Shown one piece after another: positions 1 through 64,000 of a stretch of 64,000 nt of DNA (positions are counted from its first letter, which is position 1; each line of letters opens with the position of its first letter). The notes under the pieces were generated by a model. It was not told the origin of the DNA. It did no database searches and saw only the letters and a program-made list of their open reading frames with translations. Source of the DNA: Microbulbifer sp. MI-G (GTDB lineage Bacteria > Pseudomonadota > Gammaproteobacteria > Pseudomonadales > Cellvibrionaceae); NCBI RefSeq assembly GCF_030440425.1, contig NZ_CP098023.1, positions 3,992,001 to 4,056,000 of the forward strand, read 5' to 3'. A program made the position numbers and the translations under genes.

Positions 1-98
1 AGCCACCTACCACAATGCCATCCTCAACGCACCCATTGACCGGGGGCCCCGTGTTCTTCGTGCAGGAGCGAGACAGGATCGCGCTTGTAAGCCACCTC

Positions 99-126
99 TT
101 ACGTTATCAAAAGTTGGGGCTATAAT
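99..126 (+). promoter_or_regulatory. Putative sigma70 promoter of typA
   Basis: A perfect TATAAT hexamer lies at 121-126, with a weak TTACGT -35-like hexamer 16 bases upstream. Transcription would start near 133 and give a leader of about 90 bases. The leader contains the perfect palindrome CTCCTGCAGGAG (146-157) and two copies of GTGTACA (171-177 and 184-190 approximately). The -10 is convincing; the -35 is not. Confidence 0.45.
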
Positions 127-222
127 TGGCAACTTTTCCGTTTGGCTCCTGCAGGAGATAGCGTTACGAATGTGTACATTGCTGTGTACAAATTCTGTTT
201 TATTTAAGGTGTTATGCAGTAA

Positions 223-2040
223 ATGTCCAATATTATCAACAACTTAAGAAATGTGGCCATCATTGCCCATGTAGACCACGGCAAAACCACGCTGGTGGAC
301 AGGCTCTTGCAGCAGTCCGGCACACTGGATCGCCGCGACGCCGACGCAGAGCGGGTGATGGACTCCAACGATCAGGAGCGAGAGCGCGGCATTACCATAC
401 TGGCCAAAAATACTGCCATCCGCTGGCGTGATTACCGCATCAATATTGTTGACACCCCCGGGCATGCCGACTTCGGAGGCGAGGTGGAGCGCGTGCTGTC
501 CATGGTGGACTCGGTTTTGCTACTGGTGGATGCCGTCGACGGCCCCATGCCACAGACCCGCTTTGTCACCCAGAAAGCGTTCGAGCAGGGTCTCAAGCCC
601 ATTGTGGTGATCAACAAAGTCGACCGTCCCGGCGCACGCCCCGACTGGGTGATGGACCAGGTTTTTGACCTGTTCGACAACCTCGGCGCCAGCGACGAGC
701 AGCTCGACTTTCCCGTGGTTTACACCTCCGCCTTAAACGGCATTGCCGGCCTGGATGACACCGCTATGGCGGACGATATGGCCCCGCTGTTCCAGATGAT
801 TCTGGATAAGGTACCCCCTCCCAAAGTGGACCTCAACGGCCCTTTCCAGATGCAGATCTCCGCGCTGGACTACTCCAGTTATGTGGGTGTGATCGGCGTG
901 GGCCGTATTACCCGCGGCACCCTCAAGCCAAACCAGCCGGTGGTGGTACTGGACCGTGATGGCAAGGCGCGCAAGGCCAGGGTACTGCAGGTGATGGGTT
1001 ATCTGGGGCTTGAGCGCACCGAAGTGGAGCAGGCCAGCGCCGGCGACATTGTGTGTATCACCGGTGTGGGCGCACTGAATATCTCCGACACCCTGTGTGA
1101 CCCGGACACCCCGGAAGCCCTGCCCGCCCTGAGTGTGGACGAACCCACCGTGAGCATGACCTTTCAGGTGAACGACTCCCCCTTCTCCGGCCAGGACGGC
1201 AAGTTTGTCACCTCCCGCAACATCCGCGAGCGCCTGGAACAGGAACTGATCCACAACGTGGCGCTGCGTGTGGAACAAGGCGATTCCCCGGACAAATTCA
1301 AGGTCTCCGGTCGCGGCGAACTGCACCTGTCCGTGCTGATCGAGACCATGCGCCGGGAGGGTTTTGAACTGGGTGTGTCCCGCCCGGAAGTAGTGCAGAA
1401 GGCGGTGGACGGCGACATCCACGAGCCCTACGAGGCCGTGGTCATCGACGTAGAGGACCAGCACCAGGGTTCGATTATGGAAGAACTGGGCCTGCGCAAG
1501 GCAGAGCTGACCAATATGGAACCGGACGGTAAAGGCCGCGTACGCCTGACGTTTATCGTGCCCTCCCGCGGTATGATTGGCTTTCGCAGCCAGTTCCTTA
1601 CCCTCACCAGCGGCTCCGGCATTATGACCAGCATATTCGACCACTACGGCCCGGTAAAACAGGGCGAGGTAGGCAAACGCACCAATGGCGTGTTGGTCTC
1701 CATGGTCAACGGCAAAACCCTCGCCTATGCCCTTTACGCCCTACAGGATCGCGGCCGCCTGTTTCTTGGCCACGGAGAGGACATCTACGAGGGCCAGATC
1801 GTCGGCATCCACTCGCGCGGCAATGACCTGGCGGTAAACCCTACCAAGGCCAAGCAGCTTACCAATATCCGCGCCGCGGGCACAGACGAGGCCCTCACCC
1901 TTACCCCACCGATTCGCCACACACTGGAACAGGCCCTGGAATTTATCGAAGAGGATGAACTGGTAGAGGTAACCCCCAATCATATCCGCCTGCGCAAGAA
2001 GATTTTGCAGGAGAATATGCGCAAGCGGGCGAAGAAGTAA
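223..2040 (+). CDS. typA: Ribosome-associated GTPase TypA/BipA
   Basis: Translational GTPase of the EF-G/LepA superfamily. It binds the ribosome and supports 50S assembly and growth under stress or cold. The 605-residue length is that of the family. Seen motifs: G1 HVDHGKTT near residue 16, switch [10 protein letters not shown] near 77, and G4 NKVD near 130. These are followed by the beta-barrel domain II, EF-G-like domains III and V, and the C-terminal TypA-specific domain ending in a basic tail ([15 protein letters not shown]). ATG at 223 is the family start and has only a distant AAGG upstream. It stands alone, with its own promoter about 90 bases upstream. Nothing is unusual in the protein. 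Confidence 0.97.
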
Positions 2041-2187
2041 GCCGGCACAGTTTGTTGGAAAAATGCGAGAAGCCCGGCCTGCTCGCCCAGTGCCCCTGTA
2101 ATGCCAGCACAGCCCCACGGTGCTGTTGTACCCGGGGATGCAGACCGACCATGTTAAACAGGGTCCAAGACCGGTGTGCCTGCCGGG

Positions 2188-2628
2188 TTAACCGGTTTCC
2201 AGCAGGAACGTCACGGGACCATCGTTGACCAGGGTAATCTGCATATCCTCGGCAAACACACCACAGGCCACGGGCGCAAACCGGATTCGCGCCTGGGCAA
2301 CAAAGTGGTTGTAAAGGGTTTCGGCCTGCCCGGGGCTGGCGCCACGGCTGAAGCTGGGGCGCAGGCCGCGCCCGGTCTCCGCCACCAGGGTAAACTGGCT
2401 GACCACCAGCAGCCCCCCACCGGCCTGCTGCAGGTTACAGTTCATTCTGCCGCTTTTATCGGGGAAAACCCGGTAGTTCAGTACCTTGTGCAGCAGTTTG
2501 TCCGCGCCCTCAGCAGTGTCCCGGGCCTCAATGCCCAGCAGCAACAGCAGGCCGCGATCAATAGCACCGACCGACTCCCCGGCGACATCCACCCGCGCGT
2601 GACTCACCCGCTGAATCAATCCTTTCAT
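2188..2628 (-). CDS. dtd: D-aminoacyl-tRNA deacylase
   Basis: Hydrolyses D-amino acids (and glycine mischarged on tRNA-Ala) from tRNA, so proofreading chirality in translation. The 146 residues match the DTD family. Seen: N-terminal KGLIQRVSHARV, the catalytic-pocket motif SQFTL near residue 77, and the C-terminal NDGPVT motif that carries the Gly-cisPro dipeptide of the partner active site. It converges on typA and diverges from the prolyl oligopeptidase gene at 2714. It is the only gene on the minus strand between 1 and 11 kb. Confidence 0.96.
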   Translation of the reverse strand: MKGLIQRVSHARVDVAGESVGAIDRGLLLLLGIEARDTAEGADKLLHKVLNYRVFPDKSGRMNCNLQQAGGGLLVVSQFTLVAETGRGLRPSFSRGASPGQAETLYNHFVAQARIRFAPVACGVFAEDMQITLVNDGPVTFLLETG

Positions 2629-2713
2629 CTCACACCTCTTCGCCCCTCTGGAACCCTGCGTATAAATGCCCTAGATTAGCGAACTGATTCGCAGAGAGAA
2701 ACCGGGAGGGGGT

Positions 2714-4822
2714 ATGAGAAAACAGTTGACTTTGCTACTGGCCGGAGCCGTGACCGCAGTGACTGTACAGGCAGCGGACCGCTATCCAGACAGTAAGACC
2801 GTCTCACAACAGGATATATACTTCGGCACCAAAGTGGAGGACCCCTATCGCTGGCTCGAGAACACGGCCACAGGGGATGTCAAAGACTGGGTAGCGGTAC
2901 AGAACGCTCACGCCCTGCCGCGCCTGAAGCAATTGCCGGGCTGGCAGAAAATCAATGACCGTCTCACCAAGCTGTGGCGCTATGAACGCTATGGGGTGCC
3001 CTATAAGAAAGAGGGCAGTTACTACTACAGCTACAACAGCGGTGACTGGGATCAGAATGTCTTTTACCGCACCGCAGATCTGACCCGGGAAGGCAAACCC
3101 ATCCTGGATCCACGCAGCCTGAGCGAGGACGGGACTATCGCGACCAAGCGCCTCACGGTCAGCCCCAAGGGCCGCTACCTGGCCTATGGAACCTCCGATG
3201 GCGGGACCGACTGGACCGACTACCACATTCGCGATTTGCGCACCGGCAAAGACCTTGAGGACCGGCTGACCGGCATCAAGTTCAGCGGCGCCAGTTGGGC
3301 GGCCGATGAGTCCGGCTTTTATTACAGCCGCTACCCTTTCAACAAAGCGGGCCGTGCCGATGACAGCAAACAGGTAGCGGTGTATTTCCACCGCCTGGGG
3401 GAACCGCAGAAACACGACCGGCTGGTATATCAGATTACCGACCATCCCACGCGCAACCCTGATGCCATGGTGAGCGACGACGGCCATTACCTACTGTTGA
3501 ACATCTTTGACGGTTACGATTCCAACGGCTTCTATTATCGGGATTTGCGCGACGACAGTCACAAGGTGGTAAAGTTGCTGGACGAATGGGATGGCCTCTA
3601 CCAGTTTCTCGGTAACAAGGGTAAAACCTTTTTCTTCGAGACCAGCGCGGGGGCGCCTTTGGGGCGGGTGATCGCCATCGACCTCGATAAGCCACAGCGC
3701 AAAAACTGGCGCGAGCTGGTACCGGAAAGTGACAGCGTGCTGCAGAGCGCAAGTTTTATCGGCGACCGCTTCGTATTACATTACCTGGAAGATGCCAAAT
3801 CACGGGTGCTGGTGACCGACACCAATGGCAAGCAACCGTACGAATTGAAACTGCCCGGAGTGGGTTCGGTGACCGGCTTCTATGGTGAACCGGATGAAGT
3901 GGAAACCTTCTTCTCGTTCAGCAACTTTATTACTCCGCCGAGCATTTATCACCTGAATGTGCAGAACGGGGAAACCGAGCTGTTCAAACAGCCCGAGTAT
4001 GCCGCTGATTTCTCCGACCTGACGGTAAACCAGCACTTTTTCAAGAGCAAAGACGGCACCCGCGTGCCCCTGTTTTTGGTACACAAAAAGGGCATGAAAC
4101 GCGATGGTGCCAACCCGACATTACTGTACGGGTATGGCGGCTTTAACGTCTCAATCCTGCCGCGTTTCTACAACCATTTCGCCGGCTGGTTGGATATGGG
4201 GGGCACCCTCGCCCTGGTGAATTTGCGTGGTGGCAGCGAGTACGGCGAAGCCTGGCACCAGGCGGGCACCAAGACGCAAAAGCAAAATGTTTTTGACGAC
4301 TTTATCGCCGCGGCGGAATGGCTGATCGCAGAAAAAATCACGTCACCTGCAAAGCTCGGTATCAATGGCCGCTCGAACGGTGGCCTGCTTGTGGGCGCTA
4401 CCCTGGTACAGCGACCGGATTTGTTTGCTGCGGCCCTGCCGGCAGTGGGCGTATTGGATATGCTGCGCTACCACACCGCCTCCGCGAACGCGCGACAATG
4501 GTCCAGCGACTACGGCTTGAGTGAAAACCGCGAAGAATTTAGCGCCCTCCACGCCTACTCCCCGGTGCACAATACCCGTGAGGGCACCTGCTACCCAGCC
4601 ACCCTGATTACCACGGCGGACCGCGATGACCGAGTGGTACCCTGGCACAGTTACAAGTTTGCCGCCGCACTGCAGCAAGACCAGGGTTGCGACAACCCCG
4701 TCTGGCTGGCTGTGGAAACCCGCGCGGGCCACGGCGCCGGTAAGCCCGTGTGGATGCAGGTGGAAGATTATGCCAATCAATGGAGCTTCCTCGCCGATCG
4801 ACTGGGTATGGAGATCAAGTAA
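2714..4822 (+). CDS. Prolyl oligopeptidase family serine peptidase (S9A), exported
   Basis: Cleaves peptides after proline. The N-terminus (MRKQLTLLLAGAVTAVTVQA) is a Sec signal peptide, so the enzyme should be periplasmic or secreted. The family layout is clear: an N-terminal S9 segment (DPYRWLE), a seven-bladed beta-propeller (about residues 90-430), and a C-terminal alpha/beta-hydrolase domain. Catalytic residues read as Ser554 in GRSNGG, Asp638 or Asp639 in ADRDDRVVP, and His673 in RAGHGAG. The 702 residues are full length. A strong ribosome site (GGGAGGGGG) sits directly before the ATG. Monocistronic. It probably takes part in extracellular peptide use, as does the M16 peptidase at 7118. 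Confidence 0.95.
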   Translation: MRKQLTLLLAGAVTAVTVQAADRYPDSKTVSQQDIYFGTKVEDPYRWLENTATGDVKDWVAVQNAHALPRLKQLPGWQKINDRLTKLWRYERYGVPYKKEGSYYYSYNSGDWDQNVFYRTADLTREGKPILDPRSLSEDGTIATKRLTVSPKGRYLAYGTSDGGTDWTDYHIRDLRTGKDLEDRLTGIKFSGASWAADESGFYYSRYPFNKAGRADDSKQVAVYFHRLGEPQKHDRLVYQITDHPTRNPDAMVSDDGHYLLLNIFDGYDSNGFYYRDLRDDSHKVVKLLDEWDGLYQFLGNKGKTFFFETSAGAPLGRVIAIDLDKPQRKNWRELVPESDSVLQSASFIGDRFVLHYLEDAKSRVLVTDTNGKQPYELKLPGVGSVTGFYGEPDEVETFFSFSNFITPPSIYHLNVQNGETELFKQPEYAADFSDLTVNQHFFKSKDGTRVPLFLVHKKGMKRDGANPTLLYGYGGFNVSILPRFYNHFAGWLDMGGTLALVNLRGGSEYGEAWHQAGTKTQKQNVFDDFIAAAEWLIAEKITSPAKLGINGRSNGGLLVGATLVQRPDLFAAALPAVGVLDMLRYHTASANARQWSSDYGLSENREEFSALHAYSPVHNTREGTCYPATLITTADRDDRVVPWHSYKFAAALQQDQGCDNPVWLAVETRAGHGAGKPVWMQVEDYANQWSFLADRLGMEIK

Positions 4823-5014
4823 TCTGATGTTGCAGGTGGCTGCCGGCTGTGGCCGGCGGCACCTGTCGCGGATTGCGCTTGTTTTGCTCGAGCGATACAC
4901 CCGGCCTGTATACGGGCAGGTAGGACTACCGGGTGATTCCAACCGTGTTGGACAGGGCCAACCACAGAGACTGTCACTGAGTAAAAATAATATGCAATTA
5001 CCTCCGGTGGGAAC

Positions 5015-6004
5015 ATGAAACATGCATTTGTCACCGGTGCTAACGGTTTTCTCGGCACCAATCTGGTTGAGCTACTCTGTGCGGATGGCTGGCAGGTGAC
5101 CGCCATGCACCGGCACACCTCCGATATCCGCAAGCTTCGCTCCATGGGGGTGGCTCTGGTGGAGGGCTCCCTGGATGATACCGATGCACTGCGTAGCGCG
5201 ATTCCAGGCAATATCGACGCTCTTTTCCATGTCGCCGCCAATACCAGTATGTGGCGCGGTGGCAATGCCCAACAGTGGCGAGACAATGTAGTGGGCTCGG
5301 CCAACATTGCCCGGGTAGCCAGAGAGAAAGGCGTTGGGCGCATGATTGTTACCAGTTCCATCTCCGCTTACGGCTATCATAGGGAAACCATCACCGAAGA
5401 GAGTGAAAAACGGGCAGATAACCCCCACCACCACTATCTGTACACCAAGAAACGCGGGGAACTCGCCGTGCAGAGGGAGATTGCGCAGGGGCTGGATGCC
5501 GTATTCTTGAATCCCTGCGCTATTGTGGGGAAATACGATACCCACAACTGGGCGCAAACCTTTTTTTTAATTGATCAAGGCCGGTTGCCGGGTGTACCGC
5601 CCGGTTACGGGTCTTTTTGCCACGCCGGTGCTGTGGCGCGGGCACATATTGAGGCCGTAGAGAAGGGCCGCTGTGGCGAGAACTATATCCTTGCCGGCAT
5701 TGATGCCAGTTTCCTGGAGTTCTTCGGGAAAATAGCTGAACTGCGGCACAAGCCGGTGCCCAAGCGCACCACACCGGCGTTTGTGATACAGTCAGTCGCC
5801 TGGTGCTCTGATCTCTGGTCGCGGGTGAGCAAACGCGAACCCGTGATTACCCCGCAAAAAGCCACTCTGGTGACGGGTCAGGTTGTGGCGAGCAGTGCCA
5901 AGGCGGAGCGGGAACTGAATTACCAATCGGGTGTGGCACTGGAGACCATGTTGTGCGAATGTCACGACTGGTTGGTACAACAAAAATTATTGGAGCCAAA
6001 GTGA
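5015..6004 (+). CDS. NAD(P)-dependent epimerase/dehydratase (extended SDR)
   Basis: Extended short-chain dehydrogenase, closest in style to dihydroflavonol-4-reductase or 3-beta-HSD-like proteins. The nucleotide-binding motif TGANGFLG lies at residues 7-14. The catalytic Ser region (VTSSISAYG) is near 110-118 and a YxxxK-type motif (YLYTKKRGE) is near 143. The 329-residue length is normal. The substrate cannot be told from the sequence. Its stop overlaps the GTG start of a 29-residue membrane ORF (GTGA), which suggests translational coupling. Confidence 0.85.
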   Translation: MKHAFVTGANGFLGTNLVELLCADGWQVTAMHRHTSDIRKLRSMGVALVEGSLDDTDALRSAIPGNIDALFHVAANTSMWRGGNAQQWRDNVVGSANIARVAREKGVGRMIVTSSISAYGYHRETITEESEKRADNPHHHYLYTKKRGELAVQREIAQGLDAVFLNPCAIVGKYDTHNWAQTFFLIDQGRLPGVPPGYGSFCHAGAVARAHIEAVEKGRCGENYILAGIDASFLEFFGKIAELRHKPVPKRTTPAFVIQSVAWCSDLWSRVSKREPVITPQKATLVTGQVVASSAKAERELNYQSGVALETMLCECHDWLVQQKLLEPK

Positions 6005-6090
6005 ATCGCGGTCATATCGTTTTTATCCTGGTTGCCCTCCTATTGATTCTGCAATTGATCCAGCACTATTTCTTTTCCGGTGCGCCGTAA
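6001..6090 (+). CDS. Candidate 29-residue single-pass membrane peptide
   Basis: A short ORF starts with GTG at 6001, and this codon overlaps the TGA stop of the preceding epimerase gene (GTGA). It encodes 29 residues: a short polar start (VNRGH), a run of about 16 hydrophobic residues (IVFILVALLLILQLIQ) and a short tail (HYFFSGAP). That is the layout of small single-span membrane proteins. The coupled start and the unbroken hydrophobic segment favour a real gene; no family is recognised. It may equally be chance. Confidence 0.45.
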   Translation: MNRGHIVFILVALLLILQLIQHYFFSGAP

Positions 6091-6173
6091 ATGATTTGCA
6101 AGCCCTCAAGCCAAGTGGCCCTGGCCGGCACCGCCACACCACTGTGACCTGAACGCTTTCCAAGGAGTCATCA

Positions 6174-6776
6174 ATGCACGAGAAACGCTGCGGCTGGTGC
6201 CTGTCTACACCGCTTTACCGCCGTTATCATGACGAGGAGTGGGGACGCCCGGTCACAGATGACAAAACCCTGTTTGAGTTTCTATTGCTGGAGGGAGCCC
6301 AGGCGGGCCTGTCCTGGATTACTGTGTTGAACAAACGGGAAAATTACCGGCGTCTGTTCAATGATTTTTCGGTGGAAAAGATCGCACGCTATACACCAAA
6401 AAAAGTGGAAAAACTGCTGCAGAATCCGGGCATTATCCGCAATCGTCTCAAGGTGGAGTCCGCGGTAAAAAATGCCCGAGCCACCCTGGCCCTGCGGGAT
6501 AAGGGAACTTCGCTGTCGCAGTTTCTCTGGCAGTTTACCGATGGCCGGGTAATCGTAAACCGCCCCGCTTCTCTCGCACAGGTGCCATCCAGTACACCCG
6601 AGTCCGATGCCATGAGCAAGGCGTTGAAAAAGGCCGGCTTTAGCTTTGTTGGCTCAACCATAATGTATGCTCATATGCAGGCCACCGGGATGGTGAATGA
6701 CCATTTGCACAGCTGCCCGGCCCACCAGCACTGTGTGGATGCGGCGCGGGCGGCGGGCCTGGCAACGAGTCGATGA
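6174..6776 (+). CDS. tag: DNA-3-methyladenine glycosylase I
   Basis: Base-excision repair enzyme that removes 3-methyladenine from alkylated DNA. The N-terminal motif RCGWCLSTPLYRRYHDEEWG and the C-terminal HSCPAHQHC provide the Cys/His zinc-binding 'snap' of the Tag family. The central helix-hairpin-helix region (PGIIRNRLKVESAVKNA) is conserved. The 200 residues are near the usual 185-195. A ribosome site (AAGGAG) precedes the ATG. It is a stand-alone gene; immediately downstream the base composition turns AT-rich. Confidence 0.96.
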   Translation: MHEKRCGWCLSTPLYRRYHDEEWGRPVTDDKTLFEFLLLEGAQAGLSWITVLNKRENYRRLFNDFSVEKIARYTPKKVEKLLQNPGIIRNRLKVESAVKNARATLALRDKGTSLSQFLWQFTDGRVIVNRPASLAQVPSSTPESDAMSKALKKAGFSFVGSTIMYAHMQATGMVNDHLHSCPAHQHCVDAARAAGLATSR

Positions 6777-7117
6777 AGCGACTCATGACCAGCAAAACCT
6801 TCACCAGGAGTATTCGGGAAGACTGAAAAAAGTGATCGATTCAGGCATCATCAGCCTAAAAATTGGGGAATTGATTAGTAAACAGCTTCAGGAATTTCGA
6901 GTAGAATATTTCAAATCAAAAACAAATAGATAGTTGTTAATTCCTGTACTCCAGTTATCATAAAAATAGAAGATATTCTGAGCCTATTACAAAATTGATT
7001 ATAAACAAGAGCACCAGATACTTTACTACCAAAGCCTAATCGCGGGTGTATCTTGCGCTTTTTAGTAAACCTGGGCCATGAAAGGCCATTCCTAATCTTT
7101 GTTGTGAGGAAACTACG

Positions 7118-9976
7118 TTGAAAAAAGTTCTTGCTGTCGGGCTAGCAGTGTCATTAGCTGCTTGTCAAAATAATTACTTGAGCGGTGATATGCCTGCTCA
7201 CCCTGTGCTGCCACAAGGGGTTAACTTAATTGAAGAGGTAAAACGTCAAGGTGACGAAATAGTTATCCCTTATAAAAAGTACCAATTGGCCAATGGATTA
7301 ACAGTTATTATCCATGAGGATAAATCAGATCCATTGGCACATGTTGATGTAACTTATCATGTTGGCTCAGCCCGCGAGCAAATCGGAAACTCAGGTTTTG
7401 CCCATTTTTTCGAACATATGATGTTTCAAGGATCAGAGAATGTTAGGGATGAAGAACACTTTAAAATCGTTTCAGAATCAGGCGGCACTTTAAACGGAAC
7501 CACCAATACTGACAGAACCAACTATTTCCAAACGGTTCCCGTAAATCAGCTTGAAAAAATGCTCTGGCTGGAAGCTGATCGTATGGGGTTCTTACTGGAC
7601 GCCGTGACGCAAGAAAAATTTGAAGTGCAGCGTGAAACTGTTAAGAACGAGCGTGGGCAACGAATTGATAACAGACCATACGGGCGTTTATCTGAGACAA
7701 TGTCAGCAGCACTTTATCCCGAGGGCCATCCATATTCTTGGCCAGTAATTGGCTACACCGAAGATTTGAACCGTGTTGATGTTAACGACTTGAAGAAATT
7801 TTTCTTACGCTGGTATGGTCCAAATAATGCAACGCTTACAATTGGCGGCGCGGTGGACCCAATAAAAACAATGACCCTGGTAAACAAATATTTTGGTTCG
7901 ATTCCCAGAGGCCCTGAAGTCATTGATGCAAAGAAGCCTTCGGTTACATTGAATGAAGATCGCTATGTCTCTTTTGAAGACAACGTTACTTTGCCACTAG
8001 TGTTCATGACTTTCCCTACGGTACATGCACGCCATGAAGATGAACCTGCTTTGGACATTTTGGCTGAAATCCTAGGTGGCGGTAAAACCTCTATCTTGTA
8101 TAAAAATCTGGTAAAGAATGGCTTAGCCGTTGAATCTCAAGTCTATCACCGTTGCCAGGAGCTAGCATGTACTTTCAATATGCTGGCATTGCCCAATCCG
8201 GCTGCCGGGAAGTCTTTGGCTGATTTAGAGTCTGTGATTCGAGCCTCTTTCTCAGAGTTTGAGCAGCGTGGAGTGAGAGAAGATGACCTGTTAAAAGTTA
8301 AAGCAAAATTAGAATCTAGTGCAATTTTTGGCTTGCAATCTGTTGAAGGTAAAGTAAGTCAACTGGCCTTCTTTGAAACCTTTGCAGGTACGCCTAACTA
8401 TATCGGGAAGAACATTAAGCGGTACAATGATGTAACTAAGGAAGATGTTGTTCGCGCTTACAATCAATACTTGAAAAATAAGCACGCTGTCATTGTCAGC
8501 GTGGTTCCCAAAGGGCAGCCTGACGCCGTTGCGAACGCTGATAATTTTAGCATCCCACAAAGAAACATACCTGAAAGAATCCAAGTTAAAATGTCAGATT
8601 TGGATACACGACGTGCAATTGACAGCTTTGATCGTTCGAAACAACCCATTGCGGACGCCAACCCGCTTGTCAATGTGCCAGCGTATTGGGAAACACAGCT
8701 CAGTAATGGTATTAAGGTTTTAGGTTCGCAAAGTCAGGAAACACCAACGACAAGTATATTAATCAAAATTCAAGGCGGTCACTTCGCTGAACCTGTTGAT
8801 AAAGCTGGATTGGCAAACCTCACAGCTGACTTGTTGAACGAATCAACGACTGCTCGCACTAACGAAGATATGAGTCTTGAATTACAAAAGCTCGGTAGTG
8901 ATGTAAGGATCTATGCTCGTGATGAAAAAATAAATATATTAGTCAGCAGCTTGAGCAAGAATCTAGATGAAACATTGGCATTAGTAGAGGAAAAACTTGT
9001 TAAACCGGCATTTAATGACATTGACTTCAATCGCCTCAAGTCTCAAATCATCCAAGGTATTCAGCATGCTCGCAAGGATGCCAATGCACTAGCTAATGAA
9101 GCCTGGAGTAAGCTTTTGTATGGGGATAGTATTGCAGGTATACCAGCGACTGGCAGCGTGGATAGTGTTAGCAAGCTAACAGTTGCTGATGTAAGGGATT
9201 TTTATAACAACTATGTGAAACCTCAGGATGCTGAGTTGATTGTTGTGAGCGATTTACCGCAATCAGAGATTAACAAATCCTTAAATAGGCTGACTTCTTG
9301 GACGGGCAAAGGAAAGTCATTCAATCGTACGTTTAAGCCAGTGAGCTTTGATCCGCAATCAGTATATATTGTCAACAAAGATAAGGCCGCACAGTCTGTT
9401 ATTCGCATTGGCAAACCTAGCCTGAAGCGAGATTTCACAGGAGAATTCTATAAAGCCGACTTGATGAACTTTAATCTTGGCGGTGCGTTTAACAGCCGTA
9501 TAAACCTTAATCTTCGTGAAGACAAAGGTTATACCTATGGCGCTCGCAGTCAATTTAGGGCGAGTAAAAACAGTGGCCACTATCAAGTTGGTGCCAGTGT
9601 AAGAGCAGATGCAACTGACAAATCATTTATTGAATTTGAAAAGGAGCTTAGAGCCTATCGTAACCACGGCATGACTAATGAAGAGCTGGAATTCATGCGC
9701 AAGGCGGTTGGACAACGTGATGCAAGAAGCTATGAAACACCCAATCAGAAACTACGGTTTTTAGGTAACATATTGGAATACGATTTACCAGCTAACTTCA
9801 CTCAAAAGCAAGCCGAAATTATCCAAAATACCAGCCTCGCTGAGCTCAACTCATTGGCTGAAAAGTATTTAGATATTGATACAATGGCAAAATTGGTTGT
9901 CGGCGATGTTGAAAGCCTGAAACCGCAATTCGAAGAACTTGGCTATAAAGTCGAAGTTATTGATTTAGACAAATAA
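7118..9976 (+). CDS. M16 family zinc metallopeptidase, lipoprotein
   Basis: Pitrilysin/insulinase-type peptidase with two fused M16 halves (952 residues). The N-terminus (MKKVLAVGLAVSLAACQNN) is a lipoprotein signal with a lipobox ending at Cys16, so it should sit in the envelope. The inverted zinc motif HFFEH lies near residues 99-103, and the third ligand Glu falls in the NERGQRIDNRPYGR region about 75 residues later. The second half (about 520-950) carries the R/Y-type GYTYGARS segment of the non-catalytic M16 domain. The start is TTG, supported by GAGG nine bases upstream. Codon use is clearly AT-richer than in the genes before 6.8 kb and after 12 kb, which suggests acquisition. A strong terminator follows. 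Confidence 0.93.
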   Translation: MKKVLAVGLAVSLAACQNNYLSGDMPAHPVLPQGVNLIEEVKRQGDEIVIPYKKYQLANGLTVIIHEDKSDPLAHVDVTYHVGSAREQIGNSGFAHFFEHMMFQGSENVRDEEHFKIVSESGGTLNGTTNTDRTNYFQTVPVNQLEKMLWLEADRMGFLLDAVTQEKFEVQRETVKNERGQRIDNRPYGRLSETMSAALYPEGHPYSWPVIGYTEDLNRVDVNDLKKFFLRWYGPNNATLTIGGAVDPIKTMTLVNKYFGSIPRGPEVIDAKKPSVTLNEDRYVSFEDNVTLPLVFMTFPTVHARHEDEPALDILAEILGGGKTSILYKNLVKNGLAVESQVYHRCQELACTFNMLALPNPAAGKSLADLESVIRASFSEFEQRGVREDDLLKVKAKLESSAIFGLQSVEGKVSQLAFFETFAGTPNYIGKNIKRYNDVTKEDVVRAYNQYLKNKHAVIVSVVPKGQPDAVANADNFSIPQRNIPERIQVKMSDLDTRRAIDSFDRSKQPIADANPLVNVPAYWETQLSNGIKVLGSQSQETPTTSILIKIQGGHFAEPVDKAGLANLTADLLNESTTARTNEDMSLELQKLGSDVRIYARDEKINILVSSLSKNLDETLALVEEKLVKPAFNDIDFNRLKSQIIQGIQHARKDANALANEAWSKLLYGDSIAGIPATGSVDSVSKLTVADVRDFYNNYVKPQDAELIVVSDLPQSEINKSLNRLTSWTGKGKSFNRTFKPVSFDPQSVYIVNKDKAAQSVIRIGKPSLKRDFTGEFYKADLMNFNLGGAFNSRINLNLREDKGYTYGARSQFRASKNSGHYQVGASVRADATDKSFIEFEKELRAYRNHGMTNEELEFMRKAVGQRDARSYETPNQKLRFLGNILEYDLPANFTQKQAEIIQNTSLAELNSLAEKYLDIDTMAKLVVGDVESLKPQFEELGYKVEVIDLDK

Positions 9977-9994
9977 CTGTTTATTCAGGATCTG

Positions 9995-10037
9995 AAAAGG
10001 TGTGAAGCACTGATCTTCACGCCTTTTTTATTTTTTT
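9995..10037 (+). terminator. Rho-independent terminator after the M16 gene
   Basis: A 13-base stem (9995-10007 pairing with 10015-10027, one G-T mismatch) with a seven-base loop is followed by a T-rich run. It lies 18 bases past the M16 stop. Confidence 0.9.
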
Positions 10038-10197
10038 ATAAATTCTAAAAAATAAATATTGTTATAACTATTTTTTGCACAATTCATGGCCTACAGGGAC
10101 TTTGCTGCATTTCATAATGACAGTAGCAAGCAAATTATATCAATAGAAGTCTACTATTTATCCAGAAACAGCTTAAGTGAACCCTAATAGTGACTTA

Positions 10198-10214
10198 GGG
10201 CCTGTTCACACTAA
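10198..10214 (+). repeat. IS left terminal inverted repeat
   Basis: GGGCCTGTTCACACTAA, the exact reverse complement of 10989-11005. Confidence 0.93.
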
Positions 10215-10232
10215 ATCCTGTATAATCCCTTC

Positions 10233-11008
10233 ATGGAAATTACAGCGCAACAATACAAAATTATCGAAGATTTTCTGCCCCTCCAGCGCGGCAACGTGAA
10301 AATATCCAACTTACAAGTGCTGAACGCCATTCTTTACATAGCCGAGCATGGTTGTAAATGGCGAGGTCTGCCGATGAAATTCGGCCGTTGGCACAGCGTC
10401 TACATGCGGGCGAATCGTTGGGCCAAACAAGGTGTACTGGATAGGGTCTTTCTGGCCCTCCAGGAAAATAATGTGATCAATATCCAGGTCGATCATATCT
10501 CTCTTGATTCTACGGCTGTTAAAGTTCATCCAGATGGTACTGGCGCGTTAAAAAAAACGGTCCTCAATCTATCGGCAAATCACGAGCAGGATGGACCACC
10601 AAGATTCATATGGTTGCAGCCGACCACAACCGCGCCGTAGTATTTTCTCTGTCACCGGGGCAGGCTGGAGACGCTCCGGAGGGCCGAAAGCTGCTGAAAA
10701 GCCTTGAGAACTGCGGTTGGGATGGTGCCAAAGTGATCATGGACAAGGCCTACGAGGGTAATGAAACCCGGCAGTTGGTATTCGATCTGGGCATGGAACC
10801 TGTCGTGCCACCGAAGAGTAACCGAATGAGCACCTGGAAATACGACGTGGAGGCGTACAAAAAACGAAATGAAGTGGAGAGGCTGTTTCGACGCCTGAAG
10901 GGCTTCAGAAGAATTTTCTCTCGTTTTGACAAACTGGATGTCGTTTTCACATTTTTTATTCACTTTGCGCTTATTGCCGATACTTTAATTAGTGTGAACA
11001 GGCCCTAA
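10233..11008 (+). CDS. IS5-family DDE transposase (programmed -1 frameshift)
   Basis: The first frame (10233-10640) holds the DUF4096-like N-terminal domain and the first catalytic Asp (ISLDSTAVKVHPDG). The second frame (ending at 11008) holds MVAADHNRAVVFSLSPGQ, the second Asp (VIMDKAYEG) and the Glu region (RNEVERLFRRLKGFRR). A -1 slip on the A8 run at 10550-10557 joins them into the usual family sequence NGPQSIGKSRAGWTTKIH. Programmed slippage on A-runs is known for this group, so the split is read as normal rather than as decay. The stop TAA at 11006-11008 lies outside the right inverted repeat and is supplied by the target DNA. Confidence 0.92.
10989..11005 (-). repeat. IS right terminal inverted repeat
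   Basis: TTAGTGTGAACAGGCCC on the plus strand, pairing perfectly with 10198-10214. The transposase reading frame runs through it. Confidence 0.93.
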
Positions 11009-11663
11009 TATAAACCAGACCTTCCCATACCACTTTGGCTTCCAGCACTTCAGACGAGGTATGAGGTTCGTCAACTCATATCATAACCAGATGCTATAAA
11101 CCCCGCTAGCCCGGATTTTTCACCGCCAGCTTACCTTGCTGCCATTTCTTGTGGTAGTACGGCTCCGGGAAAGTGGCGCCACTGTAATCAATAAGGATAA
11201 TATTCCTGACAAGCACGATGTTATTTTCGATCAGCGTATCATCTCTACACTGCTTTTACCCTCGGCGGCAGTGGCAGCAAAGGAAAAGAACGATTTACTT
11301 AAGCAGGATCGTAATCCCAATCAGAAACTGGTAGAACCTTAGCCTTTTCCTCCAGAAAATATTTACAAAAAGGGTTCGCTTTAGTAGACATCCTACGATT
11401 AGGTTGCCAGCTTAATTTGTAAAAGAAGTTCTAGATATCGTTAGCTTCACCACATGTTAAAAAACCTCCATCTCTGGCTCACAGATTCGCATGTTCTGAG
11501 TTGTATTGCGAAACTTATTCCTTAAGAATATAGCGATTGGCATACGAAATCGGTCCGCATGGCTCTGTGAGAAAGATTTGGCGCTGGTGCCTCATCTCAT
11601 GAGAGACTGCCATAACGCTAAAAATTCCATATTTTAGACTTCCCATGTAATTTTAGGCAAATG
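11009..11663. other. Intergenic stretch without a supported gene
   Basis: About 650 AT-rich bases between the IS and the candidate immunity gene. A 68-codon plus-strand ORF (11136-11342) has no recognisable family and no good ribosome site, so it was not called. A 9-base inverted repeat (TTTTAGGCA at 11651-11659 with TGCCTAAAA at 11669-11677) straddles the stop of the immunity candidate. It has no U-tract on either strand. Confidence 0.5.
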
Positions 11664-11936
11664 CTAACTGCCTAAAAGCATCAGAGGCAGTGCAAAAATG
11701 AAAAGGCTGATATATTTTGGAAAACGGAATGAAAGATAAAAAATACCACAGCTTAAAATAAAGCTAGCAATTATGCTCAATACCTTATGGTAAGAAAAAT
11801 CTGCCAGCAAAAAAATAAAAACATAATAGGATGAAAAGCCACATATAATGAAAGAGAATGATGCTATAAATAACTTTTCCGAAAAAGCGAACTCTGAATT
11901 CTTTTTTAAAAACTTCCCCACTTTATTTATCCTCAT
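11664..11936 (-). CDS. Small membrane protein, candidate microcin immunity protein
   Basis: A 90-residue protein with a basic N-terminus (MRINKVGKFLKK) and about three hydrophobic spans: roughly residues 20-42, 48-66 and 70-88. No family is recognised. It is the last gene of the export operon, 78 bases after the double-glycine peptide gene on the same strand. That is the place where immunity genes of class II microcins and bacteriocins usually lie, and most of them are small membrane proteins. The role is inferred from position and topology only. ATG at 11936 has a poor ribosome site. An in-frame GTG at 11921 has GAGG nine bases upstream and may be the true start (85 residues). Very AT-rich. 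Confidence 0.6.
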   Translation of the reverse strand: MRINKVGKFLKKNSEFAFSEKLFIASFSFIICGFSSYYVFIFLLADFSYHKVLSIIASFILSCGIFYLSFRFPKYISLFIFALPLMLLGS

Positions 11937-11942
11937 TGCAAA

Positions 11943-11975
11943 AAGCCACTCACAAGGTAATTTTGTAAGTGGCTT
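11943..11975 (-). terminator. Attenuator-like hairpin between microcin and immunity genes
   Basis: A 13-base imperfect stem (11943-11955 with 11963-11975, one mismatch) and a seven-base loop, followed on the minus strand by five T. It ends a few bases before the ATG of the downstream gene. It could partly terminate transcription so that the peptide mRNA exceeds the immunity mRNA. Confidence 0.6.
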
Positions 11976-12014
11976 GATAGAGAGCTCCTAATTTAGAGGA
12001 GCCTGAAACAATTC

Positions 12015-12137
12015 TTAATATGCTTTTGGTGAGAATCGGATCATAATTATTCCTACAGCAACCCTAATCCCAATTCCTACTAGAGGGGCCAATCCACCAT
12101 TCACTTGCTCAACTTCATTCATAGTAAGTTCTTTCAT
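12015..12137 (-). CDS. Double-glycine leader microcin/bacteriocin precursor (40 residues)
   Basis: Short gene, well supported by its features. The leader MKELTMNEVEQVNGG has the hallmark pattern of leaders cut by C39 peptidases: hydrophobic residues at -4, -7, -12 style spacing, acidic residues, and Gly-Gly at -2/-1. The predicted core is 25 residues starting LAPLVGIGIRV. It has GxG motifs, a hydrophobic helix-like centre (VGIIMI) and two Arg plus one Lys, with no Cys and no acidic residue. A small, cationic, membrane-active peptide fits. The ribosome site is good (GAGG, 7 bases before ATG). It starts 23 bases after the stop of the C39-domain ABC transporter and precedes a candidate immunity gene. 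The sequence does not match any microcin I can name. Activity is inferred. Confidence 0.85.
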   Translation of the reverse strand: MKELTMNEVEQVNGGLAPLVGIGIRVAVGIIMIRFSPKAY

Positions 12138-12160
12138 TTTATTTTCCTCTAAATTAAAGG

Positions 12161-14299
12161 TTATGCCAACTCATTGTCAGCTAGATTTATCTGCCTCCCT
12201 GTAGATTTAACCGTTTCCGGCCGATGTGCAACCAGCACCCGGGTAATAGCAAGCTGCTGAATATGCTGGTTAACCAGCGATTCATTCGCCACATCCAAAT
12301 GACTGGTTGCTTCGTCCATGAACAGGATGCGAGGTGCGCGATACAAGGCGCGCGCCAGCACAATTCTTTGCTTTTGTCCGCCGCTAAGGCTGGTGCCCAT
12401 ATCACCAACCAGCGTGTTGTATTGCATAGGCATATGCATGATTTCTTCGTGGATACACGCCAACTGCGCACAGTGAGCTATACGCTGGAGGTCCACCTGA
12501 GGCTCAAAGCAGGCGATATTGTCGCCAATAGTTCCGGCGAGCAACTGATCGTCCTGCATAACACCGGCAATCTGGCCGCGATAATTTGGCAGTTGCCTCA
12601 GGGGTTGGCCATCTATCAGGATTTCCCCTTCGGTCGGTTCCAGCAAACCCATCAGACATTTAAGCAATGTAGTTTTGCCACAGCCGCTGGGACCGACAAT
12701 GGCAACAGTTTCACCAGATTCAATGGTAAAGTTGACATTCTGAAATGCCGGGGCCTCCGCCTCACCAAATTGAAAACTGAGGTTGCGCACTTCTATTTTT
12801 CCCTGCAGGGCATGTGCTAGACCATCACCCATTGAAAGGCTATTTGGCCCATCTATATCCTCGGATTTGGTAAATACAATATCGGACAGGCGGTCCAGGT
12901 GCAGACCCAGCATTTTCAACTCGATCCACTGAGCAACCAGTGCGTCCATAGATTGAACGAAGCGGGTCTTATAACTCATAAAGGCATAGAGCATGCCGAC
13001 AGTGAGGATATTTCCCATCACTGCACTCGCAGCAAAATAAATTACCAACAGGTTTTCCAGACCGAACAACAGGCGGTTGATGGTGTTGTAGCCGATATTC
13101 CAGCGGGCAATACGGATATCCTTGTTGATGGCATCGGCGAGGCGATTGTGCCACTGGCCCTGGCGGTCGTTCTCGCGCTGGAACAGTTTGACGGTCTGGA
13201 TAGCCCGCACCGATTCCATAAAGTGCGAGTCGTGTTTTGCCTGGGCAACAATTTGCTCTTCAGTAAGTAGCCGCAGTGGGCGATAGAGCAACAGGCGAAG
13301 GGCAGCGTAAAGGACGACCACCAACAAGACAATCAGGGTCAGCCACAGGTCGTAAAAAAACATGGCGGCCAGTGTGATCAACGCCATAATACCGTCCACG
13401 ACCGCAGCCACCAGCCCGGTGGTGAGCAACTCGCGCACCTTTTGCAAGGAACCGAAGCGGGATACCACATCACCCATATGCCGGGTGGAGAAATAGCTCA
13501 TTGGCAGGCGGATCAGGTGGCGGAACAGGTTTGCAGCCATCTGCATATTGAGCCGACTGGAGATATGCAGGATTACCCATTCCCGCAAGGCGTTGGTGCC
13601 GGTTTGTATTATCAGTAACAGGCCAAAGCCGATCGCTAGCACCAGTAGCAGGTTGGCGTCGCCACGCAGGATGACGTCATCCACCACCGTTTGCATATAA
13701 AATGGCGTAACCACGGCAAACAGCTGAAGCAGCAGAGACAGCAGCAACACCTGAATCAAGCTGCGCTTTAACCCGCTGATACGCGACCAGAAATGGCTGA
13801 GTTTCAGTCGTTGGCGATCTTCTACCGATTGGAATTCATCCGTTGGTGTAAGCTCCAGGGCGACACCGGTAAAATGCTGGCCAAATTCCTCCCGGGTCAG
13901 CACCCGCTCCCCCACTGCGGGGTCGTGGATGGTGACTTTGTTTCGCTGTACGGATTTGAGCACCACAAAATGACTCATATCCCAGTGCAGCACACAGGGG
14001 CGCTGTAGCTCCTCCAGATGTTCCATCTCAAGGCGCAGGGCGCGACCAGCCAGGTGCAGGCGCCCGGCCATATCCATCAGGGTCTTGAGGTTGGTACCGT
14101 GGCTGGAGATATGGAAGCGGCGGCGCAGGCTGGCGAGGTCGGTATCATAGCCGTGAAACCCGGCAATCATCGCCAGACATACCAATCCGCATTCCGCAGC
14201 CTCAGTTTGTAAAATCACCGGCAGTTGGCGGCCTGGGGAAAAATGCAGAAGCTTTTCCGGTCGCTCTTGTTTGGCCGGCAGCTGTGTGGTCGCCTCCAT
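12161..14299 (-). CDS. Peptidase-containing ABC transporter (C39, bacteriocin export)
   Basis: Inner-membrane exporter that cleaves double-glycine leaders and moves the core peptide out, of the CvaB/PCAT type. From ATG at 14299 (712 residues) the order is as follows. The C39 peptidase comes first (residues 24-150), with Gln31, Cys37, His110 (HWDMSHFVVL) and Asp126 (HDPAVG). Then come the six-span transmembrane domain (about 175-450) and the nucleotide-binding domain, with Walker A GPSGCGKTT, signature LSGGQKQR and Walker B ILFMDEAT. The catalytic set is complete, so it should be active. The chosen ATG overlaps the TGA of the adaptor gene by one base; an upstream ATG at 14341 would overlap that gene by 43 bases. 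Confidence 0.95.
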   Translation of the reverse strand: MEATTQLPAKQERPEKLLHFSPGRQLPVILQTEAAECGLVCLAMIAGFHGYDTDLASLRRRFHISSHGTNLKTLMDMAGRLHLAGRALRLEMEHLEELQRPCVLHWDMSHFVVLKSVQRNKVTIHDPAVGERVLTREEFGQHFTGVALELTPTDEFQSVEDRQRLKLSHFWSRISGLKRSLIQVLLLSLLLQLFAVVTPFYMQTVVDDVILRGDANLLLVLAIGFGLLLIIQTGTNALREWVILHISSRLNMQMAANLFRHLIRLPMSYFSTRHMGDVVSRFGSLQKVRELLTTGLVAAVVDGIMALITLAAMFFYDLWLTLIVLLVVVLYAALRLLLYRPLRLLTEEQIVAQAKHDSHFMESVRAIQTVKLFQRENDRQGQWHNRLADAINKDIRIARWNIGYNTINRLLFGLENLLVIYFAASAVMGNILTVGMLYAFMSYKTRFVQSMDALVAQWIELKMLGLHLDRLSDIVFTKSEDIDGPNSLSMGDGLAHALQGKIEVRNLSFQFGEAEAPAFQNVNFTIESGETVAIVGPSGCGKTTLLKCLMGLLEPTEGEILIDGQPLRQLPNYRGQIAGVMQDDQLLAGTIGDNIACFEPQVDLQRIAHCAQLACIHEEIMHMPMQYNTLVGDMGTSLSGGQKQRIVLARALYRAPRILFMDEATSHLDVANESLVNQHIQQLAITRVLVAHRPETVKSTGRQINLADNELA

Positions 14300-15546
14300 C
14301 ACAGGCGTCCCCGCAAGCTGTAAATAGGCTCCAGCAGCCATTGCAGCAAACTCCGTTCCGCCAGTTGCACATCGGCGGATAGGGTCATGCCCGGCTTGAG
14401 GGAAAAGTGCCGGCCATAGGCATTAACCGTCGGTTGTGCCAATTTTGCCGTAACCCTGAACACCGGCTCGCGTACTGCAACAGGAACACGCAGCAGCTCA
14501 TCGGGCAGCAACACAGTATCAGACACCTCCAACACGGCACCGGGGTAAAGGCCGAATTTCTGATAGGGGAAAGCATCGTAGCGAATCTTCAAGGGCTGGC
14601 CTGTAGTGAGAAAACCCGCAGAGCGCACGGGTACCAGCAGCTGGGCTGTAAGTACGTGATTCTCCGGCACCAGGGATAAAATCGGGATATCAGCTCGTGC
14701 CTGCTGGCCCTCAGTTGCCTGCAGGTTACTGATGACTCCATCTCGGGAAGCCTTGACAATATAGGCCCGCTGGCCATGCAGTTGGGCAATCTGCTGGGCA
14801 AGGTCGGAAAGGCGTGCGCGCAACTGATCACTGCTATTGGCAAACTCTTCGGGAAGCAGCAGGCGGTCACTTTCCAGTTGCCGAATTTGATTGCGCAGAT
14901 TCACCCCGCTGCGTGCAAGGCTCTGGCGGTCGGCCTGCAGCTCCAATTCCTGGGCTATAACCGCGTCCAGCTCTGCTGAGGAAATATGGCCATCTCGCTT
15001 GAGCCGTCGGTAGCGCTCTGCCTGTTCCGCGATTAAGATATAGCGTTGCGTTTGTGTTTCTATCTGCTTTTCCAACAGGGCCAGGTCTTCCTCACCGGCA
15101 ACAATACGCTGGTCAAGATCACGCAGTTGCTGATGATAAATTTTCTCACTGCGCTTCAACTGTTCGGAGACTAATTGTTGTTGGCTTTTGTACTCAGTCA
15201 ACAGCAAAGACTCGAGGTGTTTACCATCTGCCAAAATTCGGTCACCGTTGACCACGATCAGGGGCTGATCCTTTATTACCCGATCACCCTCGCGCACCAG
15301 CACCTGTTTGATAATGCCCGAACGCTCAGCATAAACCCGCACCACACCTGAAGCCGGCTCCAGCCAACCGGTAACGCTTTCCCTGCGGGCATAGTGGCTG
15401 CCGGCAAGCCAGATAATAACGGCAACCACCCAGGCTAAAAGCAATGACAAAATGAGAGTATGTGACAGGCGGGGCAGTAGCAGAATCTCACCGTGCAGAC
15501 GGTCTGCTTGTTTTTCCATGGCCTGACGGCGGAACAACCCTGTCAC
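14299..15546 (-). CDS. HlyD-family membrane fusion protein (microcin export adaptor)
   Basis: Periplasmic adaptor that links the ABC exporter to an outer-membrane channel such as TolC, of CvaA type. A short cytoplasmic N-terminus is followed by one membrane span (LILSLLLAWVVAVIIWLAG, about residues 31-49). Then come a lipoyl half-domain (about 60-100), a long alpha-helical coiled-coil hairpin (about 105-250), the second lipoyl half with DGVISNLQATEGQ, and beta-barrel domains to residue 415. It is the first gene of the operon and overlaps the transporter start by one base. No outer-membrane factor is encoded nearby, so it presumably uses the housekeeping TolC. Confidence 0.93.
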   Translation of the reverse strand: MTGLFRRQAMEKQADRLHGEILLLPRLSHTLILSLLLAWVVAVIIWLAGSHYARRESVTGWLEPASGVVRVYAERSGIIKQVLVREGDRVIKDQPLIVVNGDRILADGKHLESLLLTEYKSQQQLVSEQLKRSEKIYHQQLRDLDQRIVAGEEDLALLEKQIETQTQRYILIAEQAERYRRLKRDGHISSAELDAVIAQELELQADRQSLARSGVNLRNQIRQLESDRLLLPEEFANSSDQLRARLSDLAQQIAQLHGQRAYIVKASRDGVISNLQATEGQQARADIPILSLVPENHVLTAQLLVPVRSAGFLTTGQPLKIRYDAFPYQKFGLYPGAVLEVSDTVLLPDELLRVPVAVREPVFRVTAKLAQPTVNAYGRHFSLKPGMTLSADVQLAERSLLQWLLEPIYSLRGRL

Positions 15547-15581
15547 TACAACTTCCTTACTACGGCCTATTTTTATGCCCT

Positions 15582-15610
15582 TTTTTATCTTTTTGTGGCA
15601 GTGTAGTCAA
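15582..15610 (-). promoter_or_regulatory. Putative sigma70 promoter of the microcin export operon
   Basis: On the minus strand TTGACT (15605-15610) is followed after 17 bases by TAAAAA (15582-15587). It lies 36-64 bases upstream of the HlyD start. The -35 is near consensus; the -10 is moderate. Confidence 0.5.
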
Positions 15611-16230
15611 CAGGATTGGATTACAAGTTATCACAGCGACTGTGCATAGAGCTGTACAATCGTACGAGATAGTAACGCCGCTCCGATTAGGTCATGGAGG
15701 ATATAAAGCTCTTCTGTAGCACTTTACAGTTTTACATCGGACTTTTTTCAAGCCCCATCGCTCAACGCATCACTAATAGTGCTATTTACGGTGTATACAG
15801 CGGCATACACTCCATTTCCCGGGACTGTTTTAAGCGATCAGGAAATCTGGTACGAAAATTCAACTTCGCGTATTCTTATCGTTACTGAAAAGGGAATTTT
15901 CATCACCAGACAACGATTTTTGCATCCATATCCCTGCCGGTTACAAATCCGCAAATCCGGTTCAGATCAACATAAGAATAAGAGGCATCCAATAAGCGCC
16001 CATGAAAAACCCGGGCTTAAAGCTCTGCTGACAGTTTGAACGATTTGGATTTCAATATCGAAATCGCACACTGGAAGATACATCCAACTCCATTGATACA
16101 CACAGCCTGTACCGCTCCTGTACTAACGGGAAATAGCACATAAGTATCATTAAGGGTTTGTAAAGGTAAAGGAAGGACTTAAAAATCTTATCGTTAGCGC
16201 CGACTATTGCATCGGCGCCAACTACACAGG
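15611..16230. other. Intergenic stretch without a supported gene
   Basis: About 620 bases of mixed, rather AT-rich composition. Two overlapping plus-strand ORFs (15694-15888 and 15779-16039) show no family features or ribosome site. No structured element was recognised. Confidence 0.4.
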
Positions 16231-16599
16231 CTAAAAACCGGTTTCGTAATGCATACTGGCCTCCACATACTCGATAGTGCCATCGTCGTAGTGGATATAG
16301 GCTTCCGCCAGGTTCGGTGCATAGGCATGCACAGTCACATTACATGACAATCCTGAATTACAGCCTTTTATCCAGTTGATTCGATCAATCGACTTGGTAA
16401 TGTTGGTAATTGCCCAGCTTCCCGAAGTGGAATTGCCAAAACTGAAATCTATTCCTTCACAATGGGAAGTCCCATTACCAAAGACATTCCCGCCTGGTTG
16501 CACATTGAGTGTGCATACAAGATCCGCAGAGAGCGCGGGAAGTACTGTCAATGAACCAATTATAACCAATGATGCTAATAGCAATTTTTTAGTAAACAT
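16231..16599 (-). CDS. Small secreted cysteine-containing protein, unknown
   Basis: From ATG at 16599 it encodes 122 residues. The N-terminus (MFTKKLLLASLVIIGSL) is a Sec signal peptide that probably ends at ALSA (about residue 25). The mature part of about 97 residues is rich in Ser, Asn, Gly and Thr and holds four Cys (in LVCTL, SHCEG, KGCNS and LSCNV). Two disulfides could form in the periplasm or outside. No family is recognised. A longer start at 16668 adds 23 residues without signal character and was not chosen; AGGA lies just before the chosen ATG. It stands alone, minus strand, upstream of the microcin operon. A toxin, inhibitor or adhesin role is possible but unsupported. Confidence 0.7.
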   Translation of the reverse strand: MFTKKLLLASLVIIGSLTVLPALSADLVCTLNVQPGGNVFGNGTSHCEGIDFSFGNSTSGSWAITNITKSIDRINWIKGCNSGLSCNVTVHAYAPNLAEAYIHYDDGTIEYVEASMHYETGF

Positions 16600-16867
16600 T
16601 TTCCTAACCTTATTATTTCCAATCCGTTGATATCGCCATACAATTGACGACAATTGCGAGCTTATCACTGGCGTAATCTATTTCCCACCTGTTAAAAAAC
16701 CCGAGCACAGTAAAATGTGGTCGGGTTAACAAAAAATCCGTTTTTAGAAATCAGGTGTTTGACCTAGTCAAGCCACCAGGATACCTGTCAATCACTCAAT
16801 TCCTCCAGCACCAATCATTACGATCACTCTGCAGTTTTTTCTCAATTAAAAATGATCGCTACCGTCC

Positions 16868-17206
16868 TCACGTTTTTGTCTCGACAGTCTGGCTAAGATC
16901 TCCGACACCGGCTTCTTTCAGCAGGGAGTCCACCAGGGGCGCCATGGCGCGGCGTTTGAGCGCACTTCCTACCAGGGCTTCCGGCAGGCTTTGTCCCTTG
17001 GCTTGCACATCACTGTCGAGAATACCGCTACCGGTAAGGCCATCCATATCGTTCAACCCCTCGACGCCCTTGGCGGCGTGCACCTACTCTTCAGTTTTAG
17101 CCGCCTCGGCTAGAGCACCCTACAACCACTGGCGAATGGTTTGTGCCGACTCTTGGTGAAGGCTGAGCGGATTCTGCTGTTGTACCAGTAGCAGCATTTT
17201 TTCATC
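16868..17206 (-). pseudogene. Decayed C-terminal remnant, possibly flotillin-like
   Basis: On the minus strand a frame reads EKMLLLVQQQNPLSLHQ, then SAQTIRQWL, a stop, GALAEAAKTEE, a second stop, VHAAKGVEGLNDMDGL and GQSLPEALVGSALKRRAM, then PLVDSLLKEAGV. The order of an Ala/Glu/Lys helix, a 'VEGLN' turn and a closing amphipathic helix resembles the C-terminus of flotillin/SPFH proteins. Two in-frame stops and the absence of any N-terminal part show decay. The family assignment is from memory and uncertain; that this is relic coding sequence is more secure. Confidence 0.35.
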
Positions 17207-17215
17207 AGGTATCCA

Positions 17216-17848
17216 CAACCGGCACGAGGCCCTGTTGCAAAGGTGGCGCCATAGGTTCAGGGGCAACTCAGCCTTGTACCATCGCCGCACTCTCTGTCGG
17301 TAACTCCAGTGCGGCTTCTACCAATCAATTGCGCTGGCTTTCCTTTCTATAGCGCGCCTTCACCGCAAATATGGCGCCTGTGGAAGCGGGTGGGAACGCG
17401 CCAAACTCTGCACCCTAACTGACTGCCTCGCCATGGCGATGACCCCACAGGCTTTTTCACTTTGAGTATCCGCGCCATTGCGATTGATGGACATAAGATA
17501 CACTTAGTCAACCGCTGATAAACGCGCCGAAATAGATTGATATTTATTGAATATATTATTTTCTTGCGCGCCATGCATTCCTAATTACCGGTGAACATTC
17601 GAAATAATAATTGATATAAATCAGATTAATTTGGGCAGATACCTGAAGCAAATAACGGAAAGAAAACACAACACTACCCTGTGCTATCTATTATTCAGGC
17701 GTGTTTTCGCCGGGATTGTGCATCCCAAGTGTCGCCCAGAGAGAAATTACACGCACTGACACTGGACGCTTCTCTATGGAAAAGGGGCGCTCGAACGAGC
17801 ATTTTACGACACAGACCATACCTCCATCCAAACTCAGTTGAAAGGGCC
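17216..17848. other. Intergenic stretch upstream of nadV
   Basis: About 630 bases. The frame of nadV is open back to 17681, but that extension lacks conserved sequence. An AT-rich segment (17570-17640) may hold the promoter; no clear hexamer pair was picked. Confidence 0.4.
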
Positions 17849-19231
17849 ATGCCAACAGAAAATCCGATCCTCAATGTGGACAGCTACAAGGCGAGTCACT
17901 ACCTGCAATACCCGCCAGGCACAGAATATGTCAGCAGCTATATTGAGTGCCGCGGGGGAGAATTCGCCGAAACTGTCGTGTTTGGATTGCAAGCATTCCT
18001 CAAGGAATATCTGTGCAAACCGGTGACGCGAGAGAATATCGAGGAAGCGGCGGACATACTGCATTGCCACGGCCTGCCTTTCCACCACGCGGGCTGGGAA
18101 CATATCGTACTGAGACACGGAGGCCTGTTGCCGCTGGAAATCAGCGCTGTCGAAGAGGGGTCCGTCATTCCCCTGCACAACGTCACGACACAGATCGTCA
18201 ACACCTGCCCCGCCTGTTTCTGGCTGACCAGTTATATTGAAACCGCGCTGGTGCGCGCTATCTGGTATCCCTCCACAGTGGCCACCCAGAGCAGGGAAAT
18301 CAAAAAAATCATCGCCCACTATTTGAGTGAAACCGCGGATTCCCAGGACGGTCTGCCCTTTAAATTACATGACTTTGGTGCCCGCGGTACCAGCAGTCTC
18401 GAAAGTGCCATGCTCGGCGGCATGGCACACCTGGTGAATTTTCAAGGAACCGATACGCTTTCCGGGATTATGGCAGCAAGGAAATTTTACCGTGCAAGGA
18501 TGCCGGGATTTTCCATACCTGCCGCGGAGCATAGCACCATGACTGCCTGGGGTCGCGAAAACGAAGTATCCGCCTACCAGAATATGATGACACGGTTTTC
18601 TGGCAAGCATAAACGCTTTGCGGTGGTGAGCGACAGCTATGATTTGTGGAATGCGGTAGAACATATCTGGGGCGAAACACTGAGAGATTCTGTTATCAAT
18701 ACTCCCGGCACTGTAGTGATTCGTCCAGATTCCGGCAATCCGGTACAGATTGTGGTCGAGTGTATCGAACGGTTAATGACAATTTTCGGCGCTGAGATCA
18801 ATCGCAAAGGTTATCGGGTGCTACCGGATTATATCCGCCTGATCCAGGGCGACAGCATATCGCGCTTTTCTATCCCCAAAATTCTGCAGGCAATGAAGGA
18901 GCAGCACCAAAGCGCTGACAATATCACCTTTGGGATGGGGGGAGAGCTGTTGCAGAAAGTCGATCGCGACCTGATGAGCTTTGCCATGAAAGCCAGTGCC
19001 GTGCGTATCTCAGGCACCTGGAAGGATGTGTACAAAAACCCGCGCACCGGTCCAGAGAAGGCATCCAGGCGCGGGCGACTGGCCTTGGTGCGGCAGGACA
19101 ACGGCGCACTGAATACCATTCGCCTGGAAGCACTTGGCCAGCGCCGCAACCTGCTGAAACCGGTATATCGCAACGGCGAGCTGCTGATCGACACCACCAT
19201 TGACCAGGTACGCCAGCGCGCGTCAATTTAA
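17849..19231 (+). CDS. nadV: Nicotinamide phosphoribosyltransferase
   Basis: Converts nicotinamide and PRPP to nicotinamide mononucleotide, a one-step NAD salvage route found in some bacteria and phages. The start MPTENPILNVDSYKASHYLQ is the family N-terminus. Seen further on are the core FKLHDFGARGTSSLESAMLG (residues about 170-190), the conserved VVIRPDSGNP near residue 290, and LIQGDSIS near 330. From ATG at 17849 (AAGG eight bases upstream) the protein has 460 residues, within the family range. The longer open frame from 17681 adds 56 non-conserved residues. Neighbours give no pathway context. Confidence 0.93.
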   Translation: MPTENPILNVDSYKASHYLQYPPGTEYVSSYIECRGGEFAETVVFGLQAFLKEYLCKPVTRENIEEAADILHCHGLPFHHAGWEHIVLRHGGLLPLEISAVEEGSVIPLHNVTTQIVNTCPACFWLTSYIETALVRAIWYPSTVATQSREIKKIIAHYLSETADSQDGLPFKLHDFGARGTSSLESAMLGGMAHLVNFQGTDTLSGIMAARKFYRARMPGFSIPAAEHSTMTAWGRENEVSAYQNMMTRFSGKHKRFAVVSDSYDLWNAVEHIWGETLRDSVINTPGTVVIRPDSGNPVQIVVECIERLMTIFGAEINRKGYRVLPDYIRLIQGDSISRFSIPKILQAMKEQHQSADNITFGMGGELLQKVDRDLMSFAMKASAVRISGTWKDVYKNPRTGPEKASRRGRLALVRQDNGALNTIRLEALGQRRNLLKPVYRNGELLIDTTIDQVRQRASI

Positions 19232-19460
19232 GTGGCTCCCCTCTGTCGGCTCCCCGCCACCGATCCGCCTGCCCCCACCAGGCCTCCATTCACCGAGGTG
19301 CCACTTTACAAGAGGGCGTGAAGCCTGATAGTTGTGCATCTTTCAAGGTGAGTACCTGGTACGGACTCTATGCCCGGCAGATCCCGCGCAGTAGTTGGGC
19401 CCATAATAATAAACACACCCCAAGCGGACAAGCCGCTGCGCTGGGGATACAAGGTAACCA

Positions 19461-21092
19461 ATGGAAAGAAGACAATTCCTCAAACTCGCCGGCCTCGGCA
19501 CCGGCGGTATCGTATTGCCCCTGCGGGGGATCGAGGTCAATGCCGAGCAACTGCTCGATGAGGGCATACACACCTCAGGCAAGAAACAGCTGGCGGATGT
19601 GGTCCTGAACACGGCACGCAAAGCCGGTGCCGATTATACCGATGTACGCATCGGCCGCTATCTCAACCAGTATGTACTGACCCGAGAGACCAATGTCGAG
19701 AATATCGTCAATACGGAATCCCTCGGCGCCGGCATCCGCGTGATTGCCAACGGCACCTGGGGTTTCGCCGCCACCAATGATCTGACTCCCGATGGTGTCT
19801 CCAGAGCCGCGCGCCAGGCCGTGGCCGTGGCCAAGGCCAACGCTAAGTACCAGACAGAACCTGTGCACCTGGCACCGGTGAAAGGGGTGGGCGAGATCTC
19901 CTGGCAAACACCCATCCAAAAAAATGCCCTGGCAGTGCCCATCAGCGAGAAGGTCGACTACCTGATGGCCGTCAACAACGGCGCACTCAAGGCCGGCGCC
20001 AGCTATATCCGCTCTTCCCTGTACCTGGTGAACGAGCAGAAGTACTTCGCTTCCAGTGACGGCTCCTATATCGACCAGGATATCCACCGCCTGTGGGCGC
20101 CTATGCAGGTAACGGCTGTGGACAAAAAAAGCGGTGCTTTTAAAACCCGCAACGGCCTCAGCGATCCAGTGGGCAGAGGCTATGAATATCTGGCTGGTCA
20201 CGACAAGGACAAAATTCGCGGTCAGACCACGCTCTACAAATCTTCCTACGATATGGCCGAGGATGCCATGCTGGCTGCCGAGCAGGCCCAGGCAAAACTC
20301 TCGGCCAAGTCCATCCAGCCCGGCAAGTACGACCTGGTGCTGGAACCGTCTCACCTGTGCCTGACCATCCACGAATCCGTCGGCCACCCGCTGGAGCTGG
20401 ATCGCGTTCTCGGCTACGAGGCCAACTACGCCGGCACTTCCTTCGCCACCCTGGATAAGTGGCGCAGCGGTAAGTTCCGCTACGGCAGCGACAAGGTCAC
20501 CCTGTTCGCCGACAAGGTACAACCCGGCTCTCTCGGCGCAGTTGCCTTTGACGACGAGGGGGTGAAAACCAAGCGCTGGGACCTGGTGAAAGACGGCATT
20601 CTGGTAAATTACCAGGCCACCCGCGACCAGGTGCATATGATCGACCAGAAGGAGTCCCACGGCTGCAGTTACGGTGATAGCTGGTCCAGCGTGCAATTCC
20701 AGCGGATGCCCAACGTCTCCCTGGCACCAGGTGAGAAACAATACTCCGCTAAAGAGATGATCCGCGATGTGGAAAAGGGGATTTATATCGTCGGACGCGG
20801 CTCCTACTCCATCGACCAGCAGCGATACAATTTCCAGTTCGGCGGCCAGCTGTTTTACGAAATCAAGAATGGTGAAATTGTCGGCCAAGTGGAGGACGTC
20901 GCCTACCAGTCCAACACCCAGGAATTCTGGAACGCCTGTTCGGCCATTTGTGACGGCAGCGACTACCGACTGGGCGGCACCTTCTTTGACGGCAAGGGCC
21001 AACCCAGCCAGGTAAGTGCGGTATCCCACGGCTGTTCCACTACTCGGTTCGACAAAATCAACGTTATCAATACCAAGCGCAAGATTGCCTGA
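19461..21092 (+). CDS. TldD-type metallopeptidase, Tat-exported (copy 1)
   Basis: TldD/PmbA family. TldD supplies the zinc site of the TldD-TldE protease known for maturing microcin B17 and degrading CcdA. The N-terminus MERRQFLKLAGLGTGG has the twin-arginine motif RRQFLK, so this copy should be exported folded. E. coli TldD is cytoplasmic. The zinc motif HESVGH lies at His304-His308, and the C-terminal Cys ligand is probably in AICDGSD. At 543 residues it is longer than E. coli TldD (481). It begins an array on one strand: TldD, TldE 38 bases on, TldD 27 bases further. Close paralogue of 22490-24121. Confidence 0.92.
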   Translation: MERRQFLKLAGLGTGGIVLPLRGIEVNAEQLLDEGIHTSGKKQLADVVLNTARKAGADYTDVRIGRYLNQYVLTRETNVENIVNTESLGAGIRVIANGTWGFAATNDLTPDGVSRAARQAVAVAKANAKYQTEPVHLAPVKGVGEISWQTPIQKNALAVPISEKVDYLMAVNNGALKAGASYIRSSLYLVNEQKYFASSDGSYIDQDIHRLWAPMQVTAVDKKSGAFKTRNGLSDPVGRGYEYLAGHDKDKIRGQTTLYKSSYDMAEDAMLAAEQAQAKLSAKSIQPGKYDLVLEPSHLCLTIHESVGHPLELDRVLGYEANYAGTSFATLDKWRSGKFRYGSDKVTLFADKVQPGSLGAVAFDDEGVKTKRWDLVKDGILVNYQATRDQVHMIDQKESHGCSYGDSWSSVQFQRMPNVSLAPGEKQYSAKEMIRDVEKGIYIVGRGSYSIDQQRYNFQFGGQLFYEIKNGEIVGQVEDVAYQSNTQEFWNACSAICDGSDYRLGGTFFDGKGQPSQVSAVSHGCSTTRFDKINVINTKRKIA

Positions 21093-21130
21093 CCGGCTGC
21101 GCACAAGAATAAGTAATTGGAGAAAAGGCA

Positions 21131-22462
21131 ATGGCAATTCTCAGCAGAAGTGAAGCGAAGCGTATTCTCGATAAAGTTTTAAAGTACAGCCGCGCCGAGG
21201 AGGCCAGCGCACAGCTGGCCGGCGGCGAGACCGGCAATATTCGCTATGCGCGCAACAGTGTCTCCACCAGTGGTATCGTCAATAACACCGAACTGGCAGT
21301 GGAAGCCCGCTTCGGCAAGAAATCCGGTGTAGCCACCATCAACGAATTCAGCGATGCCTCCCTGGAAAAGGTGATGCGTCGCGCCGAGGAACTGGCCAGG
21401 CTCTCACCGGAAAATCCGGAATCCATGCCTATGCTGGGCCCGCAGAAATATGTAAGTGTGGACGGCTTCTCCAAGTCCACCGCGGATATCACCCCTGACC
21501 AGCGCGCCAGGGCCGCAGCGGACTCCATTATCGCTGCAAAAGAAAAGAAAGTGGTTGCCGCCGGCTACCTGGAAGATGAGCGCGCCTTTACCGCAGTCGC
21601 CACCTCCCAGGGCCTGTTTGGCTACCACGCCTTTACTGCCGCCAATTTCACCGTCACCATGCGCACGGAGAATGGCCTGGGTTCCGGCTGGGCAGAGAGC
21701 GATGTCACCGACTTCGCCGCCATGAATACTGGCAGCACCTCTTCCGTGGCCATCGACAAGGCGCTGATGTCACAGAAAGCCCGTGCCCTGGAACCGGGTA
21801 AATATACCGTCATCCTGGAACCCAATGCAGTATCCGGACTGATGGGCTATATGCTGGGCGGCTTCAACGCGCGCAGTGCCGACGAGGGCCGCAGCTTTAT
21901 GAGCAAGAAAGGCGGCGGCAATCGCATTGGCGAGAAGATGTTCGACAAACGCGTTCACATCTACTCAGACCCCGCCAACCTCAATGTCCCCGCACAACCC
22001 TGGGCCGACTCTGACTTTATGCCGCAAGAGCGCATCGACTGGGTCAAGGACGGGGTGGTAAAAAACCTGACGCGCAGCCGCTACTGGGCCAAACAGAGCA
22101 AAGACAAAGCCGTACCGGGACCCAACAACCTGATTCTGGTTGGCGGCGACAAATCCACCGATCAGCTGATCAAGAAAACCCGCCGCGGCATCCTGGTAAC
22201 CCGCACCTGGTATATCCGTATGGTCGACCCACAGTCTCTGCTGCTCACCGGTCTCACTCGCGATGGCACTTTCTATATCGAGAACGGCAAAATTCAATAC
22301 CCCGTGAAGAACTTCCGCTTCAATGAGAGCCCAGTAATCATGCTCAACAATATCGAGGATATGGGTATACCGGAGCGGGTGGGCATGTGGGGCATGTCCG
22401 CAATGGTGCCCGCACTGAAAGTACGTGACTTTACCTTCAGCAGCCTTTCCGACGCCGTGTAA
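21131..22462 (+). CDS. TldE/PmbA-type partner protein
   Basis: Non-catalytic partner of TldD, 443 residues, of the length of PmbA/TldE. Seen: KYSRAEEASAQLAGGETGNIRYARN at the start, the central EPGKYTVILEPNAVSGLMGY, where TldD has the zinc motif but this protein has no HExxxH, and the C-terminal RVGMWGMSAMVPALKVRDF. No signal peptide is seen. If it pairs with the Tat-exported TldD copies it would have to be carried by them (hitchhiker Tat export) or stay in the cytoplasm. It lies between the two TldD genes with short gaps, so the three are probably one transcript. Confidence 0.92.
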   Translation: MAILSRSEAKRILDKVLKYSRAEEASAQLAGGETGNIRYARNSVSTSGIVNNTELAVEARFGKKSGVATINEFSDASLEKVMRRAEELARLSPENPESMPMLGPQKYVSVDGFSKSTADITPDQRARAAADSIIAAKEKKVVAAGYLEDERAFTAVATSQGLFGYHAFTAANFTVTMRTENGLGSGWAESDVTDFAAMNTGSTSSVAIDKALMSQKARALEPGKYTVILEPNAVSGLMGYMLGGFNARSADEGRSFMSKKGGGNRIGEKMFDKRVHIYSDPANLNVPAQPWADSDFMPQERIDWVKDGVVKNLTRSRYWAKQSKDKAVPGPNNLILVGGDKSTDQLIKKTRRGILVTRTWYIRMVDPQSLLLTGLTRDGTFYIENGKIQYPVKNFRFNESPVIMLNNIEDMGIPERVGMWGMSAMVPALKVRDFTFSSLSDAV

Positions 22463-22489
22463 CGGCCCGCACCCATTGAGGATAATGAA

Positions 22490-24121
22490 ATGGACAGAAG
22501 AAAATTTCTCCAGCTCAGCGGTGCCGGTCTGGGCGTCTCTATGTTGCCACTGTCCGGCAGACTGGTGGCCGAGAGCAAACTCACCCAAAGTGGCCTGGAT
22601 CTCACAGTTAAAAAGGAGTTTGCAGATGTAGCCCTGAACACCGCCAACAAACTCGGCGCCCGTTATGCGGATGTGCGTATTGGCCGTTACCTGAACCAAT
22701 ACGTGGTCACCCGCGAAATGAAGGTGCAAAATGTAGTGAATACCGAATCGATCGGTATGGGTATCCGGGTGATCGCCAACGGCACCTGGGGCTTTGCCGC
22801 CACCAACAATCTCACCGCTGATGGCGTTGTCCGCGCTACCCGCCAGGCGATAGCCACCGCCAAAGCCAATTCAAAATACCAGCAGACACCGGTACAGCTG
22901 GCCCCGGTGAAAGGCCACGGCGAGGTTAGCTGGCAGACGCCAATTCAAAAAAATGCCATGCAAATCCCCATCGCAGAGAAGGTAGACCTGCTGATGGAGG
23001 TGAATCAGTCTGCACTGGATGCCGGTGCCAGCTACATCAACTCCATGTTGTACCTGGTGAACGAGCAGAAATACTTTGCTTCCACGGACGGCTCTTATAT
23101 CGACCAGGATATCCACCGACTGTGGGCACCCTTCTCGGTCACTGCCGTAGACAAGAAAACCGGCGCCTTTCGCACCCGCGAGGGCCTGAGCCAACCGGTG
23201 GGGCGCGGCTTTGAATACCTGGATGGCCGCGCTGCTGACAAGATCCAGTCGCAGACTGTGCTCTACCGCGACTCCTATGATATGGCCGAAGACGCGCGCC
23301 TGGCAGCGCAGCAGGCCCAGGAAAAGCTGACGGCCAAGTCGGTAAAGCCGGGCAAATACGATCTGGTGCTGGACCCCAGCCACCTCTGGCTCACTATCCA
23401 CGAATCCGTCGGCCACCCGCTGGAGCTGGATCGCGTACTCGGCTACGAAGCCAACTTTGCCGGTACCTCTTTCGCCACCCTGGATAAATGGCGCAGCGGT
23501 AAATTCCAATACGGCAGCGACAAGGTCAATCTGTTTGCCGATAAGGTACAGCCCGGCTCACTGGGGGCGGTTGGCTATGACGACGAGGGCGTGAAAACCG
23601 GTAACTGGGATCTGGTAAAAGACGGCGTTCTGGTAAATTACCAGGCTATTCGCGATCAGGTGCACATGCTGGGACAGAAGGAATCCCAGGGCTGCTGCTA
23701 TGCCGACAGCTGGTCCAGCGTGCAATTCCAGCGCATGCCCAATGTCTCTCTGCGCCCCGACCGCAAAACGCTGGGGGTTGACGATATGATCAAGGATGTG
23801 GAGAAAGGCATTTATATTGTTGGGGACGGTTCCTTCTCTATCGACCAGCAGCGCTATAATTTCCAGTTCGGCGGCCAGCTGTTCTACGAAATCGAAAATG
23901 GCAAGATCACCGGCATGGTGGAAGATGTGGCTTACCAGTCCAACACCCAGGAGTTCTGGAACGCCTGCTCACAAGTGTGCGACAAGCACGACTACCGACT
24001 GGGAGGCTCGTTCTTTGATGGTAAGGGGCAGCCCAGCCAGGTAAGTGCCGTGTCCCACGGTAGTTCCACCGCGCGCTTTGACGGCATCAATGTGATCAAC
24101 ACCAAACGCAAACTGGGCTGA
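22490..24121 (+). CDS. TldD-type metallopeptidase, Tat-exported (copy 2)
   Basis: Same length (543) and the same architecture as copy 1 at 19461. The Tat motif is in MDRRKFLQLSGAG, HESVGH is at 304-308, and the probable Cys ligand is in QVCDKHD. Long identical stretches around the zinc motif, also at DNA level, show that the two arose by duplication or are kept alike by gene conversion. They differ at the extreme N-terminus and around 290-300 (CLTIHE versus WLTIHE). Two TldD for one TldE suggests hetero-oligomers of mixed composition or different substrates; neither can be told from sequence. Confidence 0.92.
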   Translation: MDRRKFLQLSGAGLGVSMLPLSGRLVAESKLTQSGLDLTVKKEFADVALNTANKLGARYADVRIGRYLNQYVVTREMKVQNVVNTESIGMGIRVIANGTWGFAATNNLTADGVVRATRQAIATAKANSKYQQTPVQLAPVKGHGEVSWQTPIQKNAMQIPIAEKVDLLMEVNQSALDAGASYINSMLYLVNEQKYFASTDGSYIDQDIHRLWAPFSVTAVDKKTGAFRTREGLSQPVGRGFEYLDGRAADKIQSQTVLYRDSYDMAEDARLAAQQAQEKLTAKSVKPGKYDLVLDPSHLWLTIHESVGHPLELDRVLGYEANFAGTSFATLDKWRSGKFQYGSDKVNLFADKVQPGSLGAVGYDDEGVKTGNWDLVKDGVLVNYQAIRDQVHMLGQKESQGCCYADSWSSVQFQRMPNVSLRPDRKTLGVDDMIKDVEKGIYIVGDGSFSIDQQRYNFQFGGQLFYEIENGKITGMVEDVAYQSNTQEFWNACSQVCDKHDYRLGGSFFDGKGQPSQVSAVSHGSSTARFDGINVINTKRKLG

Positions 24122-24133
24122 TTATTGATCAGT

Positions 24134-24186
24134 GCAGGGGCCTTACCGGTGAACTGGCTGATTGTGTAACCGGGGAGGCCCCTTGC
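24134..24186 (+). other. Long stem-loop after tldD copy 2
   Basis: GCAGGGGCCTTACCGGT pairs imperfectly with the stretch ending AGGCCCCTTGC. It lies 13 bases past the tldD stop. Only a weak T-run (ATTTT) follows at 24191, so it could be a leaky terminator or an mRNA-processing or stability element dividing the array. Confidence 0.45.
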
Positions 24187-24244
24187 GTCAATTTTCCCAA
24201 CAGCAAATACCTAAAAACTGGCAACGCAGTCATAGAGTTATCCC

Positions 24245-24970
24245 GTGCCCCTGACCCGCAAGGCTTTTCTCCAGTACCTGATCCTGGGCAGTTGTGCCGC
24301 AGCACTGCCATTGGGCACGCGTGCGCAACATACAGAAGCAGGTAACGCACGGGCAGATTACGATTTTTATTTCACGCGCCTGATGTACGAGTCCGGTGAC
24401 TGGGATGTGGATCAGCGTATGCCCTCCAATCTGCTCAACTCCCTGGTGGAATACACTAATCTCAAAGTCGATCCCAAAGAGCACATAGTGCCACTGGCTG
24501 ATAGGAAAATGCTGCTGGCTCCATTTTGTTACCTGGCCGGACACAAGCTGGTACAGTTCACTGCGGAGGAGGCGAGAAATTTTCGCGACTATGTGAACCG
24601 CGGTGGTTTTGTGTTTGTGGACGATTGTAACCACGATATCGACGGTCTCTTTGCCAAGTCCTTCGAGGCGCAAATGGCCCAGCTGTTTGGTAATGACTGC
24701 TTGCAAAAACTGCCTCACGATCACGACCTCTACCGTTGTTTTTTCCAGTTCGACGAGCTGCCGGTGACCAGCTTTGAGTTAAATGGCTGGGGGGACGACC
24801 TGGTACACGATTATCTGAAAGCCCTCGTAATTAACGGGCGCGTCGCGATACTTTACAGCAACAAGGATTTTGGCTGTGAATGGGACTACGACTACCGCAA
24901 CAAACGCTGGCTCGCCATCGATAATACAAAATTTGCGGTGAATATTGTTATTTACGCACTGACGAGCTGA
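24245..24970 (+). CDS. DUF4159 domain protein, probable Tat-like signal
   Basis: 241 residues. The N-terminus (LTRKAFLQYLILGSCAAALP) resembles a Tat signal with the rarer RK pair, followed by a mature part that starts ARADYDFYFTRLMYESGDWD. DUF4159 features seen: FTRLMYESGDW, the LLNSLVEYTNLKVDP segment, and the glutamine-amidotransferase-like GGFVFVDDCNHD and VAILYSNKDFGCEWDYD. DUF4159 proteins are typically coded next to MoxR-DUF58-BatA operons, and this one is three bases before MoxR. Function unknown. The GTG at 24245 is taken as start; no clear ribosome site is visible. Confidence 0.85.
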   Translation: MPLTRKAFLQYLILGSCAAALPLGTRAQHTEAGNARADYDFYFTRLMYESGDWDVDQRMPSNLLNSLVEYTNLKVDPKEHIVPLADRKMLLAPFCYLAGHKLVQFTAEEARNFRDYVNRGGFVFVDDCNHDIDGLFAKSFEAQMAQLFGNDCLQKLPHDHDLYRCFFQFDELPVTSFELNGWGDDLVHDYLKALVINGRVAILYSNKDFGCEWDYDYRNKRWLAIDNTKFAVNIVIYALTS

Positions 24971-24972
24971 CT

Positions 24973-25971
24973 ATGTTGAAGAGTCTGGAAAACACCATCG
25001 AAGAACAACTGCACAGTCTGAACAACCTGCAACAGGAGATTGCACGGGTGATCGTCGGCCAGCAGCCCGTGGTAGAGCAGATGCTGATCTGCCTGCTTGC
25101 CGGTGGCCACGCCCTGCTGGAAGGAGTACCGGGGCTGGGTAAAACCCTGTTGGTAAAAACTCTCGCCGATGCCAGCGCATTGGATTTCAAGCGGGTACAG
25201 TTCACTCCGGATCTGATGCCCGGGGATATTCTCGGCAGCGAGATACTTGAGGAGGATCACAGCACCGGCAAGCGCTTTTTTAAATTCCAGCGCGGCCCGG
25301 TATTTACCCACATTCTGCTGGCGGATGAAATTAACCGCACGCCACCGAAAACCCAGGCGGCCCTGCTGGAATCCATGCAGGAGGGCTCGGTCACCGTGGG
25401 CGGTAAAACGCTGGTATTGCCCGATCCCTATTTCGTGCTGGCGACACAAAACCCCATTGAGCAGGCCGGTACCTACCCACTGCCGGAGGCACAGCTGGAT
25501 CGCTTCCTGCTGAATATCCAGATCAATTACCCGGATGCACGGGATGAAGTGGAAATCCTGCGCTCCACCACCGGCGTCGCCAGGATCAAACCCCGCCCCA
25601 TCCTGGGTGCAGAGCAACTGCTTGAAATGCAGAAACTGGTGCGGGAAATTCATGTAAGCGACGATTTGTACCGCTACGTGGCGACACTGGTGCGCGCCAC
25701 CCGCGCCGACACAAGCGCTAGCGATATCCTGCGACAGTGGATCAAGTGGGGCGCCGGCCCCCGTGCGGGCCAGGCACTGATTCTCGCCAGCAAGGCCCGC
25801 GCCCTGTTGCAGCGACGCCTCGCCGTTACCCGCGAGGATATCCGCTGTCTACTGCTGCCAGTACTGCGCCACCGGGTGCTCCTCAGCTTCCAGGCCCTGG
25901 CAGATGGTATCCAGATGCCACAACTGATCAACGAATTGGTATCCGCGGTGCCGGAGCCCGGCCGGGACTGA
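24973..25971 (+). CDS. MoxR family AAA+ ATPase
   Basis: 332 residues. Walker A is GVPGLGKT (about residues 51-58), Walker B is LLADEINR (about 115), and sensor 1 lies in LATQNPIEQAGTYPLPEAQLDR. This is the MoxR signature of AAA_3 ATPases. MoxR proteins act as chaperones that mature or insert metal or protein cofactors into partners carrying VWA domains. Here the partners would be the DUF58 and BatA-like proteins coded directly downstream. It starts two bases after the DUF4159 stop, so it is translationally coupled. Confidence 0.95.
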   Translation: MLKSLENTIEEQLHSLNNLQQEIARVIVGQQPVVEQMLICLLAGGHALLEGVPGLGKTLLVKTLADASALDFKRVQFTPDLMPGDILGSEILEEDHSTGKRFFKFQRGPVFTHILLADEINRTPPKTQAALLESMQEGSVTVGGKTLVLPDPYFVLATQNPIEQAGTYPLPEAQLDRFLLNIQINYPDARDEVEILRSTTGVARIKPRPILGAEQLLEMQKLVREIHVSDDLYRYVATLVRATRADTSASDILRQWIKWGAGPRAGQALILASKARALLQRRLAVTREDIRCLLLPVLRHRVLLSFQALADGIQMPQLINELVSAVPEPGRD

Positions 25972-25976
25972 GTGCC

Positions 25977-26879
25977 GTGGTATTGATACCCCCCAAAACT
26001 CTGGCCAGCTGTCGCGATCTGGTATGGCTGTCACGGCATATCGCCGAGGGCGTGATGCTCGGCGTTCAGCACAGTCAGCGCCGCGGCACCGGTCTGGTGT
26101 TTCACCAGTACCGCGGCTATCAAGCAGGTGATTCGATCCGACATATCGACTGGAAACTGTTTGCCCGCAGCGATCGCTACTATGTGCGCGAGACCGAGCA
26201 GGAGAGCCGCATGCATGTGTGCTTTGTGCTCGATACCAGCGCCTCCCTGGGTCAGGCGAGCTTTGTCGAACCCAGTCTCAATAAACTGCATTACGCCAAA
26301 TGCTGGATTGCCAGCCTGTGCTGGCTGCTCGACGCCCAGGGTGACAGTTTTTCCCTGTTGGCCATCAACAATCAACAAACCCGGTATATACCCGAAGGAC
26401 AAGGCGAAAGTCACCAACGTCAGATCGCATTGCAATTACAGCAGCTCGATGCCAGTCATCACTGGCCGGATCAATCCCAACTGGCTCCGCTATGGCAGCA
26501 TTTCGAGCGCCCCTGCCAAGTAGTGCTACTGAGTGATTTTTTCGAACAGGATAATGAGATCAGCAATTTCGCAGCCCGCCTGCACGCCGCCGGCCGCCCC
26601 TGTCTGCCACTGCAGTTGTTGGTGGAAGCGGAGCAGACTTTCCCTTTTAAGGGGGAACTGAAGCTACTCAACCCGGAAGCAAATTCCACTGGCCCGGTCG
26701 CTTTGGAGGTAGATGCCGAGCGGCAGCGTCATTCCTACCTGACTGCTTTTGCCCGAGCACAAGGTGAGCTAAAAGCGCGCTTTGCTGCTAAAGCGTGTGT
26801 ATTGCAGACCGATTTTATCGAACAGCCTGTGGAAAAATCCCTGCGCCAGTTTATCCAGCACCACGGCAGGTTGTGCTGA
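25977..26879 (+). CDS. DUF58 (VWA-like) protein, MoxR partner
   Basis: From GTG at 25977, five bases after the MoxR stop, it encodes 300 residues, the usual family length. The DUF58 core RHIDWKLFARSDRYYVRETE lies near residues 57-76, followed by a VWA-like strand VCFVLDTSAS with the DxSxS metal-site pattern and the later VVLLSDFFE. An open frame reaches back to 25737 inside moxR but lacks conserved sequence. The protein is the usual second gene of MoxR operons and probably binds the ATPase. Confidence 0.9.
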   Translation: MVLIPPKTLASCRDLVWLSRHIAEGVMLGVQHSQRRGTGLVFHQYRGYQAGDSIRHIDWKLFARSDRYYVRETEQESRMHVCFVLDTSASLGQASFVEPSLNKLHYAKCWIASLCWLLDAQGDSFSLLAINNQQTRYIPEGQGESHQRQIALQLQQLDASHHWPDQSQLAPLWQHFERPCQVVLLSDFFEQDNEISNFAARLHAAGRPCLPLQLLVEAEQTFPFKGELKLLNPEANSTGPVALEVDAERQRHSYLTAFARAQGELKARFAAKACVLQTDFIEQPVEKSLRQFIQHHGRLC

Positions 26880-26880
26880 G

Positions 26881-28083
26881 ATGTTGTGGATAAACCTCTT
26901 TTTCCAGTCCCCACAGTGGTTATGGCTTTTTGCTGCCCTGGCTATTCCCATTGCCATCCACCTACTGCGACGTAGTAACCCACAGCAGATCTCCTTTGCT
27001 GCGGTGCAGTGGATACAAAGATATGCACAGAGTCGCGCGCGCCGCCCTGTGGTGGATAACAAATGGCTGCTGTTGTTGCGCCTGTTACTTGTTGCCCTAC
27101 TGGTCCTTTTGCTGGCTCAGCCGTTGATCAAGCGGGCACTGTACCCCCAAGAGGCGGTGATTCTGGTAGACCCCGGACTTGCAGCAGCAGACGCGAATGC
27201 ATTTATCCATAGTTCCCTGCCACAGCTGGCAGAAGTCAAGCATAAAGTGCTGTGGTTATCCCCCGAAACAGCTGAGATAACCTCACCCCCACCACAATAT
27301 ACAGACCTGTGGAAAACCCTATCCCGGTTGTCCCATCGCGCCGATTTGCGTCGCGCCCATATCCTGTTGGCAAACGATACCTTCCCGGCATCCCATCGTG
27401 CACTTCAAATCAGCCCCCATTGGCAGTGGCACAGCTTGCATAGGCCCTCCACAGTACAGAGCCCGATATTGCCGCGGATCGCAGTGATGGGGAAAGCACC
27501 CAGCTGGTGGACACCAGTATTGGAGGACTGGCGGGATACCATGCCGCAGTTATCAGTAAAAACCCTGGAACCGGAAGCAGCGCCCAAGGCCCAACAAACG
27601 GATTGGCTGATTTACACGGGCTCTACGCCGCTACCACAGACAGTGATGGATTTTGTATCCAGCGGCGGCTTGCTGATCACCGATAAGCACACTCAGGGCC
27701 CTGACAACTTCAACTTTGCCACCGTGGATAGAAACCCCCTTGTGCAAGCTGCTCCCGTCGGCCGGGGAAGCTGGCTGCGCTATGGAAGCGATTGGCACAG
27801 CGCAGAATTTTATCGCCGCGCAAACCTGCCTGACGATTTATGGCAACAATGGTCTGCTCAGGACTGGCCTCTGCAACACCGCAACCGCAGCCAGTGGTCG
27901 GGCAATACCGCGATAGGCATCCCTGTGACGGACAGCGCTGTCGAACGTCACCGCAGCGAGCCACTGCAATCCTGGTTGATAGCCGCCCTGCTGATATTGC
28001 TGGCCCTTGAACGCCTGCTTGCCCTGACGCAGCCTCCGGCGCATGCGGCAGACAGAAACAGCGGTGAAACACACCATGGGTAA
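26881..28083 (+). CDS. BatA-like membrane protein
   Basis: 400 residues from ATG at 26881, one base after the DUF58 stop. The N-terminus MLWINLFFQSPQWLWLFAAL plus IPIAIHLLRR is the BatA/aerotolerance N-terminal domain: a first membrane span, then a short loop with QWIQRYAQ and a second span (LLLLRLLLVALLVLLLAQ, about 60-78). A periplasmic region follows and a third span lies near residues 362-382 (SWLIAALLILLALERLLAL). A full VWA MIDAS motif is not obvious; EAVILVDPGLAAAD may be a degenerate one. It likely anchors the MoxR-DUF58 complex to the inner membrane. Confidence 0.85.
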   Translation: MLWINLFFQSPQWLWLFAALAIPIAIHLLRRSNPQQISFAAVQWIQRYAQSRARRPVVDNKWLLLLRLLLVALLVLLLAQPLIKRALYPQEAVILVDPGLAAADANAFIHSSLPQLAEVKHKVLWLSPETAEITSPPPQYTDLWKTLSRLSHRADLRRAHILLANDTFPASHRALQISPHWQWHSLHRPSTVQSPILPRIAVMGKAPSWWTPVLEDWRDTMPQLSVKTLEPEAAPKAQQTDWLIYTGSTPLPQTVMDFVSSGGLLITDKHTQGPDNFNFATVDRNPLVQAAPVGRGSWLRYGSDWHSAEFYRRANLPDDLWQQWSAQDWPLQHRNRSQWSGNTAIGIPVTDSAVERHRSEPLQSWLIAALLILLALERLLALTQPPAHAADRNSGETHHG

Positions 28084-30286
28084 GGGCCTGCAAACCATTA
28101 ACGCTGTATACAGGCGCTGGCAACTGGCAGCCCTGCAGCCTTACCTCTGGCTGGGCACTGTACTCGGCCTGCTGGCCGGCGTGGGAGTTTTCGTACTCAA
28201 TTGGCCCCAGTGGCTGTTGCCCGCCTGGTTCAGCATTGTGCTGGGGGCACTGTTGATGGATCGCTGCTGGCACCCTGCCCAGGCACAGTTATGCCGCCAG
28301 TTGGATCGACAATTACCGCAACTGCAGGACAGCAGTCAGCTGCTTTGGCAACCGAAATCTGATCTGAGCCCAGTTCAGCAGCTGCAACGCGAGCGTATTG
28401 ATAAGCAGCTGCAGCAAGTATTGCGAGACAAAGATAAAACACCATTCGGTCCACCACGCTTGCGCAGTCCCCTGGCTCATGCCGTTGGTGCCTGCCTGGG
28501 ATTGTTGTTATTTATCTTCAGTGACACCGTTTTCACAACGAACAAACCCAACCCGGCTCAACAACACGCAACCCGTACTGCGACGGAAAAACTGGCAATA
28601 GCGCGCGCAGAAACCCGTATTCAACCGCCCGCCTACACCGGCCTCGCTATACACAGTCAATCTCTGCAAATCAACGTCCCGGAGCAGGCCCGGGTACAGT
28701 GGCATATTGAATTCAACAGACCAATAGACAGCCTGGAAATGCTGGCGGAATCGGAGCACTTTGTCTTTCTCCCAAAAGGGGAAGTGCCCGGCAAACAATG
28801 GCAGTTACAGCGCACTGTGAATAAGACAGACTTTTACCAGCTCTCTGTGCAGCTATCGGGTACTCGAAAACTCTTGCCGGGAATTTACAACATCCAGGTG
28901 CAAAAAGACAAAGCCCCTGAGTTTGCCTTTGAAGCGCCGAGCCTGCGTATTGACAAGATTCACGGGAGTGGCAGCAACATTCCCGTGAAAGTCCTGATTA
29001 AAGACGATTACCAGGTAAGTTCAGTGGATCTATTCGTCACCCTTGCCAGTGGCACCGGGGAAAATTTACGCTTTCGCGAGAAGCGCATTCCGCTTGCCAG
29101 TTTGCAGCCAAATATTTCAACCAATGGTCAAGAGGCTCTCTACGATTTCACACTGCCCATTGAGCAATTTTCCATGCAGGCCGGCGATGAACTCTACTGG
29201 TACCTGGAAGCCAGAGATAACCGTGAGCCCAGTGCCAATGTAGCCAAGAGCCAGCATTTTATCCTGCGCTGGCCGCAGGCAGAAATCTTTGGTCTGAGCG
29301 ACAGCGAAGGTATGGCAATCAAGGTATTGCCGGAATATTTTCGCAGCCAGCGCCAGCTGATTATTGATACCAAAGCCCTGCTCGCCGAGCGGGAGCAGCT
29401 ACAGCAGGAGGTATTTCGCAAACGCTCAGAAGGGCTGGCCTATGAACAAAACCTGCTGCGCATGCGTTACGGTCGCTTTCTCGGTGAGGAGGATTCGGAA
29501 GCGGAACATGTTGAGCACACCAGCGATCAACACGGTGAAGAAGAAGCCGCACACAATGATGTTCACCATCACCCTGAACACGACGAGCACCAGGCTCACA
29601 GCGAGGAAACCGCCGCACCCTTCCCACAGCGCGATTCCCACTTCGAACAGGCAGAACGGATAGCGGCCTCGGTCGGCCACCTCCACGATAACTCTGAGCA
29701 TGCCACCCTGTTTGATCCGAAAACCAAGGAGCTGCTGCGCAGTGCGCTGAATGCCATGTGGAGCTCCTGGCGCGACCTGTCGGTGATCGAACCCCAGGCC
29801 TCCCTGCCCCATCAACACCGGGCCCTGCGCTTTATCAAGGAAGTGCAGCAGGCCTCTCGTATTTATTTGCAGAGAGTCGGCTTTGAGGCACCGCCGTTAG
29901 ACGAGAATCGCCGCCTCAGTGGCGATCGGTCAGAAGCCGTCCCGGAGGCCGTCAGTCATGAATTCGAACAAGCACAAAGAGCGCAGGTACTCGCATTGAT
30001 GGCGCAGGTACGCGTTAGTGCCAGCCTTGACACCGATCTGTTGCAACAGGTAAACGAACTTGCCACAACACAGGCGGCAGACATCGGACTGGAGTTCTCC
30101 AAACAACTGCGTTTATACCAGCAGCGATACCAGCAACCGGAGTGTACCGACTGCCGACATTCTCTTATCCGGCTGCTCTATCGGCTGTTACCTGAGCCCA
30201 AGGCGGCCCCTTCGCTGCCTTTGCAGGCTGAAGAAAATAGTTATTTCAGCCGCTGGCTGCACAAGCAAGGGGAGCACAAACAGTGA
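28076..30286 (+). CDS. DUF4175-like membrane protein with a His-rich insert
   Basis: About 736 residues from ATG at 28076, which overlaps the end of the BatA-like gene; a further in-frame ATG lies at 28043. Two membrane spans are close together near residues 25-60 and a third lies near 135-152. A large periplasmic part follows, with beta-sandwich style segments and then helical, Gln/Glu-rich regions. Residues about 475-515 form a low-complexity stretch rich in His, Glu and Asp, reminiscent of metal-chaperone tails. The rest recalls the DUF4175 proteins found in MoxR-BatA operons; the match is by architecture. Confidence 0.75.
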   Translation: MGKGLQTINAVYRRWQLAALQPYLWLGTVLGLLAGVGVFVLNWPQWLLPAWFSIVLGALLMDRCWHPAQAQLCRQLDRQLPQLQDSSQLLWQPKSDLSPVQQLQRERIDKQLQQVLRDKDKTPFGPPRLRSPLAHAVGACLGLLLFIFSDTVFTTNKPNPAQQHATRTATEKLAIARAETRIQPPAYTGLAIHSQSLQINVPEQARVQWHIEFNRPIDSLEMLAESEHFVFLPKGEVPGKQWQLQRTVNKTDFYQLSVQLSGTRKLLPGIYNIQVQKDKAPEFAFEAPSLRIDKIHGSGSNIPVKVLIKDDYQVSSVDLFVTLASGTGENLRFREKRIPLASLQPNISTNGQEALYDFTLPIEQFSMQAGDELYWYLEARDNREPSANVAKSQHFILRWPQAEIFGLSDSEGMAIKVLPEYFRSQRQLIIDTKALLAEREQLQQEVFRKRSEGLAYEQNLLRMRYGRFLGEEDSEAEHVEHTSDQHGEEEAAHNDVHHHPEHDEHQAHSEETAAPFPQRDSHFEQAERIAASVGHLHDNSEHATLFDPKTKELLRSALNAMWSSWRDLSVIEPQASLPHQHRALRFIKEVQQASRIYLQRVGFEAPPLDENRRLSGDRSEAVPEAVSHEFEQAQRAQVLALMAQVRVSASLDTDLLQQVNELATTQAADIGLEFSKQLRLYQQRYQQPECTDCRHSLIRLLYRLLPEPKAAPSLPLQAEENSYFSRWLHKQGEHKQ

Positions 30287-31977
30287 TAGCGTTTGTAATA
30301 CCCGGCCTGTGCCTGCTGGCTTGTACCGCGTCAATTTTCCTGTTGCAACGCCGTCGCCGCGCCAAGCCATTGGATTATGGCCTGCAACTGGCCATCTGGC
30401 TCAGTGCCTGGATGCTCTGGCAACCCCCCGCATTAGTTACAGCCGGGCGCCATATAGAGCTCGACAGTGAGGATCTGGCTGGTGCGTTACCGGTCACTTT
30501 CGCCGGAGTGAAAAATATCTCGCTGAGTGGTGTGCCGCCAGGTCGCGACGCCCTGCGCGACCTGGCCCCGGTGCGCCTGGATCTGTCGAATTTGCAGGTT
30601 TCCGATACAGGCTGGGGGTTCCACTGGCCACGACAAATCGCCCTGGGTGAAGCCCTGCAATTGCAAATTCACAGCGAACAACCACTGGCTGAAAGCGCAC
30701 GACTTGCCCTGGTGAATCCCTACGGCGATATCGAAGAGAGCCTTGAGTTAAAAGCTGGGGAGAAAGTGCAGGCACAACTCAGTGCCACCCCTAAACTCAC
30801 CGGTCCCCAGCTCTTTCGGGTGCAAATTGAAAACGCTGCGGGCGAAAGCCGCTTCGATCCACTGCCAATCGTGGTACAGGAGCCGCGCCAACCCAGGGTA
30901 TTGCTATGGCTTGCCCGCCCCGCTTTCGAGTCGGCCGCACTGTCCCGCTGGCTGCGCCAATCCGGTGTTGCGGCACAGGTGGTGACCCAGTTGGCCCCTG
31001 AGATAGTCAGAGAGGAGACCCTAAACGGGTTGCAATCTATCGGATCACTGGAACTAATGGCTGTGACAAGCCCCTTCCACCTGCTGATTCTCGATAGCGA
31101 CTTGTGGCCACAATTGAGCCCGCAGCAAAAGCAACAGCTTAGCGCATTAGCCTCACAAAAATCGCTCTTGTGGTTAGTCCGCAGCGATGCCTCTGAAGCC
31201 TTTCTCCACTACAGCGCCGCCCAGTCCATGCCACTGCAAAAGGCGGAAAATACAAAGCCGGATACAGACAGCTTCACCGACCTTAACGATCAAAATACGG
31301 ACAACCCGACTACCCCCTCCCTGCGCCCGCTGGGCTTTCAGGCAATGCAGTCAGGTCCCAGTGATTTTTTACTGGGTGATCGGGAAAATCCGCTTTTCTG
31401 GGGCCGCTCGACCGACACGCAGCACCTGGGATTTATCCTGTTCAGCGACAGTCACCGCTGGCTCACCAGTGGCTTTGCCACAGAGTTCACCAGTCTGTGG
31501 AAATCCATCTTCGATTACCAGCTCAAGCACCTGGGAACACAGCAGCCGATAACACTCTCCGGTGCATTGCCGCGCGCGCAGGAGCGCATCACCCTGTGTA
31601 GCCCACAATTTATTGAAAAGCACCCACTGCTGTTTGATTCTCAGGATAAGCCCCTATCTGTCGACGGAATCGCTGCAAATGGCAGTCCCCAGGGCCAGTG
31701 CCATAACTTCTGGGCTCGAAATTCTGGCTGGCACCAGCTAAAGACTAAAAATAGCCGAGAACCGCCATTCGATTTTTATATCTTTGCCAAAGACGACTGG
31801 CCTCTCTGGCAGCAATCCCTGAGTGCAATAGAGACCCGACAGATGGCTGCCGCGCGCCTGGGGCCGATAGATAATACCCATTCCGCCAGGGTGCCTATCG
31901 CGCGACATTGGCCGGCCCTGATTCTGCTGGTACTGGTGTGCTTGAGCTGGTGGCGGGAGCGCGCCTTATTGCGCTGA
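30283..31977 (+). CDS. Membrane protein of the MoxR array, unknown
   Basis: 564 residues. GTG at 30283 overlaps the stop of the previous gene (GTGA), so it is coupled. Two N-terminal spans (residues 2-20 and about 32-48) and one C-terminal span (LILLVLVCLSWWRERALL) flank a large periplasmic domain. The middle (VLLWLARPAFESAALSRWLR) and later LLILDSDLWPQLSPQQKQQL look like the class-I glutamine-amidotransferase-like fold seen in other BatA-linked membrane proteins, without a catalytic Cys that I can identify. Probably the last gene of the array. Its end overlaps the convergent lipocalin gene by 12 bases. Confidence 0.75.
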   Translation: MIAFVIPGLCLLACTASIFLLQRRRRAKPLDYGLQLAIWLSAWMLWQPPALVTAGRHIELDSEDLAGALPVTFAGVKNISLSGVPPGRDALRDLAPVRLDLSNLQVSDTGWGFHWPRQIALGEALQLQIHSEQPLAESARLALVNPYGDIEESLELKAGEKVQAQLSATPKLTGPQLFRVQIENAAGESRFDPLPIVVQEPRQPRVLLWLARPAFESAALSRWLRQSGVAAQVVTQLAPEIVREETLNGLQSIGSLELMAVTSPFHLLILDSDLWPQLSPQQKQQLSALASQKSLLWLVRSDASEAFLHYSAAQSMPLQKAENTKPDTDSFTDLNDQNTDNPTTPSLRPLGFQAMQSGPSDFLLGDRENPLFWGRSTDTQHLGFILFSDSHRWLTSGFATEFTSLWKSIFDYQLKHLGTQQPITLSGALPRAQERITLCSPQFIEKHPLLFDSQDKPLSVDGIAANGSPQGQCHNFWARNSGWHQLKTKNSREPPFDFYIFAKDDWPLWQQSLSAIETRQMAAARLGPIDNTHSARVPIARHWPALILLVLVCLSWWRERALLR

Positions 31978-32517
31978 GGGCCTGTTGCCCGGTTGGGCTT
32001 CCTGCTTGGGGAAAATCAGTTGCTCAACAGGGTAACCCATCGCCCGGGCCTTTTGTAAAAACTGTTCCAGCACATCCTGAGGCATGGTCGGGGTGCGGGA
32101 CAATATCCACAGGTAAGACTTGTTATAGCCGGACACCATCGCGTAGTCATAGTCACCCGCCAGCGCAATCACGATATAGGAGGAATAGAAAGGCCCGAGG
32201 AAAGAGACTTTCAAATGGCCCACATCCCTGGGCCCGACAAACTCGGCCCGCCCCTCTGCCAGTTGCCAGGCATCGCGTCCTTTCGAATAGCCGGTATTGA
32301 CCACGGCCACAGAACCGTCGGGGTTGAGGCTGTAGTCCGCCGTTACCAGAGTCAGCCCCCGTTCAAAGGCGTGGTCCAGGCGGGCAATCTCATACCAGTG
32401 GCCCAGATAGCGCTGCAGCTGGAAATCTTCTACCGGCTCTACCCCCTCTGGCACCCGCGTACAGGCACCCAGCCAGAGAATGGAAAACAGTAACACTGCC
32501 AACGAAAACCACTTCAC
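31966..32517 (-). CDS. blc: Outer-membrane lipocalin Blc-type lipoprotein
   Basis: 183 residues. The signal peptide ends with the lipobox LGAC (Cys19). The lipocalin first motif is present (QRYLGHWYEIARLDHAFERG, GxW core), as are the later NPDGSVAVVNTGYS and YAMVSGYNKSYLWILSRTPTM, which fit bacterial Blc. It binds fatty acids or lysophospholipids at the outer membrane. Encoded convergently with the MoxR array. Confidence 0.93.
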   Translation of the reverse strand: MKWFSLAVLLFSILWLGACTRVPEGVEPVEDFQLQRYLGHWYEIARLDHAFERGLTLVTADYSLNPDGSVAVVNTGYSKGRDAWQLAEGRAEFVGPRDVGHLKVSFLGPFYSSYIVIALAGDYDYAMVSGYNKSYLWILSRTPTMPQDVLEQFLQKARAMGYPVEQLIFPKQEAQPGNRPSAQ

Positions 32518-32652
32518 CTCAATACTCCCGGCAATAGGGCATCCCAGCCAGAATGGAAGGGGACGCTACAAGGTCAGGATAGTTTCCACAATGGCTATTT
32601 CATTGATAAAAAACCGCTGTGAAGGGGACTTTTCTGTAGTCAGTCTAGCAAC

Positions 32653-33429
32653 TTATTTTTCTACGAACGCACGTTCAATCACATACTCGTGGGGCACACC
32701 CGCGCGGGTTTCCCTGAATCCCCAGTCATTGAGGATTTTGGTGAGGTCTTTCAGCATTCCCGGGCTGCCGCACAGCATAAAGCGGTCTTCCTCAACCTTG
32801 GGCTTGGGTACTCCCAGATCCGAAAACAACTTGCCGGTTAGCATCAGTTCCGTCAAACGGCCATTATTGCGGTAGGGCTCGCGGGTCACTGTCGGGTAAT
32901 AGAGCAACTGCTCACGCACCATTTCCCCAAAGTATTCGTGCTCGGGCAGCTCATGCTCAATCTGCTCCTGATAAGCCAGTTCGGAAACATAGCGAACGCC
33001 ATGTGTCAGGATCACCTGGTCGAACCGCTCATAGACGGAGGGATCTTTAATAATGCTCAGAAAGGGGGCCAGGCCGGTTCCCGTGGACAACAGCCACAGA
33101 CGCTTGCCAGGCAGCAGGTGATCCGCCACCAGGGTACCGGTGGGCTTCTGCCGCACAAAGATCTCATCGCCCGGCTGGATCTTCTGTAACCGGGAAGTCA
33201 GGGGGCCATCTGGCACCTTGATACTGAAGAACTCGAGTTCATCCTCATAGTTGGCACTGGCGATGGAGTAGGCACGCAGCAGTGGGCGACCGTTGTCCTG
33301 CTGCAGACCGATCATCGTAAAATGTCCATTCTCGAAGCGGAAACCCGAATCCCGGGTGGTCTTGAAGCTAAATAGTGTGTCGTTCCAGTGATGGACATCC
33401 AACACCTTCTCTATATTCAATTTGGACAT
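32653..33429 (-). CDS. fpr: Ferredoxin-NADP(+) reductase
   Basis: FAD enzyme exchanging electrons between NADPH and ferredoxin or flavodoxin; it supports the oxidative-stress response and Fe-S repair. From ATG at 33429 (MSKLNIEKVLDVHHW) it has 258 residues, exactly the bacterial Fpr length. The longer frame to 33498 is not conserved. Seen: the FAD motif RAYSIAS, the NADP motif STGTGLAPFLS, and the C-terminal YVIERAFVEK. It is divergent from a LysR-type regulator with about 120 bases between, as in Pseudomonas fpr/finR. Confidence 0.95.
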   Translation of the reverse strand: MSKLNIEKVLDVHHWNDTLFSFKTTRDSGFRFENGHFTMIGLQQDNGRPLLRAYSIASANYEDELEFFSIKVPDGPLTSRLQKIQPGDEIFVRQKPTGTLVADHLLPGKRLWLLSTGTGLAPFLSIIKDPSVYERFDQVILTHGVRYVSELAYQEQIEHELPEHEYFGEMVREQLLYYPTVTREPYRNNGRLTELMLTGKLFSDLGVPKPKVEEDRFMLCGSPGMLKDLTKILNDWGFRETRAGVPHEYVIERAFVEK

Positions 33430-33553
33430 AAACTTAAAACCAGTTATTCCATGAGTATCTTGGTAGTTGAATTTTAGCCCTGGAAGATCTATTGGCAAAG
33501 TGGGATATTTCGATATTCCTTATCTAATTTAACGATTAACCGGAGGTGCCCCT

Positions 33554-34435
33554 GTGCGCTATACGCTGCGCCAGCTGGAAGTGTTCCTCGCCTGTGCCCA
33601 CCACGAAAATGTGAGCCGCGCAGCGGCGAGCCTGAGCATGTCGCAGTCCGCCGCCTCCACCGCTCTCAAGGAGTTTGAGCAGCAGTTTGCCCTGCGCCTG
33701 TTTGAACGTACGGGCAAGCGCCTGCGCCTCAACGAATTGGGCCGCCAACTCTGGCCCAGGGCCGAGCAGCTGTTGGAACGGGCTCGGGAATTGGAACAGA
33801 CTCTCGCTAGCCATCGCGATCTGGGGCGCCTGAAAATAGGCGCCACCCTGACCATTGGCAACTACCTGGCAGCCAGTGTGATGGCGCGCTATATGGAGGA
33901 GCAGCCGGGCACACGCGTGGAGCTGGAAGTCGCCAACACCTCGGTAATCACCGAGCGGGTTCTCAGCTTTGAGCTGGATCTGGGACTGATCGAAGGGGAG
34001 TTCAACCACCCGGATCTGGAAATGATCCCCTGGCGCAGCGACGAACTGGTCGTGTTTTGTGCGCCCTCCCACCCCCTGACCCAGCGCAAACGCCTGACGG
34101 ACAAAGATCTGCTCAAAGCTACCTGGATCACCCGAGAACCCGGCTCCGGCACCCGCCAGACTTTTGAGCGGGCAATGGCGGGGTTACTTCCCCACCTCCA
34201 TATTCTGTTGGAATTGCAACACACAGAAGCCATCAAGCGGGCTGTGGAAACCGGCCTCGGAATCAGCTGCCTGTCCAGGGTTTCATTGACGGATGCGTTT
34301 AAGCGCGGTTCCCTGGTGGAGCTGCCGGTGCCCCAGCGGGACCTCGGCCGGGAATTCTATTTTGCCCTGCACCGGCAGAAATACCGCAGCACAGGTATTG
34401 AGCGCTGGTTGGAGCTGTGCCGACAGGTTCCGTAA
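33554..34435 (+). CDS. finR: LysR-type regulator, FinR-like
   Basis: 293 residues. The winged helix-turn-helix is at residues 1-60 (RYTLRQLEVFLACAHHENVSRAA) and the periplasmic-binding-like effector domain follows. The start is GTG at 33554, with GGAGG seven bases upstream. In Pseudomonas putida a LysR regulator at the same divergent position (FinR) activates fpr under superoxide stress, so control of fpr is likely; the gene name rests on that context. Confidence 0.85.
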   Translation: MRYTLRQLEVFLACAHHENVSRAAASLSMSQSAASTALKEFEQQFALRLFERTGKRLRLNELGRQLWPRAEQLLERARELEQTLASHRDLGRLKIGATLTIGNYLAASVMARYMEEQPGTRVELEVANTSVITERVLSFELDLGLIEGEFNHPDLEMIPWRSDELVVFCAPSHPLTQRKRLTDKDLLKATWITREPGSGTRQTFERAMAGLLPHLHILLELQHTEAIKRAVETGLGISCLSRVSLTDAFKRGSLVELPVPQRDLGREFYFALHRQKYRSTGIERWLELCRQVP

Positions 34436-34982
34436 GGCAAAGCATAGGCCGCACCTGCCACTGCCCAGCCTAAAATAACCCTCAACTGCCGGGCACCCAT
34501 ACCGGCCCGCACCCCTGATACATTCCCGCTCTCCGTTGAAACCAATGGGAGACAATATTCATCACGACAGCCATAGCGTTGTTCCAGCAATACCCTGGCC
34601 AATTGTATTTCGTAGCCAACTACTGGCTAAGCTCGCATTACCCCCGGTCTTTTTGGACAAATGTGCGCACAGCGTATTGGTCTAATAACCTTATGCGGCT
34701 TAAAGACTTTTTATCTGTATTTTGCGAATATGACAATCGTTATTAGAAGTATTAAGCATTGGTGCCTGTGGTGTGTAATGATAAACAGGGGCGTGGGACA
34801 ACGTGTAATACACTTGGTCCCAGGGCCCGGTCATCGTAATCAGGAAAAACAATACTTCCGGGCAGCGTTCTGACCTGGCAATCTTTTGCTGCAAGTTTTC
34901 AAAAAACTGTTTTTACCCCGTTGGCTGTGGAGTTCTTTTTCTTCGGATTTAAATTTCTATAAGGCAGCTGTTGGTATTTTGT
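34436..34982. other. Intergenic stretch between finR and the PadR gene
   Basis: About 550 bases between convergent genes. No ORF with family features, repeat or clear terminator was seen. The base composition becomes more AT-rich after 34680. Confidence 0.4.
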
Positions 34983-35513
34983 TCATTCCAGCTCTTCACT
35001 CAGGTTCTCCAGCCAGGTGATCCAGGTCTTTTCTGCCTCAATCCCCAACAGCAAAGTCCTGTGGGCGAGCCAGTAGCGCTTTTGCAGGGCAGCGTCACTG
35101 TTTAGCACCTTTTCATTTTGCTCCTGGTAATGCCTCAGCACCTCCCTGTGCAGCTGCAGTTGGGAGTTCAGCGCACTGCGTAAATCATCGCGATCCAGGT
35201 GGTGGCCTGCAAACATCCGCACCAGAAAAGGTTCGCGAATTTTTTGCGGTGCGGTCGGTTGGGTTACCCAATGGCGTAACTCGGCGCACCCCTTATCGGT
35301 AAGACTGTAAAGCTTTTTATCCGGCTTCCCCTCCTGGGGCTGTTCAACACAATCCAGCAGGCCTTCCTGGTGCAGCTTGTGCAACTCCCGGTACATCTGC
35401 TGGTGACTGGCACTCCAAAAGTGCGACACACTGCGCTCAAAGCGGCGCTTCAGGTCGTAACCACTACCTGGCTCAATGTCCAAAAGCGTGAGGACAGCAT
35501 AGCGCAGAGACAT
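34983..35513 (-). CDS. PadR family transcriptional regulator
   Basis: From ATG at 35513 (MSLRYAVLTLLDIEPGSGYDL) it has 176 residues. The PadR winged helix (residues 4-80) is followed by the C-terminal Vir-type helical domain (about 90-172) that mediates dimerisation. PadR repressors answer to phenolic acids or other toxic compounds. No efflux or decarboxylase target lies next to it, so the target is unknown. A frame extension to 35576 is not conserved. Confidence 0.92.
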   Translation of the reverse strand: MSLRYAVLTLLDIEPGSGYDLKRRFERSVSHFWSASHQQMYRELHKLHQEGLLDCVEQPQEGKPDKKLYSLTDKGCAELRHWVTQPTAPQKIREPFLVRMFAGHHLDRDDLRSALNSQLQLHREVLRHYQEQNEKVLNSDAALQKRYWLAHRTLLLGIEAEKTWITWLENLSEELE

Positions 35514-35670
35514 AGACACTCCGATTGCTGTTTGGCAGAGCAGTGCATCATAGAGGCTCCGCAGCCCGCTGACCAAACGCTGCCAAAATACATAACCAGA
35601 TGTTTATACTAAGAAATACGTCTCTTTAGGACATTCTCCTTTAAATATGCACGAGCCCGATAGGTCGGAC

Positions 35671-35698
35671 TGGATTTTAAGCAAAATAGAGATATAAT
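35671..35698 (+). promoter_or_regulatory. Putative promoter upstream of the racemase-like gene
   Basis: A perfect TATAAT lies at 35693-35698. The -35 region (TGGATT at 35671-35676, 16-base spacing) is weak. It implies a leader of over 200 bases before the GTG at 35912. Confidence 0.35.
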
Positions 35699-35911
35699 CG
35701 CCCATCTGTGTGCCGGGCCTCTGCGCGCCTCCTGTATTGCCTGTCCGCCCCTATACCCACACCACAGGCACCGGCATCGCCGCTGCAGCGGAGCCCCTGT
35801 GGAATCTATCCGACAGTTTGTCGATCAAGGTTACCGGCCTTCGATGGAGGCGCTGGGTCACCGGACAACTACCCAATTGCGCGCGCAATATGTTGACAGA
35901 GGAAAACTGCC

Positions 35912-36610
35912 GTGTTGACCTACAATGCTATTGAAGAGAATTCCCCCACCGTTGGGGTGATCGCGGGGACGCCCACAGATACCCGCTTTGGACTGGACTT
36001 CCTCACAGCGCGCCAGCTGCGTGGAGTCGGCCTGTCCCTGTCATCCTCGCCGCAGGCACAGACCCAGTTACAGGCGCTCGACCGCGGCACCCTTACCGAG
36101 CAGCTGATCACCGCCATTGAGCAACTGTGCCAGGCCGGGGCCCAGGCTGCTATGATCTACTGTAACTCCCTCTCCGGCGCCGTGGACCTGGCTGCGGTAA
36201 AGGCCGCGGCCCCGATCGAAGTGGTTTCCCCACTGGAAGTGTACACAGAGCTGACCCGGCGTTATCGCAACTTCGGTTTGCTGGCCGCCAACTGCCAGAG
36301 CTGTGCCAATATCGAGAGGGAAATTCTCGAACGCAATAAAACGGCCAAGGTCATCGGAATCGGCAACCTGCAGATCGTCGAGGATATTGAAGACAATCTC
36401 GCCCCAGAGGTAATTATCGAACAACACGCCCTCGACGATTTGGTGGCCGCTCTGGTAAAAAGCGGGGTACAGATCCTGATCCTGGGCTGTACCCACTTTG
36501 ACTACTTTTATAGGGAGCTGCTTACCCATTGTGATGGTATCCGCCTGTTCCTGCCCTCGGAGCGCATGTTGCAGTTGTTACAGGCACATCTGCCCACCAA
36601 ACCGGCTTGA
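35912..36610 (+). CDS. Aspartate/glutamate racemase family protein
   Basis: 232 residues, of the Asp/Glu/hydantoin racemase superfamily, which uses two Cys to invert amino-acid chirality. The first catalytic Cys lies in MIYCNSLSGA (near residue 84) and the second in LILGCTHFDYF (near 197). The start is GTG with GAGG about eight bases upstream. The substrate is not clear; D-glutamate supply (MurI) is less likely because the N-terminus GVIAGTPTDTRFGLD differs from the MurI GVFDSGxGG pattern. Confidence 0.85.
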   Translation: MLTYNAIEENSPTVGVIAGTPTDTRFGLDFLTARQLRGVGLSLSSSPQAQTQLQALDRGTLTEQLITAIEQLCQAGAQAAMIYCNSLSGAVDLAAVKAAAPIEVVSPLEVYTELTRRYRNFGLLAANCQSCANIEREILERNKTAKVIGIGNLQIVEDIEDNLAPEVIIEQHALDDLVAALVKSGVQILILGCTHFDYFYRELLTHCDGIRLFLPSERMLQLLQAHLPTKPA

Positions 36611-36730
36611 TGGTGCTGCCTTCCTTTAACAGCGTTGAAATAATAGCAACCAACAACCTGAAATGAACCTCTCCACCTCAAGGCACTCTACTGACAAGTA
36701 TTTGGAGCACCAACATTTAAAGGTATAAAC

Positions 36731-37255
36731 TTGAAGTTGAATGGATTTTGGCTTAGTCACCACTATGGAAAGGCCATGTTGATTGAAAATCATACCATAC
36801 GGTATATTGACTACACAGATAATTATTACCTGATCACCCAGTGCCAGTCTTTCTCCATGACCTCCTTTTTAAAAAACGGGTGGTTGCTTTCTGCAGACGG
36901 CTTACATCTAAGACGAGTGGATGCTGAGCATGGTATCAATTATCGATATGAACCCTACGAAAAAGGCTGCTTCAATACATTTATCGAAACCCGAAACAGG
37001 CTTTTAAAATGCGGTGATACCGGGTACCTCTTCAATTCAAACCAGGAATTTGACTTTTTCTGCGAGACATTTACCAATTACTATTGCGCCTTTTCCCTGC
37101 GTGAAATTAACTGGAAAAATGTCTGCAAAAAAGTATTCCCAAAATTATCAAAAGTCGTATCCGAGCAGGATTTTTTCCAGGTGCTCTCTCAAGCAATTGC
37201 CCCTTTACAAGATGCGCACGTAGTACTGGAATGGGAGGGGGAAGAAGCTATTTAA
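36731..37255 (+). pseudogene. Truncated S41 (C-terminal processing/tricorn-like) peptidase
   Basis: 174 codons from a TTG with AAGG seven bases upstream. The segment FDFFCETFTNYYCAFSLREINW, then VCKKVFPKL and FFQVLSQAIAPLQDAHVVLEW, is the typical N-terminal helical part of S41 tricorn-like peptidases just before the catalytic domain. The frame stops right after this and the Ser/Lys catalytic domain is missing, so the gene is a 5' fragment. It may be expressed but cannot be a peptidase. Confidence 0.6.
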
Positions 37256-37719
37256 TATGTAAATGCTGAAACCATTTGGGATCGATATAGACTTTTGACT
37301 ATCGATCAGGGTATTCAAGGGGCAGATGCACTGTGGGATTTTGTATTTGACCAAGTAGACAGGCTGACTGGCGTGCCATTCCAGGGCATGTTTTCTGACA
37401 TCCTTAAAAAAATTACCCTGCGGCATTCAATTCGGGGTTTCCAATGAATGCTATTTAGCCACAGAGGGGCACTGGTTAAAAAAACGGAATCCCGGTTTCT
37501 CTTACTACTCCTTATGGATGTGATAAGCAATTGTTGGAACAGAAAGACTGGGGTATGGAGTTTCTGCTGTCTCTCTGATTTATGGCAAGTATTATCGCCA
37601 TACCCTTTGGAAGCTGTCGATGCAATTTCAACCAAAGTATCTTGTAACCGGCATCAGATAGCGCAGAGTTTACTACTTTGGGCAACCGGAACAATCCCTA
37701 TTCACTGGGCAACGGGGCT
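37256..37719. other. Decayed sequence between S41 fragment and Slam gene
   Basis: Plus-strand frames here contain protein-like pieces broken by stops, for example ECYLATEGHWLKKRNPGFSYY and LIYGKYYRHTLWKLSMQF, suggesting remains of a gene. No family could be named. Confidence 0.3.
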
Positions 37720-39228
37720 TTAAAAGCGTTTTTCCAGCACTATATCGACCGAGGCCTTTTCATAGCTGTAGAGCCAGTCCACATTGCTTTTAACCCGGCT
37801 GTATTGCAGGCTGATACCAGGCGCCAGGCCGTAAAAATCGACTCCTGGCACCCGGATCAGCAGGTTGTAATTCTGTTCCCGATCCATTCTCCTGGTACCA
37901 AAGGACTTGCTGAAGGCACCGTATTTACGCTCACGAAAGGCGCAAAACAATGTTATCTCAACTCCCCACTGCAGTGTTTGCGATGCACCAAAACGCAAGC
38001 CCCGGGAAACACGGGCATTCACCGGTTTGGCCGTTTGCTTGGATATGTAATCAAGCCCTGCAAACAACAGCCATTGATCAAAAGGCTGATGCCACGCGGT
38101 GGCATAGATGGAGGCGCGCCCGCCCGACTCAAAAGCATAAACGTCTTTCTCGTATTCCTCCTCCCTGAAAGATGTCTCCAGTTTCAAGGCGGTCTTGCTG
38201 GAAAAGTGGTGCGTCCATTGCAGATTGCCACCCCAGGCGGAGTAAAGGGTATTATCGCCGAGTGTCCGATACTCATACATGGGAGCCGCCAGGTACTGAT
38301 TTGCTGCACTGCGATAGCTGTAGCCCCACTTTATCGCAACGGTACTCTCATTAAACGCCTGGTGCGCACTATAATTCTTTCCATACAACAGGGTATTGAG
38401 CTGCAGGCCGTGATGGCTGTTGAAAGAAAAGTGCCTATCGAGCGCAGCATCAAAGCTCACGCCATTGGCAGAAATCGCCTCAGGCGCTCGACGGTCGATC
38501 AGGCAGCTGTTATCGGGTGCGCGCAGGAAACAGCGATAGCTTTTTGATGACTGATTCAGATTATCGATATAGCTGGGGCCAATCGCCATTGATCCCCGCC
38601 AGGAATCCCGGTCTTCGAGCGCCCGGATAAAAAGCGAAACCTTGTTGCGCACCCCTTGTGCCATCGTCTCAGCCTCTGGGATGGTTTTTTCTATATGGCG
38701 AAACAGGCGGATGGCATCGTCGTTCTTATGGTTCTCAAACAAAACCCTGGCCAGTTCCAGTTGTCCCGGCAGAAATTCGGGCTGCAATGACAACAGTGCG
38801 CGATACTCAGCCTCCGCCTGTATGAAGTCTCCCTGCCTGCGGGCGAGGGCGCCACGGGCATAATACACCAGCATTCGGTCGTGATCGGGCAGTGCGAGGT
38901 AGCGCTGCAGCAAGTGGTCGACAGCGTCCCACTGCCGCTGTTGCAGCGACCGGTACAAAGCGTAACCGAGTTGCTGCACCGTATTCCCCACCGGCTCAAT
39001 CCCTCTCCCAGCCTCCTCCCGTTCCTGGGATTCTTTTTCTTCTCCAGGCGCCTCCAGCAGGGAGGCTTCCCGCCTCTGTTCGGTGAGAACATTTCTTTGC
39101 CGCAGCCTTAATTCAGTATCTTCATCGGCGTTGACAGACGGCATAGTGAAAAAAAACAATAACACTATGACTATCCAATGCGGGCAATATTCTTGATAAA
39201 AACCCTTTACCTGTCCCAAAAACGCCAT
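37720..39228 (-). CDS. Slam-type outer-membrane translocon (DUF560)
   Basis: Surface lipoprotein assembly modulator type protein, which carries TbpB-like or haemophore cargo across the outer membrane. From ATG at 39228 (502 residues) a signal peptide ends near PSVNA. A TPR-like helical domain follows (about residues 65-200; ALYRSLQQRQWDAVDHLLQR and later RRQGDFIQAEAEYRALL). The rest is a beta-barrel (about 205-502) ending in the aromatic sequence SVDIVLEKRF. A TTG start at 39252 is possible. It is the last gene of the minus-strand iron locus, directly after the probable cargo gene. Confidence 0.85.
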   Translation of the reverse strand: MAFLGQVKGFYQEYCPHWIVIVLLFFFTMPSVNADEDTELRLRQRNVLTEQRREASLLEAPGEEKESQEREEAGRGIEPVGNTVQQLGYALYRSLQQRQWDAVDHLLQRYLALPDHDRMLVYYARGALARRQGDFIQAEAEYRALLSLQPEFLPGQLELARVLFENHKNDDAIRLFRHIEKTIPEAETMAQGVRNKVSLFIRALEDRDSWRGSMAIGPSYIDNLNQSSKSYRCFLRAPDNSCLIDRRAPEAISANGVSFDAALDRHFSFNSHHGLQLNTLLYGKNYSAHQAFNESTVAIKWGYSYRSAANQYLAAPMYEYRTLGDNTLYSAWGGNLQWTHHFSSKTALKLETSFREEEYEKDVYAFESGGRASIYATAWHQPFDQWLLFAGLDYISKQTAKPVNARVSRGLRFGASQTLQWGVEITLFCAFRERKYGAFSKSFGTRRMDREQNYNLLIRVPGVDFYGLAPGISLQYSRVKSNVDWLYSYEKASVDIVLEKRF

Positions 39229-39347
39229 AGCCAACTGGTTCCGATAACACAAAGGCGGGGCTCACCAAGTAAGCCACCGCCAAAAGCCGTACATTTTTAT
39301 TTGTCTATGGGAAAAATAAACCGAGGTCTTGCCGCGGCCGTATTCCG

Positions 39348-40079
39348 CTAGTCTTTGGTGCCACCGAAAGCCGTGTCCAATCCACGATCGGCACCGGGGA
39401 ACTGGGCGATGCCGGCCAGGGCTGCGGCATCAGCACCAAAAAAATGGCCTGTAGCTGTGCCGCTGGCAGTCGAGGTAATTGCTGTACCACTGAACCCGGC
39501 CGTGGCGAGATCGATATTGGTAGCGATACCAATTACCAAGGTGCCATTAGACATTGAGCCGTTCAGTGTCTGTGCGCCAAAATCGGCAGTGAAAGTGCCG
39601 CTGAGCTGGTTGTTTTGGGTGCTAGTGTAGTGGTTGACCCCTTTGACGGAATAGGTGGCAGTGCCACTGGTGGGTACCGTAGTCCCCTGGTCGTCGCCAA
39701 CGTAATAGACTGCGCGCTTGCCGTCATTGGTACCGCCACCGGTGATATCCTCGGCCCACTCCCCAAACCAGACGTCTCCAGCACCCACTTTGGCAAAATT
39801 GAAAGCGCCCACACCGCCGTGGCCGGAGGCCAGGGTATAAATGCCGTTGCTCTGGCTACTGGACAGGACGAGCCCCTGAAAATCCACTTTGGACTGCGTG
39901 GAACCGAAGGCCGCAATGCCGATACCCGCCTTGCCGGCTGTGTGGGGGCCGCCGTTGATCACGGACTCGCCCACTTCGATATCCACATTGTAACTTTGCG
40001 TTCCATCGAAGCCGGCGTGGCCGAGACCACTCAACAACAGGGTACCGGCAGTGCATGCCGCCAGGGTGAATTTTTTCAT
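39348..40079 (-). CDS. Secreted haemophilin-like protein, probable Slam cargo
   Basis: From ATG at 40079, with GAGGAG upstream, 243 residues. The signal peptide MKKFTLAACTAGTLLLSGLGHA ends at GHA; there is no lipobox at the cleavage site, so it should be released rather than lipid-anchored. The C-terminal part has the TbpB-type small beta-barrel pattern (SGTFTADFGAQTLNGSM, TATGHFFGADAAALAGIAQF). Haemophilins (HphA) have this barrel and are exported by Slam. Here the gene lies between a TonB receptor and a Slam gene, which supports the reading. Haem binding itself cannot be shown from sequence. Confidence 0.75.
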   Translation of the reverse strand: MKKFTLAACTAGTLLLSGLGHAGFDGTQSYNVDIEVGESVINGGPHTAGKAGIGIAAFGSTQSKVDFQGLVLSSSQSNGIYTLASGHGGVGAFNFAKVGAGDVWFGEWAEDITGGGTNDGKRAVYYVGDDQGTTVPTSGTATYSVKGVNHYTSTQNNQLSGTFTADFGAQTLNGSMSNGTLVIGIATNIDLATAGFSGTAITSTASGTATGHFFGADAAALAGIAQFPGADRGLDTAFGGTKD

Positions 40080-40439
40080 CGTGAATCTCCTCAATACAAT
40101 TACAAGTTGTTGGTTACCGAAAGGCCTGCAATGATGCCCGCCATCCTGCGGATTTTCCCTGACCGCTTGGGTCACTACCCAGAAATACCGTGACCACTGC
40201 GCGAAGTTTTCTGTATTTCGGGACACTGACCGATCTGCGACCGGCTGCAGCACTTTCCTGTGGCGCATTGACTTCACAAGCCGTTCGGCTGTTGCCTTCG
40301 GGTATCGCCATTGAGCCGACCCTTTCTGATCGGCAGCTTTGCGACCCCTAAAGTACCGGCGCGGTCGCGCGGCGTTGCACCGGCCCCCGGCTGGTTGCGG
40401 CCTGCTCCTATGCCGCCCGTTCAGCCAAGCCATTTTGAT

Positions 40440-40464
40440 TCGGGCCCGGGAATATAGGGCCCGA
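40440..40464 (-). other. Stem-loop after the TonB receptor gene
   Basis: A perfect 8-base stem (TCGGGCCC at 40440-40447 with GGGCCCGA at 40457-40464), 27 bases past the receptor stop, with no U-run after it. It may limit read-through or protect mRNA ends. Some 360 bases of leader without a gene separate it from the haemophilin-like gene. Confidence 0.5.
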
Positions 40465-40490
40465 TTGCTGCCTCCTTATTGTTTACCCAA

Positions 40491-43400
40491 TTAAAACGTC
40501 ACGCCCATCACCAGCTTCAGGGTCCGTCCCGGAGCGGGCACACTTGAGCGCACCAGAGGATCGATGTAGTAGATATCGGTTAGATTGGTGCCTACCAGTT
40601 CAAAGTTCAGATTGTCTTTCGCGCGATAGTTTAGATAGGCGTCGAAGGTGGTTACCGAGGCGCGTTCCAGCGATTCCTCGCGCTCGCTACCCGACAGATA
40701 AACCATACGGACACCAGTTTCCAGGCGGTTGTCAAAAAAGCGCCCCCCCAGATTCCAGTTGGCAGACAACTTGGGCACAATCTGATCCGCCAGGTATCCG
40801 CCGGAGAAGCCGCCGTGCTGGCAATCCTCCAACTCGCCGTTTGGGTCTTGCTGTATTGCCAGGCTCTCGTCACAAACGGTATTTTCCAGGTTGTAGGCCA
40901 GACTGAGATCGGTAAAGAAGCGCCCGCTGTCATAGCGCCCACTGAACTCCAGCCCCCGCAGGGTCTGTTGCTCAATATTGTAAAACTGCAGGGCTGAGAT
41001 TCCGCTACGCTCGATAATGTCTTCGGTGCGATGGTGGTAATAGCTGAGTTTTAAGTCAGAATTTTCGAAATTGTGTATATAGGCCAATTCGTAATTGTAG
41101 GCATGCTCGGGCTGTAAGTCGGTATAAGGATTAAACGTGCTGGAAAATCCCAGTGTGCTTTCAAACAGGCTCGGGTAGCGCAGCGCCTCTGTATAACGCA
41201 CATAGGCACGGCTGTTGTCGGAGAAAAACACCGTGGCGGCGAGCGCGGGCACCCAGCCACTGCCACGCTGTTTTTCCGCCACAATGGGCACGTCATAACT
41301 TTCGAACTGGTTGCCGATACGGCAGGTGTCGGCAATCAGAGTTGCTGCCAGTTGGCCATTGGTACAGGGATTTCCCGCACGGCTGTATCTTCCCCGACCA
41401 TCGTGCAGCCACGGAATGCGGTTCTCCAGTATGTCACTTGTACGCCTGGCATGTTCGCGGATGTTCTTTTTCCGTTCTTCACTAAGCGGTGGGAGCCAGG
41501 GAAACAATTCCATCAAGCGCTCATGATTTGCTATCTCTTCTTCACCCTTCGCAATGTGTTCCTGAATCTGTTCCTCGGTGTATTGCATCAGGGCCGTGTA
41601 GTTGAGGTACACCCCCTTATTGACTGTGGTATCGGTGGAAAAACGCTCATCACCCGCCTTGATACGGCTGTCGAGGAAATCGTCGAAGGTCCAGTAGTCC
41701 ACGTAGCGCATAGCGGCGCTTAGGTGCAGATACTCCGTTGCCAGCCAATCCAGCTTAAGACTGAGATTGATCTCCTCCCGTCGCCCGGCCCGTGGCCACT
41801 GTCGCCAGCCATCCACAATGCCGTTGTACTGATCATCGGAGCGCAACTTTTGGTACTGATAACTGCCCGACAAATCAAGGGCCAGGGAATCGGTAAGTGT
41901 CATCGTATTGCTGATATCAACCCCTACGCGGTGCTCTGCGGCATTTGACGCTGCCGTATTGCGCAGAATCGGGCTGGCGTCCGGCAGCGGTGACTCCACC
42001 GGATTGGCAAAATTGGGAAATCCGCCGGCGCTATTGGTGTCGCTGACCGTATCGGTGGCCCACAGACGGGACTGCAAATTGATCCACTTGCTACCTGGTT
42101 GCCACTGGTAGTTCAGGTGATAGGCCCGCGTATCCACCTGGCTGAGGGGCCATTGCGCCATGGTATTGTCAACCAGGCTGCCGGCGCGGCTGGACATGAT
42201 TTCTCCATATCGGGCATCCGTATGGCGAATGCCCAGCTCCAGGCTCTGCCCCCCGGTAAATTGGGCTTTGCCCTTGAGCAGTACCGACGCCATCTCGCTG
42301 GAAGTGTTGGGCACTTCGTGGCCGGGGCGCTGCCGGTTTGCCAGTGTGCGGGGATTGATGCGCGTTATGGAAAACTCCGGGCCATCGGGCTCGGAATAAA
42401 AATCTGCGCGGCGGCTGCCGGAATAGTAATTGCCTTTGTTGCGATAGGCATAAGCACCGAGCAATTCATAGCCCGCCCCGCGGGTTGCCAGCGCCAGGCG
42501 ATAGGCATAATCCTCCCCGGAAAAGAGGTTCTCATTTTTACTGTCATCCATCTTCTTCCAGAGAGAGGGATCGCCGTAGGGAAAGTTCGGGGTATCCTGG
42601 GGAAAACCGTCAACATCCCGGTAGTCCCGACCGGTGAGCAGGGTGGGCGTTCGGGGGGCAACGGCATTATCACTGGCTTCCACTTTGAATATGCTGCCGA
42701 AAGTGTCGCCGGACTCCAGCACGTCGCTGGCGGAAAGAGTATTGACGGCAATACCCCCTCCGACCGCTGTGTGCACATCGGCTCTGATGGCGGGGCCCTT
42801 GATAACCTGCACGCTGGCAATCAGGTTGGGATCGATATAGTTGCGGTTGGAAATACCCCGGTAGCCCCGCCAGACGGTCAGTGCCTGTTCGGTGCCGTCG
42901 ATGGAAAGCGGCACCCGGCCCGGCCCCTGGATACCGCGAATGCTGGGGTCCAAACCACCACCATTGCGCGCGTCACCGCTGTAGATATTGAGCATGCCCT
43001 TGAAAATATCCGCCGAATCCTTGCCCTTGTAGCGTTCGATCTCTTCGCGGCCACTGAAGGCAGTGGACAGGTCATCATCGTATACGGCGTCATAGCCGGC
43101 CCGATCCCCATCGCTACCCCGTTCGCCACTGCCGATCACTTCAATCACAGGGATCTGCATCAGTCCTTGCCCTGCCGCCACAGCCAGGCGGTAGGCGCCA
43201 TCGGACTGCCGTTCAGCGCGAAGGCCGGTATTTGCCAACAAATGGGAAAAGCCCTGTTCCACCGTGTAGCGACCCTGCAGGCCCTGGCTGCGCATATCCC
43301 GGGAAAGTGCTGCATTTAAGTGCAGGCGAACCCCGGCGGCCAGGGCAAACCGATTCAGCACCTGATCCAGCCCGCCAGCCGGAATATCAAATTGTTGGGC

Positions 43401-43562
43401 ACGGGCTGTATCGGCCTGAGGCCGCGGCGTTGCCGTCGCCATCAGCATGATCAGCCCTGTCAGGCAGACTGCAACCAGCGGCCTGGTTTTGGATCGCAAA
43501 GGAAAAACCACCCTTTCCCCCTTCTGTCTCTGATGGTGTCGATGGGTATACCGGACTGGCAC
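40491..43562 (-). CDS. TonB-dependent receptor with STN signalling domain
   Basis: 1023 residues. After a signal segment (PLVAVCLTGLIMLMATATP) comes a secretin/TonB N-terminal domain (FDIPAGGLDQVLNRFALAAG to about residue 130), the type that talks to FecR. The plug domain follows (about 150-290; SIRGIQGPGRVPLSIDG), then a 22-strand barrel ending LVMGVTF. A charged helical insert (about residues 660-712) is unusual. It is encoded downstream of fecI-fecR and upstream of the haemophilin-like and Slam genes, so haem or a haem-haemophore complex is the likely ligand. The GTG start has GAGG seven bases upstream. Confidence 0.92.
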   Translation of the reverse strand: MPVRYTHRHHQRQKGERVVFPLRSKTRPLVAVCLTGLIMLMATATPRPQADTARAQQFDIPAGGLDQVLNRFALAAGVRLHLNAALSRDMRSQGLQGRYTVEQGFSHLLANTGLRAERQSDGAYRLAVAAGQGLMQIPVIEVIGSGERGSDGDRAGYDAVYDDDLSTAFSGREEIERYKGKDSADIFKGMLNIYSGDARNGGGLDPSIRGIQGPGRVPLSIDGTEQALTVWRGYRGISNRNYIDPNLIASVQVIKGPAIRADVHTAVGGGIAVNTLSASDVLESGDTFGSIFKVEASDNAVAPRTPTLLTGRDYRDVDGFPQDTPNFPYGDPSLWKKMDDSKNENLFSGEDYAYRLALATRGAGYELLGAYAYRNKGNYYSGSRRADFYSEPDGPEFSITRINPRTLANRQRPGHEVPNTSSEMASVLLKGKAQFTGGQSLELGIRHTDARYGEIMSSRAGSLVDNTMAQWPLSQVDTRAYHLNYQWQPGSKWINLQSRLWATDTVSDTNSAGGFPNFANPVESPLPDASPILRNTAASNAAEHRVGVDISNTMTLTDSLALDLSGSYQYQKLRSDDQYNGIVDGWRQWPRAGRREEINLSLKLDWLATEYLHLSAAMRYVDYWTFDDFLDSRIKAGDERFSTDTTVNKGVYLNYTALMQYTEEQIQEHIAKGEEEIANHERLMELFPWLPPLSEERKKNIREHARRTSDILENRIPWLHDGRGRYSRAGNPCTNGQLAATLIADTCRIGNQFESYDVPIVAEKQRGSGWVPALAATVFFSDNSRAYVRYTEALRYPSLFESTLGFSSTFNPYTDLQPEHAYNYELAYIHNFENSDLKLSYYHHRTEDIIERSGISALQFYNIEQQTLRGLEFSGRYDSGRFFTDLSLAYNLENTVCDESLAIQQDPNGELEDCQHGGFSGGYLADQIVPKLSANWNLGGRFFDNRLETGVRMVYLSGSEREESLERASVTTFDAYLNYRAKDNLNFELVGTNLTDIYYIDPLVRSSVPAPGRTLKLVMGVTF

Positions 43563-43624
43563 TCAAAAACCTCAATAAAAATAATAATTATTTCTACTTT
43601 GCTGTAAGTGTATAAAAATCGACC

Positions 43625-43654
43625 AACAATCAATGCGGAGGCCCGACAATCAAT
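43625..43654 (-). promoter_or_regulatory. Two direct repeats upstream of the TonB receptor gene
   Basis: AACAATCAAT (43625-43634) and GACAATCAAT (43645-43654) are 20 bases apart, about two helical turns, 63-92 bases upstream of the GTG. They could bind a regulator or be part of an ECF-dependent promoter; this is inference. Confidence 0.3.
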
Positions 43655-43696
43655 CCCATGAAAAGAGGGGGGGGGTGGGGAATGGCTTATAGGGAA

Positions 43697-44632
43697 TCAG
43701 GATGGAGTGAGTGACACCCAATAAGGTGTCAGATAGCGCACTTTCAGTGGCAACACCTGGCTCAGATTGTGCAATGCCTGGTCGGTATTCTCCAGAGAAA
43801 AAACGCCGGTGACCACAAGCCCCTGTAACTGCGGATGGACTCTGATGAAACCCTTGCGATATCTTGACAGCTCGCGGGCAAACTGGGGCAAAGGCATTCG
43901 CGTGGCAACCAGTCTCCGCTGAGTCCAGGCGTGATCACCATTTTGCGCTGCCACTAATACCGCGTTCGCGGAAAAAACAGCGCTGTGACCGGCGTCGACC
44001 TCCCGCACACCGGCCGCTTGTGCCAGGCGCAGTGCCACGCGCCCCTCGTAGACGCACACCTGTGTCTGCTTGTTCAATTGGCGCACTGTGAACCGTGTAC
44101 CCAGCGGACGGATACGGCCCTCACGGCTAACCACCAAAAAGGGGCGGGAACCCGCGGCGGTAGTGATCATCACCTCCCCCTCGCCGAGGTACAGCTGTCT
44201 CCGATGGCGATCAGTACGGGCATATACCCGCGTATTGGTATTGAGGACGAGTTGGGTACCATCGGGCAGAGTAACCGGTTTGATCTGGCCGGTATCGGTA
44301 AAATACACCTGTGTGTCACTGGGATGTTGCGTGCCAGTGCCGCTGCCAAGCAAGGCGGTAACCCCCAGGGAGAGCCCGGCCCACAGCAGCAACCGGCGAT
44401 TGCGCTGTGCGGTGGGCATCAGGACCGCCCGCCCGGCCTCCGGGTCAGGCAGTTGCTTGAATTTCTCCTGCAGTTGCTGTAACTGCCGCCAGGCCTTTTG
44501 GTTGTCCTGGTGCTGCCCCAGCCAGTGTTGAAAAGCCCTGCGCTCGCTCTCTGTAACTTCATCAGCCCACAACCGTGCCATCCAGTCGGATGCCTGGCGA
44601 ATCGTTTCTGTAGAGAGTCCCTTCGGTTTCAA
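43697..44632 (-). CDS. fecR: FecR-type anti-sigma/sensor protein
   Basis: Inner-membrane regulator that relays receptor occupancy to the sigma factor. 311 residues: the N-terminal DUF4880 cytoplasmic domain (IRQASDWMARLWADEVTESE and FQHWLGQHQDNQKAWRQL), a membrane span near 79-96 (LLLWAGLSLGVTALLGSG), and the periplasmic FecR domain (YFTDTGQIKPVTLPDGTQL, then ITTAAGSRPFLVVSREGRI). The C-terminal STN-like part is LQGLVVTGVFSLENTDQALH. It overlaps fecI by four bases (ATGA). Confidence 0.95.
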   Translation of the reverse strand: MKPKGLSTETIRQASDWMARLWADEVTESERRAFQHWLGQHQDNQKAWRQLQQLQEKFKQLPDPEAGRAVLMPTAQRNRRLLLWAGLSLGVTALLGSGTGTQHPSDTQVYFTDTGQIKPVTLPDGTQLVLNTNTRVYARTDRHRRQLYLGEGEVMITTAAGSRPFLVVSREGRIRPLGTRFTVRQLNKQTQVCVYEGRVALRLAQAAGVREVDAGHSAVFSANAVLVAAQNGDHAWTQRRLVATRMPLPQFARELSRYRKGFIRVHPQLQGLVVTGVFSLENTDQALHNLSQVLPLKVRYLTPYWVSLTPS

Positions 44633-45147
44633 GGCCGCTCTCCAAGAGCTACCATCATGCAGCCCTGCAGCGCCCGCGCAACATATTTTTCAACCGAGGA
44701 GATGGAAACCTGCAAGCGCTTGGCAATATCGCGATAGCTCAGTCCCTCCAACTGGCGCAAAAGCAGTGCCAAGCGGACTTTTTCCGGCAACCTCTGCAGC
44801 AGTGCACTCACCTCCACCAGGGTTTCTATCATTTGTACCCGGTTTTCAGGTGATGGAAACAGCTCCACCGGCTGCTGGCGGAGATACTCCAGATAAGCGC
44901 TTTCTATACGGCGCCGGCGGTAACGATCGACAACCAGTCCTTTGGCGATGTGCGCCAGGTACCTGCGCGAGTCCCCGCTATCAAGCACTACGCCACTGGC
45001 AAGAATACGCAGATAGGTATCGTGCACCAGGTCAGCGGAACTATGGGGACAGCCCAGGCGCCTCTGGACAAACAGTGTTAACCAGCGGCGGTGCTCACGG
45101 TATAGCGTGCGAATCTGCCCCGATTTTGCCGAACCCATGACCTCCAT
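44629..45147 (-). CDS. fecI: FecI-type ECF sigma factor
   Basis: Directs RNA polymerase to iron or haem uptake genes when its receptor is loaded. 172 residues. The sigma2 region includes SSADLVHDTYLRIL, and the sigma4 region includes LLRQLEGLSYRDIAKRLQVSISSVEKYVARAL. The first ATG (45147) has GGAGG eight bases upstream and was chosen over the ATG at 45138. It lies about 55 bases downstream of a strong Fur box, so expression should rise under iron limitation. Confidence 0.95.
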   Translation of the reverse strand: MEVMGSAKSGQIRTLYREHRRWLTLFVQRRLGCPHSSADLVHDTYLRILASGVVLDSGDSRRYLAHIAKGLVVDRYRRRRIESAYLEYLRQQPVELFPSPENRVQMIETLVEVSALLQRLPEKVRLALLLRQLEGLSYRDIAKRLQVSISSVEKYVARALQGCMMVALGERP

Positions 45148-45202
45148 GTACGCTGCCTCCTTTGCCGCCCTGTTATCAGAGCTGCGGGGAACCGACTTAA
45201 AA

Positions 45203-45221
45203 ATTAATGATAATCATTATC
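45203..45221. promoter_or_regulatory. Fur box upstream of fecI
   Basis: ATTAATGATAATCATTATC matches the 19-base consensus GATAATGATAATCATTATC at 17 positions and is nearly palindromic. It lies 56 bases upstream of the fecI start. Confidence 0.88.
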
Positions 45222-45814
45222 ATATATTGATTGGCCGGGCGCAATACGCCTCCATCGAAAGTGCCTACACAGCACGGGACGGGCAAGAAAACCGTCCCAT
45301 TATTGAGAAGTAGCCTGTAGACAGTGATGAAAAATGGCGATGCCGGAGTGCGGTATCAAAACCCGAGCAGCCCCTGCATGCATACTGGCCGGTTCCGGAC
45401 AACAGGCGCATTCGCACTGCAGTGCGCCACATAGCCAAAATGCCAGCCACAGAAAAGAGGTGGCTTTTCAGAATGGGCGCCCTGTTCCCTATTGTTCAAA
45501 CTGTCTGATCCGAACCGGGCGGGTAATAGCCATGTGCATTTTTCCAGGGAGAAACCTGGCCCAGTACCATTGAGGAGTATTTATTTATATGGCAGCCCCG
45601 AGGGGGTTTTGCCATTTACAAGCAGGACTATGCCCGACCGGAGGCCACTCTATCTGGCGCGATTTACAGAGTCGGGCCGTCCATTCAACGACAGAGGTCA
45701 TTCGATAAAATACGGCCGCTCAGTGATCAGGCAAACGGGGGCCCGGCGTGGACGGCTCACCGCACAAGTAAAATTGCATTTTGTGCAAGACGATCGCAGA
45801 AGGCTTTGAGTCCC
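45222..45814. other. Intergenic stretch upstream of the iron locus
   Basis: About 590 bases. Several open frames exist but none shows family features or a convincing ribosome site. A small hairpin (GGCAGCCCCGAGGGGGTTTTGCC without its loop paired fully) lies near 45591-45613; it is not a clear terminator. Confidence 0.4.
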
Positions 45815-46102
45815 TCAATCCTTCTGGTGTGCCGCACCCACTTCCAGGGCTTCGATCAGGTGCCGGTAATCCTGCCACAGATGGCGCACATAGAGCCGCC
45901 ATTCAATATCCAGGTGCTCCCACGCCTCAACCACATCGCACCCCGGGGGCAAAAGCTCCACACGCGCCAACACAAATGCAGCCGCTATCTGCTCGTTGGT
46001 GGGGGGACCTGTGACTCCGGCACAGAGCAGGTCCTGGGCGACAAGTAAAATTTTGTCCAGCGGGTATGGCAATTGCTCAATTTGTCGAGCAATGGATTGC
46101 AT
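45815..46102 (-). CDS. Small hypothetical protein
   Basis: 95 residues from ATG at 46102, which has a strong GGAGG about six bases upstream. The sequence is soluble, helical and acidic (MQSIARQIEQLPYPLDKILL, later EHLDIEWRLYVRHLWQDYRH), and no family is recognised. It diverges from the XRE-type regulator at 46412 across about 310 bases. A link between the two is possible, but no toxin-antitoxin hallmark is seen. Confidence 0.6.
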   Translation of the reverse strand: MQSIARQIEQLPYPLDKILLVAQDLLCAGVTGPPTNEQIAAAFVLARVELLPPGCDVVEAWEHLDIEWRLYVRHLWQDYRHLIEALEVGAAHQKD

Positions 46103-46390
46103 AGTATGCCTCCTTGGCGCCCCTGCTGCCCCGCCCCGGGCGGGGTCATTCAGGGCTTGTCCATGCACAAACCGGTTTGTGCTGCTCCGTCACCGGTCTC
46201 CCAAGCCTGAGCCAACGCCCCCTTGTGTGTTATCCGTCTCTTTTACGGCTGAGCCCGGTTATAGTGCCTGCACAAGCACAAGGGAAACGGTGGCAAGGTC
46301 CCGAGACTCACCGCGCTTTTCAGCCCCTGTCACAGCGCTTGAGTGTCGGCGCTATCACACTGTTCGTCTCGAAATTCGCGACACTCTATC

Positions 46391-46413
46391 ATTGTCTCTA
46401 CTATCGAGACAAT
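46391..46413. promoter_or_regulatory. Palindromic operator overlapping the XRE gene start
   Basis: ATTGTCTC and GAGACAAT form a perfect 8-base inverted repeat with a seven-base spacer. The second arm covers the first two bases of the ATG at 46412. A looser copy (GTCTCGAAATTCGCGAC) lies about 25 bases upstream. This is the layout of an autoregulated repressor. Confidence 0.6.
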
Positions 46414-46675
46414 GAAAGCCTCTGTTTACTCACCCGCTTACGACCAACTCCGTAGCTGGTTAAAAAACCAGCGGGAACAACGGGGTCTCTCTCTGCGCGC
46501 TACGGCAAAAATCGTGGGCCGGCACCATTCAGTGCTGGGAAAAATGGAGCAGGATCGCAAAATTGATCTGGTGGAGTTTGTCGAATACTGCCTGGCACTG
46601 GGAGCAGATCCCCACGAAGGGCTGAAAATTCTGACCAACTGTCTGAACCGCGAGGAAAGGAAAGAAAGGCGGTGA
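46412..46675 (+). CDS. XRE-family helix-turn-helix regulator
   Basis: From ATG at 46412 it has 87 residues: LRSWLKNQREQRGLSLRATA, the recognition helix in VGRHHSVLGKMEQDRK, then LVEFVEYCLALGADP. This is a Cro/C1-type HTH almost without extra domain, like phage or toxin-antitoxin repressors. The start codon overlaps a perfect palindrome and there is no normal ribosome site, which suggests a leaderless or near-leaderless message with self-repression. A GTG start at 46343 is possible but the extension is not conserved in character. Confidence 0.8.
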   Translation: MKASVYSPAYDQLRSWLKNQREQRGLSLRATAKIVGRHHSVLGKMEQDRKIDLVEFVEYCLALGADPHEGLKILTNCLNREERKERR

Positions 46676-48180
46676 ATTTGCCAGGTTAAACGCTGCGTTG
46701 ACGGCAAGGCAATTACACAGACAGCTCTCAAAGTGCATACCTGGCTTGTTTAAAAGCCACTGCGCATTGATCCCCCCTTTCCGATCCACACCGCCAGCAT
46801 CAACTCCCGCACCAACAGGCAGGGGGGTACCCTGTAGGCAGTGCGGGTTGCAACTTTTAGGGGCCCAGCCCGACCCCGGCGTTGTACAAACTTGTGCAGG
46901 CACCTGGCTCCGGGTTCGATATTTTATTTTTCTTATGGCCGTTTTACGTCTGCAGGACACCACGTCTTGTAACAGGTACAGAGTGGGCACTTTCCTGTAC
47001 GCTTTTCTACTAAAAAGCTCTGTCAGATAGAAGCCCTGCAAGCAGCATCAGGGCCTGTGACATGGCATTGAAGTTTTGCCATGCTTAATTCGCAGGTGCA
47101 AAACCCCGGATCACAAGGCACCATGGGGAATGCCATGCAGATGATTATATTGGCGTTCTGAGTCCCAGAAAGTTACGGGCAATCACCGCATCAAAATCCC
47201 TTTCCCTGTCACTGTCTCTCAGGTTTCTGTTCCCACTACAATCAGCATGGACATGCTTGTGAAAAGCAGCCCAAAAAGGGAATTTCTCGCCTAGCACAGG
47301 CAACCTTTCGAATGGTGTTTTGATAAAATCACTGTGCCGCCTAAACAACCGGGATCATTTCCCTGACAAATGACCGTATTGCCAAATCCTCTGTGGAAGC
47401 GTTATCAAAGCCTGCCTGGGTGGCATCAGCTGCCTCAACCAAGGCCAGTGCTCTGTCCGGGACCTGCAAATAATCCAGCTACACAGGCAGCGATAGGTTC
47501 ATTCAACGGCAGTTTTTCCGGCCAGTAGCCTCCATCCTGAGAACGGGTTTGCCGGCGTGACAGTTTCCTTTTTCCGAACTTGATGACCAGTCTATTCAAG
47601 ACTGAAATTTTCTTTTCCAAAATCCTCCTGGCCGCCAGTTGTACTATTGCATAAATGGCAATGGTTCGACCCAGCAAACACTGTGTCATTACGGCGGTAT
47701 TGCACGATAGTGCACCCTTCAGAGCGCTGCAGGGCGCTGACTAAAAGTCATTTTATATGCCAATATTCCATGGACAGCGCCCATTCCCGAACACTTCCTC
47801 CCACGCTCAGGGTCTGATCATGCCAATCGATAAAAAACTACACTGCTCGGCCGCAATGTATCAGCCCCCTTCAGAACTTTCTTTTGTGCCATGCCTGCAA
47901 TAACCACAAAACTGACAACGTCGCCGAGGTAGAGGCGATACCTATCCCTGCCCAGTCAACGACTCAAGGATCTGTGCTCAGGACACAACTCTGAGCAGCT
48001 CACAGCGCATGTATTGCGAAAGCCTGTTTTCTTGGCACTGCGCTTCTTACTATAAAAAATTTTTCTTGTGCTAGGCACCATATTGCAGTATCAAGCAGTC
48101 TGGTGTTTTTTGGCATGTTGATCAAACTGTTTCGAGAAAAATAGTTTGCGGGCTGCAGGATTTGGCTCGCCCTGACAAAA
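46676..48180. other. Gene-poor 1.5 kb stretch
   Basis: No ORF here has a recognisable family or good start context. Minus-strand ORFs at 47145-47348 and 47435-47689 read like fragments. One stem-loop (CATGGCA at 47061-47067 with TGCCATG at 47077-47083) has no U-run. The region may hold decayed genes or an RNA that cannot be recognised by eye. Confidence 0.4.
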
Positions 48181-49644
48181 GTGAATACAAGGATGCAACA
48201 AACTGCTTCTCACCGGGGACCCTTCTCCCGGCATTTTTTACTGCACACCCTATGGGTTGGCTTAACAGCCTGCGGCCTGGTATTGACCTCGGGCGGTGCA
48301 CAGGCCTATGAACTGCCCACCCTTGATCAGCGGGTGCCCATTCTCTGGCTTGCCGCACTGGCAGTGGCACTGTTACTGGTTTCTGTTATTGCCATCTCCA
48401 GGGCAATGAGACTGCGCAGATTGCAGCGAAAAAACCGCAAACACATCGCCAAACTCAACACTCAACACCGTCAGCTTTCACAGCAGGTCCGCAGTCGCAA
48501 AACCGAATCTACCGCCCTGAAAAAACATCTTGCAGAAGCGCGCGAAGACGTGGAGTTACTGCACCAGGAAAAATCCGACCTACTCACCATCGTTCGCCAC
48601 CAGTTATTGCACCCGCTGGACACCTTACAGGGCACCTTGAACCTGTTGGCGACCAGTGAGGACCACAATACCAAGGCCCTGGTGCAGATCGGCAGGCGGC
48701 AGTTGGCTAGCGCACTCAAATCCCTGGATGACTTGCGCAAGCTGGGCAAGGTTGAAACAGTAGAACTCGCATTGCCGAGAGAAGCTCCAGACAGTGCAAA
48801 CACATACCTGTCCGTGCTGTTGTTGGAAAACAGTCGGCACGAATCCCTGCAGGCCGCGCTGGTGGCCATGGGCCACTGTGTACAACGGGAGTGCAATGGC
48901 CTCGATGGCAGTACCGCCGCTCGGCAGAAAAAATTTGACCTGATCCTCATCGATATTCATCTGCCAGTGGTGGACGGGGTGGAGGCCGTGAAGGAAATCC
49001 GTCGGGATTGCGGTACTACACTGCCTATTTTTGCCCTGCTGGAAAGTGCCAACTCCGGTGATAAGGAGCATTACCAGGCGCGCGGCTTTACCGATGTGCT
49101 GACCCACCCGGTCACCCACTGCCAGCTGGTACAATTAACCAAATTGGCTCATCAATACTATCAGTCCTCGGGGTTGAAGCGGGCACCACAGCCAGCGCGA
49201 TTGCTTAATACCAATCGCCTGTTCCGTCACCGGGACACTCTGGACCCTGTCACTTTTGGCGAGCTGCTCAGTGATCACACAGCTGCCCTGCCCAAGCGCA
49301 TCACATCTCTGACCAGTGCACTGACCGGGCGCCGCTGGTCCGATGCGGAAAAACAGGCCCAGGATCTGGCACAGTCAGCAGCCGAGGTGGGTCTGGACCG
49401 TGTAGCCGCGCACCTGCGCGGCCTTGCCGCGAAACTGTCTATCGACAGTGAGCGCGAACACTGCCGCCAGCAGCGCACCGAGCTGTTACAACTGATGCGC
49501 GAATCTGTGCGCCAGCTGAAGGCCTGGCGAGAGCGCAATACACGCCCTGAGCAGGCCCTGAATAGACCACTTGTGCAGGTTGCTCCAGAGCAGAGCGGCA
49601 TCCGGCCATCGCGCAAAAATGCCACTCCGGCGCAGCCCGGTTGA
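48181..49644 (+). CDS. Membrane phosphorelay-like scaffold with degenerate Hpt
   Basis: 487 residues: a hydrophobic N-terminus (residues about 19-42), a second span near 53-76 (ILWLAALAVALLLVSVIAI), then a coiled coil (about 80-135). A HisKA-like helix pair follows (LLTIVRHQLLHPLDTLQGTL; His140 or His145), with no ATPase domain after it. A receiver domain has Asp258 in LILIDIHLPVVDG. The last domain is Hpt-like, but AQDLAQSAAEVGL replaces the usual HxLKGxA, with Gln394 where the phospho-His should be. It therefore looks like a regulator that may still take phosphate at the receiver. No kinase gene is adjacent. The GTG start is uncertain. Confidence 0.75.
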   Translation: MNTRMQQTASHRGPFSRHFLLHTLWVGLTACGLVLTSGGAQAYELPTLDQRVPILWLAALAVALLLVSVIAISRAMRLRRLQRKNRKHIAKLNTQHRQLSQQVRSRKTESTALKKHLAEAREDVELLHQEKSDLLTIVRHQLLHPLDTLQGTLNLLATSEDHNTKALVQIGRRQLASALKSLDDLRKLGKVETVELALPREAPDSANTYLSVLLLENSRHESLQAALVAMGHCVQRECNGLDGSTAARQKKFDLILIDIHLPVVDGVEAVKEIRRDCGTTLPIFALLESANSGDKEHYQARGFTDVLTHPVTHCQLVQLTKLAHQYYQSSGLKRAPQPARLLNTNRLFRHRDTLDPVTFGELLSDHTAALPKRITSLTSALTGRRWSDAEKQAQDLAQSAAEVGLDRVAAHLRGLAAKLSIDSEREHCRQQRTELLQLMRESVRQLKAWRERNTRPEQALNRPLVQVAPEQSGIRPSRKNATPAQPG

Positions 49645-49698
49645 AATGTCCCACGCAAGCCGCACTATGGTTTTTTGAACCCCAAAGAGAACAATGTC

Positions 49699-50052
49699 AT
49701 GTCCGAGCAGTACCCAACACGCTCCCAGGAGGCCCGCGAGCAGAGTGGCCGCGATCTCGCCATTATGGTGTATCTGATCCAGGCCATCAGCCTGTTTACT
49801 GCCGTACCAATATTTATCGGCATATTGATCAATTACTTTAAACGCAGCGACGTGCGCGGTACCCTGGCGGAGTCACACTTCCGCTGGCAGATTCGCACCT
49901 TCTGGTTCTGGCTGCTGTGGACCATTGTCGGCGTTTGTACCCTGTGGGTGCTGGGTCTTGGCTACGTCATTCTCGCCATTAACTGGATCTGGGTATTCTA
50001 CCGTGTGATCCGCGGCTGGCTGGTGTTGGTGGACCGCCGCCCGGCCTATTGA
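49699..50052 (+). CDS. DUF4870-like small membrane protein
   Basis: 117 residues from ATG at 49699, with three membrane spans: about residues 21-41 (MVYLIQAISLFTAVPIFIGI), 66-87 and 90-108. The motif ESHFRWQIRTFW between spans 1 and 2 is that of DUF4870/TIC20-like small membrane proteins. It starts 55 bases after the scaffold gene on the same strand and may be cotranscribed. Function unknown. Confidence 0.85.
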   Translation: MSEQYPTRSQEAREQSGRDLAIMVYLIQAISLFTAVPIFIGILINYFKRSDVRGTLAESHFRWQIRTFWFWLLWTIVGVCTLWVLGLGYVILAINWIWVFYRVIRGWLVLVDRRPAY

Positions 50053-50411
50053 TCCCAACCCTGCAGGTATTGGCCCGGCAACCGCACAGGCAGCTGGGCC
50101 ATTGCGTCCCTTTGAACAAATCGTGTGACACCCTTGCTCCCGCTTTGCAAACCCTGCAATCGACAGAAGCCAGGCACTACTGGTACCGATAAAAGTCACA
50201 GAGCCAATGCCGCCTATTGGCTATAGCCCCGAACCACTCCATCCCGACCCCGGAGCAGTTTTGTTACCGGTGTCTGCAAAGAGAAACTCTTGGTAGGCAG
50301 AATCCGTGGGATTACAGACCGCAACCGTTCCCACCGGATTGCCCGGCCCGGCGATTTAAGGCCAAAGTATGCGAAGATATCCAGCGTATTTCGCCAGGGA
50401 GAAACACACTT

Positions 50412-53075
50412 GTGAACCAGGATCAAAATAGCCCACTGCGGGAGGACGTCCGTCTGCTGGGAGAAGAACTCGGCAGGGTGCTGCGGGAACAGGCGGGCGA
50501 GGCGCTGTTTGAGACCGTGGAAACGGTTCGACAGGCGGCGGTAGAAAGTCGCAGCACAGGAGAAATGCAGATAGACCATTTGCGCCAACTGCTGGATTCC
50601 CTTGACGATGAAACCCTGCTGGAAGTGGCCCGCGCGTTCAGTCAATTCCTGAACCTGGCCAATATCGCCGAGCAGCGCCACCGCGAGCGCCTGCACCGGC
50701 AGCACCAGCGTTTCTCCGGTGACCCGGATTCCGACCAGAGCTTGCGCCAGGTGTTGGCAGAACTGAAAGGTGCCGGCATCCCCCAAAAGGAGATCTACAA
50801 CACACTGCAAAGGCTCTCTGTCGAGTTGGTCCTCACCGCCCACCCCACAGAAGTTACCCGCCGCACCCTGATTCGCAAGTATGACCATATTGCACACCTG
50901 CTCGCTGCCCTGGACCGGTCAGATCTCACCCAAACAGAAATACAGGAGCTCCGCCGCCACCTCTACGAACAGATTCTCTCCGCCTGGAACACAGATGAAA
51001 TTCGCCGCGCAAGACCCACCCCGGTGGACGAGGCCAAATGGGGCTTTGCCACTATCGAACAATCCCTTTGGCAGGCGGTTCCACAGGCTATGCGCACCAT
51101 TGACGAGGAGTTGGCCCTGGCAGGTCTGGCGCCCATGCCAGTTGACTGGGTGCCCCTCAGCCTCGCTTCCTGGATGGGGGGGGATCGCGACGGCAACCCC
51201 AACGTCACCGCAGCCGTGACCCGGGAAGTACTGCTACTGTCCCGCTGGATGGCTGCCGACCTGTATCTGCGGGACGTGGAAAACCTGCTCGCCGATCTGT
51301 CGATGCACAGGGCCAGCACAGAGTTGCTCACCCACACCGGCCCCAGCCACGAACCCTACCGCCTTGTGTTGCGCCGGGTGCGCAACCGCCTGCGCACCAC
51401 TCGGGCACAGCTGGAGGCCCGCATTAAACACCGCCCGCAACCGGGGGGAGAGGGCTTCGACAACGGCCGGCAACTGTTTGAAGTACTGAGTATGATCGAT
51501 CGCTCCCTGCGCTCAGTGGGACTCTCCGCTATCGCTGACGGGCAGCTTAGGGATACCCTGCGCCGTCTCAACTGCTTCGGTATCACCCTCTTGCGCCTGG
51601 ACATCCGCCAGGAATCCACCCGCCACGGGGATGCACTGGATGCAGTCACCCGCTATCTGGGCATAGGCAACTACGCCAATTGGGAGGAAGCACGCAAAGT
51701 AGAGTTCCTGCTCTGCGAGCTGGACAACCGCCGACCACTGGTGGACGAGGCCTTCTATCACACGGATTTCTGTGACGAAAGTGTGCGTGAAGTGCTGGAT
51801 ACCTGCAAAGTGATAGCCGAGCAGGGACCGGAGGGGCTCGGTGCCTATGTGATTTCCATGGCGAAAATGCCCTCGGACATCCTGGCGGTGATGCTGTTGC
51901 AGAAGATTGCCAATGTGCACCGGCCGATGCGCGTCGTGCCCCTGTTTGAAACCCTCGACGACCTCAACAACGCCGCTGCCACCATGGGCACCCTGCTCAA
52001 TATTGCGCAGTACAAACAGCGCGTGCTCAAGGGGCAGGAAGTGATGATCGGCTACTCCGACTCCGCCAAGGATGCCGGTTTTCTGGCTGCGGCCTGGGCG
52101 CAGTTTCGCGCCCAGGAGGCCCTCAGCGGTATTTTCCGCAACCACGGCATCCCCCTGACTTTGTTCCACGGTCGCGGCGGTTCCATTTCCCGCGGCGGCT
52201 CTCCCACCCGCACAGCATTGCTATCCCAGCCACCGGGCTCAGTGGCCGGACGCATCCGTGTCACCGAACAGGGCGAGATGATCCGCTTTAAGTACGGCCG
52301 CCCATCCGTGGCGGTCTACAATCTGGAGCAGTATGTAGCCGCCACCCTGGAAGCCACCCTGATACCACCGGCGGAGCCGCGTCAGGAGTGGCGCGGGCAA
52401 ATGGATCGCCTGACAAAGGTTTCCGTACGCAGCTACCGCGAGGTGGTGCGCGATGACCCCGCACTGGTGGCCTATCTGCGCACTGTCACTCCGGAAACCG
52501 AACTCAGCCGCCTGGCACTGGGCAGCCGGCCGGCGCGGCGCAAACCAGACGGTGGTGTAGAAACCCTGCGCGCTATTCCCTGGGTCTTCGCCTGGACCCA
52601 GATACGCCTGATGTTGCCGGCCTGGCTGGGCACCGGCGCGGCCCTGGAGCAGGCGCTGAAACACGCCGACGAAACGGACCTGCTGCGCGCCATGAGCCGG
52701 CAATGGCCCTTCTTCCAGGGCGTGGTGGACATGCTGGAAATGGTACTGGCCAAATCTGACACCCGCGTCGCCTGCTGGTACGAGGAGCGGCTCACACAGG
52801 AGGCGGCGCTGGTCCGCCTCGGGAAAACACTGCGCGAACGCCTGTCCCGCACCGTCAGTGCCCTGCAACAACTCACCGGCCATGAGAGTCTGCTGGACAA
52901 CAACCCGGTAATGCGCTGGTCGATTCGCGTGCGCGACCCCTATACAGATCCGCTGCACCTGTTGCAAGCGGAATTGATGGCCCGCCTGCGCAATCGCGAA
53001 AGCGACCCGGTACTGGAGAGTGCGCTGATGGTCACCATCGCCGGCATCGCAGCGGGAATGCGCAATACCGGATAG
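50412..53075 (+). CDS. ppc: Phosphoenolpyruvate carboxylase
   Basis: Makes oxaloacetate from PEP and bicarbonate to refill the TCA cycle. From GTG at 50412 (NQDQNSPLREDVRLLGEELG) it has 887 residues, the family length; the frame open from 50217 adds 65 unconserved residues. Catalytic motifs are present: TAHPTEVTRRT with the essential His (near residue 140), WMGGDRDGNP, GYSDSAKDAGFLAAAW with the Lys, HGRGGSISRGGSP, and the C-terminal MRNTG. A hairpin without U-run follows at 53111-53130. Confidence 0.97.
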   Translation: MNQDQNSPLREDVRLLGEELGRVLREQAGEALFETVETVRQAAVESRSTGEMQIDHLRQLLDSLDDETLLEVARAFSQFLNLANIAEQRHRERLHRQHQRFSGDPDSDQSLRQVLAELKGAGIPQKEIYNTLQRLSVELVLTAHPTEVTRRTLIRKYDHIAHLLAALDRSDLTQTEIQELRRHLYEQILSAWNTDEIRRARPTPVDEAKWGFATIEQSLWQAVPQAMRTIDEELALAGLAPMPVDWVPLSLASWMGGDRDGNPNVTAAVTREVLLLSRWMAADLYLRDVENLLADLSMHRASTELLTHTGPSHEPYRLVLRRVRNRLRTTRAQLEARIKHRPQPGGEGFDNGRQLFEVLSMIDRSLRSVGLSAIADGQLRDTLRRLNCFGITLLRLDIRQESTRHGDALDAVTRYLGIGNYANWEEARKVEFLLCELDNRRPLVDEAFYHTDFCDESVREVLDTCKVIAEQGPEGLGAYVISMAKMPSDILAVMLLQKIANVHRPMRVVPLFETLDDLNNAAATMGTLLNIAQYKQRVLKGQEVMIGYSDSAKDAGFLAAAWAQFRAQEALSGIFRNHGIPLTLFHGRGGSISRGGSPTRTALLSQPPGSVAGRIRVTEQGEMIRFKYGRPSVAVYNLEQYVAATLEATLIPPAEPRQEWRGQMDRLTKVSVRSYREVVRDDPALVAYLRTVTPETELSRLALGSRPARRKPDGGVETLRAIPWVFAWTQIRLMLPAWLGTGAALEQALKHADETDLLRAMSRQWPFFQGVVDMLEMVLAKSDTRVACWYEERLTQEAALVRLGKTLRERLSRTVSALQQLTGHESLLDNNPVMRWSIRVRDPYTDPLHLLQAELMARLRNRESDPVLESALMVTIAGIAAGMRNTG

Positions 53076-53169
53076 CTGGCCACCACGGCAAGCACCCCGT
53101 TGAGAACACCGCGCACAGCCCGCTGTGCGCACCGGGTATAGAAAGCCATTGGCCTTGCGACCTAATGGA

Positions 53170-53199
53170 TTCGTTCAACGTCTATCCCTGCTGTATAAT
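53170..53199 (+). promoter_or_regulatory. Putative promoter of efp
   Basis: A perfect TATAAT lies at 53194-53199, with TTCGTT 18 bases upstream. It predicts a leader of about 160 bases before efp. Confidence 0.45.
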
Positions 53200-53368
53200 C
53201 CCCGATCAACTACACGGGCAAACCCTGTCATATCCATGAATTGAAGAGTTTCCCCGACTGCGGTGACCTGTTAGGGACTTGCAGCTACCCCGCTGACACA
53301 AGGCGAACGGATTACGGTTAAATCTCGGCAAAATTTTTCGCTATAGACTTTATAAGGCGCGATCATAT

Positions 53369-53941
53369 ATGGCTAGTTACTCCACCAACGAATTCAAGGG
53401 CGGTCTGAAGGTAATGCTGGACGGCGATCCCTGCTCTATTGTGGAAAACGAATTCGTCAAACCCGGTAAGGGCCAGGCATTCAACCGGGTAAAGCTGCGC
53501 AACCTGAAAACCGGCCGTGTGTGGGAGCGCACCTTCCGCTCCGGCGAAAGCCTGGAAGCCGCCGATGTCATGGACCGCGACATGGAATACCTGTACAACG
53601 ATGGCGAGTTTTTCCATTTCATGGAACCGGAAACCTTTGAGCAGCACCAGGCCAGCAGCGATGCCGTAGGCGACACGGCCAAGTGGCTCAAGGAGCAGGA
53701 CCTGTGCACCGTCACTCTGTACAACGGCGCGCCGCTGGCAGTTACCCCCCCCAACCATGTGATCCTTGAAATCACTGATACCGACCCGGGCGTGCGCGGC
53801 GACACCGCCCAGGGCGGCACCAAACCGGCCACCCTGGCGACTGGTGCCGTAGTCAAGGTGCCGCTTTTTCTGGAAATTGGCGAGACCATCAAGGTGGACA
53901 CCCGCACCGGTGAATACCTGGGCCGCGCCAGGGAAGAATGA
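53369..53941 (+). CDS. efp: Elongation factor P
   Basis: Relieves ribosome stalling at polyproline. 190 residues with three beta domains. Lys34 in the loop KPGKGQAF is the residue that receives beta-lysine. The enzyme for that step, EpmA, is encoded 48 bases downstream on the same strand. The partner EpmB (lysine 2,3-aminomutase) is not in the window. Confidence 0.98.
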
Positions 53942-53989
53942 TCGCTCCCTGTCCTGCGGGTCCAACTGCTCGCTGTCAGAGCCATTTAT

Positions 53990-54943
53990 ATGACTGCAAA
54001 CCACTGGCACCCCAGCGCCACCGGTGCGGCTCTGCGCCAACGCGCCGCACTTCTGGCGAAAATCCGTCACTTTTTCAGCCAGCGACAAGTGCTGGAGGTC
54101 GAGGTGCCGGTACTGTCCCACCGCGCCACCAGCGACCCCCATATCGAATCCATCCCCGCGGAATACTGCGGTAACACCTCTTACCTGACCACCAGCCCAG
54201 AGTTTGGCCTGAAGCGCCTGCTGGCCGCAGGCATCGGCGACTGCTACTACCTGGGCAAGGCATTTCGCCAGGGCGAGTGCGGCCGTCGCCACAATCCCGA
54301 ATTCACCCTGCTGGAATGGTACCGCTGCGGATGGGATGATCGCCGGCTGATGCTTGAAGTGGCCGAGTTACTGGGCCTGGTACTGGGCATATCCCAGGTA
54401 CAATCCCTGAGCTATCGCGCGCTGTTTCTGCGCGAGTTACAGCTGGACCCCCACAGCGCCAGTGACAAAGAACTGACCGCCTGTGTCGGACGTACAATAG
54501 CGCTGTCTTTCACCCCGGGTGATCGGGCCGAATGCCTGGACCTGTTGATGAGCCACTATCTGGAGCCCGCCATGGGCGAGGGCATCACCCTGTTATATGA
54601 TTTTCCCGCGCACCAGGCCGCGCTGGCCAAGGTGGTTGCCGACGAACAGGGCACTCCTGTGGCACGGCGCTTCGAGGCCTATGTGGGTGGGGTGGAACTG
54701 GCCAATGGCTATTGGGAACTGACTGACAGCGCCGAGCAACTGCAGCGCTTTCAAGCAGACCTCCAGTACCGGCGCAGCCACAGCCGTCCCACCCCTCCAT
54801 TTGACGAGCGCCTGCTGCTGGCCCTGCAGGCGGGGATGCCGGAGTGTGCCGGAGTCGCTCTCGGTGTGGATCGCCTGATGATGCTGGCGGGAGGCTACGG
54901 GTCTATCGAGGAAGTGATCGCCTTCCCCATAGCGCGCGCCTGA
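53990..54943 (+). CDS. epmA: EF-P--(R)-beta-lysine ligase
   Basis: Class II lysyl-tRNA-synthetase-like enzyme that attaches beta-lysine to Lys34 of EF-P. 317 residues, no anticodon-binding domain, as expected. Motif 1 region FFSQRQVLEVEVPVL, motif 2 around GKAFRQGECGRRHNPEFTLLEWY, and motif 3 GVALGVDRLMMLAGG are seen. It lies directly after its substrate gene efp, so both are probably cotranscribed. Confidence 0.96.
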   Translation: MTANHWHPSATGAALRQRAALLAKIRHFFSQRQVLEVEVPVLSHRATSDPHIESIPAEYCGNTSYLTTSPEFGLKRLLAAGIGDCYYLGKAFRQGECGRRHNPEFTLLEWYRCGWDDRRLMLEVAELLGLVLGISQVQSLSYRALFLRELQLDPHSASDKELTACVGRTIALSFTPGDRAECLDLLMSHYLEPAMGEGITLLYDFPAHQAALAKVVADEQGTPVARRFEAYVGGVELANGYWELTDSAEQLQRFQADLQYRRSHSRPTPPFDERLLLALQAGMPECAGVALGVDRLMMLAGGYGSIEEVIAFPIARA

Positions 54944-54955
54944 TTTGCAAATGCA

Positions 54956-55756
54956 CTAGGGCCTATACAAATAACACGCCACTTCCCCAACAGCAAAAAA
55001 ACCACAGTCCAACGGTAGCTGCTGCCGGTCGGCCGGCACCAGTGCCACCAGGCTGCGGTGGTGGCTGGCCTGGGCCTGTTGCAACAAATGGCAGAAAAGC
55101 GCACGGCCGACCCCCTGTCCCCGGTAGTCCTCCAGGGTAAACAGATCGTACACACCCAGGGCATCGGCGGAGGCAAACAGGCAACCGGCTGCGGCTGCGC
55201 AGCCATCCAGTCGGGCCAAAAAAAACCGCAGACGTGCGCGCCTCTGCTCGGGTATATCCACCAGGGCCCCATAAAACTTGTTCAACTGGGCTGCCTCACG
55301 GGTACTGCCGCATCCCGCTGCCTGCACCTGGGCATAGTCGGACAGATCTTCCTTTTTCGCCTGGGAAAAGGTTAACCGCCCGCGCAGCTCGGGCGCCAAA
55401 ACCGAATCCGGGGTGAGGAACTGTACCTCCGCCGCCATCGCCACCTGAGACGGTTTTCTATGCAGGCCCAGTTCTACCAGCGCACGATCGTCCAAGGGCT
55501 TGGTGGCACTGTGCCAGAGGGTGAAGGGGCTGTGGCGCTCGGCAAAGTAATCCACCGCAAAGCGCTGCAGGATACGCGGGGGCATCACCGTGTTGGAGAC
55601 CACTTGGTTGAGGCTGCCCGACAACAATCCGCTGTCACTGCGCACTAGACCGGTAATTTCCCGGGTGTGGTCGGGACTGATCAGGCCCGCTTTATAGCTG
55701 GCATAGGTTTCGAGGTTTCGGCAGACGAGGTTTTTGGCGCTGAGACTGTATTTCAT
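54956..55756 (-). CDS. GNAT family N-acetyltransferase
   Basis: From ATG at 55756 (MKYSLSAKNLVCRNLETYAS) it has 266 residues. The C-terminal GNAT domain (about 130-266) includes the acetyl-CoA motif EDYRGQGVGRALFCHLL. The N-terminal half is less familiar and may be a substrate domain. The substrate is unknown. Convergent with epmA; upstream lies cysE on the same strand, 80 bases away. Confidence 0.85.
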   Translation of the reverse strand: MKYSLSAKNLVCRNLETYASYKAGLISPDHTREITGLVRSDSGLLSGSLNQVVSNTVMPPRILQRFAVDYFAERHSPFTLWHSATKPLDDRALVELGLHRKPSQVAMAAEVQFLTPDSVLAPELRGRLTFSQAKKEDLSDYAQVQAAGCGSTREAAQLNKFYGALVDIPEQRRARLRFFLARLDGCAAAAGCLFASADALGVYDLFTLEDYRGQGVGRALFCHLLQQAQASHHRSLVALVPADRQQLPLDCGFFAVGEVACYLYRP

Positions 55757-55836
55757 GGATACAATGATAGTTCCAATTAGCCACTTCCCGAGGGGCTGGA
55801 AGCCCACTGCGCTCTGTGCAAACGGGAGTAAGCCCG

Positions 55837-56664
55837 CTATTTTTCCACTGCCGGGAGCGCACACTGATCCATCGACATGGCCGGCTGGGCGCAGGTTGCC
55901 GGTCCCACCACCTCGGCCGGCACACCGGCCACCAGAGTCTTCTCCGGTACCTGCTTGAGTACCACACTACCGGAGGCCACCTGGGCGCAAACCCCCACTT
56001 CGATATTACCGAGCACCTTGCTGCCGGCGCCAATCAGGACCCCGCAGCGGATTTTCGGGTGGCGGTCACCGGTCTCCTTACCGGTACCCCCCAGGGTCAC
56101 TGACTGCATGATGGAGACATTGTCCTCCACCACCGCGGTTTCTCCGATAACAATGCCGGTGGCGTGATCCAGCAGTATGCCCTCGCCCAACTGTGCGGCC
56201 GGGTGAATATCGACACCGAAAACCACGGACACCCGGTGCTGCAGGAACATCGCCAGCGAGCGGCGTTGTTGTTGCCACAACCAGTGGGCTACCCGATACA
56301 CCTGCAGGGCGTGAAATCCCTTAAAATACAGTAACGGCTCGCAGGGAGAGTGGCACGCGGAATCGCGCAGATAGGTGGCTTCCAGGTCTGCGCGCGCAGC
56401 CGTGCCGATACCGGGATCTGCGGCCAGGGCCTCATCGATCACCTCGCGGACCAACAGCGCCGGCGCCACGGTATTATCCAGCTTGTTGGCCAGATGAAAG
56501 CTGAGTGCAGCCTCCAGGGTAGTGTGATTTAAAATGGTGGCGTGCAGGAAGCTGGCCAGAATCGGTTCCCGTTCGACCTGCTGTGCCACCTCGGTGCGAA
56601 TTCTCTCCCACATCAGATCCATGTCAGTCCCGGTGCCAATAGCGTCCATAGTGGATTTTTCCAT
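55837..56664 (-). CDS. cysE: Serine O-acetyltransferase
   Basis: Makes O-acetylserine, the direct precursor of cysteine. 275 residues: the N-terminal helical SATase domain (MWERIRTEVAQQVEREPILA), then left-handed beta-helix hexapeptide repeats (IHPAAQLGEGILLDHATGIV, then NVSIMQSVTLGGTG and IRCGVLIGAGSKVLGN). The catalytic His/Asp pair lies in DIHPAAQ and LDHATG. One base separates its ATG from the srkA stop, so they form an operon. Confidence 0.95.
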   Translation of the reverse strand: MEKSTMDAIGTGTDMDLMWERIRTEVAQQVEREPILASFLHATILNHTTLEAALSFHLANKLDNTVAPALLVREVIDEALAADPGIGTAARADLEATYLRDSACHSPCEPLLYFKGFHALQVYRVAHWLWQQQRRSLAMFLQHRVSVVFGVDIHPAAQLGEGILLDHATGIVIGETAVVEDNVSIMQSVTLGGTGKETGDRHPKIRCGVLIGAGSKVLGNIEVGVCAQVASGSVVLKQVPEKTLVAGVPAEVVGPATCAQPAMSMDQCALPAVEK

Positions 56665-56665
56665 A

Positions 56666-57652
56666 TTATACCGTGCCCAGTGTCAGTGGCGGCTCCAGCA
56701 GTGCCGACTGCTGCTCCCGTAGCGCCAGAATATGTTCCGCCCAGTAGCGGGGGGTATTAAACCAGGGGAAGGCCCGGGGAAACGCCGGGTCCCGCCAGCG
56801 CCGTGCGAGCCAGGCGGCGTGGTGCATCTGGCGCAGGCAGCGCAGCGGCTCCACCAGTTGTAATTGCTTGGGATCAAAAGGGTAAAAGGTTTCATAGCCT
56901 TCCAGCACCGCATCCAGGTAGGCGGTCTGCTCCGCGCGATTACCCGAGATCAGCATCCAGATATCCTGGATGGCCGGGCCCATCAGGCAATCATCCAGAT
57001 CCACAAACCAGGGGGTGTCATCGCGCCACAGGAAGTTGCCGCTGTGGCAGTCACCGTGCAGGCGCAACAGGTCCCAGTCGCGCTCAAACAACGGCGCCAC
57101 CTGCTCAATGATATGACCGGTCACAGTGGCGTAGGCCTCGCGGTTTTCCGGCGGTAAAAAATCACCATCCAGAATAAATTCACGGCTGTCAATGGCGAAA
57201 TGTTGCAGGGTCAGGGCCGGGCGATGGGTAAATGGCTTCGCAGCAGCAATGGCATGGATGCGCCCGAGCATGGTCCCCACCTGCACCAGGTGATCGAAGT
57301 TGTCCAGCTCCAACTGGCGCCCCCCGCGGCGGGGGAACAGGGCGAAGCGGAATCCGGCGGACTCCAGCAGGGTGCGCCCTTCAAATTGTAGCGGCGCCAC
57401 TACAGGAATCTCCGCTGCCGCCAGCTCCAGGGTGAACTGGTGCTCCTCCAGTATCTGTGCATCGCTCCAGCGACCGGGGCGGTAGAACTTGGCAATGCGT
57501 GGTTCATCCCCCTCAATACCCACCGAGTAAACGCGGTTCTCATAGCTGTTGAGAGGGAATATACGCGCATCGGAAATCAACCCGCTGCTCTCCACACAGT
57601 CTATAACCACATCCGGTGTCAGGGCTTCGTAGGGATGGGGGTTCTGGGGCAT
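56666..57652 (-). CDS. srkA: Stress response kinase A (YihE/RdoA)
   Basis: Aminoglycoside-phosphotransferase-fold Ser/Thr kinase that protects against envelope stress and cell death. 328 residues, the usual length. Seen: N-terminal SGLISDARIFPLNSYENRVY, the catalytic loop LRLHGDCHSGNFLW, and the metal motif FVDLDDCLMGP. It is first in an operon with cysE. Confidence 0.95.
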   Translation of the reverse strand: MPQNPHPYEALTPDVVIDCVESSGLISDARIFPLNSYENRVYSVGIEGDEPRIAKFYRPGRWSDAQILEEHQFTLELAAAEIPVVAPLQFEGRTLLESAGFRFALFPRRGGRQLELDNFDHLVQVGTMLGRIHAIAAAKPFTHRPALTLQHFAIDSREFILDGDFLPPENREAYATVTGHIIEQVAPLFERDWDLLRLHGDCHSGNFLWRDDTPWFVDLDDCLMGPAIQDIWMLISGNRAEQTAYLDAVLEGYETFYPFDPKQLQLVEPLRCLRQMHHAAWLARRWRDPAFPRAFPWFNTPRYWAEHILALREQQSALLEPPLTLGTV

Positions 57653-57815
57653 AGCGGGTACCAGCTGGATTACAGTTGACTATGCTAACGCGGTCGCGGG
57701 GGCGGGGACAAACACTGATTGAGCGGTCACCGGTTGATGCGGCAGCCTCCGTTGAATTCCCCCGGGGAGATTCTTTTGTCGCCTTCGCAGACTACCCAGG
57801 TCGGCGTGTAATGGA

Positions 57816-58289
57816 TCAACCCTCTGCTGCCATGCGCCGCTGTTGCAGTAACTGCACCACCCGCTCGCGCCCAAACACCCGGGCAAAATCCTCTGCGCTT
57901 TGGCCGGCCTTGTTGGTTCGTGCGGTATCGCAGTCCTGTTTAAGCAGGGTGCGAGCAATCGAGAACTCCCCGCGAAAGATTGCGGCCATCAGGGCAGTGT
58001 TGCCTCGGCGGTCCTCCACGCAGGCGTCTGCACCCCGTTCCAGAAGGTAATCCACCGCCGGCTCATTGCCGTTATAGGTGGCGATCATCAATGCCGTGTA
58101 GCCTTTGGGGTTTTTAAGATCCAGAGGGAAGCCCGCCTGGGAAAATTCACGCAGTACCTCTGTATCGCCGATTCGGGCCGCGGCAAAGTAGTAGCGGGAA
58201 AGCTCGGCAAAGCCAGCATCTTTATCAGCCGGTTCCTGGGCAAAAGCCCCCACAGTGACAAAGAGTGCGGTGAGAAAAACATACCTCAT
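57816..58289 (-). CDS. ankB: Periplasmic ankyrin-repeat protein, catalase partner
   Basis: 157 residues. A Sec signal peptide (MRYVFLTALFVTVGAFA) is followed by three to four ankyrin repeats (NPKGYTALMIATYNGNEPAV, then DRRGNTALMAAIFRGEFSIA). It lies 52 bases after the periplasmic catalase gene on the same strand. In Pseudomonas aeruginosa, AnkB is needed for full KatB activity and is coded the same way, so the same help for the catalase is likely. Confidence 0.9.
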   Translation of the reverse strand: MRYVFLTALFVTVGAFAQEPADKDAGFAELSRYYFAAARIGDTEVLREFSQAGFPLDLKNPKGYTALMIATYNGNEPAVDYLLERGADACVEDRRGNTALMAAIFRGEFSIARTLLKQDCDTARTNKAGQSAEDFARVFGRERVVQLLQQRRMAAEG

Positions 58290-58341
58290 GGTTCCACCTC
58301 TGGAAAATCCCGGGCGGCAGTTGCCGCCCCTTGACAGAAGC

Positions 58342-59841
58342 CTACCGGGCCAGTTTCTTGACCCGGTTCAAGTCCCCGCCTACAGCCTTGGTCAGACGCT
58401 CGCCGTAGTCCTTATCGGCCCGGTAGAAATAACTCAGCATAATGTGCCTGGTATTGTCATCGCGCACTTTGCCGAGATCACCCGCGAGGTTTTCAATCAG
58501 GCTTTGGCGCTCCTCTGGGCTTAGGCCGCGATAAAAAACCCCGGCCTGGGCAAAGGGGAGCTTTTTCTCGATCGCTCTTTGCTGTGTGCTCCCGGTCAAT
58601 GGCTTGCTGCTGTAAAGGCCCTTGGGATCTTCATTACGCGGGTCAATACGGCTCGGCTGATAATTCACATCCGAAGTTTGCTGACCGTAATTACCTGCAC
58701 CATCCTGGTTCCAATTCTGTACTGCAACACGGGGGCGGTTAATCGGTAGCTGTTGATGATTTGCCCCGAGTCGATACATCTGCGTGTCAGAATAGGAGAA
58801 GATACGTCCCTGCAACAAGCGATCTTCCGAAGGCTCGATACCCGGCACTATATTCGCCGGCGCAAAAGCGGATTGCTCTGTTTCCTGAAAGAAATTTGTC
58901 GGCATCCGGTTCAGGGTCATGGTGCCAATTTGAGTTTCTGGCACATCCAACCACATCTTGGTGGCATCCAGCGGGTTGTAATCAAAGCCATTCAGCTGCG
59001 ACGGTTTCAGAACTTTGATATACAGGTCCCACTTGGGGTAGTCCCCTTTTTCAATCGCCGCATACATATCTCGAGTTGCGTGACTGAAATCTTTCGCCTG
59101 GATTTCCGCTGCTTCCTCAGCAGTCAGGTTGTTGATACCCTGACGGGATTTCCAATGGAATTTTACATAATTTACATCGCCATTCTCATTGATAAGCTTG
59201 TAAGCGTGCACGCCCCAGCCGTCCATCTGACGCAGATTCGCCGGCGTTCCATAATCAGAATATACCCAGCTCAGCATATGGGTGGCTTCTGGTACATGGC
59301 TGAAAAAATCAAAAAACCGATTGGGGTCCTGCTGGTTGGTTACCGGTGAAGGCTTCAGCGAGTGCACCATATCCGGGAATTTAATTGCGTCGCGTATAAA
59401 AAATACTGGCAGATTATTACCAACCAGATCCCAGTTTCCTTCTTCGGTATAAAATTTGGTGGCAAAGCCGCGCGGGTCACGCAGGGTTTCCGGGGACCCT
59501 TTGGAGTGGATAACCGTGGAAAAGCGTACAAACACCGGCGTCTTGCTACCGGGCTCAAATACTGCTGCGCGAGTCAGGTTACTGATATCCGCCGTGGGTA
59601 CAAACTCTCCATGGACCCCGGTTCCGCGCGCATGCACAACCCGCTCGGGAATTCGTTCACGGGAAAAACGCTGCAATTTTTGTAGAAGCTGCACATCCTG
59701 TAGCATGTTGCCGCCATTTTCTCCCGCTGTCTGCGCGTTCTGGTTATCGCCTACAGGCGCGCCATTATCACGGGTGAGTGTTTCAGCATTGGCACTGCCT
59801 ATCAGACCGATAGTAAAAGCAAATAAAGGAAGATATTTCAT
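58342..59841 (-). CDS. katB: Periplasmic monofunctional haem catalase
   Basis: Breaks down hydrogen peroxide. 499 residues with a Sec signal peptide (LFAFTIGLIGSANA), so it works in the periplasm. The catalytic His lies in VVHARGTGVHGEF (near residue 71), Asn in LVGNNLPVFFIRDA, and the haem Tyr in GRIFSYSDTQMYRLG. It is followed by ankB. The upstream region holds TTGACG near 59926 as a possible -35; an OxyR site could not be assigned. Confidence 0.96.
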   Translation of the reverse strand: MKYLPLFAFTIGLIGSANAETLTRDNGAPVGDNQNAQTAGENGGNMLQDVQLLQKLQRFSRERIPERVVHARGTGVHGEFVPTADISNLTRAAVFEPGSKTPVFVRFSTVIHSKGSPETLRDPRGFATKFYTEEGNWDLVGNNLPVFFIRDAIKFPDMVHSLKPSPVTNQQDPNRFFDFFSHVPEATHMLSWVYSDYGTPANLRQMDGWGVHAYKLINENGDVNYVKFHWKSRQGINNLTAEEAAEIQAKDFSHATRDMYAAIEKGDYPKWDLYIKVLKPSQLNGFDYNPLDATKMWLDVPETQIGTMTLNRMPTNFFQETEQSAFAPANIVPGIEPSEDRLLQGRIFSYSDTQMYRLGANHQQLPINRPRVAVQNWNQDGAGNYGQQTSDVNYQPSRIDPRNEDPKGLYSSKPLTGSTQQRAIEKKLPFAQAGVFYRGLSPEERQSLIENLAGDLGKVRDDNTRHIMLSYFYRADKDYGERLTKAVGGDLNRVKKLAR

Positions 59842-59977
59842 TGGTTTGTTTACCCCGCCAGTAGTCTCTGTTACGAAAACAAACAGTAATGGGGTATACC
59901 GTCAACGGGAAATTAGACCTTGTTATCGGCCTTATAGCGCAGGCCAATTGTCGCGTAGAATCAAGAGGCCACTGTTC

Positions 59978-60385
59978 TCAAGAATTATCGCTGAGCTGTT
60001 GATTTTTAAAGCTGCGGCTGGGCATCAGATACCAGAGAACTCCCGCCATCAAATAAAAACTCGGGATACTCCCGATCAGATGGGCGCGCTCAGTCGGGTC
60101 GGCCAGCACCTGCAACAGCATAATGGTGGCGTGCACCAGGCTGGACCAGATCGTGAACCAGATCAGGCTCGCATGGGCAATGGGATTTTTTGCAGCGCGA
60201 ATCAGGAATATGCCCAGCGTTGCGTAGGTTCCCATTAGAATCTGTTCATATTCAGGTTGTGGTGGCATCCAACGCCAACCCGAGGGTGATATCCATGTCA
60301 TCATGGGGTAGACGGCGAAGATAAAAATCAGACCAATTACCACCAGAGCAATGGGAAGGTATTTGGCGCGTGCCATGTCATTCAT
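59978..60385 (-). CDS. Small four-span membrane protein (DUF6632-like)
   Basis: 135 residues from ATG at 60385, with GGAG seven bases upstream. Four spans: LPIALVVIGLIFIFAVYPM, MGTYATLGIFLIR, ASLIWFTIWSSLVHATIML and FYLMAGVLWYLM. The pattern resembles small DUF6632-type proteins; function unknown. The open frame reaching 60592 adds non-conserved sequence. Same strand as katB, 136 bases upstream of it. Confidence 0.8.
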   Translation of the reverse strand: MNDMARAKYLPIALVVIGLIFIFAVYPMMTWISPSGWRWMPPQPEYEQILMGTYATLGIFLIRAAKNPIAHASLIWFTIWSSLVHATIMLLQVLADPTERAHLIGSIPSFYLMAGVLWYLMPSRSFKNQQLSDNS

Positions 60386-61083
60386 CTTTTTCTCCGCTGT
60401 CAAACCAGTGGCACTGACTGTCAGGCTCTTCCTGTGGCCCATCGGACAGGGTACAGGCCCGTTTGGTGTTGCTGCTGTCTGGCTTGGAAAGTGGTGGCGC
60501 AAGGTATTCGTGACGCCTATAGACACCTGCCACGCCGCCGCCCGGGCCAGCAGCCCGCGCAGCAGACAGGTCATGTCGGCACAGCAACGCACGGTGATTG
60601 ACGAAAAAAGCAGTCAATGTCTGTGTACTGGCTGTTGGTGATACCCTGTTTCACTCCGCCGCACCGCACTGTAGCTGCAAATCGGCAGTGCCAGCCAGTA
60701 GTACACAATCTTCCTGCAGAGGAGCGGAGCCCCACTGTATTCTGCAAGATAGTACAGGGGATGGTATCCCGCTGCTCCCAGGCAGCAGAGAAACCCAATT
60801 TCCATCCAGCCAATGAGGTGTCTAATTAATGAATTTAACGCCAACTGAATACTGCCAATGCAGTTCAAGCTGCATCGCGGCATACAGACACAGAATCGGC
60901 GGATAGCAACAGCGACTGCACGCAAAACCCCAGCCGGCGGCCTTTTTTATCCTGCCGAGTGTTCTGTAAAGAGAAGCGGGACTGGGTATTATCGATCTGA
61001 TGCGCGCATCAAACCTGGCAGGTCAAATCCTGGATGCGCACAAATATGCAAAGTCCCTGTGGTGGACAGGTTTTCCCGATCCT
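60386..61083. other. Intergenic stretch without a supported gene
   Basis: About 700 bases with several overlapping open frames on both strands. None has a family, signal peptide or good ribosome site. Confidence 0.4.
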
Positions 61084-61500
61084 TCAGGGAGCGATATACC
61101 AGTGATGCAGACCATAGGTAGCAACACTCAGGCCGAAAAGCAGCTGACCGACCAGGAGGATGCGAAAAGCAAAAGTGTAGCGGGCCACATCTCCCCTGCG
61201 CACTGCATCGTTGGAAAAAATCCTGGCCTCTTCGGGATATTCCTGCTCCAGTCTTTTTAATGCAGGCACGGCAAGCTTGAGCAGCTGTCTGCTGCGTATA
61301 TCCATCAACCAGAATACTGTCACCACAATAATAACCAGCCCTCCCAACAGGGCCAGAATCAAAGGGTGAAAATTTTTTTCCACTGCGGTAAAAATTCCAC
61401 CCTCTACAAACATGGTCAAGACAACAAAAAAGTTGAACACCTTCAAGCGCTGGTTTGCCGCGAAACGGTAGTGTTCACAAAGGTACTGTCCCTGGTCCAA
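61084..61500 (-). CDS. Small membrane protein, possibly RipA-like
   Basis: 138 residues: cytoplasmic N-terminus (DQGQYLCEHYRFAANQRLKV), two spans close together (FNFFVVLTMFVEGGIFTAV and ILALLGGLVIIVVTVFWLMD), a cytoplasmic helical part, and a third span (ILLVGQLLFGLSVATYGLHH). The layout recalls the RipA octameric membrane protein family; not certain. The start is TTG at 61500, with AAGGA about nine bases upstream. Downstream of acs on the same strand. Confidence 0.7.
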   Translation of the reverse strand: MDQGQYLCEHYRFAANQRLKVFNFFVVLTMFVEGGIFTAVEKNFHPLILALLGGLVIIVVTVFWLMDIRSRQLLKLAVPALKRLEQEYPEEARIFSNDAVRRGDVARYTFAFRILLVGQLLFGLSVATYGLHHWYIAP

Positions 61501-61673
61501 GCTGTTTCTTCCTTATTGCGAAGCACTTATCCGGATTGCGCCGGGCTTGCTTCTGGGGTGTGCAATTCTCCAGCGCATTTTTCCCATGCGTGAATAACAG
61601 ATTTTCGCACCCTGTGACCGGCGCGAAGACCGGGCGGAGCCGGCCTTTTCTGCAGGCCGTGTGACAGGCAGGG

Positions 61674-63611
61674 TCAGCGATTTTCTCGATGCGCGATCAA
61701 TTCGTCAACGACCGAGGGATCCGCAAGTGTGGAAGTATCCCCCAGGCTATCCAGCGCATTGCAGGCAATCTTGCGCAAAATACGCCGCATAATCTTGCCC
61801 GAGCGTGTCTTGGGCAGGCCCGGCGCCCATTGGATAATGTCGGGCTTGGCGATAGGGCCTATCTCCGTTGCGCACAGGTCAATCAGTGCCCGTCGCAGGG
61901 CTTCACTGGGGGCGTGTCCCGATTTCAAGGTGACAAACGCATAGATACCCTGCCCTTTTACAGGGTGAGGATAACCCACCACCGCCGCTTCGGCAGTATC
62001 CTCGTGCAGCACCAGTGCGCTTTCCACTTCCGCCGTGCCGAGCCTGTGGCCGGAAACATTCAGCACATCATCGATACGCCCGGTAATCCAGTAGTAACCA
62101 TCCCCGTCTCGGCGCGCTCCGTCACCGGTAAAATAATAACCGGGATAGGTGGAAAAATAGGTATCAATCATACGCTGGCGATCACCGTAAATACCGCGAA
62201 TCATCGAAGGCCAGCTGCGTTTGATCACCAGTGAGCCCTCGCCCTGTCCCTCGATCTCTTTGCCATCACCATCCAGCAGGGCGGGCTGGACACCGAAAAA
62301 GGGCCTGGCAGCGGAACCGGGCTTGAGCGCCATGGCGCCTGGCAGCGGAGAAATCATATGGGCACCGGTTTCCGTTTGCCACCAGGTATCCACAATTGGA
62401 CAGCGCGCGTCACCGACCACCGTGTAATACCACTCCCAGGCCTCCGGATTGATGGGCTCACCCACGGTACCCAGCAGCCGGAGAGAACTGCGGTCTGTCT
62501 TCGTGACAAAGTCGTCACCAGCGCCCATCAGGGCACGAATGGCCGTAGGCGCCGTATAAAATGCATTGACCTTGTGCTTATCCACAACCTGCCAGAACCG
62601 CGAAGCATCCGGGTAAGTGGGCACGCCCTCAAACATCAGGGTGGAGGCACCAGCACAGAGCGGTCCGTAGACGATGTAGCTATGGCCGGTAATCCAACCG
62701 ACATCGGCCGTACACCAGAAAACCTCCCCCTCTTTGTAATCGAACACATATTTGAAGGTCATGGTAGCCATCAGCAGATATCCGGCTGTCGTGTGCATCA
62801 CGCCCTTGGGTTTGCCGGTGGAACCTGAGGTATAGAGGATAAACAGCGGGTCTTCGGCATGCACAATTTCCGGCGCGCACTCGCTGTCCATTCCGGCAAC
62901 GGACTCCGCATACCAGATATCGCGCTTGCTGTCCCAGTCCACCGGGACACCGGTGCGTTTCACAACGATCACCCTGCGCACCTCGGGGCAATCGGTCAGG
63001 GCGCGATCCACATTGGCCTTGAGGGGAATGTGTTTCCCCCCCCGGACCCCTTCATCCGCCGTTATCACCAGACGGCAATCGGCATCCAGAATACGGTCTT
63101 TCAGAGAAGCCGGCGAGAAACCGCCAAACACCACAGAGTGCACCGCACCGATACGGGCACAGGCGAGCATCGCATAGGCGGCCTCCGGGATCATCGGCAT
63201 ATAGATACAGACGCGGTCACCCTTCTTAACCCCCTGCGCCTTCAGCAGGTTGGCCAGCCGGCACACCTTTTCGTACAGGGTGCGATAGCTGATCGCCTGG
63301 TTATCCGCCGGATCGTCCCCCTCCCACAGGATTGCTGTCTGGTCCGCGCGGTTGGCCAGGTGTCGGTCAATGCAATTGACAGTGACGTTCAGGGCTCCAT
63401 CCGCAAACCAGGCGGTATCGCCGCGTGACAAATCCTCATGGAATACCCGGGTAAAGGGCTGGTCCCAATGCAGGAAATCCTTGGCCTGCTGGGCCCAGAA
63501 AGCCTCCGGATTCTCCACCGACTGACGGTACATCCTCTCATAGTCATCGGCACCAATCAGCGCATTTTCAATAAATGCTGCGGGTATGGGACGGGTGTGG
63601 ACTTCTGACAT
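61674..63611 (-). CDS. acs: Acetyl-CoA synthetase
   Basis: Activates acetate to acetyl-CoA via acetyl-AMP. 645 residues. The AMP-binding P-loop is [11 protein letters not shown] (near 264-274), then [15 protein letters not shown] and WWQTETG; the hinge region is [20 protein letters not shown]. The C-terminal [15 protein letters not shown] contains the catalytic Lys that is silenced by acetylation in the family. A ribosome site (GGAGAA) precedes the ATG. Monocistronic or leading to the gene at 61500. Confidence 0.97.
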
Positions 63612-64000
63612 TATCTTCTCCTTTATTATGGGCGCGGCGCTTGTTGTGTCGGTGAGCCTGAATTTTACAGAACCTTTTTCATCTCTCTTGATAGTATTAC
63701 AGCCCTAAAGTCATCACCTTTACATGACCCGAAACCTATGGGCACAGTATCCATTATATGGCGAGTGTAAGTCCTGGCAGGCTGTCCGGCAAGCGATGCC
63801 AGGTCTTTAGCACGCCTGGAGTAATTATGCTTGAAGTATTCCAATCACCGCGATTTAGAATCAATAAATGTTGAATAAACCCGACTGTAGCTTATTGGGA
63901 AATTCTGGTTTTTGTGCAGTAAATGCCAGGACGGAAAAAACCGGGCATAGTCAGCAGCTCACCCACCGCCGACGCCTTTTATTGTTCCCCAACCAGTGCA
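63612..64000. other. Upstream region of acs to window end
   Basis: About 390 bases, AT-rich around 63660-63720 and 63830-63900. It should hold the acs promoter; no clear hexamer pair, CRP site or partial gene could be assigned. Confidence 0.4.

Follow-up and report, generated by a model that had tools for sequence, protein, structure and literature searches.

Does a minus-strand gene group in a 64,000-nucleotide stretch of the Microbulbifer sp. MI-G genome (the window) encode a self-contained antibacterial peptide system, as an earlier note had proposed, and what is constant and what changes in such a system? We confirmed that the four minus-strand frames lie where the note had placed them (an HlyD adaptor, a C39-containing ABC exporter, a peptide and a small protein; Table 1). 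The exporter frame overlaps the end of hlyD, and its product matched Pfam Peptidase_C39 (E 8.6e-37) as well as ABC_membrane and ABC_tran. What we take to be its catalytic residues were all found (Q45, C51, H124 and D140, both Walker motifs, A and B, and the ABC signature), in agreement with the proposed completeness of the exporter. Its closest solved structures by sequence are HlyB and an 'ABC-type bacteriocin transporter'. The adaptor matched HlyD_3 (E 5.1e-14) and TIGR01843 (E 4.1e-39), the latter below its model's own cut-off. A type I TolC is encoded at G000:C1:3805400-3806746, G000 being the window's own genome (TIGR01844, 307.5 bits against a cut-off of 225.15). Downstream of the locus lies an insertion element; the colinear sequence of a sister genome, G006, runs across this site, matching from 11007 onward and over 10165-10195 (31 bases only).

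Table 1 Features of the locus (window coordinates)
Feature	Position	Strand	Basis
IS4/5-type insertion element, downstream of the locus	10196..11006	+	Pfam DUF4096, DDE_Tnp_1
Small hydrophobic protein, 90 aa, unannotated, candidate immunity protein	11664..11936	-	dN/dS, genome matches
Terminator-like hairpin, 13 bp stem, before the small membrane protein	11940..11975	-	RNA fold
First hairpin 3' of the peptide, 7 bp	11983..12003	-	RNA fold; sequence kept in G006
Double-glycine precursor peptide, 40 aa + stop	12015..12137	-	TIGR03949; 83% relative in G006
Peptide core, 25 aa, LAPLVGIGIRVAVGIIMIRFSPKAY	12018-12092	-	sequence
Peptide leader, 15 aa, MKELTMNEVEQVNGG, ends NGG	12093-12137	-	sequence
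Exporter 3' end + leader, conserved DNA block stopping at the leader Gly-Gly	12093..12420	-	genome matches
C39 peptidase-containing ABC exporter, 726 aa	12161..14341	-	Pfam C39, ABC_membrane, ABC_tran
HlyD-family periplasmic adaptor (membrane fusion protein), 415 aa, GTG start	14299..15546	-	HlyD_3, TIGR01843
Upstream region + first ~60 hlyD codons, repeated at other exporter loci	15360..15640	-	genome matches

The precursor has the marks of a genuine double-glycine leader peptide beside a C39 exporter. Its leader motif has a single occurrence in the window and none in 100 first-order Markov windows, and the core has a calculated mass of 2655 Da and a charge of about +2.8. Searched among about 5.8 billion proteins at E<=0.01, the core returned one relative besides itself, in line with the claim that it matches no named microcin. 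The precursor that carries this sole relative, 83% identical, comes from another Microbulbifer (G006) and is named 'class IIb bacteriocin, lactobin A/cerein 7B family' by NCBI. The window precursor also passes the model behind this name, TIGR03949 (E 3.9e-7, 29.8 bits against a curated cut-off of 21.5), so, contrary to what had been supposed, the peptide type was not overlooked: it is an ordinary find, a further double-glycine peptide of an annotation family already recognised. The unannotated gene at the locus is that of the 90-residue protein. Class IIb two-peptide bacteriocins, not to be confused with the siderophore-bearing class IIb microcins, are defined by two complementary peptides, typically with a GxxxG helix motif. 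GxxxG is absent from the window core, and a second peptide was not found, with a single leader motif across all 64 kb of the window and one double-glycine ORF within 1.5 kb behind the exporter. Since Pfam Bacteriocin_IIc (PF10439) also stays under its gathering score (15.5 against 27.1 bits), and two other peptides of the group fall on either side of the TIGR03949 cut-off (L034 passes narrowly at 21.7, L031 fails at 20.8), the family name apparently owes most to the leader.

The sister genome retains the whole peptide frame at the colinear place, with its leader, the hairpins and the small protein, and the exporter there is a fused remnant, most of it having been lost. In G006, several pieces of exporter stop at contig breaks. 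The gene order that the note suggested looking for in related genomes is thus found for the peptide and the small protein. Against G006, the 90-residue protein has a dN/dS of 0.19 (Fisher p 2.5e-5) and, by this comparison of codons, is under purifying selection. An alternative start, GTG at 11921 behind GAGG, would give 85 residues and is plausible from the sequence only. The 82-base stretch with both hairpins folds at -28.2 kcal/mol (z -4.75; 0 of 200 shuffles as good) and is kept in G006 (z -4.34). The second hairpin is followed by a run of five U, two of them paired in the fold; a simple terminator scan did not have it among its calls. Because this hairpin and its short U-run precede the gene of the 90-residue protein, it is doubtful that this last gene belongs to a self-contained operon; it would probably be transcribed by read-through or from a promoter of its own. 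Of the note's reading, the C39 exporter, the leader peptide and a conserved small membrane protein are supported; a self-contained antibacterial system stays a proposal, on which this hairpin, a core dN/dS that does not differ from neutral (see below) and the exporter remnant of G006 all weigh.

The same hairpin raises the question of whether the gene of the 90-residue protein stands on its own and does not encode an immunity protein. Its matches are confined to the genome pair (2 of 48 Microbulbifer genomes, E<=0.01; no protein-database match at E<=0.1), which also speaks for independence, as does the lack of a PDB match at E<=10 for its predicted helical fold (two-sequence alignment, pLDDT 62.7), although the fold comparison is uninformative as a clue to function given the low-confidence model. 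However, the protein travels with the core in both core-bearing genomes and has no match in the other 46, and its size and hydrophobicity suit an immunity protein. We therefore regard an independent gene as the less likely case, one still to be taken seriously.

We then compared the locus with its paralogs. The block made of the exporter 3' end and the leader has four matches in the window's own genome including itself and occurs in 12 of 48 genomes; for the upstream block the counts are five, including itself, and 6 of 48 Microbulbifer genomes (E<=1e-8 for both). The paralogous DNA keeps its identity up to the Gly-Gly codon and drops to background level past the leader. One exporter copy (L029), abutted by a second, 97% identical copy of the IS4/5-type element, is identical to that of the window over 15559-12203 (3,357 bases) and is located behind a microviridin-type graspetide cluster, whose precursor (NF033738) also carries an ELT...QV.GG leader. 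The exporter could hence be kept for other clients, such as this precursor or other double-glycine peptides, the window peptide being a drifting leftover. The core dN/dS of 0.71 against G006, which comes from only 12 changes and is indistinguishable from neutral (p 0.72), fits this reading, as do the loss of the exporter at this place in G006 and the confinement of the graspetide ligases to the same 2 of 48 genomes as the 90-residue protein. In contrast, frame, leader and hairpins are all kept in both species, and the linked small protein is under clear selection, which would make little sense in the absence of the peptide. We regard a leftover as unlikely.

Other copies of the exporter are damaged. 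Double-glycine peptides lie behind truncated or internally deleted exporters at L031, L033, L034, L035, L038 and L063; none was found behind the exporter remnant of L066. The deletion junctions are in one frame in L031, L033, L034 and L035 and out of frame in L066. We rejected the idea that in-frame deletions maintain translation up to the peptide, since a later frameshift in L031 and stops in L034 make the pattern inconsistent. The modules are mostly dispersed on the chromosome, with tandem arrangements only in L038 and L063. Each core inspected lies behind an exporter or a remnant, save one about 3 kb off (L030:9827-10045); some further profile hits lie elsewhere.

Across the genus, six species carry the exporter at one chromosomal site (apaH/galE), 79-87% identical, and their cores have no similarity in 14 of 15 species pairs. 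The exception is a related core in G012 and G016, and in the latter the exporter is interrupted by stops. The window locus could not be assigned to this site: apaH of its genome is ~26 kb away, together with pdxA and ksgA and without an exporter, and neither capA nor galE was found in the window or in an additional stretch examined. An Rce1-like (CAAX/CPBP) protein was considered as a shared immunity protein and rejected, its distribution being patchy: it adjoins the exporter in G016, G019, G026, G027 and G031, but no copy was seen close to the exporter of G012 or G035, and G000 and G006 gave no match to it at E<=1e-20. In all, 14 of 48 genomes have the protein, some of them without the exporter. 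The genus holds more than 20 different cores; the 21 compared (that of G016 comes in addition) form nine groups without detectable similarity (single-linkage count, E<=0.01). Exporter, leader and upstream block thus form a platform that stays constant; the core and the DNA downstream of it are entirely different in most paralogs and, at the one shared site, in most species. As to the conservation on which the earlier note had staked its reading, the leader is conserved beside homologous exporters, whereas conservation of the core is limited to a single sister genome. The locus looks like one that swaps its cargo.

Pheromones also leave the cell through C39 exporters, the solved structures matched by the window exporter include ComA, and the core is short; the peptide could accordingly be a secreted signal, like ComC-type double-glycine peptides, with no antibacterial role. 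A pheromone gene normally lies beside a receptor kinase or regulator, yet none is present among the scanned neighbours (an M16 peptidase, a transposase, a NAMPT-like enzyme and one ORF without family match). The adjoining constrained gene encodes a small membrane protein instead, and the cores at the shared site are wholly different in most species pairs. On the neighbours scanned and the cores compared, a signalling role is improbable.

We consider that the locus probably encodes a bacteriocin-like peptide that is processed by the C39 domain and secreted, along with a candidate immunity protein, in the style of microcin V and class II bacteriocins. From what is known of the family, the C39 domain would cut the leader after Gly-Gly, and exporter, HlyD and TolC would release the cationic, hydrophobic core, which would most likely act on the membranes of close relatives, the small membrane protein most likely protecting the producer. 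More tentatively, and with rather less confidence, the whole may form a polymorphic bacteriocin platform, in which the HlyD-C39 exporter and leader stay fixed and leader-core-immunity modules are swapped at the Gly-Gly codon, often with a scrap of exporter as homology arm, much as toxin tips are exchanged in CDI/Rhs systems. Gene conversion would maintain the identity between exporter copies, and a single transporter would thereby serve a microviridin-type graspetide as well as unmodified peptides. Titles and abstracts of the open-licence literature gave nothing on point for Microbulbifer bacteriocins or double-glycine peptides, graspetides or microcins, and that literature gave nothing on conserved-leader cassettes or orphan bacteriocin modules. 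A cultivable marine genus with one conserved export platform and this range of cores would be a ready test bed, in which one exporter could be kept while cores are compared. The Gly-Gly boundary of the differences makes the diversification of bacteriocin repertoires directly testable, and the exporter in common with a graspetide cluster does the same for the generality of C39 exporters.

Among known systems, prochlorosins likewise join a conserved leader to many, hypervariable cores. In contrast to these, no modifying enzyme is seen in the window operon, and the inspected Microbulbifer cores are mostly tied to an exporter or its remnant. CDI and Rhs systems (PMC4927057) combine a constant delivery gene with distal toxin and immunity parts that can be exchanged, and their displaced orphan modules still carry part of the upstream gene, which may act as a homology arm in switching. 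The Microbulbifer loci resemble them in the unrelated cargos that a constant platform carries at one site and in the displaced modules with a stretch of the upstream gene. They differ in that what stays constant is an exporter gene of its own together with the leader of a tiny, predicted secreted peptide, in having no contact-dependent delivery, in that putative switching is known from its end states only, and in a mostly dispersed, not tandem, arrangement. Class II microcins are described in PMC10233263 as having leaders of 15-18 residues ending in GG or GA, mature peptides of 5-10 kDa and small adjacent membrane proteins (51-216 residues, median 82) for immunity; microcin V comprises CvaC, Cvi, CvaB, CvaA and TolC. 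The window system, predicted from sequence, departs from this description in its core, which at 2.66 kDa is below the size range, and in its host, which is not an enterobacterium; the terminator-like hairpin that separates the peptide gene from that of the candidate immunity protein sets it apart from microcin V, even though this protein is adjacent, hydrophobic and under selection. It shares with class II microcins a 15-residue leader ending in GG, a C39 ABC exporter with an HlyD-type membrane fusion protein nearby, a chromosomal TolC and an adjacent small membrane protein, and there, as in Microbulbifer, mature peptides have low similarity and leaders are conserved.

The four reading frames claimed for this minus-strand locus are present (see table), and the earlier note's interpretation stands for the C39 exporter, the double-glycine leader and the adjacent membrane protein. 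Its description of the peptide as overlooked does not: it scores 29.8 bits with TIGR03949, above the cut-off of 21.5, and its sole relative besides itself at E<=0.01 in a search of ~5.8 billion proteins (83% identical) already bears the NCBI name 'class IIb bacteriocin, lactobin A/cerein 7B family'. The Pfam PF10439 threshold was missed. A leader motif of the peptide's kind occurs once in the window and in 0/100 Markov windows. The notable aspect is the exchange architecture surrounding the peptide, rather than the peptide itself, and the unannotated gene of the locus is that of the 90-residue protein. In the same region lie a 145-residue ORF, in which a signal-peptide-like stretch is visible by eye and which matched no Pfam/NCBIfam family at E<=1, and an IS4/5-type element absent from the colinear place in G006 (uncultured Microbulbifer sp.), as judged by matches either side, one of only 31 bases.

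Features of the locus and related loci (G, genome, G000 being the host; C, contig; L, fetched exporter/HlyD locus)
Feature	Position	Strand or remark
HlyD adaptor, overlapping C39-ABC exporter, 40-residue double-glycine peptide, 90-residue membrane protein	11664-15546	-
Window in host genome	G000:C1:3992001-4056000	genome of two contigs
145-residue ORF	16231-16668	-
IS4/5-type element	10196-11006	transposase in two overlapping frames, 10233-10640 + 10610-11008
Microviridin/marinostatin-type graspetide cluster + HlyD + exporter	L029:1073-7272	G000:C1:591-597 kb; region 590-602 kb
Rce1-like (CAAX/CPBP) membrane protein	L036:3837-4640, L040:8657-9478, L038:4427-5215
Leader-type peptides away from fetched exporter loci	G019:C1:2364185, G012:C2:129178, G027:C26:1077246, G031:C11:633681
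Exporter and three GG peptides, Cellvibrio MAG	L046:2287-3414

Besides the copy in the window, the host genome contains exporter-like copies at 595 kb, at 908 kb (a broken one) and at 2539 kb (a truncated one); its leader-type peptides number four. In its exporter-tail DNA, the window shares 91% identity with the 2539-kb copy and 84% with the 908-kb copy, and the leader DNA is shared at 39/45 and 35/45 bases, respectively; beyond the Gly-Gly codon, no local similarity to either copy was detected across 300 bases. At the colinear G006 locus (L033), identity to the window is still 89% beyond the leader. Among ten loci, only 2 of the 45 pairs show downstream local similarity: window/L033 and L030 (G000:C1:908-911 kb)/L035 (G006:C106). 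In the latter pair, the exporter tails are 98% identical, the leaders match at 45/45 bases and the first 121 bases of core DNA are 98% identical, after which the peptide sequences diverge. Since these values exceed those of the colinear window locus between the same two genomes (89-91%), they hint at a recent transfer. At L031, L033, L034, L035, L038 (second) and L063 (second), extra GG peptides follow exporter copies that are truncated or have internal deletions. L066 has an exporter remnant, with no GG peptide found there, and L058 is truncated by a contig end. 'Swap' here describes the end states seen, not recombination events; cargo turnover could also be a slow replacement through duplication and loss. 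A recurrent breakpoint was observed at about 15355-15374 of the window (HlyD residues about 58-67), near which L029:13-213, L031, L033, L066 and the contig ends of G006 C63 and C65 stop or branch. The L033 junction falls in a short stretch alike in both genes (LEP), and the L068 fragment ends slightly earlier, near HlyD residue 53.

Across the genus, the exporter subfamily was found in 13/48 Microbulbifer genomes (C39 domain, E<=1e-25) and leader-type peptides in 11/48 (profile A1, E<=0.05), six of which supplied the profile rows and match by construction. Exporter flanks were compared in 12 of the 13 exporter genomes, leaving out G011, which has the most distant exporters. Six of the 12 carry the operon at one shared site, flanked by apaH-ksgA-pdxA at its peptide end and by galE at its hlyD end, where capA is also present in M. 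flavimaris (G012), sp. YPW16 (G019) and M. hainanensis; in M. yueqingensis (G031), the fetched stretch showed capA and no galE. Among these six species, exporters are 79-87% and ApaH 78-94% identical, and the best core-to-core alignment, with one or two selected cores per species, gave z <3 in 14/15 species pairs (15.6 for M. flavimaris/M. halophilus). The exporter is open in five of the six species and interrupted in M. halophilus; the sp. YPW16 exporter is a 716-residue open frame, and the single stop counted falls outside it. None of pdxA, ksgA, apaH, capA and galE was found beside the tested exporter loci of G000, G006, G015, G027, M. variabilis (G030) and G062, all of which have apaH elsewhere. 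The four leader-type peptides away from fetched exporter loci are possibly exporter-less orphans. In a Cellvibrio MAG, a 75%-identical exporter precedes three successive GG peptides with near-same leaders and different cores.

A twin of the window exporter lies, with HlyD, downstream of a graspetide precursor, which matches Pfam Inhibitor_I10 and scores 39.8 bits with NF033738 against a cut-off of 26. Two ATP-grasp ligases, similar to MvdC and MvdD but scoring under the equivalog cut-offs, also precede the pair. The two copies are identical over 3,357 bases, from 15559 to 12203, with the next mismatch at 12202; the sequences diverge on either flank, and the final dozen exporter codons agree only partly. 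This is most simply read as recent copying or gene conversion. An insertion element lies 3' of the twin. Ligases of this type were found in G000 and G006 only (48 genomes, E<=1e-30), the same pair that carries the 90-residue protein. The graspetide leader ELTTEQTDQVVGG is similar to the peptide leaders, making it plausible that one exporter serves graspetide and double-glycine peptides.

The 90-residue protein yielded two candidates in a protein-database search, none at E<=0.1, and matches in 2/48 Microbulbifer genomes. Its dN/dS is 0.19, with 17/30 changes at third codon positions (synonymous versus non-synonymous, Fisher p 2.5e-5); the peptide core, at dN/dS 0.71 over 12 changes, does not differ from neutral (p 0.72). 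The gap between the two genes holds two hairpins, the second a 13-bp stem with a five-U run, two U of which are paired in the fold. The fold z of this stretch is -4.75 in the window and -4.34 in G006, where it is kept; a simple terminator scanner did not list the second hairpin. Given these hairpins, the small protein is probably expressed by read-through or from its own promoter, and, judged by the sequence alone, a GTG at 11921, preceded by GAGG, is a plausible alternative start. An Rce1-like membrane protein, found in 14/48 Microbulbifer genomes, adjoins several exporter loci and an HlyD fragment in G034, and is a possible accessory or immunity factor.

By family knowledge, the C39 domain would cleave the peptide after Gly-Gly and the product would be exported by way of HlyD and TolC (G000 encodes a TIGR01844 protein); the secreted peptide may act antibacterially, with the 90-residue protein as putative immunity factor. 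A leader, exporter, adaptor and TolC, as in the class II microcin definitions of a review (PMC10233263), are all present here; in contrast, the core is 2.66 kDa against the 5-10 kDa mature size given there. The system would thus work like a class II microcin, yet is not classed as one because of this size, immunity and activity being predictions. Nor is it classed as a class IIb two-peptide bacteriocin, because neither a second peptide nor a GxxxG motif was found at the locus. The GG peptides behind truncated exporter copies resemble orphan CDI/Rhs modules, which, according to PMC4927057, retain upstream homology that possibly aids switching.
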